A program made the translations under genes and the position numbers. The notes beneath the pieces were generated by a model that ran no database searches, was not told where the DNA came from, and worked only from the letters and a program-made list of their open reading frames with translations. DNA of 64,000 nucleotides. Source: Henckelia pumila (Eukaryota; Streptophyta; Magnoliopsida; Lamiales; Gesneriaceae). The DNA lies in the NCBI RefSeq assembly GCF_033568475.1, contig NC_133120.1:88058151-88122150 (forward strand), read 5' to 3'. The stretch's first letter is position 1, and the number at the start of each line of letters is the position of its first letter. This document shows positions 1-64,000 of the stretch, one piece after another.

Positions 1-140
1 TCTGTGTTGGATACGTACTGACCCATATCTGAGCTGTGTGCGTGATTCTGCATGGGAGTCTTTTTACAAATAAGGCGCTTCATAGCTCATTGATTATGCA
101 TGTTCCCTCGTAATCTTTTAGAAGTTTCCACATTTTACAG

Positions 141-359
141 GGCAACGAGTTACACATAAGAGGAGCAGATCTTTACCTGTATGAAGGTGAAGATTTGAGC
201 TTCTATGAAATAATCTTACGTGCACGTCAAAGGAGAGAGATTGTAATCGGATATCGTCCATTCAATGCAGAAAAAGCAGTGATCAACCCTTCGGCCAAAA
301 ATGAGAAAAGAAAGTGGTCCCTAAAGGATGTCTTTGTTGTTATTGCTGAGAAGGAATAA
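141..359 (+). CDS. CASTOR/POLLUX (DMI1)-type ion channel, last exon only
   Basis: A 3' terminal exon preceded by an acceptor (cattttacag, ending at 140), open for 72 codons to TAA at 357-359. The peptide contains LYLYEGEDLSFYEIILRARQ, then REIVIGYR, AVINPSAKNEKRKWSLKD and ends VFVVIAEKE. From memory of the family, this is the C-terminal tail of the plant CASTOR/POLLUX (DMI1) channels, which act at nuclear (and in some members plastid) envelopes in calcium signalling for root symbiosis. The pore and RCK domains lie upstream, outside the window. I cannot separate CASTOR from POLLUX on this tail. The frame is intact to its natural end, so the gene is probably functional. Confidence 0.8.
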   Translation, partial: GNELHIRGADLYLYEGEDLSFYEIILRARQRREIVIGYRPFNAEKAVINPSAKNEKRKWSLKDVFVVIAEKE

Positions 360-876
360 ACGTATTTTCATGCTCACTTGACTATACAAGTCGTAAATTC
401 TGCTGGGCCGCTGGATTTGCAAGCTCGACGTGACTATATCGAGGATCTCAGCCACAATGTTCGGCGTCTCAACATCTGCTTCGGCGTTTGCTACATTTTT
501 GCATGGCATCGACTGATCCCTAAATACCTGGTCAGTAAGAGTTTTGGAGAAAAGACTAAAGCGCCGACTCTTTGGCCCCAAGCACCTTCGAACCCTTCTT
601 TATTAGGTGCTTGTTGCTTAACCTTCTTATGTTTACTTCCGAAAAAAATGTGTTACATGCTACGTTTTTTTTATTTTGAAAAAGGGAATTGTAATGTTAT
701 TTAATTTCAGGTGAGAAGATGTTGGATCAACTTAATTATGCCTCATAACTGACATGTAATTATCTATACTATTATATAAAAGTTGAGTCTATTATAGTAA
801 CTAACTTTGAGAACACCAAAATTCTTTATTCCATAATTACTCATTCTTATCCTCTATTTCATTAAACCTCTCTCTA
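360..876 (+). other. 3' UTR and flank of the channel gene
   Basis: No coding potential that I trust. The first few hundred bases are the probable 3' UTR of the channel gene. A possible intron acceptor (tttcag near 710) raises the chance of a spliced UTR. The rest is AT-rich. Confidence 0.4.
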
Positions 877-1276
877 GGGGTGTTCATGGTTTGGTTAACC
901 GCTCGAACCGAGCCAAAACCGAAAATTCGGTTTGAACCGAAAACCGAACCGAAAATTTGGTTCGTTTTTCGGTTTTCAGATTTTCGGTTCGGTTTTTTTC
1001 GGTCGGTACACCAAACCGAAAACCGATTTTTTTGATTTTTTTGAAATTTTAATTATTTTTTAATATTTTAATTAATATTTTTATTTGTTTTTATTAATAA
1101 ATAAATATAAAATAATTTAAAAATATATAAATTCGGTTAAACCGAAAACCGAACCGAATTTCGGTTTTTAACCGAACCGAACCGTTAAATTCGGTTCGGT
1201 TTTCGGTTTGGATTTTCGGTGAATTTCGGTTCGGTTAACCAAAATTTTGGTTCGATTCGGACCGAATGAACACCCC
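877..1276. mobile_element. Palindromic MITE-like element rich in AACCGAA motifs
   Basis: A 400 bp element that begins GGGGTGTTCATGG and ends with the inverted counterpart, GAACACCCC. TA lies on both sides, as expected for a TA target-site duplication. Both arms consist of alternating CGGTT/AACCG runs around an AT-rich core (about 1020-1135), so the whole unit could fold as one long hairpin. No protein is encoded. The structure and TA duplication suggest a Tc1/mariner-type miniature element, but that class assignment is inference. Confidence 0.7.
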
Positions 1277-1689
1277 TATCACTCTCTCAATCTATTTTTT
1301 GATTTAAAAAAAATTACATAAAAAATCATTTATTTTACACATGCAAAGCCATGTGTATTAGTGCATGAGATACTTTAAAATTTTAAGATAATCATAACGA
1401 ATTGATTTATGGCGTCGTAAAAAAATTTAGAGAAAAAAATAAATAGTGTAAAATTAAACAATAATAAGAATACATTTCATTATGTGGACGACTATGTAAT
1501 GACAAAGTTTTAGCTTGAAAAAATCACGCTAGCCTAGTACCCGTTAATTTGAGTGGTGATATGATCAGATTCACACCTCTATTCGCCAAAATTCCGCCCA
1601 AGTTTGAGATCCATGCTTTAAAACATTAGGTGCCAAGAAAATTCGGTTACCTGACTAAGCTTATATGAGTTTAACAAAGGCAACATTAT

Positions 1690-4600
1690 CTACATTTCCT
1701 CGGATTCAGCTTTGCTGCCATCTACCAAACGACTGCCCAATCTAACGATGTCTTCGACCAATATTTTTCCATCTGAAGCAAAGAAAAATACCAAAAAAAC
1801 ACGACGTCAGATTATATTTCGATTACAGGAATCTCACAGCCCAAAATAAATAAATAAACAAATAAATCGTCCAAAAGTTCGTAAGTCATTGGGGTGTTCA
1901 GGAGCTCATGTACAACCAGATCAGTACTACGAGGATCGCTCAATTTTATGTTTGAAATTCAGGATTTTGTTGGGTAAATAAAAGAAAACCAATCTCGGTT
2001 ACCTTTCTATTTCTCGAAAAACAGTTTATCTTAATTTCGTAGCTGTTAAAAACCCAATATGATATAATAAAATAAAAACAGAATAAACATGTTTGAGAAA
2101 ATACTTTTTTCAAAATTTTTACAAAACAAAAAAGCAATTCTCCAACGGAATTAATGCCCCAAACATGGCTTGAAATGCAATTAAATTGACCGTTATGTGC
2201 AAACAAGGAGTAAAAGGTAACTAACCTGCATCTTTGGCAAGATTGCGCACAAGTTCTTGCACTCCCTCTTTATCTAAAGTGTCCTTCAAGTACAAAGCCG
2301 CAGAAGCCACCTCCTCAGGAGTCACTTTACCATCATAATCTCTGTACACGTGTATAATCAATTATTATTTACTAGACACTAGAAAAACATAGCTTTGTTG
2401 ATCGGCCTTACAAACATGTGCCGTATACTATGTTAAATATCAATTACTGTCAATAAAGAACTTGGGACGAAAAGTTCAAAATAATCAGGAATCACTCAGA
2501 GAAACTTGAGCACAACATTCCATATTACTTTGGTTGTCCCACTCTATATACAAGTACGGTAATCCGTTCTGTCTGTGACTATCAAAATGAACACCCCTAT
2601 AAAACGAGAATGGTTCACGAGCTAGAAAGATGCCGAATGTACTGCATTCGGATTTGTGAATTCCAATTACATTCTGTTATATTTTTCAATAACGTGGAAA
2701 GATTTGATGATAACCTCACCTGCACCGAACCACAAATTTGGGTATCCATTTTAATTTTGACAATCTCTAACATTAAAACATTCCCAGATTGGGTTGAAAT
2801 TTTGCGAGAATGGTAACCCGAAATTTGCACAATACTTAGAACTTCAAATAGCAAGGACCCTGTTACGCTTGCCACTGGTATGATAAGAATTCAACAAGTA
2901 ATGAGAGGCAAATGCAAAATAATTAGGGTATCATTGCTCTACCTGTCAAGAATTCGCCAATGGTCACCAATTTTCGCATCTACATCATCAATCTCTTGCT
3001 CAAGATCTTGAAGCATGGCATCAACCTGGATCAAATCATCCCAAATATAATCCAGTTCAGTTACATTGGGGAACTCTAAAAAATGTCCCATCTTGTTCAC
3101 TGGAACCTTGCATTTTCTGTTCTTTTCGTGGGGTTAGTAGCTTATCTCTATTTTCTACTTCTTTTTTGAATTAGTTAAGTGCCAAGTGCAAGGAATTTAA
3201 TTATTGAGAATCGTGAAAAGAAAAAAAAAACATACAATGAAAAACCAATACCTTATCTATGAGTGCAGATGAAACATTGTCACTCTCAGGTTTAGCATCC
3301 TCAATTTCATCACTCGCAGCTTTGTATGCTTTCACCGTCTCTACTTCACCATTCGTGTCATCTTTATCCACTATGCTATTGTACAGCTCAATCTAGAGAT
3401 GTTTTTAAAAATCATTCCAAGCTACAGACCACTATTTTTAGATATATTCAAGTGCATTCACAAGCATTAAAGCAAAACATTCAAAGCTTTCAACACGAAT
3501 TTTCAAATTTCTAATATTCTTAAATAATGAAGCAAACTTCAAGGATCAATGTTTAATGTTCAAACGATAATATTGTGTCCCAACTAGTTTGGAACTAAGA
3601 AGGTGTTTTGCTAAATTTATTTTACATAGCTTATAAATTATAATAATCACAGAACTTGATCATATTACTATAAAAATAATGTAAATAAATATTTTCGACA
3701 TATTATGGAATCTGTGTCATTCAATCTTGGAAAGGTAAGGTATATGTGGAATAGATAAAATTTTGGGGGGTATTTGGTCTTTTAAACTATCAAAATAAGA
3801 AAAATAAATTAGGGTGCTCAGCTTTTTCATAGCAATTTATAAGCTGTTGAATAATTTATTTTTGACACAAGCTCTTTCAAAAGTTTTACCAAATACTTTT
3901 TCAGAGTTTACGAGCTCTCAAACAACTTATAATATGTTTTAAAGAGCTAGTAGCTCACTAGCTCAGTGAACTTAAAGATGTTTATATGGTTGAATTATAA
4001 GATATTTTTATTATGATAATAATTACAAAAGTAAAATAATACTGTGAAAAATAATGCACATAAATATTTTTGGACATGTTTAGAATATAACATAACTTAT
4101 AAGCATGTTTTGTATTTTAAATTAATTAATGAATAAGATCTTAAAAACTAAGTTAGTGATTGTTGCCCTCCACGTTTTTGTCATAAGTTATCAAATAACT
4201 CATTTTGACATCTTATGAGCTCTCCTCAAAAAATTTTACCAAACAAATATGTTTTTTAAAAAAATATAAGTTCAACGAAATACCTCTTAATGATTTAGAG
4301 TCCAGAGTTTATAGTTCAAAAATACCCAGTCGAATAATCACTGGATAATGGCTCCACAAACCTATAAACATTCAATTGAAGGTACACCAAAAAGTCAATG
4401 CATACCTCTTTATTGACTAGACTGAGGAACTCTTCCCGCTCCCTGCTTACCGACTGCAAAAGACATCAGAAGGAAGAAAAGAATATTTTAAGAATCAACA
4501 TAAATTTGAAGAGTACAAAGTTATAAGGAACTTAAAAGCCCAACAACTGGTAATTACAGAAGCAGACGCCAGAACGGCTAATGCACGGCTAAGCTGACAA

Positions 4601-7600
4601 AGCTTTTCTTCCTTATCAACAGCTCTTTCTCTGGCTTGTTCTTGTGCTAGTCTAGCCGTTGATAATGTCATCTCCTTCAAAGCCACATCTTCTTCAACAT
4701 CTGCAGATTTTTTCTTCTTGGCCAGCTCTTCTTCCTCTCTTGCTTCTTCCTCCTACAGTAAATTCAATTAAAACTAAAATTAAAAACTAAAAAAAGAGTG
4801 AAAGAGTGAACTACACACGCCCAAACCAATGGACATGACCAGAAGCTCCCGACTTCTATAGCCCAAAATAGATCATGTTTCTTGGGAACACGAAAATTTC
4901 ATAAAACCTTGATAAGTTCTTCCTGCATTTCAAGGAAGTCCAACTTCCTCTTCCTTTCTGATAAAGAATCTTCAGATGGCAATGACGTGATGCCGACAGT
5001 ATCTACGACCTCATCTGGTAGTGAAGATAACGTAGCTCGAACTGCTTCTTGTGGACTCAATTTTCCGGATACCGTGAAGGCTCTGCCAAAGAGATGAACT
5101 AATGATATGCTGCTCAACAATTACTAACAAGAACCAAAACAAATTTTAGAGGGAAAAAATAAGGAATAAGGAAGCACTCAGATGAACCTGGAAAGAATCA
5201 GAAGTGAAGATGGAACAGAGTGATTCAAAGATAAATCCAGCCAATCAAGCAGCTGCAATTCAAGTAGACAAGTCAATTTTGTGACGATTTCTGTTCTTAC
5301 AACCGAGCTCAAGAAAAATTGCACTACCAAATTAAAACAAGGCCCAGAACAGATTTGGTTGAGAATAAACAGAAAATTCCGACTACGTTGAATAGACTTG
5401 CAGAAGTAATTTTTTGTTATGCTTAAAATTTACGTGTAAACAATACAAGTTATAGTGTCCTGAAATATAAAGTTTCTAGAGAGTACCATAAAATAAACTT
5501 TTCATACTCGCTAAGGACTTCAATAATTTGCACACATCACAAAGCCATATTTTAAACAAGTTAGCCAGTTCTTGGTGTCGCAAAAACATGCCTTCCCAAT
5601 CAGTGACAAGAGTTTAGCTGAACAAATTTAAATCGCCACAGAGAGCTCATACAACAATTCCAGAGATGAAATTTGAAGTTCTGTTTCTAAGTTACTGTGC
5701 ATTCACACTACTGTAAGAGTGGGTGCCCAGTGAGCCAACTGTGTGGCTATGGGCTTTGTTGACTCTTTGTATAAACAATCTTTTGTTTAATATTATTTAC
5801 ACTTTTATGGCAATGACTTTATATTACTTCATATTGTTATATTGTGATATACTATTGTTGTTTTGATAAAGACCTTGAATATACTATAGTGTATGTAAGA
5901 TGTGGTAGAACATGGAGATGTCTATCATGAAATACATCTTATAGTCACTGTATATTCTAAAACCGTTCCTAGTCGATTGAGCCGTCCGATAATAAGGATA
6001 AGGATCGCTCGAGTTTGAGACTAGCATTTGCGATGCGGAGTACCACGTTTCATTGGTAGGGAACATGGAGATGTTCGAAGCATGCAAATGGATATTCATA
6101 GGATGAATAGTCGAACTACCCTATCCGGACTTTCCAAGTGGTTATCACTTATCGAGTGGATAAAGTCCGCGGTTTTGGTTGTACACCATTAGTCCTTACG
6201 ACTTGAAACATCATGGAGACTCTATATGCTAGTACTGTGCTTTGACTCGTTTACCGACTCTGAGGGGGTCATCAGGTGTCGAGATTGGGTACAGTTACGA
6301 CACATATAGGAGTCAATGCATTGTTGTCAAGGATTCACCACATACTTGCGAGTGTGGATATCCTATGCGATCTGAGGAGATATTAGTGTGACAAATCTCT
6401 GGCCAGAGTACTTGATGTGATTTAAGAAATGGTTTCTTAGTAGCACATGCGATGTCACTAATTTGATCTTCAAGATGTATTGCATAGTTATCGAATCTTG
6501 AGCGACTCTCGATATACCAATGGTTGTTGATTCGATCGGGATATATGGATGAAGGGACCGTACTGTACGTTAACCAAAATCTACTGGTTCTTGTAGGCAC
6601 TATCAGTGATACCTAGGGAATCATGGGGCGATGTTGCTAGGCGCTTTACCATGATTCGTTGGGCAAGTCGGAAAGTGTTGTTCCGAGTCACAAGGAGTTG
6701 TGAGCCCACGGCTAGCTGTATCCCTGAACCATTGAGGGTCACACAGTGTAATGGAGTTTTAATCCCCGTTGAGATAGTTAAATTTAAAGAGTTAAATTTA
6801 ATGAACTAAGGAGTTGGACTTCTTAAATAAGAGTAAGGGAGTAGGATTTCCTAAAATGACATAGGGATGGACATTTTTGGAAACCACTGAATTCGGATTC
6901 AGGAAAATTTATTTTGACTTTAAAACGTGCAGAAATGGTTTCTGTGCACATTGGTGAAATCGTTTCATCAATCGAAGTCACGATGAATTTTATATTAATT
7001 TCTGAACGAGCGGGCTTTGCTTGTCGGGCCCCAGCTTATGACTAATGGGCCCTAAGGTGTTAGTGGCCTGCATTATAAATAAGTTATTTCAGTACAGAAA
7101 TTACACACAACAGCTCATAATTTTTGAGACAGGATTTTCGAAACCCTAGCCCCTCTCAAAAACGTTTTCGGCCGCCCCCTTGCTCTGTCACAGAGAAATT
7201 CCGGTCTGTGATTTTGAATCGCAGTAAGGAATAACGAATCAGATTCGTTTATTCTCTTCGCAGAAAACTTCTGATAGATTTTCTAGTGCAATCTATCAGA
7301 GGGATTAAACCTCTGTTCGTGGACCTGATTGAAGGCGTTCATCGGTTCCAGGGAGAGACAACAAGAGCAGAATTGTTCTGTTGGTGTCCATTAATCTCGT
7401 TGCGAGATTTGAGGTAAAATTTATTTAATTGTTATTTAAATTTTACACACACACGTAATTCAATCGATGAACGGTTGATACCCATACCATGGAAACGTTC
7501 CATGAAAAATTTTTAAACTTCCGCTGCACCGGGTATCAATCGTAATTGGTCTGGGAACTCGCCAGTTTTCCAACAGTGGTATCAGAGCCAGGTTGCTCAG

Positions 7601-10600
7601 ATCAATCGATTGAATTAATCAATTGTACAAAATTTTTGAGTCTCGGTTTTTGAAACAAAATAAATATTTTTAATAAAAAAAAAAAATTTTTTTTCCGGGG
7701 GCGAAACCCGGGCAGCGATTGGATCGCTGCCCGGAGGGGGCAGCGATGGTCGCTGCCCCCAGGGGCGGCGCACGGCGCCGCCCAAAGGGGGCGCACGGCG
7801 CCGCCCAGGGCGGCGACCGTCGCCGCCCAGGGCAGCGCTGTGCGCTGCCCAGCGCAGCGTCCGCGCCAGGCGCCGCCAGGGCAGCAAGCGTTGCTGCCCT
7901 AAGGGGGCAGCCGGGCTGCCCCGGCCCGCGCCCCGGGTGCGGGCCAACCCGGGAGTGTCCCGGGTGGCCCGCGGGAAAAATTAATATTTTATTAAAAATT
8001 AATTTTAATATGTTAAAATTTTATTTTTGGTCCGGTCAAAAATTGTTTTTGATTGGTTCACGAGATTTCGGATCGAATTGTTCGAGTCCGTAAATTTTAA
8101 AATTGATTTTGGATAAATTTGAATTTTTGGAAAATTTTAATATTTTATCCGTAAATTGAATTTTGAAATCAATTATTTTGGTACAATTGATGATAAGATA
8201 TGATCTTATGATATATTAAGTAAAATATGATTTTATTTGTAAAATTGGATTTTATAGATAAAATATGATTTTATTTGATATGGAGATAAAATATGATTTT
8301 ATATGTGAAATGTGATTTTATATATAAAATATGATTTTATCTTGTTTAAATTTGAATTGCCACAGCATGTTATCCAATAAATTAATTTTGAATTAAATGT
8401 TATTGGATAAGGATGATCGATTGCCATGACCAATTTTGTAGGTGTATGTTAGGAATTTACATTTTGTCTTTATTGTTGTTGGTTTTATTAATGGGCCTGG
8501 TTTATGGCCCGATATGAATGTCATATGTAATAAAAGTGGGCTTGGTTTATAGCCCGTTCCCACCCCCTAAAAATGTATCCCCTACTTGTCATTGTTATTT
8601 ATTGTAAATACATTAGATTTAGTGGGAGATCAAGATTTGAAGATGGTGGGCCCAGCAGACAATGAAGAACTGAAGAAATGTAAATTGGAAGCATATGTAA
8701 TAGGATTGCATTTGCATACTGCATATTACCTAGGATTGGACTAAGACCCGTGATTGGCAACCACGGGTCAATTAGAAATGGAATCGATCATCCTATATAA
8801 TATGTGATATTATGATTGTATGCATGTTTAGACATAAATTGCGTGAATCCGGCAATGCATGCAATAAATTAAATATGATGAGACAAATATTTTTATAAAT
8901 AAAATCCCTCATTTTAAATATGATTTAAAATTTATATCAAGATAAATAAAGGAAATTTAAATATTGTTTAAATGTTCCTACCTTCCATCAACGGTCAATG
9001 TATGTGATGCTACCCGCGGATACGGTCCGGCTCATATTATTGGGGGGGCCCGTCCGTCGGAAAGCTGTACATTGGATCGACAAATGTTGTAAGTTGGGTG
9101 GAACTCCCATGGGATCGGCTCATATTATTGGGGGATCCACATGGCGACCGTCCATCACAACTTAATATTGATGGGTCATCTTGACATGTCACTTTAAACG
9201 GCGTCATATTATTGGGCCCTTATTGGACATGAGGTAAATACATGGGGGTTGCTTTGGAAGCAATTGGGCTCTACCTTTTGAGAATTATGGTTGGCTGATA
9301 TTATTCGGGACCATAAGTTTGTCAATTGGACTCCATGTTCTCACTAAGGAAAAAGTTTCCCGTTTTCACTAGAGGGTGGTGAAATCGTTAAAATAGTGGG
9401 AGTGAAATTCATAAAATTAAATTCGCCTATTTTATGTCTTAGTAAATTGTTAAACAATCATTGATATATGTCTGTTTTCCTTTTCAGTATTTCATACAAT
9501 GAATTCGCGAAATCCTTTATTCTCGATCCTCGAACAAAACAAGCTGACTGGCGCCAACTATACGGAATGGTTCCGGAAGTTGAAGATTGTCTTAACTTCG
9601 GAGAAAATGCTCTACGTGTTAGAGAAAGCACCTCCGAAGGAAGCACCAGCTGATGTTAGTCCGGAGGAATTGGCCAAGCTTGATGCATGGTGGGACCATG
9701 ACATCAAGACCAAATGCTATATGCAAGCCTCGATGTCTGATGAACTCCAGAGGCGATTTGAGGACACGGTGAATGCTGCTGACATTCACGCGCAACTCAA
9801 GGAACTTTTTGGGGCTCAGTCGAGGGCTGAAAGGTTCTCTACTGTTAAGGAGTTGATGACGTGCCGCATGCGTGAAGGGACTTCGGTCCGTGATCATGGG
9901 GTACGAGTGATTTGGCTCATACAGAAGTTAGCGACCCTTGATTTGGTGTTGGAGCATGAACTCAATGTGGACTTGTTGCTTCTATCTCTTCCTTCCTCAT
10001 TTGATGGATTCGTGATAAATTTTAATATGAACAAGATAGAGGCCACCCTTGAAGAGATGGTCAATATGCTCGTTACATATGAATCCACACTTAAGAAGGA
10101 TAAGCCAGCTTTCTTGGTGGGCTCCTCATCTTCTGCAAAGAAGGGGCCAAGTATGAAGGGCAAGAAACGTTCTGCCCCACCCAAGAAAGTGGAACCCGAG
10201 AAGAAGCAAAAGACAAAGGCTTCAAACAATGGAAAATCCAAGGATGTTTGCCATTACTGCAAGAAGCCGGGTCATTGGAAGCGCAACTGCAAGGAGTATC
10301 TTGAGCAGTTGGGAACTGCAAAGGGTATGTTCTATATCGAAATAAACATGTCACTTAATACAACTTCTTGGGTATTGGATACCGGATGTGGATCTCACAT
10401 TTGCAATGATTTGCAGGTGATGACAAGAAGTCGCAGGCTTAGAATGGGTGAGACCCAGCTGAGGCTCGGGAATGGTTCCAGAGTTGAAGCTACGGCCATT
10501 GGAGATGTTTGTTTGATTTTGCAGAATGGTTTTAAATTATTGTTGAGAGATGTTTTATTTGTGCCAGATTTAATTAAAAACATTATTTCTATTTCTATGC

Positions 10601-13600
10601 TTGATAGAGATGGTTATTCTTGTAATTTTGTGAATGGGATTTGCAATATTTACAAGAATGAATGTTTAATTGGAAATGGACAACTTGAAAACGATCTATA
10701 CAATTTAAAACTAAAAGACGTTCCAGTAAATTGTATTGACAAACCGGCGACAACAAACAAAAGGAAAATCGATAGTCAAAACCCGGCAAACCTTTGGCAC
10801 GCTAGACTAGGTCATATTTCCTCAAGGAGGATGAACAAGCTAGTGGGAGAGGGCATGTTTGATATGTCTGATATTAACTCTCTACCTACTTGTGAATCCT
10901 GCCTAAAAGGGAAAATGACTAAATCTCCTTTTAAGGGGAAGCCTGAACGTAGTCAAAATCTGTTGGATTTGATCCATACAGATGTTTGTGGTCCATTTAG
11001 AGTAGGGACTCAACATGGCCACACCTACTTCATTACCTTTACTGATGATTATTCTAGGTATGGGTATTTATATTTAATGAAATATAAGTCTGAAGCATTT
11101 GAAAAGTTCAAAGAATTCAAGGCTGAAGTAGAAAACAAGCTAGGTAAAAGTATTAAAGCACTTCGATCGGATCGAGGTGGAGAATACTTGAGTACCGAGT
11201 TTTTGGACTATCTAAAAGAGAATGGGATTCTCTCTCAGTGGACTCCTCCTATGACACCACAGCTTAATGGTGTATCGGAGCGTCGTAATCGAACTTTGTT
11301 GGACATGGTTCGATCCATGATGAGCTTCACTGAGCTTCCACCTTCGTTTTGGGGCTATGCGCTTGAAACGGCGGTATTGTTGTTGAATAACGTCCACACT
11401 AAAGCAGTGGACAAAACACCATACGAGTTATGGAATGGCAAAGCTCCTAAGTATTCATACTTGAGGATTTGGGGATGTCCTGCTTACGTGAAGCGGACAG
11501 TGGGAGATAAGTTGGATAGTCGATCCAGCTTGTGTTATTTTGTAGGGTATCCGAAGAATTCAATCGGATATTATTTCTATTATCCTGCTGAAACAAAGGT
11601 GTTTGTTTCTAGGAATGCCACCTTCTTGGAGAAGGAATTCTTATTGGATAAGAAAGGCGAGATGATGGAACTCGAAGAAGTTCGAGAAGAACCCGAAATA
11701 CAAAATAACGATCCCACACCTCAGGAACCATTGCTGGACACGCCTGCACCTAGAAGATCCGAGAGGACTTCTAGACCTCCAGTTCGATATGGTCTTCTTC
11801 TTGAAGAGGGTCAAGATGAACCCGACATTGGATGTGATCCAAGAAGCTTCAAGGAAGCAATTTCTGATGCGGATTCGAATTTATGGCTTGAAGCTATGCA
11901 GTCAGAATTGGATTCGATGCATACTAACCAAGTCTGGTCTTTAGTGGATCCTCCCGATGGAATTGTTCCAATAGGGTGTAAATGGATCTACAAAAGAAAG
12001 CTTGGGCCTGATGGTAAGGTATTGACCTACAAGGCGCGATTGGTGGCTAAAGGTTATACTCAAAGGCAAGGAGTTGACTATGACGAAACCTTTTCACCAG
12101 TTGCAATGTTCAAGTCCATAAGAATCCTTATTGCCATAGCTGCATGGTATGACTATGAGATATGGCAAATGGATGTGAAGACTGCTTTTCTTAATGGAGA
12201 CATTAAGGAAGAAATCTATATGAAGCAGCCTGAGGGGTACACATCCATGGGAAGCGAGCATAAGGTATGCAAGCTTCAGAGATCAATTTATGGTCTAAAA
12301 CAAGCATCAAGAAGTTGGAACCAGAAATTTGATGAAACAATTAAAGACTTTGGTTTCATCAAGAACCCGGAGGAACCTTGCGTGTACAAGAAAGTAGTTA
12401 AGGATGCGGTGACATTCTTAGTACTTTATGTTGATGACATCCTACTCATTGGGAATGATGTAGGGATGTTGCAGTCAACAAAGATATGGTTATCAGGTAG
12501 ATTTTCGATGAAGGATTTGGGTGAGGCATCCTACATTCTTGGGATACAGATCTATAGGGATAGATCTAAGAGAATGATAGGACTCACTCAATCAACCTAC
12601 ATCGATACCATATTGAAACGGTTTTCAATGGATGGGTCCAAGAGAGGACATCTACCCATGTGTCATGGAGTTTCTCTATCCAAGTCTATGTGTCCCAAGA
12701 CTGATGCAGAGATAGAGAATATGACACATGTACCATATGCGTCAGCTATAGGTAGTATCATGTATGGGATGATATCTACCAGACCGGATGTAGCATTTGC
12801 TCTGAGTGTCACGAGCAGATATCAGTCTAATCCTGGTCAGATGCATTGGAAAGCCGTGAAGGACATTCTTAAGTACTTGCGAAGGACTAAGAATATGTTC
12901 ATGGTTTATGGAGGACGAGAACTCAAACTGGAAGGCTATACCGACTCTAGCTTCCAAAGTGATGTGGATGACTCGAAGTCAACCTCTGGATTTGTGTTCA
13001 TGCTCAATGGCGGTGCTGTCTCTTGGAAGAGTTCCAAGCAGGACACCACAGCGGATTCCACCACTGAGGCTGAATACATTGCAGCATCAGCTGCTGCTAA
13101 AGAGGCCGTTTGGATGAGGAATTTCGTCCAAGAGTTGGGCGTCATTCCTGAATTTGTTGGTCCAGTCCCGGTGTACTGCGACAACACGGGTGCCGTTGCT
13201 CAAGCAAAGGAACCAAGGTCTCATCAAAGATCCAAACACGTACTGAGGAAATACCACATAATCCGGGAGATTGTGGAAAGAGGAGACATCAGTGTCGAAC
13301 GAGTGGCCTCTGCAGACAATATCGCTGATCCACTTACTAAGCCTTTGTCAGGACCATTGTTTGACAAACATCGCGAAGCAATGGGTCTACGTAGTATGAC
13401 TAGTTGGCTATAGGGCAAGTGGGAGATTGTAAGAGTGGGTGCCCAGTGAGCCAACTGTGTGGCTATGGGCTTTGTTGACTCTTTGTATAAACAATCTTTT
13501 GTTTAATATTATTTACACTTTTATGGCAATGACTTTATATTACTTCATATTGTTATATTGTGATATACTATTGTTGTTTTGATAAAGACCTTGAATATAC

Positions 13601-16600
13601 TATAGTGTATGTAAGATGTGGTAGAACATGGAGATGTCTATCATGAAATACATCTTATAGTCACTGTATATTCTAAAACCGTTCCTAGTCGATTGAGCCG
13701 TCCGATAATAAGGATAAGGATCGCTCGAGTTTGAGACTAGCATTTGCGATGCGGAGTACCACGTTTCATTGGTAGGGAACATGGAGATGTTCGAAGCATG
13801 CAAATGGATATTCATAGGATGAATAGTCGAACTACCCTATCCGGACTTTCCAAGTGGTTATCACTTATCGAGTGGATAAAGTCCGCGGTTTTGGTTGTAC
13901 ACCATTAGTCCTTACGACTTGAAACATCATGGAGACTCTATATGCTAGTACTGTGCTTTGACTCGTTTACCGACTCTGAGGGGGTCATCAGGTGTCGAGA
14001 TTGGGTACAGTTACGACACATATAGGAGTCAATGCATTGTTGTCAAGGATTCACCACATACTTGCGAGTGTGGATATCCTATGCGATCTGAGGAGATATT
14101 AGTGTGACAAATCTCTGGCCAGAGTACTTGATGTGATTTAAGAAATGGTTTCTTAGTAGCACATGCGATGTCACTAATTTGATCTTCAAGATGTATTGCA
14201 TAGTTATCGAATCTTGAGCGACTCTCGATATACCAATGGTTGTTGATTCGATCGGGATATATGGATGAAGGGACCGTACTGTACGTTAACCAAAATCTAC
14301 TGGTTCTTGTAGGCACTATCAGTGATACCTAGGGAATCATGGGGCGATGTTGCTAGGCGCTTTACCATGATTCGTTGGGCAAGTCGGAAAGTGTTGTTCC
14401 GAGTCACAAGGAGTTGTGAGCCCACGGCTAGCTGTATCCCTGAACCATTGAGGGTCACACAGTGTAATGGAGTTTTAATCCCCGTTGAGATAGTTAAATT
14501 TAAAGAGTTAAATTTAATGAACTAAGGAGTTGGACTTCTTAAATAAGAGTAAGGGAGTAGGATTTCCTAAAATGACATAGGGATGGACATTTTTGGAAAC
14601 CACTGAATTCGGATTCAGGAAAATTTATTTTGACTTTAAAACGTGCAGAAATGGTTTCTGTGCACATTGGTGAAATCGTTTCATCAATCGAAGTCACGAT
14701 GAATTTTATATTAATTTCTGAACGAGCGGGCTTTGCTTGTCGGGCCCCAGCTTATGACTAATGGGCCATAAGGTGTTAGTGGCCTGCATTATAAATAAGT
14801 TATTTCAGTACAGAAATTACACACAACAGCTCATAATTTTTGAGACAGGATTTTCGAAACCCTAGCCCCTCTCAAAAACGTTTTCGGCCGCCCCCTTGCT
14901 CTGTCACAGAGAAATTCCGGTCTGTGATTTTGAATCGCAGTAAGGAATAACGAATCAGATTCGTTTATTCTCTTCGCAGAAAACTTCTGATAGATTTTCT
15001 AGTGCAATCTATCAGAGGGATTAAACCTCTGTTCGTGGACCTGATTGAAGGCGTTCATCGGTTCCAGGGAGAGACAACAAGAGCAGAATTGTTCTGTTGG
15101 TGTCCATTAATCTCGTTGCGAGATTTGAGGTAAAATTTATTTAATTGTTATTTAAATTTTACACACACACGTAATTCAATCGATGAACGGTTGATACCCA
15201 TACCATGGAAACGTTCCATGAAAAATTTTTAAACTTCCGCTGCACCGGGTATCAATCGTAATTGGTCTGGGAACTCGCCAGTTTTCCAACAACTACAATG
15301 TTGTAATTTTTTGTCGTACAAACCTGCTGGCGCATTTCTTCCACAGAAAGTATTCCAAGCATGCCTCGTTCTCTACAATCTTCACGAAGCTCAGCCTCAG
15401 ATAGAGACTCCACGCCCTCTGCTTTAATCAATTTGTCATCATTCTTGATCCTGAATAAAATTATCAAAGAAAATTAGTGATGAAAAGCCAATCGAATGGC
15501 CAGTCTTTTTCTAATTTAAATCCACTTGTTCAGGATCCATAGTTGAATATACATGGTGGAGAAGAATGATACATAGGTATGTTTTATACCACAAGTCATC
15601 AATTTATCAACAAGTAACTAGCATATGCATAGGCTCCAATAGACTATCAGAATTTATATATAACGATTTAGATAGAATGTGAGATCTGGACACCTTCGCA
15701 ATCTGTTCCGCAGCATATACCGCAAATAAGAATCAGTTCCAATGGAGCTGATTCCCATGTACTTGCACATATTCACTAAACGAGGCCTGTCAACAAAATT
15801 AAACTTTAACCACAGTTACAATAACTAAGAAATAATGCCAATATTTTATAATTGATCAATTAAAGAGACTATGAATATAACAAGCCAAACTTTACCTACC
15901 TGCTAATATTATCTAATGTGAGTTCATCATTGAACAACTTAGCAAATCCTAAGATTTCCTCATTTGAGACACCAGCACCGGTTCTAGCCTGCACCAAAGC
16001 TAATATAAAAATAAAATCATGGAGGAATGCGCTTGTATTGACAAATTGATAGTTTTGCTTGCACCGACCCGGTTCAGAAATTCATCAAGGTCCTCTGCTG
16101 TTTTCTTGATCTCTCCACTTCGTGAATTTTGTACTTCTTTCGCCATTTCTTTGACTGTGTCTTGAAGAAACTTTGCATATTCTAATTTGGCCATTAACCT
16201 TCTTTTTAGTGCTTCCTACATATGTTCATGTCCACTATATTCAACATCCAAAGAAGGCTCAAGGAAGATACTAAAAATCAAGAAAATTTACATATGGAGC
16301 ACAAAACTGCATGTGCAAGTCGTTTTGTGCTTCAGAATAGTACTTAGGCTGGTTTAGTCCACTCTACAAGCTAAGGCATATGCAAGGGAGTAAATTTCCG
16401 AATGAAAAGGTCACAAGTTCTTACTTGCAGACACAGACACTAAGGACCCAGCAGTAAAGTGCTGAAACAGCGAGGTAAAGAATTATAATGACCTTAGCAA
16501 AGGCATCCGAAATGATGCATGCCAAATGCAACATATGACAACGTCAAACGTTCAAGCAAAAATTAAAGAGTCTTGCTTCTGAATTTATGAAGTAGTCCAC

Positions 16601-18198
16601 TTCTCTTTTTATGAATGGCATGAAAGTGTGCTTAGTCATTATAGCACTTTTAAAAGGAGATTATGTGAGCAGTACCTTTTATTTTTCCAAAGTGTACAAA
16701 AAGAGATACTTCTAAGTCATGACTCAGAACCATACACAACTTCTACAAACGTATGACGCCAAGTATGATGCCAAGCGACGACAAAAAAACTTCAAATGCT
16801 ATTCAGAAACTGAAACAGGAAGTTTCAGTAAATTCATTTATTAGCAAATGGATACTTGAGACTATCCAAGATAATAGATTTTAAAACGAACAAACTAGCA
16901 TATATGCAGACAATTTGTTAACTCACTTTAGACTATCCACTTTGGGCATGCTAACATTAGCGCCACAATTTGTTAACTCACTTTAGACTATTAAAAAATG
17001 GATTTGCGTGATACTTGTATGCGAAGATGAAAGAAAAATGGCTTCAAAATTCATGCCATTTTAAGGAGGAATCAGTCGAAGCCTCATAAATACTAATCTA
17101 ACTTTGATATTATTGTCGTACCTAAATTATTGATTCTGTTGATAATATTGTGTTTGATGGAATTCATTTTCTTTTAATTTTTTCTATACCAGGATTGTGG
17201 TGATTACCTCTTCTTTCATCTTGTCCTGGAATGTTGATGGTAGCATGTTCGGAAACAGCTTCAAGAACACAGGCAACAAAAATTCCATGAATGGAACAAT
17301 GATAAAAACTGCAAATGGAACTAGCCTAAAAACATCAGCAGTAGTTCTTGTAAGCTGTTGCCTCTCCCTTCTGGAGAGACTTTTTCCTCCAGCAAGTTTC
17401 AGCAATAATCTCGAACTGATCCTCACATCAGCCCACAGAAGCTTACAACCCAACCAGTAATGCTTCAGTGTTGATACAAACTCATCTTTCCAGTGAACAA
17501 GTTTCTTGGCCCAGTCTTCCCTGAAAGTATGAAGAATAAACCATATAGAGAATGGTCAATAAGGAAGTGGGAACCTAATGCACGGATGTAAAGAAATTCT
17601 ACCTGCTCATGGAAGCCACAGCTCTCAGAGCTGGACCAATACCTAAAAATTTGGCCCAAAGTGTTTTTAAAAAGGACTTCACAACATTATGAGATTCTTG
17701 CAGCTTTTTAGCTTTTGCCTTGGCCTTGGCAGTGCTTAGACCTACAACAGCTTGATCACATTCTTCAGGAGAAGCTTCCTTTCTCTTTTCTGCAGCCATT
17801 TCCTCATTATCTTCATTGTCACTTCCCAAATCAGGCTTATTTGCAGTTGCTGTGGAAGAATATCGAATAGATTGAGACATCAACTTGGCACCCACCAGAG
17901 AATTGAAATTCGACCTTCCAGTACCATGAAGAAATGTTGAACTCCCATAAGCTTTATGCCTAATTATACCAAATAAAGAGGAATTCAACAGTTCCTTGTT
18001 TAAAATTAAACTTTGACAATCATCCTTTCTAGGATCTGTAGTCTGAGAGACGTCTGTGACAGAGCTAAAATTGCGAGAGTCCACGCGTTGGCAGGATTCC
18101 CCCTGACTCAAGGTACTTTGAATAGAACGAACAGGAACCACAAAGCAATCTGAAAACACCTTCCTTCGCCTCAAAATTGCCAGAGCAGCCATAATCAA
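1690..18198 (-). CDS. LETM1: LETM1-like mitochondrial inner membrane protein, 14 exons
   Basis: Exons in transcript order: 18198-17603, 17520-17208, 16215-16069, 15988-15900, 15786-15694, 15450-15324, 5252-5188, 5082-4908, 4752-4558, 4453-4406, 3392-3252, 3025-2943, 2341-2226, 1772-1690. They sum to 2271 nt, 756 aa. LETM1 proteins act in mitochondrial K+/H+ or Ca2+/H+ exchange and organelle volume control, and plant homologues have been linked to mitochondrial translation. Visible parts: Arg-rich presequence (ILRRRK), a membrane segment at about residues 265-288 ([20 protein letters not shown]), the LETM1 ribosome-binding-like domain ([24 protein letters not shown]), a charged coiled coil ([15 protein letters not shown]) and an EF-hand loop near residues 690-701 ([12 protein letters not shown]), followed by a degenerate second one. 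The start could be the ATG at 18198 or the in-frame ATG six bases downstream. The sixth intron is enlarged by a 9.6 kb copia element in antisense orientation. All splice sites look intact. Confidence 0.93.
3600..4250. repeat. MITE-like AT-rich sequence in LETM1 intron 10
   Basis: The intron between exons 10 and 11 (3393-4405) contains repeated TTATAAGCT/AGCTTATAA words. Its edges are loosely inverted: GTTTTGCTAAATTTA near 3606 against the complement of AAATTTTACCAAACA near 4226-4243. This resembles common plant miniature elements with GTTTGGT-type ends. I found no convincing target duplication. Confidence 0.4.
5712..7575 (+). repeat. 5' LTR of the copia element
   Basis: Starts TGTAAGAGTGGGTGCC and ends GTTTTCCAACA. 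It is identical to the 3' LTR at an offset of 7,716 bp, apart from position 7052. A likely TATA element (ATTATAAATAAG, about 7072-7083) lies in the second half, which places the transcription start near 7100. Small frames inside it are not genes. Confidence 0.95.
7577..7592 (+). other. Primer binding site for initiator Met-tRNA
   Basis: TGGTATCAGAGCCAGG begins two bases after the 5' LTR. It is the standard plant copia primer site, complementary to the 3' end of initiator methionine tRNA, and sets the start of minus-strand DNA synthesis. Confidence 0.93.
7708..7964 (+). other. Array of GC-rich hairpins in the copia leader
   Basis: A 257 bp GC-rich block in an otherwise AT-rich leader, made of back-to-back perfect inverted repeats with 3 nt loops. 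Stems and loops: 7708-7734 (12 bp, TGG), 7736-7760 (11 bp, TGG), 7763-7783 (9 bp, ACG), 7808-7828 (9 bp, CCG), 7830-7850 (9 bp, TGT), 7879-7899 (9 bp, GCG), 7904-7922 (8 bp, CGG), 7948-7964 (7 bp, GTG). An imperfect hairpin lies near 7787-7806, and a 7 bp stem with a longer loop at 7923-7945. It lies between the primer site and gag, where packaging or dimerisation signals of retroelement RNA usually sit; a role there is inference. Open frames through the block are composition artefacts. Confidence 0.9.
8215..8345 (+). repeat. AT-rich tandem repeat in the copia leader
   Basis: The word TAAAATATGATTTTAT, itself nearly palindromic, recurs about six times with small spacers. It is non-coding leader sequence between the hairpin array and gag. 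Confidence 0.7.
9029..9310 (+). repeat. Four diverged ~88 bp repeats upstream of gag
   Basis: The motif GGCTCATATTATTGGGG recurs near 9029, 9117, 9201 (CGTCATATTATTGGG) and 9293 (GGCTGATATTATTCGGG), a spacing of 84-92 bp. Part of the untranslated leader. Confidence 0.7.
9499..13413 (+). CDS. Ty1/copia gag-pol polyprotein, intact
   Basis: One unbroken 1,304 aa frame encoding the structural protein and all enzymes for retrotransposition. In order: gag domain ([16 protein letters not shown] near the N terminus); zinc knuckle [14 protein letters not shown] at residues 251-264; aspartic protease LDTGCGSH with catalytic Asp294; integrase zinc finger ([10 protein letters not shown]) and catalytic core ([17 protein letters not shown]); reverse transcriptase ([23 protein letters not shown] with YVDD at 977-980); RNase H ([34 protein letters not shown]). 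Integrase before reverse transcriptase defines the copia order. No stop or frameshift is visible, so the element may be autonomous. I do not assign a copia lineage. Confidence 0.97.
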   Translation: MNSRNPLFSILEQNKLTGANYTEWFRKLKIVLTSEKMLYVLEKAPPKEAPADVSPEELAKLDAWWDHDIKTKCYMQASMSDELQRRFEDTVNAADIHAQLKELFGAQSRAERFSTVKELMTCRMREGTSVRDHGVRVIWLIQKLATLDLVLEHELNVDLLLLSLPSSFDGFVINFNMNKIEATLEEMVNMLVTYESTLKKDKPAFLVGSSSSAKKGPSMKGKKRSAPPKKVEPEKKQKTKASNNGKSKDVCHYCKKPGHWKRNCKEYLEQLGTAKGMFYIEINMSLNTTSWVLDTGCGSHICNDLQVMTRSRRLRMGETQLRLGNGSRVEATAIGDVCLILQNGFKLLLRDVLFVPDLIKNIISISMLDRDGYSCNFVNGICNIYKNECLIGNGQLENDLYNLKLKDVPVNCIDKPATTNKRKIDSQNPANLWHARLGHISSRRMNKLVGEGMFDMSDINSLPTCESCLKGKMTKSPFKGKPERSQNLLDLIHTDVCGPFRVGTQHGHTYFITFTDDYSRYGYLYLMKYKSEAFEKFKEFKAEVENKLGKSIKALRSDRGGEYLSTEFLDYLKENGILSQWTPPMTPQLNGVSERRNRTLLDMVRSMMSFTELPPSFWGYALETAVLLLNNVHTKAVDKTPYELWNGKAPKYSYLRIWGCPAYVKRTVGDKLDSRSSLCYFVGYPKNSIGYYFYYPAETKVFVSRNATFLEKEFLLDKKGEMMELEEVREEPEIQNNDPTPQEPLLDTPAPRRSERTSRPPVRYGLLLEEGQDEPDIGCDPRSFKEAISDADSNLWLEAMQSELDSMHTNQVWSLVDPPDGIVPIGCKWIYKRKLGPDGKVLTYKARLVAKGYTQRQGVDYDETFSPVAMFKSIRILIAIAAWYDYEIWQMDVKTAFLNGDIKEEIYMKQPEGYTSMGSEHKVCKLQRSIYGLKQASRSWNQKFDETIKDFGFIKNPEEPCVYKKVVKDAVTFLVLYVDDILLIGNDVGMLQSTKIWLSGRFSMKDLGEASYILGIQIYRDRSKRMIGLTQSTYIDTILKRFSMDGSKRGHLPMCHGVSLSKSMCPKTDAEIENMTHVPYASAIGSIMYGMISTRPDVAFALSVTSRYQSNPGQMHWKAVKDILKYLRRTKNMFMVYGGRELKLEGYTDSSFQSDVDDSKSTSGFVFMLNGGAVSWKSSKQDTTADSTTEAEYIAASAAAKEAVWMRNFVQELGVIPEFVGPVPVYCDNTGAVAQAKEPRSHQRSKHVLRKYHIIREIVERGDISVERVASADNIADPLTKPLSGPLFDKHREAMGLRSMTSWL
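13415..13427 (+). other. Polypurine tract of the copia element
   Basis: GGCAAGTGGGAGA lies directly after the gag-pol stop (TAG, 13411-13413) and up to the 3' LTR. Plus-strand DNA synthesis primes here in copia elements. Confidence 0.85.
13428..15291 (+). repeat. 3' LTR of the copia element
   Basis: Matches the 5' LTR base for base apart from A at 14768. It is followed by the ACTAC target duplication and then 27 nt of native LETM1 intron before exon 6. Confidence 0.95.
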
Positions 18199-20579
18199 GA
18201 GTTCCTCTCTTCATGTAGAAAACTCAAGTCAAACTTCATAAACTTACTCAATACAAGTTATGAAGAGTAGGAATCTTTCAAATACCATAAGTTAAACTCA
18301 AACTTGGCTAACATACTCGGTATCATATATAGGAGTCGAGTAGACAGATACTCTAAAATGGGGCTGCATTAAGCAATTAGGAGCACAACTTCTTGTACAG
18401 AATGCATATCTAATTATCATCACATTATATCACACTCTGAGATTGTAGTTGTCGACAGGATAGGTAATACATACTGTTCAAAAGAAATATATGTAGTGTT
18501 GACATTCATCTCCACTGCTGAAAACACTAAAATACCAATTCCAAATCATTCAAAACCAATCTGTATTGCTTCCTTTTGCCAGTAAAATATCAGATTTTGG
18601 AACTTCAATTCTTTGAAAGGATCCAACTTGAAACAAGGTGATAAATATAATGATGGACCCTTAAAATGTTAATGACGTGATATATGACTTCTCGGGTAAA
18701 ATAACTAATGGAAGGATTGACTGACAGAAACAACATGTTTGATGTCATATACACGTAAAAGTTTGTTTGAAATATCCGCTCATTTCTAATTTAAAAAAAT
18801 ATGGCTTTTACAGAAAAGAAGAAAGAAGAGAAGTAAATGGGTGACATGCCTCACTTTGATGAAGTAGCTGAAAACAAGAGCACGAAGAAGTTTAAGGTGT
18901 CCTAACAAGAGGAAAATGAGTTATATCATTTTCATCTAGAGAAAGTTCCAGTCTTAGACATAATTTTCAAAGAAAGAAGCCAAAACAAACCCACCCCAAA
19001 AGATATGTAACTCATTTAAGACGTCGATGTAATTGAATACTAGGGAAACAAAAAATAAACAAACCATTTTGATGAAAATAAGAAGAAAATGAGGGAGTAA
19101 AATTTGCTACATTGTTATGCAGGCATTCGATAGCTTTGGGCCACTAAAAAATATTTGGTAATGGTCCTGGAATGAAGCCTCCTACTTGTTATCAAGTTAA
19201 AGTAACTTATGTGAAAAAGGAGTTGGGGCATAGTAGAATAATTTTGAAATACTATGGTAAAATCATAGTAAATTCGGTTGCACTCTGATGGCTGATGCAG
19301 ACGAGTAGACAGATAGAAAAATATCGATCAAAATGTTTTGGTATATGGTGAATGGTCCAAAGTGGATTGTGTTCGAAGAATCTATAGACTAACTCGTTGA
19401 CCTATTTTCACATAGATGAGAAAGAATCAGTAGAATGGTTGACCTATTCTCACATGAATGATAAAATGCTTAGATTGCTAAATAAATTTTATTCACAATA
19501 TATTGGGCACAGCAAATGTGGTTCAAATTTTTACGAGTAATAAAATTACAATATTTTAACCAGTACATATAATATGACCATACTCAATTATTTTTTGGTG
19601 AGATATTCAAAATGAACAAAGAAGCTCGTCACTTAAATCCGATACTTGAAGTTTATTCGAAATTCACTGTTATGCTTAATGGATCCATATAAAACAGACC
19701 ACAAGCCTTGAGCTCCTAAAGTAATTATCCCTGCATATGCCCTGTGGTCTTACCACTTTTATGGAAATAATCAGAATAATATAATTCAAAAATTTTAGAG
19801 TTTGAATGCAAAATCGTATCATTCAAAATTTTGTCCCATATAGAACCGATTCAATATTCCAAACTCGAGAAAGATCCATCGAGATTCCAGTCTTTATAGA
19901 GATTTCACTTTTCAATAGAGTTAAAACATTACCCTAATTTCCTAAATATGCTGTTATTATATAAAACACAGATAAAATATGGATCGAACTGAAGCAGATT
20001 ATTCCAACTACAACAATCTAAAATACATTTTATATGTACTTGAACCTTCGATAGATCCATCGTATGTTGGCTATGATGGAAAACTTCAAGCTGGTCATAG
20101 TTAAATCAAGCCCAATGCCTGGGTTTCTTTTAGATTTATTAGTTTGGAGCTCAATGCCAGATAATGAAACCTATATGTTATTGATATACTGCAATTTCAA
20201 ACAACACCTCCACAGGCGGCACAATACCCAGAATTTCATTTTTTTCATAATTCAAAGTACAAAATGTTCGATGAATTGCTTCTCCTAATTTCAGCAAACT
20301 TCCGTACACATCAAGTTTTCATAAAAGAAAAAGTGTCAGCAACAAACCTGATGGCGCGACCCTTGTTAAGATCCATGTTCTCTTTAAGGCACTCACTTTT
20401 ATTTTTAGTTTTATTGAAAAAACAAAAACTCTTAAAAAAGTCATGTTACTAAAGCTCTTTCTCTAGCCACACACTTTTGTACTGCTGGCCCAGGAGAGTA
20501 CAGAAAAAGGTACTGAATGTGCCATTCTGCTGCTTCCGGATGAGCGCCCATAGCCATCGTGTGCCCTGTCATTTGTCAA
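18199..20579. other. Intergenic: LETM1 promoter side and dehydratase 3' side
   Basis: AT-rich sequence with no frame I recognise. It should hold the LETM1 promoter and 5' UTR (18199 upward) and the 3' UTR and terminator of the dehydratase gene (below 20580). The only structured feature I see is the inverted exon fragment at 20357-20393. Confidence 0.5.
20357..20393 (+). repeat. Inverted copy of the dehydratase start region
   Basis: 34 of 37 bases match the antisense of 21222-21258, which encodes the first residues of the dehydratase on the minus strand. Translated on the plus strand, the copy gives MARPLLRSMFSLRHS against MNRPLLKSICSLRHYS in the gene. It sits in the gene's 3' flank or 3' UTR, so a long transcript could pair with its own start region. 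It could also be a relic of an inverted duplicate gene. Confidence 0.75.
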
Positions 20580-21270
20580 TCATGGTTGTTTTATAGACAG
20601 CGTAGGTAATATAGCCATAGCCTCACCGCCAATCACAACTACTTCACCGTCTTTGGAGCATGTGGTCACAAACTTCACCCTACAAAGTATTATTCCACAT
20701 CATTCCACGGCATCAAAATGTGGAGCAAACTTTGAATATGTAGAAAAACATCTTAGCTTAACATGGCAACATAAAGGAAACTTACAAAAAAATTTCTTTA
20801 ATCTGTCTAATGTTTTTCGCCTGTACTTCTCCGACAACCTTATCTCCAACGAAAACTGGTGCCCTGAACTTCAGTTCTTGCTTCACATATACAGCCCCCG
20901 GCTACACATATTACTCGATACATCATTAAAAATAGTTTCACCAATTATTCTACACTACGAAAAGAGCACAATTCACAAAAATGAAAAAAAAAATGAAACT
21001 TACGAAGTGGCAAGCAATGATTCTAGGAAACAAGGAAGCCACGAGCATTCCGGGGACAGGGAACTCTGTAAAACCAGCTTGTTTGGCACATTTCAAATCA
21101 AAGTGTAATGGGTTGAAGTCATGGGTCAGTTTCGAGTAATCAGCGATGTCAGAATCTGAAAAGGTTCTGGCCTGCTTTAAAATGCCCCCTGTTTTCAGCA
21201 CATTTGCCGAGGATGCTGAATAGTGCCTTAAAGAGCATATGGATTTTAACAAGGGTCGGTTCATCACCAT
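20580..21270 (-). CDS. Mitochondrial 3-hydroxyacyl-thioester dehydratase (HTD2/MaoC-like hot-dog)
   Basis: Three exons: 21270-21004, 20901-20786, 20679-20580; 483 nt, 160 aa. Proteins of this family dehydrate (R)-3-hydroxyacyl-ACP to trans-2-enoyl-ACP in mitochondrial fatty acid synthesis, which feeds lipoate production. A Ser/Arg-rich presequence (LLKSICSLRHYSASSA) precedes a single hot-dog domain. The hydratase-2 motif is present as THDFNPLHFD, with the probable catalytic pair Asp51 and His56, followed by AGFTEFPVPGMLVASLFPRI. The length suits a one-domain plant enzyme. A good acceptor (TTTTTGTGAACAG) lies just upstream of the ATG on the minus strand, so the 5' UTR is probably spliced. An alternative in-frame start is the third codon. 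Confidence 0.88.
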
Positions 21271-22200
21271 TGCAGCGGATATTTTCTCTGTTCACAAAAA
21301 ATTGATCTCTACAAAAATTGGAGCTAAAATTCTGAGAAGTTATATAACAATTTGTATTCAGAATAATGAATGATGGATCTTTTTTGAGTTTCATATTACT
21401 AACCGAATGTTTGAACCTATACATCTGCAAATTGTTGGAGAAAGAAACCAAAATTCCAAAGCTTAGTTGGTTTCATTTCCGTTCCCAACTTTGTTTTCCT
21501 CCCATAACGCCAAACATTAGCATATTATTTTATTATCTTAAACCAAAATCTTTTTACAGCTCCAATATAATTATGACTTCTAGATCTCCTCCCAATATAC
21601 TCCATTGTTAAGTAACCATATGGATCAAATTATCATCAACATTTTTAACAATTTTATCAAAAATTGATTGTAACAATTCCATTTTTCAAAACAAAATCAA
21701 ACAAATATTTTATTTTATTCTCCAAGAAAACTTCCTCAAATAATTTCCTAAAAAACAAAACCAAACAAGCCCCAAATCTTTCACTAATTTGTCGAAAATT
21801 TTTCCATTTCCTTCACCTCGCTCGCTGGAGGTAAAGAATCGAGCACTAAACAAACAAGCTTGTCGAGCACTTAAAAACCGGAAATCAATTAAGTTAAACC
21901 ACGGACAATCAAACTTTTCGCGCAAGAAAAAACAATATCAAACCATTCTGGACCGATCTTACATGGAAAAACTGAAAAAAAAAAATCAAAAAATGTGAAG
22001 AAAAACCAGCTGTAAATGCAAACAACGGCGTATTTGTTGTGTTTGTGAGATTTCGCGCGGAAAGACATCGAAATTACTTACAGATGCAAATGGAGATGAG
22101 CAAATATCGATAGGTGAAATGAAATAGGCGCGTGCCTCGGATATCTATACGCATATATATATATGGGCGTATGTTTCGTTAGTAAGAAGACTTGGGGAAG
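21271..22200 (-). promoter_or_regulatory. 5' UTR intron and promoter side of the dehydratase gene
   Basis: On the minus strand a donor (ATCT|GTAAGT, about 22081) and an acceptor (GAACAG, about 21291) would remove a roughly 790 nt intron from the 5' UTR. A TATA-like run (CATATATATATATGCG on the minus strand, 22147-22164) lies upstream of the donor. No other gene is visible. Confidence 0.5.
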
Positions 22201-23560
22201 GGTACAAGAGAGGTTTTATCGGGAGAGGAGACAGAGAGCGTTAGTATGTGGACGAGTGTACCGTTGCCACATCCCCATCTTAAATTTTTTATTTAAATGA
22301 AAATTCTGTTTTTTTTTTTTTTTCAAGGCAAATTTTATAAAATCAAACAGGGGGAAATACAAAAGACAACAGGTTAAGAGCCCGTCGGTCACGATCAGTT
22401 TAATGTTTTTAAAATTTAAATTAGTTGACATTTGCAACGGCGTAGTTTAATTTTTTCAGACATATATATTAGTTTGAAACAAATAAATTTAATTAAGTTT
22501 GGGAATTATAACAAATGCATTAAGCCCACAAGTAGGCCCACAATTGGAGAGTCTTAAAGAGAAGCCCATGATTTCAAGCCCATGATCCATCTTTACAAGT
22601 TTTATAAATAGAAGGGCATTTCTTCGTTAGACATGCATTCTTTCAATTTATGCTCTAAAAGTTTTTTAGTTTTTGTGAACGTATATTTTGAGACGAGCGT
22701 TAGTTGAGCGTATGAGGTTTTTCGTAGAGTATCTCAGCGTCTTTAACCTCATTTTGTGACGGAGGTGACGACCCCAAAATTTGTTGACATGGACGCATGA
22801 AGAGTAGCTGGTCTCCTAAAGCGACGTGTTTATCCGAGCTGACTTATCACGCGTAGTCTCTTATTCATGGTAACACAATATATTTTCGGTTTTAATTGCA
22901 TACCGGTTTATTTCTTTATTCTTTAATCATGGAATCTTCTACCATCACTTGAAGTTTTTGAATGATTAATTATACCTTCATCCGTTGTTCATTTTTATGG
23001 TTTTTTTTATTATCGATCATTTGATTGACCAACAAAATTATGGCGTGTTGAGAAGATTCATAATTGTAGCATTTCAAAGTTGCAACCAATGACAAAGATT
23101 GACTTTATTGATGGTTGTCTCGTTCATCACTCTATCATGATCGTATGAAATAATTTAATTTTAATCATTCGAAATTAACTAAAATTTTAACGATATGTGG
23201 TATTCACTAACGTTGCTCTCATGGGTTATGGCTATATATTTGGAATTAATTGGTCCAATGAAATACCAAAAAACTTTCCAACACCGTTGTGGATACGAAT
23301 GCCTTTCTAATTATGCACGTTTTGACAACTTTCCAATATAATTGTGGATATTTGATACGAGGTGACCTTTTGGTTACGCACGTTTTGATTTCTCATGTCT
23401 CAAATGATTTAATGCTGGAGTTGACAATATATTAAATATTGTGAAATACAATCTTGTAACTTCACTTGTTTGAAAATCTATCAAATAATGCTACTCACAT
23501 CGAATATCTTAGTTATAAGCAATGGAATAGTCAGAGTATGTTCAATTGTGAAATACAATC
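22201..23560. other. Non-coding stretch with LTR-like sequence
   Basis: No convincing gene. A TATA-like element (TTTATAAATAGAAGG near 22602) and following sequence resemble the promoter part of an LTR, but no partner or target duplication was found. A 17 bp direct repeat (ATTGTGAAATACAATCT) occurs at 23438-23454 and 23545-23561; the second copy abuts the first recognisable codon of the PLATZ remnant, which suggests a rearrangement junction. Confidence 0.35.
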
Positions 23561-23937
23561 TGCATCACCTGCGACAGAAATCTGCAAGAATCATATCTCT
23601 TCTGCTCCGTCTCTTGCAAGGTTTTTTGATTAATTTCTTCCCTTTTTTTTCCTGTAGAATTTGCTCAGGGTTCCTCGAAATTCGCAATACCTGGTTAAGT
23701 TTTTTTTTCGATTTTCAAGAACTTGATATCTCGATCAACCATTCGTTGGCTTACTTTAATTTATCCTTTTATTTATATACACAATTTTGCTTGGTTCTTG
23801 TTTTGGTTCAGCTGAGACATGTGCTGGAATCTGGTGGCAAGCTTTCCATGTATCTTCGAAAATGTGAATTTCTTGCTTTGCCTGAAATGGGTTTAGACGA
23901 GGGCCGAATGACGCCCGACTCGGTCCTGGAACCGGAC

Positions 23938-26582
23938 TGAAACGCCCTCTACTTCTAAATGCGGAAATTTTTTATTTTTTTTTTTTAAATAATACTATTA
24001 TACATACATGCCCATACATATATGTATATAAAATAAAATGTTAAGTATTAAATAATCTAAAGAAAATATTAAATAAATAAATTCTTAAAAATATTTCATG
24101 CATCATTTAAAATCATAAATAATGGTACTGAAAAATATAATATGCGGAATAATACTAAAATAAAACATGTTTTCAATATTCAATCATCATAAACTAAAAC
24201 TGCGACGGTCACGGGGTCCACTGCTCCGTGATCTCATACGTCCTCACCACCGGTAGGAGCTACATCAAATTCATCATGCTCACCTGCACCATATAAGCGT
24301 AGTGAGTCTAGGGGCTCAACATGTCTAATCCTTTATAACAAGGTTAAAAATAATGCATCACATAAATACTAATACATATACCTGTACATGAGCATGCATG
24401 GAAATATTTTCATAACATAAATGCTGAATCATAAATCTTACATATATCATAACTTCATTCATCATATATAACATAATTGAGCAATACATTTAAAAACCTG
24501 TAGATGGTCCTATCCATAAGTGTGACGCTCATGTGTCGACTGATCAGTCTCATAAACCAACGTACGATGGCGGTGATAAATCACCTCCTATGGTAGTAAA
24601 CTACCGAATCATATGGTGGATAACCACCCTATGGTAGTAAAACTACCGAATCATATGGTGGAAAACCACCCCTATGTCACACATACTTCAATTTCCACAA
24701 AATATTTTATTGCTCATCATTTACATAATAATATTCATAATAAATTTCATGGATGCATGCACTGAAAATTTGTCCGTAATATATATTTAATTAATTTTTC
24801 ATAATATACTTAAAATAGACTTCATGCATAAAAATAATTAAATATATATTCCGGACTTATTTATTTTTCATGGGTTGGTCCAGACTGCTGGTCTCTCTAC
24901 TAAACCCCTTAACTGACTTAAAGCCTGATAACTAACTTAAAGCCCATAATTAAATAATTAATTTTAAAAATTATAATTTTACTAAAATAAAATACTTAAA
25001 TATTATTGGGCTTAAATAAAAATATTTAGGCCCATTAACTAATTAACTCATATAAACTCATGGACTGGCCCAATAAAATCACTGACTGGCCCAAAAATTT
25101 CTATGGGCCCACGAGCCCATAAAAATTATTGGGCTAACTTAAAAATAATTTAAAAAGCCCAAATAAAATTATTTGGAGGCCCAAATAATTTTCTAACTAA
25201 TTTTAAAAGCCCAAAACCAATTAATCTCTTAATTCATTAGAAAATAAAAATACCCGAGCCCGGCCCACCTAACCCGGACCCGGACTCTACTGACCCGACC
25301 CTAGACACCCCGGACCCGACCCGGACCGCCCAGACCCGACCCAGCCCCAGCCCAGCCCAAAACCCTTCCCCAACCCGTGACCCCCTTCTCTTCCCTTTTT
25401 CTGCGCGAGCAGCAGCCCTTCCAGGGCTGCTGCCGCCTTGCTCCGGCCATGGCCGGCCGGAGCGCCGCCAGCAGGACCTTCCCAGGGTCCTGCCGGTCCT
25501 AACCCCGCAACTGGTCGGCTGGTTCATGGCCATGCATGGGCCAGCCGACCCCTCTTCCTAACAACCCTAAATCTGCACTCCCATGGACCCTAACCTGATA
25601 CAGCTCGAAACCAGCCCTTATCTAGCCTTAACCATCAAGCCAAACCCAGCATAGGGACCCTAAGGCATCCTTCTGAACCGTGTACCAGCAGCTCACCCAA
25701 CCCCATGACATAAAACGTGAACCACATGCAACAACCAAGGGAAAAACACCATAGCCGAAAGAAAATTCAATGAGTCGTGCATGCATTCAGAATTAGAGCA
25801 ACACCAACACACCAAAATCTGACCAAAAACGTTAATTAGCTTATATGGTGTTCAAACAAAGGAAAAAGACATGCCTTTCACCGAGTTTTCGATTGAAATA
25901 AGATGCTTGATGCATGTACGATGTCCGGGACGAACGGATCTTTAAACCAAACCAAAAATCTCCAAGTTTTGGTTATGGAGGCTGTTGAAATCTACTGGAA
26001 TCGTGAGAATGGGGTGGGAGAAGGAAGATGTCGGCTGATGGGGTTGGGGTGTAGGGTAGGTTTAGGTTTTTAGTTTTAAAAAAAATAATAGGTTAATAAT
26101 TAACATAAATAGTATTTAGATAATATACTAAAAAAAACTTTATTTAAAACTCCTAATAATAAAAGAAATCTGATACAAAACTCAAATCCCGAAATTTAGA
26201 CTTAAGGAATTTTTAAATATTAATAAAAATCATTAAAATGACTTATTTTGGCCAAAAATAAATTCTTAAATAAACATATAATTAAATACTAAAATTTTCT
26301 TGACAAAATATCTAAAAATAATATTTTTAAGGCTCATAAACTCATAAAATATTTTTGGCTAAATATTTCGGTATCTCGTCCGTCCACGGTCCCGTCTACG
26401 CGATCAAAACAATTAATTTCCATAAATCACGAAAATCACTAATTTTGGGTTAAATGCTAAAATAACTTAAATCATGCATATAAATCACATAATAACACAT
26501 AAATTCATTTAACCCTTATTTTAAAATTAATTTCTCCTAATTATGCATGCGGATTTACGTATTAAAATTTCTGGGTGTTACC
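23938..26582. mobile_element. 2.6 kb insertion splitting PLATZ, possibly a solo LTR
   Basis: Begins TGAAACGCCC and ends GGGTGTTACC, giving roughly inverted ends (AACGCCC against GGTGTTA) as in long gypsy-type LTRs of plants. It holds no domain. Inside are a set of small hairpins (24572-24670), pyrimidine-rich CCCGAC repeats (25250-25350) and AT-rich tails. I found no clean target duplication, so the class is uncertain. Removing it restores the PLATZ frame. Confidence 0.55.
24572..24670. repeat. Five consecutive mini-hairpins in the PLATZ insertion
   Basis: GGTGATAAATCACC (24572-24585), GGTAGTAAACTACC (24592-24605), GGTGGATAACCACC (24615-24628), GGTAGTAAAACTACC (24633-24647) and GGTGGAAAACCACC (24657-24670). 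Stems are 5-6 bp with 2-5 nt loops. The last four form two copies of a 41-42 bp tandem unit. Confidence 0.85.
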
Positions 26583-26807
26583 TCGGTGAAGACGGAGTCC
26601 GGTTCCAGCAGCGGCTGCGCCGCCGCGCTTGTGGGGTGCCTGAATCTCTCCAGCACAGCAACTACAGAAATCGTGAGGAAGAAACGGAGCAACCTGTCCA
26701 GAATCCGGTCCGGTTTGAGAGCGGCTTGCGGTCCGGTTTCGGAGATGTCGGATTCCATGATGAACCGTAGTAGGAAGGGTACCCCCCACAGGTCTCCACT
26801 TTACTGA

Positions 26808-27470
26808 TGTTTGGCGAGGGCAATTTGGGAAAGAAAAATGGCCACCCAAACTTTTGAATCTCTTTGTCCTTTTGTAGGCCTGTGATCCATTAAATACACA
26901 GTTTTTGAAAGGGCTTTCTACTCTCTCTTTCTTTTTCTTGGCAGTGGAATATCAAGGGTTTGGGTTTCAAAATTGAACTCAATCGGTTGAAAAATATTAA
27001 GTTTCGGCTGTGGAATGAGGTTAAACCGGATTAGACCCGAAACCTGGTTCGATAAAAGTAATTGAGTTCGGGTTTGGGTTGATTTCGAGTCAATCCGAGG
27101 TCGGGTTGATCCGAGATGATCTGAATATTTTTAATTATATATAATTAAATCATATTGACTATATATTTTATTTTTTGAAAAAAGTGATGTGACTATTAAA
27201 CGTACACAAAATTATTAAAAAGTTTTTTTGTTGTACAGAGAATACAAGAAGAGAGGACTTAGAGGAATTCATCTGTTAGACTTGGATGATTTGGGATAAA
27301 AGATGTCGGATTGTATACAACAGCGAGTCCAGAGATGTAAGACTTGATCCCACAAATGCATCCGATTTCTTAGAAAACCTAAACATGTGGCTTGTAATTA
27401 TACTTTCTTCTTGAATTTAATGATCTTTTTTTGGCAGGATTTTACGATTGGGTAGGTAAAAATATTAATG
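26808..27470. other. Non-coding flank of the PLATZ remnant
   Basis: Probable former 3' UTR, then a stretch of degenerate GGTTGATTCGAGTC-like words near 27000-27120 that resemble the arm of a palindromic repeat. No gene seen. Confidence 0.35.
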
Positions 27471-27474
27471 ATGG

Positions 27475-27560
27475 ATATAATGTCCTGAAATTCTTTATAA
27501 CGTTTTAAAGTTTGTTTAATTCTTTGCGCAGTTTCATAATGGTCCTCACCAACGAACAAT
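27475..27560 (-). pseudogene. atpB: Plastid atpB fragment in nuclear DNA
   Basis: Read on the minus strand, about 86 bp translate to [20 protein letters not shown] followed by EFQDII, matching the chloroplast ATP synthase beta subunit near its C-terminal third (VGEEHYETAQRVKQTL in typical plastid proteins). The plastid version fits better than the mitochondrial one (GEEHYNTARGVQ). Flanking sequence does not continue the match, so this is a small, diverged plastid-to-nucleus transfer with no function. Confidence 0.75.
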
Positions 27561-28157
27561 GCGGAGTCGAATTTGTTGATTCTCGGATACGATGTCATTT
27601 CTTAAAATCTCTCTTCTTATTCAAAATCTTTCGAATTAATTGGATCTTTTTCCACGTTCATTCAAAATTGTAATTATTATGAATTGGTCTTTATTATTAA
27701 ATTTACTTTTTAAAAAAATTGAATTTAATAATTCTTATAGAAGTAATAAATATCTATATATCTAAGTGAGTATATAGACTAACTTTCGGTAGTTGGCAAG
27801 GCCAATATATCAATCATAGTCATAGTCCAATTTTCAAAATAAATTCAACCGATCTCATTCTTCTCTTTTCATCTCGATTTCCTTTGACTGTAGAAGAATA
27901 TGTGGAGTTGAGCCACTAATTCTGTCTTTTTTTTGTTAACTTATTCATAATTCACTGCTAATATACTATACAAATGAGACTTCTATTATTTTGGTTGAAA
28001 TCTCTCATCTGATTCAAAATTGCGGTGCCAGAAATACGTCAAGGAAAGGTTCGACGAAGTTGCCTCAACGGAAAGATAATCTATCGAAGACAGGTGGGAC
28101 GACAGAAAAAGAGCAGAGTTTGTCCCAGAAAATGAAAGCGTCATATTTTAAAATAAG

Positions 28158-28308
28158 AAAATCAAAAGTCTAGATTACGATGTCTATGTACAACTGAACC
28201 AATGACTTTTTACACTATTTCAGAAACCCAAATAAGGAAACCAAAAGTCAATCTAGAATGTCTATGTACAACCAAACCAATGACTTTTTACATTATTTCA
28301 GAAACCCT
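28158..28308 (+). repeat. Imperfect tandem duplication, ~80 bp unit
   Basis: Two units share ATGTCTATGTACAAC, AACCAATGACTTTTTACA and TATTTCAGAAACCC. The first is about 28158-28229 and the second 28238-28308. Short open frames here reflect the duplication, not genes. Confidence 0.75.
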
Positions 28309-28664
28309 AAGACTCAATCGGAATCAACATTATATCCAAACTCGTTTCTCTCTTTTTGCAGACAAGCTACAAGGGAAAGCTTGAATAATCGCACCCCATT
28401 TACAAACCCGTTTCGAACAAGTGGATTTCACCGCCACCTGACCAACTTAGATTGGACGTAGATGTCAGTTTTCGCGATGAAGACAATTGATGTGGTTTAG
28501 GAGGTGTGATTCGTAATCATGAAGGCAAGATTCTAGTGGCTTTTGGATGCATTATTCAAAGATCGGACTCAAAATCATCCATGTTTACAAAAAAAAAAAA
28601 AAAAAACTTCAACAATTAACTGTTACTTTTGGTTCTATTTAGGCAGTGCAAGTTGTCACAGGAC

Positions 28665-29928
28665 CAGGGGTGGAGCTAGAAGTAGATACGAGGGGGGGCC
28701 AATTAGGGTTGTAAATGAACCAAGCCGGCTCGCGAACTTTTCGATCCGGCTAGAAAAAAATATTCGATTTGGATTCGAATTTTTCAAACTCGAGCCGAAC
28801 TCGAACATGTTTGAACTATTAGTCGAGCTGAACTCGAGCCGAAAATATATTGTCCAAAAGCTCGCGAGCCTTTATTTAATATATATATATATAAAATATA
28901 ATAAATTTATCGAAAATTCGCGAGTAGCTCGTTATTTTCGAATCAAACTCGAACTCTCTATCGAATCAAACTCGAGCCGAAAATTAAAAAAATTTCGAGC
29001 TTTGAACCGAACTTCGAATATCTCAATTCGAACTCGAGCTCGAACTCAAATACTGAAATTTTGTTATAGTTCAGCTCGGTTCGGCTCGGCTCGTTTACAG
29101 CCCCAAGTCCAATATCAAACTCGAGAAAGATCAAATATTTATTATATATAACAATAAAATTTTAAATATATTATATTAATATCAAATATTACATCAACAT
29201 TCATCATAAAAATATATAAATATATCATTATTTCTCGAATCTATTAGAATTTAAATATTCTCTTTGCAAATCACGAATATCGTCTACAACTACAAGTGAA
29301 CTATATCAGCTTTTCGAAAATTTGATTATCAATATACACCAGCAAACAATCATTAATAATTTCACCTTTCATTATATTATGAAGCATAATTATGACTATA
29401 TTTATAATATAATTACACATTTAAAAAATAAAATAATCAATATATTTCAAAATACTAAGAATCCTCTCGAGTACATATTAGAAATAAATGAAACAAATAA
29501 AGTTATTTTAAAAAACCCGTAATAAAACATTAATGACAATGGAATTTTTTTTAAAAAAATGTCTCACAAAAATTTAATATCTTTCAAGAGAGTAAAAAAA
29601 TAAAATAAAAAAACACCTTTTATTTTGTAGCCTTTAAACAAGATGGAGAGAAGAAAAGAAAAAATTAAATTAAATACCAAATATTGCATGAAAAAATTGA
29701 GATCGACATTACATATATTATGTTTCTCAGTTTTATAAAATTAATTCAAATAAATAAAAAATATATTACTATTTTGAGATTATAAATAATTATGTAAATT
29801 TTTTTGATGAAATAATAACAAAATTACAACACATATTATATACACATATATAATAAACCTAAAAAAAAAAAAAGTTGTGCCGAGGGGGGTGGGGGGAAGC
29901 CCCACTCAATAACGTGCCTCTGCCCCTG
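28665..29928. mobile_element. Non-autonomous hAT-type element with perfect 8 bp target duplication
   Basis: The element is 1,264 bp. The left end is CAGGGGTGGAGCTAGAAG; the complement of the right end is CAGGGGCAGAGGCACG. The 8 bp target duplication CACAGGAC is exact at 28657-28664 and 29929-29936. A CAGGG terminus plus an 8 bp duplication is diagnostic of hAT transposons. There is no transposase frame; the interior is AT-rich and carries a palindromic repeat at 28704-29103. It inserted into the RNase H remnant. Confidence 0.87.
28704..29103. repeat. Palindromic MITE-like repeat nested in the hAT element
   Basis: Left end GGGTTGTAAATGAACC, right end CGTTTACAGCCCC: near-perfect inverted ends with GAGCTCG/CTCGAGC-rich arms around an AT core. 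Its architecture and 400 bp length parallel the element at 877-1276, but the sequence differs. The left flank ends TA and the right flank begins AA, so a TA duplication would need one mutation. Confidence 0.65.
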
Positions 29929-30110
29929 CACAGGACCTTCGAGATTTTTGAGTTATGCTGGATGATATGCGTCAAAGATTATTTTAATGAGTTATGCATT
30001 AGATATTATTTATATTTCTCATGTAAGGATAACGACTAATGTTGTAGATCACTTTCTTGTGAAATTCACTTGTTCCTCCCCCAAACCTTTATTTGGGCGC
30101 CATAGAGTTT

Positions 30111-30615
30111 TCTGTCTTGGTTAGTTAATATTGCAACGATAGACAAAAATTTTTTTTTCAGTACACAGACAATTCTATTCATTAATAAACGTTACAAGTT
30201 TTCTTCATAAAAAAAAAATACCAACCTTTCACACTTAATAAGTTAATATGTAAGACACACACACACATATTGTTCCAAATATATATATATATATATATAA
30301 TATGAAGGATATTGATAATGATATGCGAGAATGTTTTTTTGATGCATGCAAAAAAATACATATATATATATATTATAAGAATGATATTGATAATGATACG
30401 CGAGAATGTTATGTTGATATATGCAATATGTCATAGTAAACTACATATGATATATATAATTATTATGAGTTGGATTTGAATGACGTAGGGTCGCAAACCA
30501 TAATAATATAGATAAAAAATTTTATGAGACGGTTTCAAGGGTCATTTTTTTTAGACGAGTATTTTATATGAGTTATCCATTAAAAAATATTACATTTTAT
30601 GCCAAAAATATTACG

Positions 30616-30666
<51 letters not shown>

Positions 30667-30948
30667 GGATTGACTCGTCTCACAGATGATACCGATTCAC
30701 AGAAGTGTTTCTCAATAATATAATATTACTATGAGTTGGATGTAATTTACTTGAACTGAACTTAATAAGTCGTTATTTCAAAAAAATAAAATAAAATAAG
30801 TCATTACAGAAAAAAAAGAAGAAATTAATAAGGCATAAAAAATATTTTATTTTATTAACATTCAAACAATCAAATAATTTGACGTTATCGTTGACTGTCT
30901 GAGAAGTTTAAACCTACCGACGGAGCTTGTTCTTCAGCCAACACTTTC
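30111..30948. repeat. Microsatellites and short duplications upstream of the AHAS subunit
   Basis: A CA run near 30251-30266, AT runs at 30281-30299, a 75 bp duplication (GATATTGATAATGATA starting at 30308 and again at 30383) and a perfect TA run at about 30616-30662. A fragment of a common repeat with GAGACGGTTTCA and GACTCGTCTCACAG flanks the TA run. The last ~150 bp before 30949 should hold the core promoter and 5' UTR of the AHAS subunit gene. Confidence 0.75.
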
Positions 30949-33900
30949 ATGGCGGCCGTGTCAGCACATTCGACCCAACTACGTTCATCCGCGGTGCCGA
31001 ATGATCCCATTCCCAAAAGCAACAGCATCAATTTAAGCTATGTGAAATCCTCAATTCGCCAAAGGAGATTCGCAGTGTGTGCTCTGAGTGCAAATGACGA
31101 TCATAAGCAGCACAGCGACGCCGTTCTCTCCGTTTCGGATACTCCCACTGCCACCAATTCCACCTCCAGACCAAGGTATTATGGTTATTTCTAATCTCTG
31201 TTCCCAACTTTTTTTTTTCATCTGTTCGATTTGAGATTATAGAAACGAATTGGTTAGTGGTAACCCGTCACTAACTGCTGCATTCGTTGTTGCCTATCTT
31301 TTGCTACGAGCAGAAAGTAGATAGATTTAGATAAATGGCGTCAAATCATGGGATGCATTCGAATATATGCCGTCACAAAACTATGATTGTGGCGTTCTGT
31401 GAAGTTAAAATGTGTTTATATTGGTAGGACTACAATAACTGTTTCCTTTGAGAAGAGATTAACGTTGGCTCGAAGGAAGTTGATACTTTGTTGCTAGAGG
31501 AGGAAGTTGACTCTTGAGAGCAATATTATGAGCCTGTTTGGTTTAAAAATACACTTTTCTTAAAAATTGTAGTGTACAGTTACAAAAGTAGTATTAAAAA
31601 ACACTTTAAAAAGTTTTTTTTAGAAGCTAGTACTAGTATTTATAACTTTTGGGCTTTTGTTTCCAATGATATTTTAAGGTAGTATTTGAGAGAGCTTTTA
31701 GGAAGCACTTCTCAGCTTTTTCTTAATAAAATTTTGTAAATTTTGAAATTTTTGTTAAAAAAAAGCTGAGAAGTGATTCCTAGAAGCTCTCCAAAATCCT
31801 ACCTATAAGTAAAAAGCAAAAGCACTTTTACGAAATTTATCCCAAAATCGCTTCTGTTTTTTTTTTTTAAAACTTAAAACTCTTAAAAAAGTTGAACTCA
31901 TTTAAACATTTTTTAAGTTACAGCTTATCTATCCGGTCTATATCTTCGTATTAAAGGACTCTCTTGTTCTCTTTATGATTCTCAGAATATAGTCGTGTCA
32001 AATTAAACATTATTTGATTATTTTCGTCTGGAAGAGGTGGAGTTTTATGTACTTGTTTTCATTTGTTTGCCCCTTGCGGTCATCAACTCTTCTGCATGAA
32101 ATCATCATGTTTTCTTGGATTCTTTTTCATATGTCATCAAGTCTTCTGCATGAAATCATCATGTTTTCTTAGATGCTTTTTTTTCACATGACTAAACTGT
32201 AAACTGACTATCAGAGACGCATATTCAGGGTAAAACGTCACACAATTTCAGTGTTTGTTGGTGATGAAAGTGGAATGATCAATCGTATTGCTGGAGTTTT
32301 TGCTAGGAGAGGATACAATATCGAATCCCTTGCAGTTGGGCTAAACAAGGACAAGGCTCTCTTCACAGTAGTAGTATCTGGGACTGAAAAGGTTCTACAA
32401 CAAGTTATGGAACAACTTCAAAAGCTCGTGAATGTATTGAAGGTCGTGATCTTTTCTTAATCTTCCATGATATTTTTCATTTGACATGCCCTTCATGCTA
32501 CCATACAAGTCAATCTTGACCGGATGTTCAGGTGGCACTGGACTAACTATCTTTTTCCTGACTTCATTTAATATCTTATTGATTACTGCTGTCTTCTGTT
32601 AAGTGAATTCTTGATCTTTTTATGTCAAGTTTCAAATAAGGCTGCCATATTCATCATAAACACTTTTTAAAGATCTACATTTATTAGAAATTCTTCTTCC
32701 ATTTGATTTCTAATTCTTATGAAGATAACAGGTTGAAGATATCTCAAAGGTACCCCAAGTGGAACGGGAATTGATGCTGATTAAAATCAACTCGGATCCA
32801 AAATATCGAGCAGAGGTAGTTATACTAGGTTGAAATTTCTGTACTACTTTAATTCTTGTTGATAATTGAGTAATCTCACAGCCATCTCGTTTCTGTGTGT
32901 GATCGACAAATTTTATGTGTTTCTTTATTTTCTATTCCAGGTCATGTGGTTGGTGGACATATTCAGGGCAAAAATTGTGGACATCTCGGATCATGCATTG
33001 ACGATTGAGGTGATTTCTATTTCAGAGAAGTATATCTATCGCATTTATCATGTAGCAGAATGACAGTAGCGTAAGCTGCCAACTATGTGCACCAACCTAT
33101 TTGGTGGAGTTGTTTTAAAATTTCTTGTTTTGCTTTATGTTATATCTGACATAGTTTAATGGATAGATCAGGGCCCAGGTTTATTTTTGTCTATAATTTT
33201 CTTTTTGGTGCCGGATTTTAATGTCTTATCATCAATCAAATGCTCTTGGTAGAATTTGCTATTATTCTTGTGACAGTGTTTTTGAGATACGCTAACATGT
33301 ATGATTGGAATGTTATCAAATTCTCGACGTAGGTAACTGGAGATCCTGGGAAGATGGTCGCTGTCGAAAGAAACCTGAGAAACTTTGGAATAATAGAGAT
33401 TGCCAGGACAGGAAAGGTGAACAAAATGAATAACAGAGAGAAAATGTTTGCTTTTCTGCTTGATGTGATCTGATGTCCGTGGTTTCGAATTTAGATTGCC
33501 TTGAGAAGAGAAAATATGGGGGAATCTGCTCCTTTTTGGAGGTTCTCTGCCGCTTCGTATCCAGATCTCGAAGATGCAAGGCAAGTTGATACTGTTTTGA
33601 AGACTATAGAGAAAATTCCAAACGTAGAATCCGATACATCTGTAAAGGTATGCTAGTTTACTAATTCTCTGTGTCCATTCTGTCCGCTGATGTTGTTTTG
33701 ATGTTAACTCGCCTTCTACTACGGGCTTTGAGATCTGACATGAGTATCCAATCGAGTTTCATGGATTTTGAAAATAAGACTTGGTTGATTGGAAGGAGTT
33801 TCCATCAAGTTTATGCCCGATCATATAAAAATTTATTGTCTTATGGCTAGGATAGTAGTATGTGCCGACACGGTTGTTTTGGAAATATATAAGAAAGTTC

Positions 33901-36747
33901 GCTATATTAAATTTACCACCAATTTGGTTTTACCAAAGCCTTCCCGGTAGATATTTTTTTGGTAACCTAAGAAGGAACCTTGTAGAAACCATCTCATTCT
34001 TTTCTATATCAAAACTGTGGGAAGAACTAACTTAACTTGAAAAATGCTCAAATTATGGGAGTCTTTAGCTAAATCCACTTGTTTATATGGCGGTGGGGCT
34101 ATGTCTATGATTTTCACATTCCAGATTTTGGATTATTGCCATTGTTTTCGGTATTGTGGTATGCCCTTATTACATAGAATTGATGTTTCATAAATCATAT
34201 GATTTTCTGCTTTAATATTCCTTCGAACTTATATTGGGAATAAAAAAACTTAAAAGATGGCCATCTGGTTTAACAATATAGATTTTTTCTACAGACGTGA
34301 CTCGGTAGTGTTTAACCATTTTTTAATACTCAAGAGCTTAATTCGTTTTGCTATTCTCGAACTAAAGGCCTACCTTCTCTGTCTATTGTTTTGAAGGGAG
34401 ATGTTTACCCTGTGGATGCTTCTGGTGACTTTTTTGTCAATCAAGTACTTGATGCTCATTGGGGAGTACTGAATGATGAAGATGTAAGAAATTATCATAA
34501 TCTTTGTGTTTGACATTTGTTTCCCATTCTGATTTTTGGTCAGCGTTTATTCCCCGTGAAACATACAAACACCTTAACAGACATATGGATATGAAAGATA
34601 CAAATCTTCATTAATTTGAATGAGTTGAGGTAAAAGCGATCTTTTTGGTACCTGCAGCTGCTTAACTTTTTCACTTGAAACTTGCAGACTAGTGGGCTTC
34701 GCTCACACACTCTCTCCATGCTCGTCAATGATGTTCCTGGAGTTCTTAACAATGTTACAGGGGTTTTTTCCCGAAGAGGATATAATATTCAGGTGCTATG
34801 TAATTTAAAATTTTCTTCAGAGTTAGATCTTTTGTTCTTTAAGATTTGTCTTATTGATGGTTATTTCTGTCTTATTCTCGCATTGGTTTCTTATTTCTAG
34901 AGTTTAGCTGTTGGTCATGCTGAAGTTGAGGGGATATCTCGCATTACCACTGTTGTTCCTGGTACAGACGAGTCAATTTGCAAGTTGGTACAACAACTTT
35001 ATAAATTAGTAGATGTACACGAGGTGAGAGCATTGGATAGGTGGTGAATTGCAAGTTTTTAGTGGAAATGCATTTTTTTAGTTATTCTGATTGCGGCAAT
35101 GGTTTGAATGTTGCTGTCAATGTAGTGTTAGATGGATGATAATCTCTTTTTAAATCTAAAAGGCTGGTTTGCCTGCTTTTCTAGTGCAGTAGTGTTATTG
35201 ATGGAGTTTTGTTTTCTTACTCAATCAGTTATGGGCTTTCATGTTCGCCATTTGCTAAAATGTCCATTTGGAGCCACAACTTTTTTATTTGGTTTATTGT
35301 TTTGGTCGTTTAGATATTTGTTCTTTTAAAATTCATGGGCTTTCATGTTCGCCATTTGCTAAAATGTCCATTTGGAGCCACAACTTTTTTATTTGGTTTA
35401 TTGTTTTGGTCGTTTAGATATTTGTTCTTTTAAAATTCATGCTGTCTTTTTGTCCTATAAAAATGTTTTGTGCTTCCATAAATTTCTCCATGTAATTGTG
35501 TGCATTATATGTATATTTCCCTTGGATCTGTTAGTCTGGTTAGTAGCATGATGGTTGCTCCGTAACAAAGTTGAGAACTGCCCTGTTTCTGTTTTCCTTA
35601 ATCAAGCTTGCTTCCAACAAATGACTTGATCATAAAATTTGTAATTTCAGGTTCGAGATATCACACATTTGCCTTTTGCTGAACGAGAATTGATGTTGAT
35701 AAAGATTGCGGTGAATGCTACTGCTCGACGTACTGTTCTTGACATCGCTAGTATATTTAGAGCCAAAGCTGTTGATGTCTCTGATCACACTATAACCCTC
35801 GAGGTAAAGGATTTTTGTCAGCTTGTCATCTCAGTCTACCATAATTTAATGTTAATGATGAGGAATATGATATCTTTAGCTGTTTACTGGAATTCACCAA
35901 TGGATCAGTGATAAATCAAGCCTCAGTAATATTTAGGATGCTGTTGGGCACTTACTGGATAATTCTCCCTTAAAAGTTCTTGCCGTAAAATGAGTGCAAA
36001 GAGGGGTAATTTCTGAAGCTTGCTGGAGCTTGTTTAATTGCATTGGACAGCAAATGAGGAGTATTACTTTACTCATTTCCAAAACCCAGCCTCGTCATAT
36101 CTATTCCTGACTCATAGCTGAGAGCAAATACTTATCCATAAAGTTGTGAACAACGTGGAAGTTAACTGTCTTATGGATTATGTTTGAAATTTCTTGTTCT
36201 TTTCACTTTTCAGCTTAATTTTACTTCTTCTGTAATTCTGTTAATGTTTCTTCCTGTTCTTTGTTCCAGCTCACTGGAGATCTTGACAAGATGGTTGCCT
36301 TGCAAAGATTGTTGGAGCCATATGGAATTTGCGAGGTGCATATCTTTTATTCGATCGAGGCCCATTTTGCAGACTTGATTGCATGTAGCGTAGCTCCTGT
36401 ATTTGTTTAGTTGAACTGCATCATGATGACCAATATTACAAGCCATCTGAACGGTTCTAAGATTGATTTTTACTTTGTATGCCAATGAAGTAAATGTTTT
36501 TTTACTAAATTAAAGTTCTCTGGTGCGAGGATTAGGATAAACTTTTTTGCTTGATAGACTGGCCTGAAATTAAACATCTATTTCATTCCTACATGCAAGT
36601 TTTAGAGAGAAACTTCTTACCCAAATTGTACTAACCAAACTAAATTTGCTCCCAATTTTGTAGGTGGCTCGAACCGGTCGAGTGGCACTGGTACGGGAGT
36701 CCGGGGTCGATTCAAAGTATCTCCGAGGATACTCTTACCCAGTGTAA
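30949..36747 (+). CDS. AHASS: Acetohydroxyacid (acetolactate) synthase regulatory subunit, plastid
   Basis: Twelve exons: 30949-31175, 32229-32442, 32732-32815, 32941-33009, 33333-33416, 33495-33647, 34397-34483, 34688-34792, 34901-35023, 35651-35803, 36270-36335, 36664-36747; 1,449 nt, 482 aa. This subunit activates the AHAS catalytic subunit and confers feedback inhibition by valine, leucine and isoleucine in plastids. After a Ser/Arg-rich transit peptide of about 70 residues come two IlvH-like repeats, the plant arrangement. Each repeat opens with an ACT domain ([40 protein letters not shown]) and continues with a regulatory half ([61 protein letters not shown]). It ends [17 protein letters not shown]. 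Twelve joined exons with no stop support function. Confidence 0.95.
31689..31791. repeat. Inverted repeat (MITE core) in AHASS intron 1
   Basis: Arms 31689-31722 and 31757-31791 are complementary (GAGAGCTTTTAGGAAGCACT against the complement of AGTGATTCCTAGAAGCTCTC), differing at about two positions. The surrounding 31530-31920 starts with GAGCCTGTTTGGTT, typical of common plant miniature elements. Confidence 0.7.
32081..32175 (+). repeat. 54 bp tandem duplication in AHASS intron 1
   Basis: TCTTCTGCATGAAATCATCA and its flanks recur at 54 bp spacing, with units beginning at 32081 and 32135. They lie close to the acceptor of exon 2 (32229). Confidence 0.8.
35231..35440 (+). repeat. Exact 104 bp tandem duplication in AHASS intron 9
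   Basis: Two adjacent copies, 35231-35334 and 35335-35438, each starting ATGGGCTTTCATGTTCG. I saw no mismatch, so the duplication is recent (or, less likely, an assembly artefact). Confidence 0.88.
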
Positions 36748-37890
36748 TTTCAGAGTTCTTGACGTCTGCTGTGTTTTTGGATGCACACTTGCTCGATATA
36801 GACTTGGCGCACTTGTACATACGTGGAACAAATAAAGCCTGTCGAAACGTGAGTCAATCCTAAAGAGACGGATTGTGTTTTTTAAAGTCATGAAATGTTT
36901 TGCATTTTCGTTTTGTGCACTTGCACACCCGATATAACTCGATCTCAACATCTTGATCCTATAAACCATCATGTATTTGTTGTGATTTGAGCACAAAATC
37001 TTTTTCGTTACAAATTGATAAGCTCTTGGTAGATAAATTTCAATATAGTAAAATTAGGCTTTGCTTTTAACACTCGTGTTTATGTTTTAGACTATTAACT
37101 ACAAGTTTGTGCGTTAATCTACCATCTTTTGACAATTACCACAAAATGGGTAGCACAAGATGCAATTTGTTTTTTTGTTAAAGTCCTCTTAGTTTCTAGG
37201 TATTGTCCAAATTAAATTAGATGTTCCAAAAGGTTAAAAATCTTGAATGTGGTAAATTAAATTTCAACACGGACGTGGGTCATGGACTCATGCCCTCCGG
37301 TTAAACCAGTAACCGAAGGACAAGATCAAACTTTCCGTTGAATGCATGATATCCCTAACAATTCATAACTACCAATTAAAAGGGAATCACATTACATAAC
37401 AAAGAACTCATCAGTTCTTGCATAAGAGAACAAGCGACGGAGATGATCATCTCAAACAAATTTACTTTTAAACCTAATAACTTGTTGAGCTATGCAGCGA
37501 GCCACTCGATTTGTTGAACGCGACAAGAACTAGTCAATGTTTCTTATTTTCTTTGATGAGATCGTGCAAGCAGGTCTGTCTATGCTGCCCTTAGGGTTGA
37601 CTACCCCAAGGGCAGATCAATGGTCCAGATTGATCTGCAAATCAAATCAATTGATCTGCACATCATCTGGGACCGTTGATACTGCCCGTTTGCTAGCATA
37701 GAATTTTCCCGTGTAAGCATTGCAATCTAATTCTAAAGAGATGCCTAAGTAGCATGGACGTCGGTGAAAAAAACATATGCTTAAGCATATTTGAATAAAC
37801 ATATAATTGGTCACCTCACTATCATCCAGAACTCATAAACTTTTAAAATAGGAATCCAAACATTTTCTTTCAAAATCATACTCAAAATCA
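36748..37890. other. Intergenic: AHASS 3' UTR and a small inverted repeat
   Basis: The 3' UTR and terminator of the AHAS subunit gene, then non-coding DNA. About 37575-37710 is a loose inverted repeat (CTATGCTGCCC, ATCAATGGTCCAGATTGATC against the complement of GATCTGCACATCATCTGGGACC and GCTAGCATAG), probably a small MITE. No gene seen. Confidence 0.45.
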
Positions 37891-37971
37891 GGGTTTTTTT
37901 ATTAAATTAATATATAATAAATAAAAATTAATAAAAATATTGCATTTTTAAAAACTTTATCAATTTAGTGT

Positions 37972-38209
37972 AATCCGGGACAGACTGTCCCGGATTTAGT
38001 TATAATATTAAAAAAAAAAACTCAGATTAAATCGAGTCCAAAAAAAATCGGCTAGACCGAAACTGCTGGTCTAGCCGATTTTTTTTTAAATAAAATGAAT
38101 AAGCTGTCTTATCGGTCATTGTGACCGATAAGACAGCACTCTGAATCCGGAGCAGCCTGCTCCGGATTCAGAGACGCGTGAATGCATTGATAAAATCAAT
38201 GCATTCACG
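37972..38209. repeat. Left-terminal hairpin series of the Mutator-like element
   Basis: Five consecutive perfect hairpins: 37972-37996 (12 bp stem, 1 nt loop), 38041-38085 (18 bp stem, 9 nt loop), 38103-38137 (16 bp stem, loop TTG), 38139-38173 (16 bp stem, loop GCC) and 38177-38209 (15 bp stem, loop AAA). They lie within the terminal inverted repeat, 80-320 bp from the outer end. Confidence 0.92.
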
Positions 38210-39821
38210 GACTTCACGGGCTTATTGATGCATGTGAGTCCCTTCACATTCCAATTATTGATGCATATATTTTGTCCGTGTATCCTCTTCCCTTTCCATT
38301 CTATTCGCTTATATATTCGAAATCCTCGATCATTTTTTTCATACTTTCTCCGTCTTTGTTAAAAGGTAACCATTTATATTTATGTTTAATTTTTAGTTTA
38401 TTGTAATAAATTTATTTTGTTATAATGTATTTATTTAGTTGTATATTTTGTTCTAATTTTTTAAAAATATTGTCAGGTTATAATTTAATTCGACGGTTGA
38501 ATTTGTCTTCGTAAGCAGTTAACAGGTAATTATTGTAATTATTTTCTTACGATTCTATTATTTGTTAATTTTGGTGAAATATAAAATTTAAAATGAATTT
38601 AATTTAGTTACAAGTTTTCTTTACGTATTTTATGCTTAGTTAAAATAGAATTTATAATTTTATTTAATTATCTTAAGTATAGAGTAATTAATTTATTTAT
38701 TTTAAAATTATAGCGACACAATTTTTTGATTTTATTTTATATAGACTATAATTGTTTTTTGTTTTGCGTGATCTCTGCAATATTATATGTAAGATATAAG
38801 ATACATTTGTGAGTTGTTAATAGTAAACTAAAAATACATAATTAAATCTATTTAAGAAAAAAATAGTATGTGAATAAAACTTCATGTATTAAAATCATTA
38901 GTAAGTATCATAGTATGTGTTGTTTTTTTTTAGTTATTTAACTTCGTAATGATTTTTTCAAAGATTATATTTTCAATTATAAAGAATAAAATGATTAATT
39001 ATTATTATATCAATTAATTAAGTAGATATATACGAATTAATTGTTTGAATTTAAGAATAAAATATATTATAATACAATTAATAATTTTGAATGTTAATAA
39101 TTATTTCGACAAAGAATTATTAAAAATAATTAAAATTTATTAAATTATAGTAAAAATTTAAATATTATATTATTTATTACATTTTTACTAATTTTAATTT
39201 CCTAACCCAAAGAATAACTAAAATATATAAAAATTTTAAATTTGATAATAATATAACGAAATATGTATTTATTGTAATAATTATATATTTAATGTTAAAT
39301 AAAGTTAGTAACTATCACAATATTATTGTCAAAAAAACAAATATATTATAATAATCAATAATAATAAAAATAGTTGCTGGATAATAATTACAGTAACTAC
39401 AAACTTAATTATATTATAAATCTAAATTAATTATTAAATAATTTTTTGAATTTGTAAATATTTAAAATTGAAGAGTATTGTTGGAAAAAAAAAATTTGTC
39501 AAGATTTTTTTTTTTTGCTTACTTCTCTAACCTCGTTTAAATTTGAAATTAATTTATAATATTAGACAAAAATCATTAGTAGGCATGAATGTGTGTGTGT
39601 ATTTTTTTAGTAATTTAAGTGTATAATATTTTGTTAACATATTATGAGTCGAATCACAAATAATAAATATTATATTAACCTTTAATTAACATCATCAACA
39701 AAATATCATTTGCTGCTAATGAAAAATTGCATAAATGTAAAAGTTTTTATCGAATATGTCATCAGTTATATTTGGATATTAAAAGTAATTTAATTTATAT
39801 CCAGATTTTATTAATTGCAGG

Positions 39822-41124
39822 ATGACCGAAAATGTAGATAATGTGTTGTACTTGCAAGATAAACATATTTCGAATAATATCAATGCCGAGAATATGGATT
39901 CACTAATACCTCCACGTCGTTCCGATCGTTCTCTATGGGCATTGTACAGTGAAGGAATTCACCATCGTGTTCGCCTATGTTTGGCGCGCATGGGTTTTTA
40001 TGGTATCTTACAGTGTGGACCAATAAAATATTATGATCATCACTTGCTTACAGCCATGGTAGAGAGATGACATCGAGAAACCCACACGTTCCACCTTCCC
40101 GTAGGCGAGACCACGATAACCCTACAAGACGTGGCAATGATTTGGGGTTTGAACATCGATGGCATTCCCATCACTGGTGTAGATACCGCGTACACTAAAA
40201 ATGAGTTGCAGCAACGCTGTTTATATTGGTTGGGTTTCATGCCCGAGGATAATAAAATCAAAGGTGGACACCTTTCCCTCGGCGCTATACGAAAGCACTG
40301 TCTTGATCATATGATTCAGGATGACATCACAGATGACGACGTTGCAAAATATTCTCGTTGTGTGGCATTACTGATTATCGGTGGATGTATGTTTCCGGAC
40401 TCAGAAAGTTCTGCTGTAAAGCTTATGTATTTACCATTTCTTCAGGACATCGATAGAGTGAATACATATAGCTGGGGCTCGGCTGTATTGGCCTATCTTT
40501 ACCGAGAATTATGCAACACATCCATGGAGTCAAAAAGCGATCTATGTGGGCCTCTCCAAATACTTCAGGTACAATTATACTTATATAAAATTTATATATG
40601 TTTTGGTTAAATTGTTGTTATGGAAAGTGTATATTTTATATCGTTGCAGATTTGGGTGTGGTCACGGATTACACTTTTAACTGCGGATAGGGTACAACAA
40701 AGTCATCTGGCATCGGAGCAAGTTGCCGATGTGCTTCAGGGACTACCGTTCCCACCTTATGGCGCAAAGTATTCTTCATAGGCACTTAATTTTTAATATG
40801 ATTCTATTATTTATTATCAATGTCCTATATTGTCTGCTTATTCATATCATAGGTGGAAGCGTGGGTTTTCATGGGTGCACACTGTGCGTCATTCTGTTCG
40901 TGTAATGAGAGATAAGCTTGATAGGATGGTAGACGGACAGGTAATTTTTGACAACACCTATTACTATAAAAATATTTTATAAATTGTTTTAAGATAAACA
41001 TGTTAATATTTCTACTTTACTTTTTCGACAGTTTAAATGGACCGTATATGATATGGAGTCACCAGAGTTGTCTATGTACCTTGAGGGAGATAGAAATCTC
41101 CTTGTCGATCTGCATGTCCTCTGA
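39822..41124 (+). pseudogene. Plant mobile domain (PMD, MAIN-like) gene carried by the element
   Basis: Exons 39822-40568, 40650-40768, 40853-40940, 41032-41124 with GT-AG ends. Recognisable PMD motifs: RVRLCLARMGFYGIL, THTFHLPVGETTITLQDVAM, WGLNIDGIPITG, SWGSAVLAYLYRELC, QIWVWSRI. Host members (MAIN, MAIL1, MAIL2, PP7-long-form-like) act in genome stability and transposon silencing, and PMD domains are known from transposable elements. A TGA at 40067-40069 replaces what is usually Trp (MVER-stop-HRETHTFHL). The C terminus, ending DLHVL, looks shorter than usual. If the TGA is a real base this copy is dead. The gene probably served as an accessory gene of the element, by analogy to mudrB in MuDR; that is inference. 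Confidence 0.83.
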
Positions 41125-41768
41125 TAAATTTTGATATTATTGAAATGCACCGACATATAAAAATATTTATGTTCTAAAAATATTTTGTTACTGAATTCTT
41201 TTCTTTTACAATATATATTTAAGTTTAGTACAAAATTTATATTTAGATATAAGTTTACGTACAAAACCTCATTTAAATATTCACGTTGAATTATAAAATC
41301 TATATACATATTTAATAGTATACAAAGTGCATTATTTTCTATTAAAATGTATAGTTAAAATATTATTACTAAATCTTTTTTTAAAAAAATATAATTCAAA
41401 GACAATTATATGATTGCAAAATATTAACAATTAAGAGATTGCAAAATATTAGAATTAATAATAAAATTCTTATAAAGCAGATGTGCAACATAAGTAGAGT
41501 TAATATAAAACATTTGATATCCAAAGGATAAAATTTAAACAACGAAGAACTTATTTTTATGATAAATTAAAAATCTGTAGGTTGCATATCCACGTAATTA
41601 TCTCTCAAGTGTCACCTACATGTAATGAGAACAAAGAAAAATATTAGGAAATTATTGAAAAATACGAAAACAACATAAATATAAATATTATATGGTGAGG
41701 AGTGATAAAGATTACATTAGTATATCGTTGAATTAAAAGTTACATAATTTAACATTATAGATCTCATG

Positions 41769-44456
41769 TTACATCCCACGTCTCTCTCTGCCAGAAGATT
41801 GATCCATTTCATTTCTAATGCGGGTCCTACGATCTCTACCAGCTCTTCTCCTCTCTCGTCGAACTGGATTGTGCTGTAATTGGAATGTTGGTTCTTCCCA
41901 ATATTGTTCATCATGTACAGGGTAGAATCGACCATCATAAGTGTTCACATATTCGCTAAGTGTGTACCATGATTGTACAAGTTGTGAAGGATCTAGTCCA
42001 AACCATTTTTGATGCGCATATGACATGTGAACAAGGGATTCCAAATATTGTTGTCTTCCCACATGTGCAATCACGAGTAGAAATCTTAACAGCTTGTATG
42101 TGATGTTGGCTCCCCGGTCTTGCTCCTGTTGCAATGGATGCTGTCTGATCCCTTTGGTCAAATTGTACAACCCTATGTTCAATTGACTTTCTCGACCACT
42201 TCTCAAATTTTTCGCAAGCATAATCAGTCCAAGGTTGATGTTTTTCAATCATTTTTTAACTTCGGCCACGTCTTTGTATGAAATATTGCACGCATCGCTG
42301 TAAGGTCAACTCCACTATTGCGGTAATAGGGAGTCGTCGAGCTCCTTTCAACACACTATTTATACACTCAGACATATTTGTCGTCATTACCCCTCGCCTC
42401 CATCCACCATCATGAGCAAATGCCCATTTCTCTTTCGGGATTCCAGACAAATAATTGAAAGCTGCTACATTTTTTGATTTGATTGCTTCCATTGTGGCGT
42501 TGAATTTTCCTATTTGATGTTGTGTCCCTGCTTCCCAACATAAATCCTTCAGATGAATGTTTTTGAACCTGTTATTGAAATTAGAACACACGTGTCTCAA
42601 ACAAAAACGATGGACACCACAAGGAGGTCTAAAGTCAGGGAGATCTTGCACCGCACTTGTTAAACCTGCATGCCTATCAGATATATGTCACACTCCTCTA
42701 CAGCCTCGTATAACATATCGTGCAACATTACTTAAGAACCAATGCCAAGACTCGTAAGTCTCTTCATCGACCAACGCAAATGCCAGAGGTAACACTTGGT
42801 TATTAGCATCCAAAGTCACTGCAATGAGTAGTTTGTGCTTGTATTTCGTTTACAGATGTGTGCCATCTACACTGATTATTCTACGACAATGCGAGAAACC
42901 ATCTACACACGGTTTGAAGGCCCAAAATACAAAGTTCAAAACTTGGGGATGGTCGTTTGGCCGAAGATGCTTCCACTGTACAATAGTTCCTGGGTTATAA
43001 TTTGACAAAGCACCCATATATTTAGGAAGCAAAGAAACAGAGCTTTCCCATGTACCATATACGATCTCCACTGCTCGCTTCAAACTCTGCCATGCCTTAG
43101 CATACGATATATCATACCCATATTTTCCTTTGATACTCTCTCGGACATACTTGATCTCGTATGCAGGATCACAACGCACAATTCCAAAAAGTGTGCTTGC
43201 TACCATACTTACGTCAAGGTTATGGTGATCTATACCCACTTGGCTAGAAATGCATGTATGCTCCCCACCGTACTTCGTTATCATGAAAAACCCTATATTC
43301 TGTTTGAATGATGCTCGAAGTCCCCAACCACAGTTGCCACCTTCAGAAAAGTTCTTACACTTGATCTTCCATATTGTTGGAGAACTTTGGACAACAATAT
43401 ATTCACGTCTCGCAATTCGAACAGAAAAATCCTTCACAGATGCTATTAATTCGATTTTGTTCTTGAAAACCATTTTCACACAAAGTTCCGGCCTCTGAGG
43501 ATCGTAAAACTTAGTCCGAGATCTAGATGATAGCCCAAATGTATCGGGAATTTGTTCATCATAAACTGTGTTGAAAAATTGAGGAATTTCGCGCATAACA
43601 TGACCATCGCGAGGAAAATTATGTTCATGTGTTTCCCCACCATAGTTTGGGACCTGCGACGATGTGCCCTCGCCTTGACGTGTGCATTCATCAATTGGGT
43701 ATCATCTTCACGTAGTGTGTTGGCACGGTCATCGTCTTCCCCATCATTTGATGCAGCATCAAGCTCACTATCACTACTCATTACATTGCGAGAACTGTCT
43801 GCAAACGGATCATGCACCTCTGTAATATTTCCTGCGATTGTATCCAACATATTTGCTCTCCTCATATGATGATCCGAAGGCCATGGATTTAAATCCCATG
43901 ACAGTGTTTCGTTATGGACCAATCCATGATATTCTCCTGTTGGAACCATGATATGGTGATCCCAATTGCCAGCTGTATCAATTCCAGAATACAATTGCGT
44001 ACTACCGACGCCAATGTGATGTGCAGAAGTTTGTGCCTGCTCATTGAAATCTATTGTGTTCATACCTTGTGTTATCTCTGGCATGAACGACTCATGATCA
44101 CAACCTCTGACGTCGTAAGATACTGGAGATGATTCAACATACAGGTAAAAACAATGTAATAACGGCGAATCAAACATGAATTGCAGACTATCATCATCTG
44201 TGATGTACACATGCTCTTCGATATGACGAGACATCACTTCATAAGAATATTTTGTTGACAGTTTAATACTGAATTGCGGTGGGTCAATTTGTAGGAGACA
44301 ATGCACTTCATCCAACAACTGAGAAAATGTAATAGAACGTGGGATTTTTGCGGGCCTAGTTGCTGGTATGCTATACCCGACCCTCTCATTGTGGACAACG
44401 ACACAACCACCTATATAGAGCAATGCACTCACGACATCCATTTCTGTATTTAACAA
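41769..44456 (-). pseudogene. MURA-type Mutator transposase, several lesions
   Basis: Reading from 44456 down: an N-terminal region common in plant MULE transposases (VVSALLYIGGCVVVHNERVG, YSYEVMSRHIEEHVYITDD), an acidic stretch, a MuDR DNA-binding-type domain (FKNKIELIASVKDFSVRIAR, CKNFSEGGNCGWGLRASF), the catalytic DDE-type region (RRIISVDGTHL, ISDRHAGL, FCLRHVCSNFNNRFK, NMSECINSVLKGARRLPI) and a SWIM zinc finger (CTCGKTTIFGIPCSHVICA). A basic tail (RRERRRAGRDRRTRIRNEMD) ends at 41769. Lesions: frameshifts near 43640, 42250 and 42015, TAA at 42850-42852 right after VDGTHL, and TGA at 42688-42690. The transposase is dead in this copy. Confidence 0.88.
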
Positions 44457-45432
44457 AAAATATATAATATCAGCATCCTTAAAACATATATGCTACTACT
44501 GCTATTATTACTAATATTAGAAAGTAATTATCATAATTATTTTGCTATAAATTGTATTATTGGTTGATTAATTTTCTTCGGATTCAGACTTCATTTTTTT
44601 ATTTTTTTGGACAGAAACCGTTCTGAAGACAAACTCAGGAAATAAAATACTAACCTCAATAGAGTAGGTATGATATTAAATCCAAATTCAACGAATTGGG
44701 CAAAAACCTGACAAAAAATTGAAATGTATAATCACAAGTCACACTTAAAAAATAAAATAAATTAATTTGCAAAAAATATGCTAATACAATAATTAAAAGT
44801 TACACGTAAGTGAATTAGAGACAATAATATACAAAATACAATTTTATTAAAAAAACAAATAAACAAGAGCTTTCAAATTTAAAATAGACTACAGAAGTAC
44901 AAAAAGAGCAACACAAAAATTGACAAATTTTTAGTTTCCTATAATACTCTACAATTTTAAATAGTTATAAATTGAACAATATTTAATTGTGATTGATAAT
45001 ATAACTAATTTAATAGTTACTTTAATTATTATTAACCATATTTTAATTATTATTTATAATTATAATATATTATTTATTTAACAAAATAATTGTCATCGTT
45101 ACTAAATTTTACTAAACTTTATTTAACATTAAAATTAATATTCAAAATATTATTACTATTTTAATTATTACTATAACTACATATTTATATTACTATTAAA
45201 TTTAATTATTTTCTATACTTTAATTAATCTTTTAGTTATTTTTTGGGGTTGGGAAATTAAAATTAGTGAAAACTTAATAATTAATATAATATTCTAGTTT
45301 TTACGATTATTTCTATCTAATAGATTTATTACGCTAATCTACTTCTAGTTTCCCTTGGGTGGTATTATGATAAAATATAGACAATAGATTTAAGTACAAC
45401 AATAAATTATGATTAATCTATGTATTTAATAA

Positions 45433-48400
45433 GAGCAACTCTCCTGTGAGACTGTCTCACGTGTGACAGGTTAACCCAAAACAAAAACGGGTAATTCCCC
45501 GGTAGATTGGATCCATATCTAATCGGCTTTTCTTATCCCATTTGTCGCCTAAATTGCCCTAATCCCTCGCATATGAAGATCGACAGAAACCATGGCAGAT
45601 TCTTGTTCCATCTCGAATCGATGGTTCGAACTGAGAAGCTTGACGGCAAGGAACGAAGATTAATAAGGTGAAAGTCACAATTTCTTACTCTTTTTAAAAT
45701 CTGAAATCGATGGGTTTAATGAAAAATTGATTATTTTTGCGTCTAACTCATGTCTTAAATCCATCGCCTACTTTTGATTCTCAGCTACCTCCACAGCCGT
45801 GTAATTCACTGAAGTGCTCGATGGGTCGGGTCTCACAGCCATTGTTACAGGTTCTTTTCTTCTTCTTTCTCAGTATTTTGTGTACTTTGGATGGTGGGAT
45901 TTTAATTCTCGTGGTTATGCTATGTTGCGTTGATGATCAAAGTTTTAGTTTCCAATGCCGGGATATTCTTAATATTGTTGTTATGCATAAGAATCTTTTG
46001 AGTTTGGTACTAGAAAACTTGTTAAAGGTTGAAGCCAGCTAGTTGCAAGTGGATTCAGAAGTAGCAAAGTTTCTTGTGTGTCAATCCGTAAATATGTTTG
46101 AGCTGTGGCATTTCTACTTTAATGTAATTGTTCTTCGAATGATAAGTGAAAATATCAGGTAGGAATTTTAATTAGAAAATAGTTTCTCAATGATTCAAGG
46201 ATTTGTAGTCTGTTTGTTTCCCATTGTCCATACACATGATTTTTGTTTGATGTGTATACATGATATTGATGGCTAAATTAATCATGTGTTGTTCAGACTT
46301 GTGTGTGAATTCCTATTCTAGAAAGGGTTGTGGAACTCAGATCCATCAAATCGGTAATCGTCGCAAGACTCGCAACAATCATTTTCATTTGTCTTCGCTT
46401 TGAAAGAGAATTTGTGAAGGAAAGAAATTTCAAGAGTTCTAGTTATTACAGATTGAAGAAGACATAGACGTAATTCAAGACATAAAAAAAGTATTTTCGG
46501 CGACCACTCAAAGTCGACCATCTCATACCATTCAATGTTGAGATTGGTAGAGGTAAGGAGAAAAGGAGGGGATGGCACGGAATATCATGAAGATTTCTGT
46601 ATGCGTGAATTGAAGCCGGGATTACAAAGCCTTATGCTTGGAAATGTATCTGATTCTTCTTACTTGCCCTCAGATACAGAATAGATAAGGGAGTGGACTA
46701 ATTTTCTTTTTCCTCTCTTTAACATTATGTTGTTTTTTTCCTTTGTCTACTTTCCTTAGTTCACCTCTATACCTGTTAGCTTATTGGATCATATCTTTCT
46801 TATGTATTGTTGTTTGATTTTTCCTTTTCTTTTTTGTGCTAAGCAGGTCCTGTTAAACTCTTTAGAAGATTAATATACCCTCTGTATCAGTTTCTTGATG
46901 AATATTATATGATCGATCGTATAAAGTAAATAAATTAGTAGTTCATGGTTTCTTGGCCGTATATTCCCATTCAACATTGATGGAGGGCTGGATATGTGTT
47001 GTAATAACTCAACATTGGTTTGACCAAATGGTTTGTTTTTTTTGCCATTGAAACTGGCAGCAACTCGTGCATTAGAAGCAAGAGAACTTGGAAGCAACTG
47101 CGGTAACATTTGGTTTGGATCACTAGCAAGAGAACTTGGAAGTTGATTCTGGGGGTTTGCAAAGTTAAAAATTGAATTAATTCTTAATTTGTGACTTACT
47201 ATGGAAATACTAACTCCGTTACGTTCTATTAATATTTATAATCAGAATGATTGCATTTAAAATAAAGTATTATTTTTTCTGTTGAAAGTATTACTTTTTC
47301 GATTTAAAATATTAGTTTTTCTGTTAAAAGTATTACTTCTAAAATATGTTAATTTGAAATAAAATGTATTAATTTTTTTGTAAAAAATATTATTTTTTTA
47401 ATAAAAAGTATTATTTTTTATAATAAAATTTTTATTTCTATAGTATGTTAATTTGATATAAAAAGTATTATATATTTTTTTTGTAAAAAGTACTATTAAA
47501 GGTATAACCTCTAATGTACATAAAAAATATTTTTTTTTAGAAGTATTGGTTTTGCTGTGAAAAGTATTATTTTTTATAATAAAAGTATTAATTTTTATGA
47601 TAAAATTATTTTTTTTTCTAACAAAAATACTAACATTTTTTACTTAAAAACTAATACATTTAACTTTAAAAAGTAATATTCAATATCATTTATCATAAAA
47701 CGTTAGAAAAAATATTTTTGATAGAAAATTAATATTTTTTTTAAAATAGAAAATTAATACTTCACAGTATGCTAAGTATTATATATTATATTTATGTGAA
47801 ACGTATTATTTTTTTAATCAAGTGTAAGTATTATATATTATATTTCTGTGAAACATATTACTTTTTTAATCAAATGTATTAGTTATTCAGTTAAAAACAT
47901 TACTTTTAACATATGTTAAATTTTTCATAAAAGTTATTATTTTTATTAAAAAATATTACTTTTTTTATGAAAACTAATACTTTTTTTTATAAAAGTATTA
48001 CTTCTAATATATATTAATTTGATATAAAAATATTACTTTTTATGGAAAAATATTATTTTTTTGGTTAAAATATTATTATTATTTAAAAAAAATACAAACT
48101 TCTAATATAGTAACATATGATAATGACATATAAAATATTATTTTTTTATAAAAAGTATTACTTTTTATGTTAAAAATATCAATGTTTATGATAAAAATAT
48201 TAATTTACGATATGCAAATGAATTCTTTCTAAAACAACTTTAAGAGTCAAGCCACAAGAAAGCCGCAATTTAAATCAATTTTCATCATGTTTTGATACAT
48301 TCATTTTACTGAAAATGAGGACATTGTTTCTCATTTCCTCTGTATGATAAACTTCCATCAATTCAACGGCATAGACAAAACATGTAAAGAAACTGAATTT

Positions 48401-50368
48401 GAGAACTAAATTGTACGACTGTAAAATGATGATATAAAACCAAAACAATGAATTTTTCCTCAAGTAGAAGTAACATTAATAACAAAGGCTAGCAAAAAAA
48501 CTATGGTGACTTGTGACACATCAAATTTCTGGATCCCATTCCAATCGGTAGAAGCATACCAGTCCAAATCGGTAGACTTCACATCAGTGTATCATGGAGC
48601 AAGTATTGTCTCCTTTCAGCAGCCTGGTTCTTTGAGAGAGAGTTAGAATGTGGCCTGAAAGAAAAAAAATGTCTCTCTTCCAGTCGAAACCTTTCTTGCA
48701 CATTAGAAATGTATCTGGCCGCCGCTTCATCCTCCTCCGCACCCAATCCCTGGAAATTCTCTAGCCTGCCACCTCTGTTGGGCACCACGTATGCCACCTT
48801 GTGCGGTTTCTGCTGGGAGTAAACCTACTGCAGCTGCTTCAAGATAACCAAGTCCTTGTTCATCTTTTCTGGGGGCTGTACAGAAGTCAATCAATAGATT
48901 CCTGGGAATTCTAGTGGCATATCCAAGATCTTCGGGAACCCAAGCTTCTCTCACTCTGCCTCGGTTTTACAGAGATACTTTCGCTTTAGGTGGAAGATTA
49001 TCAAGGTAAGAATTCATGATAACTCGAGCCCATATACAACAAAAACCCTGGACGAAAAGGCACACACAATTAATATGGAACTCTGAGAATAAAAAGGAAG
49101 AACAAGGGATCAAATCTTACTTCAAGGCCACAAAAATCAAGAAGAAGGTAGCACTGCCCGGAACACAACTTTTTCTAGTTACGTACTTCGAAAGAGGTCA
49201 AGTCAAATCCATGAAAATCTTATCTAAATTAAATTGACATGAAAAAGCAAATGCAAGGAACACAACTTATTTCTGGACAATGCAAGCTATTAGTAAATCA
49301 CAGTGTTTTGAATTCTTACAGAACCGAGGAGCAGAACACCGAAGCTAGGCAAAAGTTACATCCTCTAAACATGCCCATGAGCAATCTACAACAGCTAAGC
49401 CTATCCTTTTAATCAGCTCCAGATCTTCTCGAGAAACACATTGTTTCTCAGTCGGGATGAAACAAGGTGATATAAACATTAACCAAAACAATCATGCGCT
49501 TTTGCTGGTGCAACATATGTCAAGATATATGGCAGCAAATTTCAAACGAAATCAATATTCTGGTCATCCTTTCCCCCATATTCATGTCCGAAATTAAACG
49601 TTCAGAACTCAATGACGTCAATCTACAGGACCAAAAGTAAATAGAAATATGAAACTCCTTTATGATTGATGCAAATCATCAAAACTCAATCTCATCAATG
49701 TACAGGAACTAAATTCCATAACTACTATATTATGAGATATTAAACATTCAAACACTAGAAAAACAAGTGCTGAAGAATAAACCAAGAAGAAAACACACAT
49801 TTTTCTCCAAGTGTTTAAATATTAATCCTTTAGACATGATAAAGTACAAAGAAAATATATTTGACGATATCTTGATCTTTCGAAATTCAAGACAATAGCT
49901 AGAGTATGACCACAAGACAAAAAATTAACTGAAAGAAAACACCAACGAACAAGAACACACACTAGTTCAAAATTCATATCCAACCAAGTAAACTTTAGCG
50001 CCAGAATTTGTGAAATATTACCTGTTGCTAAACCGAGACACAATTGATTGTGGCATTGACAAATTGATTTACGATTTTTCGATTTCAGATTTTCAAAAAA
50101 AGGAACCTAGATATTTACTCTTCCTTCTTCAATGTAGCAGAGATCTTCTCAGTGGATGACAACGATCTTCATTCTTCAATGTAGCCAGAGATTTCTCGAG
50201 CTTGTTTTTCGAGATGGTTGGAAGCGATCGAAAGCGATCGAGAAGCTGGGAACAAGCGGTTGAGGACGCGAAGATCCATTGAATCTCACGGGTTAAAAAA
50301 ATGGGTTAATCTTACCCGATCCGTCGCACGAACATGACCCATACAACAGTCTCATACAAGTGTTTGTC
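45433..50368. mobile_element. Nested Mutator-type element carrying gene-like fragments
   Basis: A 4,936 bp element flanked by an exact 9 bp duplication, ATTTAATAA, at 45424-45432 and 50369-50377. The ends are inverted but diverged: GAGCAACTCTCCTGTGAGAC on the left, complement of the right end GACAAACACTTGTATGAGAC. No transposase is seen. Near both ends lie richer, gene-like segments: on the plus strand a 23-codon frame at 45592-45663 (MADSCSISNRWF) and a spliced-looking exon near 45784-45850; on the minus strand MDLRVLNRLFPASRSLSIAS from 50279 and a frame at 48954-48727 (AWVPEDLGYATRIPRNLLID). I do not recognise these proteins. This fits a Pack-MULE that captured host fragments. Confidence 0.7.
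47190..48230. repeat. AT-rich array of near-palindromic AAAAGTATTACTTTT units
   Basis: About 1 kb with dozens of degenerate copies of AAAAGTATTA and TATTACTTTT spaced 15-25 bp apart, often TTAAAAGTATTACTTTT. Each unit is almost its own complement. It is the interior filler of the nested element; no coding sequence. Confidence 0.75.
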
Positions 50369-50769
50369 ATTTAATAAATACAATATGTAATAAATATTTT
50401 TCTAATTTCAACATTTATCACAAAAAAATACGGTCAACTAAAAGTATCCCCATAAATATAGCGCAATAAAAATAAGTTAATTGTTCTTATATTCACATAC
50501 TTAATTAATTTTCTAATTACAAAAATAACAACAATTAAATAACAATTAATTATATTCACTGTGAATAATTAATTTATGACCGTGATAATAACAATAACAA
50601 TATTACATCAATACGAATAATAATAATAAATAATATTATAAATATTATAATTAATTAAATTAATGATGAATAGAAAAATCATGTTGATATTTATAATAAT
50701 GTTAATGGATATAATACTAAATTATATGTAATGACTTGATGATGACAACAACAACAAACAACGATCACC

Positions 50770-50808
<39 letters not shown>
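50770..50808 (+). repeat. (TAA)n microsatellite
   Basis: About 12-13 uninterrupted TAA units in the right arm of the Mutator-like element. Confidence 0.9.
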
Positions 50809-50812
<4 letters not shown>

Positions 50813-51374
50813 TAATAAAAACAATAAATTATATTCATCATGAACATTTAATTGATGATCGTGATAATAATAATAACAATATTACCTTTCAACCGCATGT
50901 GAAATTAAGATAAACCGACAAATTGATAATTTGAAAAATATTACAAATCATTATCAGAATCATAATAAACAAATAAATATATACATCAAATAAAAAAACA
51001 ATACTTATAATTTACCTTTTAAAACTAAGAAAGTGATATGAATCTGGCAGTATACATAAATAAATTTAGGATGTCCGAGCGATCTTGGATTTTTTTATAC
51101 AATACACAACTTCATTTTTGTTTTGACACGAACAAAACGTTACGGATCTCGATTTTTTTTCCCAAACAAAAACTTCACAATATATTTTTTTTAGAGACAC
51201 TGGAGATATAGAGTTTTTTTTTAAAACAAAGAGACAGAAGTTATGAAACTTAAACTTGAATGCAAATAATTTTCACAGCCTTACTCACATATATATACAC
51301 ACACACGTGAAAGCTAGGCCGCAAATTACGGATGCACAGTAGCAGCTAAGCCTGCAAATTGGTGCACAGTTCTG

Positions 51375-51618
51375 AATCCGGACCAGTCAGGTCCGGATTT
51401 AAAAATGTCTTTGACTGGTCAAACCTTAACCAGTCAAATTTTGACTAGATTCCCTTTTTTTTTTAAATATAAAATCGGCTGGACCGCCGCATGGTCCAGC
51501 CGATTTTTGAAGCAACCACACTTTAAAAAAACAAAACAAAAAGAAAAGAAATCCGGGACTCTCTGTCCCGGATTTAGCAGATATTTGCAGCTGCTAAATC
51601 CGGGACAGAGAGTCCCGG
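51375..51618. repeat. Right-terminal hairpin series of the Mutator-like element
   Basis: Counterparts of the left series in mirror order: 51375-51399 (10 bp stem, 5 nt loop), 51410-51438 (10 bp stem, 9 nt loop), 51471-51507 (15 bp stem, 7 nt loop) and 51553-51618 (28 bp perfect stem, 10 nt loop). The last contains two inverted copies of the CCGGGAC/GTCCCGG hairpin that is single on the left. Confidence 0.92.
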
Positions 51619-51701
51619 AATATTATAAATCCATAAATGTTTTTAAAACGCGATATTTTTTGTTATTTTTTTTTAAAATATATTATTTAGAAAAAAAACC
51701 C

Positions 51702-52057
51702 CTCAAAGTCACACCAATTCTCTTCCCAAATATTTCATTCCCTTGATTATTATTATTTTTTTACAATAGCACATTCTTCCCGTAATTTTCAAATATCACA
51801 TTTGTAACAATAAATGATAGTTTTTTATTTTAAATTCAGTTTATTGATTACGGAAAGTTCTGTATAATTAAAATTCCGAATATGTTTATGTAATTTCAAA
51901 TTAAAATAAATAAACTGACTTTTTTAAATTGTATAAAATAAAATGACTTTAATCATTTGATTTAAAATTAAAATTAAAAGGTGATGAATTTAGTCCCAGC
52001 AGCTTGAAATTAACAGAAAATTTCCAAAGCTCAGAGGCCCAAAGTTCCGCGTCGGCA
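51702..52057 (+). promoter_or_regulatory. Short promoter region of RPL2 next to the Mutator-like element
   Basis: Only about 350 bp separates the end of the element from the RPL2 start codon. The stretch is AT-rich and contains the target-duplication copy at 51702-51711. No distinct motif stands out, but the RPL2 promoter must lie here or extend into the element. Confidence 0.45.
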
Positions 52058-54075
52058 ATGGCTCTCTTCAGACATCGCTTAGCTTCTCTGATTCTTCACC
52101 GCTCACTTCTCCAGCCTTTATCCCGATCTCTTTCTTCCGGTGAGCCCTAATTTTTCCTGAATCGCACTAACTGTTAGATGCAGCATCATCGGAAGAAAGA
52201 GAAGCTTGTTTTTCCCGATCTCTTTCTTCCGGTGAGTCCTCCGGGTGGAGGTAGTTGCTGATGTTCATTCAATTGGTATCTTTTTCCTTTGTTTTTTTGG
52301 AAAAATCATTGTAGATTGGGATTAGGATATTAAATGACTGAAAATAGGGATACGTATATAGATTGGTGGAATTGTAAATTTGTAATGCATTGACGATACT
52401 TTTGTTTTCGCTTCTTACATGAGCCAATTTTCTTGCAATCTTTTTTTTTCCTTCCTTTTTTTGCTGGAAGATTTTAGCAGTGGTTCAAGGTTATAACAGC
52501 TCAATTTGAGAGGTAGTTCTGGGATGAACTCAAATGCAGAAAACTGAAGCCCTTTGATTCTACTTTCTAGGGTACTTCAATTAAAACGCAATACTGTTTC
52601 TCAGTGTAGGAAAAACTCAACGTGTAAATAAAAGCTCAATCTTTACTGTAATAATGGGGGAAATTCTAAAAAATCTCTCTTTATGGGATCATAACTGGAT
52701 AAAGTTACGCAGGTTTCGGTTTCCTATTTGATTATTCAAACCAAAATGCATGTGTCCTGTGTCGTGCTTCTGGCTCCTCTTAACAAAGGGACGGTTGGCA
52801 AAAGGGTTTTGGAATTGTCAATTGAAGGCTTCATTGACCTGAAAACTTCTAAATTTTGTATTATATTTTCTGGTGTATTGGAAAATATAGTAGCAAAGCA
52901 AGCAAAGCACGAGGCTGGAGTTGGAGTGTAGTTTCCATGAATACAACAGGTCAATTATAATTCAAATTTGGCACCCTTCTTCCTTCGCATTCTAATCCTC
53001 GGTGTACAGAGAGTCAAAATTCTAAAAAATTTCAGCCTCAGCTTCTTTTGTGAAGTTTGTGCCCTAGCCTGTGTTGGGTCAGTTTATTGATTTGTTGTAA
53101 AACATGGTTCAGCTAATTGTGAAGATAGATTAAATATGTATATTTGATGATGGAATTGCATGGGGATATGTTTGTTGATTTTTGAAGTAATTACATGTCG
53201 AAGAAGCAGCTTTGTGAGCTAGTTTAAGTTAATTTCATAAAAATTCAAGTTCAAATCGATTGATAGGATGGCAGGATTGACTTATCTTGTGCTTAGCTTC
53301 TCCATTTCAGTGATTGAAACCATTCACAATATATGGACCTCTGTTTCCCTTTTGTGAGAGGGGATTGTGAAAAGCCTTGACTATAGGTGCTTGATCCCTA
53401 TAACCCTATATCTGACTTTAGGACGTGATACTTATGGTAATGTCTTCATTTTCAGGGGCAAATGAAATAGTGGATCCTGAAACAGTGCCTTCATGGAAGT
53501 TTCCGTCAATGATGAACCAGATGTTCACACTGGACATCAGTTCCCAAATTGGGAGTTGTATGCCGCTGTCAATGATGCGGATTGGGACCCAGATCCACAA
53601 CATCGAGATGCGACCTGGCCAAGGAGGGAAGCTTGTTCGTGCGGCAGGAACCTCAGCAAAGATACTTACTGTCCCGAACAGGTCTACAAGGTAAAGTATT
53701 TATCTCTGAACTGAGAGATATTTTGATAATGTAAAAATTAATTCATTTGTTAACATTTTGATTAATTTTAGGTACTGTGAGGTAAAATTGCCATCTGGAA
53801 CCACGAAACAGATAGACACAAGATGTAGGGCGACTATAGGGATGGTGTCAAATCCAGGGCATGGATCAAAGAAACTGCGAAAGGCTGGTCAAAGTAGATG
53901 GTTGGGGCGGAGGCCCGTGGTGAGAGGTGTGGCCATGAACCCTGTTGACCATCCTCACGGTGGTGGTGAAGGAAGGAGTAAGAGTAGCGGGAGCCATGGT
54001 CGTGTGTCTGTTTCACCCTGGGGGAAGCCTACTAAAGGCGGATACAAAACTGCTAGGCCCAAGAGAAGGAATTAG
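52058..54075 (+). CDS. RPL2: Mitochondrial ribosomal protein L2, C-terminal half, nuclear-encoded
   Basis: Exons 52058-52139, 53456-53690, 53772-54075; 621 nt, 206 aa. The first exon encodes a typical mitochondrial presequence ([20 protein letters not shown]). Exons two and three encode the uL2 C-terminal domain: [20 protein letters not shown], then [18 protein letters not shown], which holds the conserved peptidyl-transferase-loop histidine (HPHGGG at residues 166-171), and a basic end, KTARPKRRN. In many eudicots mitochondrial rpl2 is split and the 3' half moved to the nucleus; this product matches that half and should pair with a mitochondrion-encoded N-terminal half in the large subunit. 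The family's N-terminal OB-fold part is absent, as expected. Intron 1 carries a duplicate of its own donor site. Confidence 0.93.
52122..52236 (+). repeat. RPL2: Duplicated exon-1 splice donor in RPL2
   Basis: A 23 nt stretch spanning the end of exon 1 and its donor (CTTCCG|GTGAG, 52122-52144) is repeated exactly at 52214-52236, 92 bp into the intron. Use of the downstream donor would add a TAA a few codons past the normal junction. Confidence 0.85.
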
Positions 54076-54658
54076 GGAGGAGAGAATCATCCGAGGGATT
54101 TTGTTTCTTTTTTGGCTGAAAAGGTTTGGTTTCTTTTTCACTCGGAGCGTCTCTTTATGTGACATCATGATCTTTAATAGGAAATACATATTCTCCTTGC
54201 TAGTTTGATGGCCGAAAGGGTAGAATATAGAGGATAAATTGCGCTACGAATAAACGAAACTTGAATGACGGTTAAATCCGATTATATACCCATTAAATAA
54301 AAATTTCAGTTGTCTGATAAAAGTTTATATCTGTCTTACGGTTATTAATCCGACACTTGTTTTTTCCAAATTTCAAATATAAATTCCTCTTTCCCAACCT
54401 TTTTTCACCTTGGTTTAGCTTTCATCAATTCTCATCATGAAACTATAACTTGGTGGTTGATATACGCTTACAAAAACCCAAGCTTAAAACTTGATCGGAA
54501 TTTTATATTTTAACCTCAAAAGTACAAAAATACAAAGCAAGAAATCGTCTTCCTCATCCACCACAAAATCCGACAACTAGGCCGTTGCACGCACGCCAAT
54601 AAGCACACAAACACATGCATACACAAAAACATATATAACATAGCTACGCGCCCACACC
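54076..54658. terminator. 3' UTRs of the convergent RPL2 and reductase genes
   Basis: RPL2 (plus) and the reductase (minus) converge here with 583 bp between stop codons. The region must contain both polyadenylation regions. I see no other gene. Confidence 0.5.
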
Positions 54659-57690
<3,032 letters not shown>

Positions 57691-59090
57691 TTTCCAAATC
57701 ACTGTAATCCGTGAATGAATTTGTGGATATTTTGGAGATGAATCGTGAAACTGTGGAATCAATTTATATGAATGTGAAATGTGTGTGATCGCGAGAATAT
57801 GACGTCTTTGATTACGTATAAGGCAGCATTCTGGCAGCATCGATTTAATTTGGATTGTTACAATTGTTTTATTTTATCCGTATTTGTCATTTTATGATTT
57901 TTTAACAGGAAACTAATGACCAATGTAATATTAATAAAGTGCGGATATGAAATTAAAAAAAATTATAAGATTAAAGTTAAAATTCGATAACATGTAAGAT
58001 CAAAATTTGAAAGTAACAAAATTATAACCTCAAAACTGAGATTTTCCCTCATATCGATATGTACATATAATTTTCGATTAATATAAAGTTAAGTTATTGA
58101 GTGAGATCTTCGTCCGATCGAATACATAAATAATGCTATTTATACAAAAAAATAAATAAAATTAACTACTAATATAAGCTTTTTCTTATACGTCTTTGTT
58201 AAATATTGTTACATATTTAATTATGTTCGATTCAATTTGATACTAACTTTTGGTCCTACATTTTCGACCATTTTTCTCCCAAAATATCATCCATCGCTCA
58301 CAATTATGCAAAACGTCAAAATCCACAATATTAATAGCGTCTGCCGTCTTATGGATTTGTCATATTTTATTTCGAAAACTATTCATCGTTTGGATTAATT
58401 ATAACAACGATGATTTTTGTAGGGGCCGAGATTTAATCTTCATTGACATATGATTACCACATTTCTAACTCATTGACACATGTGACACATCGCCATTCCC
58501 CACTTAATTATCACTGTTATTTTTTTTTAAAAAAAATTTAATAAAATAAAATGACAAGCAAACCATATATCTTGGCTGAATTTCGACATCAAATTAATAT
58601 CAGCAAATCTTATTTTAAGAATCAAATAATAATTGAACAATATTTAGACTAACGAAAATATTGAAAGTCGTCCTAGAAAATCTTACGGTCTACTATTGTC
58701 AAAATAAATAAACCCAAAGTAAACATTTGAATATATGTTAAAGTGCGATTTACGTAATACGTAATCAAAGATTATTTTACCATTCACACCAAAACAAATT
58801 ACTATCTCGCTCGCTTCCCCTCTACTGCTACCAACTCCTAACTTTTCAGTACTTTCGAACCCATAAAAGGGTGACAATCATCTAAATTTAAAATTTTAAT
58901 CTACTGTAAACAATATGATCGAGAATTTATAAGAATCATCCTATATTTTGCATTGAAAATTATTATAAAAAAAGTAAATTAAGAGGAACATGTATATTTC
59001 ATTATTTATTCCATAATAAAATCTCGTATGGACATTCCATACAACCTCATGAATCATGAACACAATAAATATATATATATATATAGGTAG
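57691..59090. other. Intergenic: reductase promoter and defensin-like 3' side
   Basis: The reductase 5' UTR and promoter lie above 57690. The remainder is AT-rich with no frame I trust. Confidence 0.45.
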
Positions 59091-59363
59091 CTAGTGACTA
59101 CAATTATTAAAGGAGCAAGCGCATCGTGAAAGCAATGTAGTTGTGTCACAATGAACATCATAGAGATCTGGCCCAGCTATTCTCAAGCATTCAGGTATGC
59201 ATATTTTTATTCCAAGTTTCTTGCACCAGGGACTCGGAAACTTAAACGTACACTTGCCCGCGGGGCCACTCGTCTTCGTTATCGTTCTGCCCTCGAGTAC
59301 TGATGCTGCAGATCTAGAGAGAACTACAATTACAAACACACCGAGGATCCAAATCTTCTTCAT
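59091..59363 (-). CDS. Defensin-like (DEFL) secreted cysteine-rich peptide
   Basis: A 90 aa single-exon frame. It starts MKKIWILGVFVIVVLSRSAA, a clear signal peptide with cleavage expected near residue 20-22. The mature part has eight cysteines spaced C-x8-C-x7-C-x3-C-x12-C-x8-C-x-C-x4-C. The CxxxC and CxC pair is the cysteine-stabilised alpha-beta signature of plant defensins and related pollen or embryo-sac signalling peptides. A TATA-like run (TATATATATATG on the minus strand, near 59452-59463) lies about 90 bp upstream of the ATG. The peptide should be secreted to the apoplast. Whether it is antimicrobial or a signal cannot be told. An intron in the signal peptide, common in the family, is absent. 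Confidence 0.82.
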   Translation of the reverse strand: MKKIWILGVFVIVVLSRSAASVLEGRTITKTSGPAGKCTFKFPSPWCKKLGIKICIPECLRIAGPDLYDVHCDTTTLLSRCACSFNNCSH

Positions 59364-60278
59364 AATTATACGTAATATTCGTGCTAGCTAGAGGATCGAT
59401 CGAGTTAATGGCTTTGTGTCGTACGTGTTCATTTGTGTTACTGTTACACACACATATATATATAGATTTAGAAGATTCAGGATTTTATTTTTTTTCCCAA
59501 AGTGAAATTCGATTTTATGGAATGATTTTCTCTCGGGATCAAAATTTTGGTTCTGTACATTTTAAGAAGATTTAATGAAAATATTTTTTTTTAAAAAAAT
59601 TAGACTGGGTTTTTTCTCCATTTATGGACATTGGCAAATTCATTTACGATATTTTTGAGTAATTAAGGTTGATTGTTTTTTGATAGGGTAATTAAGGATG
59701 ATTGACCAACTTACTAAAAACAACAATCAATAAAAGGTACAATTGCCAAAAAAAATAAAAGTGGATTGCATTTTAACATAAATTGGATTGTAAATATCAT
59801 TCATCTATAAATAATAATAATAGTAGTAGTCTATAGACTCTCTACACTCGAAAATTCACATGCATAAATAATTTATGTTATATTTAAAAATAATAAATTT
59901 TTTTTATATATTTTTAAATTGAAAAAATTATAAAGTTGAAAGATGATAATTATAAGTAGTAAGAAGTATTTTTGTTCATCTATTAATTTGACCAAGGTGA
60001 TTTAAAACTTATTTTTAGGAGTTCATCTATTATTATATAGATATTATGTGTTTGGTTACAAAAAAATCAAACGATTGAAATTCTTTTTATCGCAATAACA
60101 AAGTTTTCCACAGTAAATCCGAAATTCTTCAGGGATTTCAGATTCGAGGACCAGGCCCACTCTAATTTCAATAACCCAATCCTATTAGAACTTGGGCCTG
60201 CAATATTATTATTTTTTAACACACTTTATTAAGTTGGCTAAAACTTGTAATACGGCCCATTTTACGTGATTACGTCTA
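59364..60278. other. Intergenic AT-rich DNA
   Basis: Defensin-like promoter side, then AT-rich sequence with no gene. A minus-strand promoter for the DEFL gene is expected in the first 150 bp. Confidence 0.45.
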
Positions 60279-60500
60279 GGGGTGGGTTTTCGGTATACCG
60301 TATAAAAAATATTGGCATGAAAAAAATTCATATCGGTACCGATATCGAAATTCTGAGATGTTGGTATGGAAAAAATTCATATTGGTACCGAATAGATACT
60401 GAAAAAAAATTCAATATACCAAAAAAATGTCTATATTTCGAAAAAAGTTCGGTACGGTATCACGAAAAGTCGGTATTTTAGTTCGGTATCGTGAGCAGAA
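60279..60500. repeat. One arm of a palindromic GGTATACC-type repeat
   Basis: Starts GGGGTGGGTTTTCGGTATACC, followed by repeats of CGGTAC and GGTATCG. This resembles one half of the palindromic MITE-like repeats at 877 and 28704. I could not find its inverted partner, so it is probably truncated. Confidence 0.5.
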
Positions 60501-61354
60501 ACCAAATTATCGAATCAAATCAAATCAAAAAATTAAACTAAATTGAATTTAACATTAATAAAAAATTTGTTGTTTGATTAAAAAATCCAAACCCAACTGA
60601 TTTCACAAATATATAAATTTTTAATTATATATATCTTCTACTTTAGTAAGAGTAGAGCCATTTAAAAACTGAATTTTGGCTCCACACCAAAATTTTGTCC
60701 ATGATCTACCCCTCCCTATTTCGATCGGCTGAGATTGAAATTGATAGTAATACTAATTGGATGTTTTTCATTTTCCATTACTCACGTTTCTCATTTTCCT
60801 TCTCCCATCAATTCACAAAGGCCCTGAGGTGCTAAGTTGATGGAATTACGACCAATTATTTCAAAAAAAAATATCAATCGATCGAGGTTGTTCGGAGATT
60901 TTGTTAGGATACTATTGATATTGATTTGAAGTTAATTCGAGTTTTTTTTGTTTAAAGACACAATAGCCAATTAGATCCTTCGACGTACTGACTACCATGT
61001 TCTCCCGAATCCAAAATCCATACTTATAGGGTAATGTTACACGTATAACCACATTTGTACTACACATCGATCTTACACCATAAAAAATTTATTTTTCAAA
61101 TCTCATGATATAATCGAATACAAAATCTCACGATATAATGTAAAAATCTAACAATATAATTTTTGTAAATATTTTTGTACATATTATATCTTTAGCATTA
61201 TTCATACATATACGCATCCGCATTTTATCGAGAAAAACAGGAATCATACTCGATTCTCCACATAAAGCCGGATGTCTATTGCTTTTCGACTACATTATTT
61301 ACCACTATCAGAATTCGCTTTTGCCATTTTAATATATCAATTGCATGTAGTAGT

Positions 61355-62184
61355 CAGGGTCGATCCTAACAATTTTTGGGTCTGAATCTAACTTTTAAAA
61401 GAGACCCCTAAATCATAATGCGCGTTCATATTCTGTACAAAATGATTACTATAAAACAACTCTTCTAACAATTTAGAGCTAACAATATTGATCAAATTGT
61501 TCAGGAATTTTTTTTTCTCAATTAATAGCATAACCAATTCATTCAATCTTTTCACATAACATGGTTTATTGAGGATATGTTTTTAAAAGCTTTAAATTTG
61601 ATAAATTTTGTTTTTCACTTAAAACTGTAAAAAGTATAGTCAACGAGATTTTATAAGCAATGTGAGTATTTGAAAAATATCCATCAATTTTTTTTTCAAA
61701 TAATTCACTACATCCATTGTCGGTTTTGTTTCTCTTGGTAATGAGAACTTCAATAATGTCAACTCCAAGAATAAATCGTGCTCATTAATATCAGAACAAC
61801 CCTTATGAGTCAGAAAATATGTTTTTATATTGGTCCAATTACACTAATATATAATAAATTTAGAGAATAAAAATGTTTTTTTGTTTATATTGGATACGAG
61901 AAAAATAATTTATATTTGAAAAAAATTATCAAGAGACATAGGAATAATAAACTTCATAAATAAATTTATCAAAAAGCCCATAAATAATTAAAAAAATTAT
62001 ATTAGGCAGTAGGCAAAGAAAAAATAATTTTCTGAGATATGAATGAAAAAAACCCAAAAATAATTAATTTATATTGGATCAATTTACACTTTTATATAAT
62101 AAATTTTTTTTCAAAATTACGGGCCCCGAAAAAAAATGGACCCGAGTCGGACGACTCTTCGGCCTCCAAATAGGAACGGCCCTG
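61355..62184. mobile_element. Non-autonomous hAT-type element with perfect 8 bp target duplication
   Basis: An 830 bp element. The left end is CAGGGTCGATCCTAAC; the complement of the right end is CAGGGCCGTTCCTATT. The 8 bp duplication GTAGTAGT is exact at 61347-61354 and 62185-62192. The interior is AT-rich with no transposase frame. It belongs to a different family from the element at 28665, judging by the termini. Confidence 0.85.
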
Positions 62185-62192
62185 GTAGTAGT

Positions 62193-64000
62193 CGGCTCAC
62201 TTTATAAATCCTACATAATTTGTGACATGTTTTTGCTTCCATTTTTTTGTTTTAATAATCATTCTCCTTCTCAAACAAAGAAACCTCTAATTTTAAATAT
62301 CTTTCCTGTTTACTTTGCATTTTCTATTTTGGTGAGACAAGTGATGCTAATCCTGTACCACATTTTGCAATTGTGCCTTTGCCCGGCCCGGTGCATTTGT
62401 ATTTCTGAAATTTGTTTATAAACTTTTATATTGTTCAATTATTCAGAAACAATCTCATCAATTAAATGCAGCATTATATATCGCTATTGAAAGATAAACA
62501 AGAGATACAAAGTACGTAGCAACAAGAATTTATTAATTGATTCTTACAATATTTTATTAATAAAAAACAGTCTTTCATTTCTCAATATTATTAGAACCGC
62601 GATAAATGATATTGAGGTTTTGTTTTTCTATGCATGTAAAGGAATTCGTGGTTGCACAGTCATGTCTTAGGTAGATCAAAAAGGTTTATCATGATTATTT
62701 GACCTCGACACAATTGACCAAATGCCAAAGAATTTCCTACCAATGGATAGAGATTAGTAGAATTTGGTTCTTCAAGGAAATATTTAGGCAAATTTATCAT
62801 GATTTAGAAAATTTAGTATTAGCATAGTACTCATAAAAAGTAATTTCTATTAGACGATCAACTGTGCAGCTTCACTTTTAGGCATTGATTCAGGGTATAT
62901 TCATTTTAATTAAAAATAATGAAACATAAATTAATTTTCTAACTACTAATATTAGATTTAACCATAGTGAAGAAATATTACTAACAAAAGTTTCATTTCA
63001 AAATAAAAACTTATTAATCAAATTTAGAGTTAATGTGTTTTTTTTAGGTAAAGAGTTAATGTATTTTTGTACTAGCATTTTTCGGAAAAAAAAATTTCAA
63101 AACAAAAAAAAATTTAATATTTAACATTTATCTACCTGACATAAGTAAAATTAAAATGATATATATTTTATGTTATAAAAATTTTGTTGTTAATCACTAG
63201 AACATATATTACCAAATAAAAGAATATTTAAATCTTATATTTTAGTCTTAAAATTTAAACTTAGTATTTATATTTTTTTAAATCTAATTAAGTCATTTAA
63301 AATAACTTTTAAATCATAAATAAATAAATAAAATAACTTAAAATTTCTTTAACACTCGTAAATGGATTTATGAATTTTCCGGACGTTAGAATATTACGAG
63401 TTTATAATAATTTTTATGTACATTGAAATTTAGCTATTTTTAAAATTCTTATGTAATATTTGTAATGACATAATCATACATTACGATGTTAAATTAATGA
63501 ATTAATATCTATATTAAATCAACATACAATAAGTTTTGGAGATGATAAAAGACATCTGGTTTCGGGACACAAGGAGATCAAAAGACTCAAATAGATCAGA
63601 TTGCTCGAGCAGATCAGAATGAACATGGAAATACAAATAAGACCCAAATGACTTATAAGAACAAACTGATCTGTGTTGTTAATTATATTACTTTACTGCG
63701 TATTTTCTATTTGCCTAGTAATCAACTCAACTTTACACTACAAAATTTTTCCGCATTGATCAAATCAGTCATTGCACCAAGTTTTGTCTGTTAAACAAAA
63801 TTAGACAATAGTTGGTAACTCAGTTTAATTGCCACAAAAGTTTTTAAAATATTAAAGTGTACATTCATCACCTCTACATACATTTTCTATCATAACACTC
63901 TATATCCATATTGATTTCTATCTAATTATAATAGTTAGTTAATTAGAAATTTAAATTATATTTAAAAATAATTTCAATATTTTATTTGAAAAAAATTAAA
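62193..64000. other. Intergenic AT-rich DNA at the window end
   Basis: No gene, RNA or structured repeat that I can support. Confidence 0.5.

Follow-up and report, generated by a model that had tools for sequence, protein, structure and literature searches.

Within the window, a 64,000-nt stretch of Henckelia pumila DNA (contig NC_133120.1), lies an element with the termini GGGTTTTTTT...AAACCC at 37891 and 51701. It is flanked by an unstranded 10-bp target duplication, whose left copy (CTCAAAATCA, 37881-37890) and right copy (CTCAAAGTCA, 51702-51711) agree at 9/10 positions. The element is a dead copy of a Mutator-like element (MULE) family in which a plant mobile domain (PMD) gene and a MURA gene stand in convergent order between long, hairpin-bearing inverted ends. 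The inverted ends with an imperfect duplication, the convergent gene pair, the hairpin-rich ends and the dead state of the copy had all been proposed in the initial annotation, and each was borne out. We consider the anatomy described here close to certain.

That annotation had also taken positions 37891-51701 as one element. The outer ends and both genes do belong together, but the 4936-bp segment at 45433-50368 (unstranded) is a separate transposon, foreign to the PMD-MULE. A 98%-identical copy, L031, lacks this segment and contains only once the 9-bp ATTTAATAA that flanks it in the window (45424-45432 and 50369-50377, unstranded), and we therefore read the segment as a nested insertion. This comparison rules out a single element of 13.8 kb and leaves a true element of ~8.9 kb.

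The left end (37891-38209, + strand) comprises the GGGTTTTTTT terminus and five hairpins (37972-37996, 38040-38086, 38103-38137, 38139-38173 and 38177-38209). The right end (51371-51701, - strand) comprises the terminus and four hairpins (51552-51619, 51471-51507, 51410-51438 and 51375-51399). Aligned to each other, the two ends score 215, compared to 121.5-150.5 in 15 two-base-block shuffles, and inverted similarity between them recurs patchwise to ~1.6 kb inward. Further in, a long degenerate inverted repeat has arms at 39142-39519 (+) and 44871-45312 (-). In L031, these arms lie symmetrically 1.2-1.7 kb from both ends, so we treat them as part of the long ends; their positions there exclude a separate inner PMD-MURA element bounded by the arms. 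The two ends of a MULE may already differ at the time of insertion, so TIR identity was set aside as a means of dating.

The PMD gene lies on the + strand, with exon 1 at 39822-40568, exons 2 (40650-40768) and 3 (40853-40940) mapped from L031, and a truncated exon 4 at 41032-41153. Relative to L031, exon 1 carries one in-frame stop and exon 4 a 1-bp deletion. It had been described as a four-exon gene; the gene is present, but in L031 it has five exons, of which the window retains exons 1-3 and ~122 bp of exon 4, the remainder having been removed by a ~0.92-kb deletion at 41153/41154. Sixteen family A copies have PMD; 14 include exon 5, and the window and L044 lack it. The MURA-type MULE transposase gene occupies 41769-44441 on the - strand (extent mapped from L031) and, relative to that copy, has three stops and two frameshifting insertions. 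The MULE transposase domain (PF10551) was detected with E values of 7e-17 in L031 and 8e-18 in L051, and the SWIM domain scored 26.9 bits in L051, 23.7 in the window piece and 18.5 in L031, the last just below the cut-off of 19.6. Among the solved structures searched, neither PMD nor MURA had a match.

Nine other copies hold both ends, convergent PMD and MURA genes, and a perfect 9-10 bp duplication. These represent eight insertions, L032 and L033 being a single insertion in a duplicated segment. Perfect 9-10 bp duplications flank 13/13 other elements with two ends seen (11 from family A and 2 from family B), in a search that let the ends slide by up to 15 bases. Among the 138 listed MURA matches, 107 have a PMD within 25 kb, in convergent orientation in 106 cases, and 100 have a convergent PMD within 10 kb, where ~0.5 would be expected by chance; these counts rule out chance proximity of the two genes. 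The initial annotation had predicted such a family, and had named PMD and MURA in separate elements, or ends that never occur together, as findings that would speak against it; in the siblings, the two genes share one element and both ends co-occur. The window element is a broken copy from a genuine plant transposon family that has multiplied, with a second gene regularly paired with the transposase. In a quick tree, families A and B both have relatives in Primulina and Henckelia. We note that Henckelia genes named "serine/threonine-protein phosphatase 7 long form homolog" can be transposon genes, and the same is probably true of Primulina genes of that name.

Maize MuDR carries two convergent genes, mudrA and mudrB, between long TIRs; the Henckelia family has the same arrangement, but its second gene is a PMD. 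By architecture, the family is a MUDR-type MULE, with 9-10 bp duplications that fall in the 8-11 bp range of such elements, terminal inverted repeats, a MULE transposase with SWIM, and a PMD in antisense. The statement that this architecture could not be named does not hold, as the table of Dupeyron et al. 2019 already records "PMD in antisense for most" of the MUDR clade (PMC6446971). Group 50 of that source resembles the present family in its 9-10 bp duplications, inverted ends, SWIM transposase and antisense PMD; TIRs tabulated for the clade span 30-320 bp, whereas the similarity here extends in patches to ~1.6 kb and the ends are mostly hairpin arrays. To what that source gives for these MULEs, the Henckelia family adds selection on the PMD gene. 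PMD is also associated with MULE transposases in grasses and Amborella, there described as fusion proteins (PMC5418596), in contrast to the two separate convergent genes of Henckelia.

VANDAL21/Hiun with VANC is likewise a MULE with a second gene and family-specific noncoding motifs, and VANC has DUF1985, a probable remote homologue of PMD. As described in PMC5735166 and PMC10398659, VANDALs combine degenerate TIRs with tandem motifs in a single orientation, whereas the Henckelia family has TIRs and places its motifs in palindromes; anti-silencing is shown for VANC only. None of the PMDs scanned matched DUF1985 above the cut-off (best 33.8 versus 35.1 bits), and within the Henckelia family the TIRs are neither degenerate nor absent and the noncoding DNA has no tandem motif arrays in a single orientation.

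A quick tree built from 71 rows places the MULE-PMDs in a clade of their own (39 rows, support 99), outside the host-type PMD clade. In this tree, rows were assigned to the host type from their length, name and position, family B PMD is represented by its first ~310 residues, and Arabidopsis MAIN, MAIL1 and MAIL2 are absent. Identity between MULE-PMDs and host-type PMDs is ~34-40%. Since MAIN and MAIL1 are described as Brassicaceae-specific paralogues of MAIL2 (PMC7156037), a host partner in Henckelia would be a MAIL2-type protein.

PMD matches DUF1985, a domain shown for VANC in the Fig. 5 legend of PMC5735166, over the same stretch, with Pfam E values of 2e-5 (window exon piece), 1.3e-6 and 3.9e-8 (two relatives). 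The bit scores (25.0 for the window piece, 20.3 for L031) lie under the Pfam cut-off of 35.1, as do those of all PMD proteins in a scan of ten relatives, six of which match at 12-33.8 bits. The remaining four (two transposon-type, two host-type) gave no match, nor did family B exon 1 at E 0.01. Comparison of PMD with DUF1985 by hhalign, with 75-111 aligned columns, gave 82.6%, and 95.5% with two bridging sequences; the maximum among 60 column-shuffled controls was 3.1%, and MURA gave 0.3-0.5%. Taken alone, transposon-type PMDs reached 61% and host-type PMDs 1.6-1.9%, rising to 93% and 86%, respectively, only with the bridging sequences. PMD is thus probably a remote homologue of DUF1985, a domain of VANC, the proven VANDAL anti-silencing protein. 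We found no paper linking PMD with DUF1985 in a literature search that covered few subscription papers, and papers naming both the plant mobile domain and VANC draw no link between the two in their passages on these terms.

For pairs whose dS is 0.15 or more, omega is 0.19-0.40 for PMD and 0.23-0.43 for MURA, and dS of the two genes correlates at 0.95 (66 pairs, 12 copies). PMD therefore shows signs of purifying selection similar to that on the transposase. This pattern indicates that both genes are selectively maintained between element lineages and degenerate once inserted. In the accessible text of PMC7156037, purifying selection on the plant mobile domain is treated for host genes only. 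Selection on a MULE-borne PMD and the probable PMD-DUF1985 homology are added by the present analysis.

Most ends examined are strongly hairpin-rich, for which we claim no novelty, and their repeated motifs are family-specific, restricted to the ends, and sit within palindromes. Paired changes in the hairpins provide weak evidence of compensatory change. They may nearly as readily reflect copying from arm to arm during replication or repair, instead of selection for structure or for a paired binding site. In the first hairpin, a single sequence, L043, accounts for all three paired changes. Covariation exceeds that in shuffles by a modest margin, among sequences that are related to one another, and a 60-bp stem in one family B end shows a single mismatch, which would fit recent copying of an arm. 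Against copying, the second hairpin draws its paired changes from four sequences, and the two ends have hairpins at comparable positions, as does family B, where their sequence is unrelated. A third hairpin (TCGGCT) was compared by eye only, outside the pair count. The end hairpins could also serve MURA instead of PMD.

Our preferred hypothesis, to which we give an even chance, is that the MULE-PMD acts on the element ends as a VANC-like anti-silencing factor. PMD protein made from one end, the ends presumably being promoters by analogy with MuDR, would go back to the hairpin and motif arrays just inside the termini of elements of its own family and strip silencing marks from them, which would keep the ends active and allow MURA to work. 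Selection on PMD and the PMD-DUF1985 link make counter-silencing, as put forward in the initial annotation, more likely, and the regular pairing, the nine full copies and the end-restricted, family-specific motifs are consistent with it; the idea itself was already suggested by Ikeda et al. 2017 (PMC5418596). It is weakened by the uniformly sub-cut-off DUF1985 scores, the weak result for host-type PMDs without bridging sequences, and the contrast between palindromic Henckelia ends and the same-orientation arrays targeted by VANC21. Among host PMD proteins, MAIN and MAIL1 promote silencing, which also counts against a VANC-like role. Tentatively, and with more doubt than belief, we extend the idea to a single transposon-borne anti-silencing superfamily with PMD and DUF1985/VANC as branches, in which MULE-PMDs would recognise the palindromic arrays at the ends of the elements that encode them, and the MAIN/MAIL proteins of hosts would be domesticated members with a reversed effect on silencing.

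A serious rival, though a distinctly less probable one, is that PMD assists transposition as an accessory factor, in the manner of mudrB in maize MuDR, and acts together with MURA at the element ends, for instance in palindrome binding or integration. Regular pairing, similar selection on both genes and the location of hairpin arrays where transposition acts would all fit, and mudrB is apparently required for integration (PMC6446971); the remote homology, however, points toward VANC. We find it unlikely that PMD disables the silencing pathway globally as a decoy or dominant-negative of a host MAIL2/MAIN/MAIL1-type protein or its PP7L partner. MULE-PMDs and host proteins have the domain in common, and counter-silencing use of TE-encoded PMDs has been proposed (PMC8616336), but the separation of MULE-PMDs from the host-type clade, at ~34-40% identity, argues against a decoy, and our analysis yielded no result in favour of this suggestion from the initial annotation. 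MULEs are known to pick up host gene fragments (PMC6446971), yet a functionless captured passenger is very improbable, being contradicted by MURA-like purifying selection and by the presence of relatives of both families in two genera.

The reason for PMD genes in MULEs has so far been a matter of speculation. An intact-looking copy with many siblings, the signal of selection and the probable homology to VANC make speculation on the role of PMD directly testable.

The element at 37891–51701 starts with GGGTTTTTTT and finishes with AAACCC, the two sides of a terminal inverted repeat, and its target duplication reads CTCAAAATCA on one side and CTCAAAGTCA on the other. End-to-end alignment of the inverted ends scored 215, compared to 121.5–150.5 for 15 two-base-block shuffles, and the inner inverted arms scored 261, compared to 119.5–142.5 for shuffles. 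The plant mobile domain (PMD) gene runs rightward, with an open piece at 40071–40610 matching Pfam PF10536 (E 9e-38), and pieces of the MURA transposase gene run leftward, one with a SWIM match. The ends, flanking duplication and opposed genes of the initial annotation are thus borne out. Relative to the copy L031 (contig C3; 98.4 and 98.7% identity in the two longest aligned blocks), the PMD gene has one stop and has lost 1 bp at one site and ~0.92 kb at another, and MURA has three stops and two frameshifting insertions, confirming that the window copy is dead. L031 is an independent insertion, since its flanking DNA differs from that of the window and it has its own duplication, TCAATCAAG. 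Judged from its reading frames and splice sites, L031 is apparently intact: the transposase frame, with its MULE domain, spans 906 codons between stops, and the PMD gene encodes 624 aa in five exons, rather than the four originally proposed, with all four introns GT-AG.

The view of 37891–51701 as a single element holds for its ends, but not for an undivided 13.8 kb. In the alignment to L031, 45433–50368 is missing from that copy and its 9-bp flank occurs there once, indicating a nested insertion in the window. This transposon is 4936 bp long with imperfect short inverted ends, and subtracting it leaves ~8.9 kb for the PMD-carrying Mutator-like element (PMD-MULE) proper. Its first 468 bases have 99–100% matches at three further genomic places, one over 457 bases, and this near identity suggests recent activity. 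The + strand of this transposon also holds an array of ten AGTATTAY motifs at 47266–48161, and the opposite strand holds none (0.27 expected; a count of ten was not attained in any of 500 shuffles). The array resembles the same-orientation arrays of YAGTATTAY, the target of VANC21 (PMC5735166), VANC being a proven anti-silencing protein of VANDAL transposons. However, all ten motifs are preceded by A, where that target has Y.

We searched the 885-Mb Henckelia pumila genome (133 contigs) for the left end, PMD and MURA. The left-end search scored 40 of its 142 first-look candidates and yielded at least 100 matches, some places being hit by more than one piece; the PMD and MURA searches, in which part of the candidates were scored, yielded at least 150 and at least 138 matches, respectively, two of the MURA matches being pieces of one place. 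Among the 138 MURA matches listed, 107 have a PMD match within 25 kb (106 convergent, one divergent), and 100 have a convergent one within 10 kb. On the four large contigs, 94 pairings were observed, compared to a mean of 0.5 and a maximum of 4 in 200 trials of random placement. Unpaired matches among those listed number 31 for MURA and 46 for PMD, some of these PMD matches being second pieces of a paired gene.

For family A, the window element and its close siblings, we fetched 17 loci in 20 regions, three regions being continuations. Both genes are present in 15 of the 17 loci, always convergently, and both ends were recovered in 11, all with perfect 9–10 bp duplications when end sliding of up to 12 bases was allowed. 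Nine loci (L031, L032, L033, L035, L037, L039, L040, L043 and L044) combine both ends, both genes and these duplications, a layout that the initial annotation proposed to look for in other copies. L047 and L048, at 4.3 and 5.5 kb, have both ends and perfect duplications without a PMD or MURA match, which identifies them, by sequence, as non-autonomous members. The stretches fetched for the other six loci (L034, L042, L045, L046, L049 and L050) did not yield both ends complete. L032 (C3:140.70 Mb) and L033 (C3:140.81 Mb), ~112 kb apart, have the identical target duplication CTAATAAGCT and are therefore counted as one insertion; a segment holding it was probably duplicated. Elsewhere, three similar left-end matches (L007–L009, C1:109.15–109.17 Mb) recur every ~6.65 kb, suggesting that a segment of an element is repeated in tandem. 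Two other elements, L051 and L052, form a second family, B, which is 7.04 kb long, with a transposase piece 63% identical, GGGTTTTTTT ends as in family A and perfect target duplications in both elements. PMD and MURA are convergent in the full read of L051, as are their genome-search matches in L052.

Across 66 pairs from 12 family A copies, median omega was 0.36 for PMD and 0.35 for MURA; this set leaves aside L032, L033, L035 and the window copy, its pairs are non-independent and most copies are dead. Pairs diverged to dS ≥0.15 gave 0.19–0.40 for PMD and 0.23–0.43 for MURA, and young pairs (dS <0.1) ran up to 0.40–1.90 and 0.26–1.24, respectively. Since insertions relative to L031 were dropped, frameshifted codons may inflate dN in these values. 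The dS values of the two genes correlate at 0.95 over the 66 pairs. This is the pattern of transposon genes that would both be required for propagation and decay once inserted. L031 against L032 and L033 gave omega of ~1 for PMD exon 1 and 1.0–1.4 for MURA; against the window, it gave 0.59 for PMD exon 1 and 4.65 (1.20–7.26; 17 changes) for MURA. Nearly all of these 17 differences (window 41769–44441) change an amino acid, which is odd if the pair decays neutrally. Exons 1 and 4 of PMD differ in dS for L043 and L050 (0.33 and 0.22 against L031), suggesting recombination among copies.

The ends of these elements are rich in hairpins. In DNA folding of 22 ends with 30 shuffles each, 20 had z of −6.3 or below, the weaker ones being the L039 right end (−0.8) and the L047 left end (−3.0). 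A scan of 55 ends, many being repeats of one place, found up to five hairpins per family A end, with stems of 10–37 bp, and two ends without any; family B stems reach 60 bp and are unrelated in sequence. We counted paired changes in two hairpins, each aligned from nine hand-chosen distinct sequences. Both-sided changes occurred in 3/16 pairs of the first (equaled or exceeded by 4/500 shuffles), all three from L043, and in 4/19 pairs of the second (16/500). This is weak evidence of compensatory change, and the shuffles take no account of relatedness. In five family A elements, the outer 900 bp contain 4–8 copies of AATCCGG and the interior 0–1; in two family B elements, the corresponding counts for GC[AG]TCCGC are 10–11 and 0. 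ATCGG, a further motif, is less confined to the ends and missing from those of L043. These motifs were chosen by eye from the hairpins, and the counts describe end restriction, not independent discovery.

A quick tree was built from 71 PMD proteins: L031, L051 and 69 chosen from the best 120 of 299 search matches. Families A and B fall inside one 39-protein clade (support 99, from a short tree search with a warning of long branches that meet), together with proteins of Primulina, Sesamum, Erythranthe, Phlomoides and Paulownia, and long host-type PMD proteins, including Henckelia P0038, are separate. We infer that the PMD genes of other species in this clade are transposon genes. Since the A and B branches each hold both Henckelia and Primulina, their split predates that of the two genera, unless elements were transferred between them. 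All 16 proteins in which we tagged a CGTGGH-type motif at the C terminus lie within the clade; the motif's absence outside means little because many gene models are truncated. Henckelia and Primulina proteins called "serine/threonine-protein phosphatase 7 long form homolog" also group with the MULE-encoded PMDs, so this name can hide transposon genes.

The architecture, which the initial annotation could not name, is already of a known type: as in the window element, PMD lies antisense to the transposase in most MUDR-clade members, according to Dupeyron et al. (PMC6446971). Ikeda et al. (PMC5418596) describe grass and Amborella MULEs that encode PMD-C as fusion proteins and speculate about an anti-silencing use, an idea also raised in PMC8616336. 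Eudicots are said to have mainly genic PMD-C (PMC7156037); Henckelia, a eudicot, has many transposon-borne PMDs, although these may not be PMD-C in that sense. In a search of the accessible literature, we found neither a selection test on MULE-PMD nor a link between PMD and DUF1985, a Pfam domain of VANC.

Several MULE-PMD proteins match DUF1985 across the PMD stretch below its cut-off, including the window piece (25.0 bits) and L031 (20.3 bits). Six of ten scanned relatives match at 12–33.8 bits, and no match was found in transposon-type P0002 and P0016 or host-type P0038 and P0049. Comparing profiles of 52 PMD proteins and 14 DUF1985 stretches chosen from 150 genome matches gave 82.6% (E 1e-5, 75 columns), compared to at most 3.1% for 60 column shuffles, 0.1% for the reversed profile and 0.3–0.5% for MURA. 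Two stretches, L066 (C2:16832977) and L067 (C1:126663908), match DUF1985 above its cut-off (42 and 40 bits) as well as PMD (27 and 24.5 bits), and are possible intermediates between the families. Adding them as bridging stretches gave 95.5% over 111 columns; transposon-type PMDs alone went from 61% to 93%, and host-type PMDs alone from 1.6–1.9% to 86%. Homology of PMD and DUF1985 is thus probable, leaning on the bridging sequences. DUF1985 is one of the two domains depicted for VANC (PMC5735166), which binds short motifs of its own transposon family, leading to methylation loss (PMC5735166, PMC10398659). Given this probable homology and the presence of DUF1985 in VANC, we favor a putative VANC-like role for MULE-PMD.
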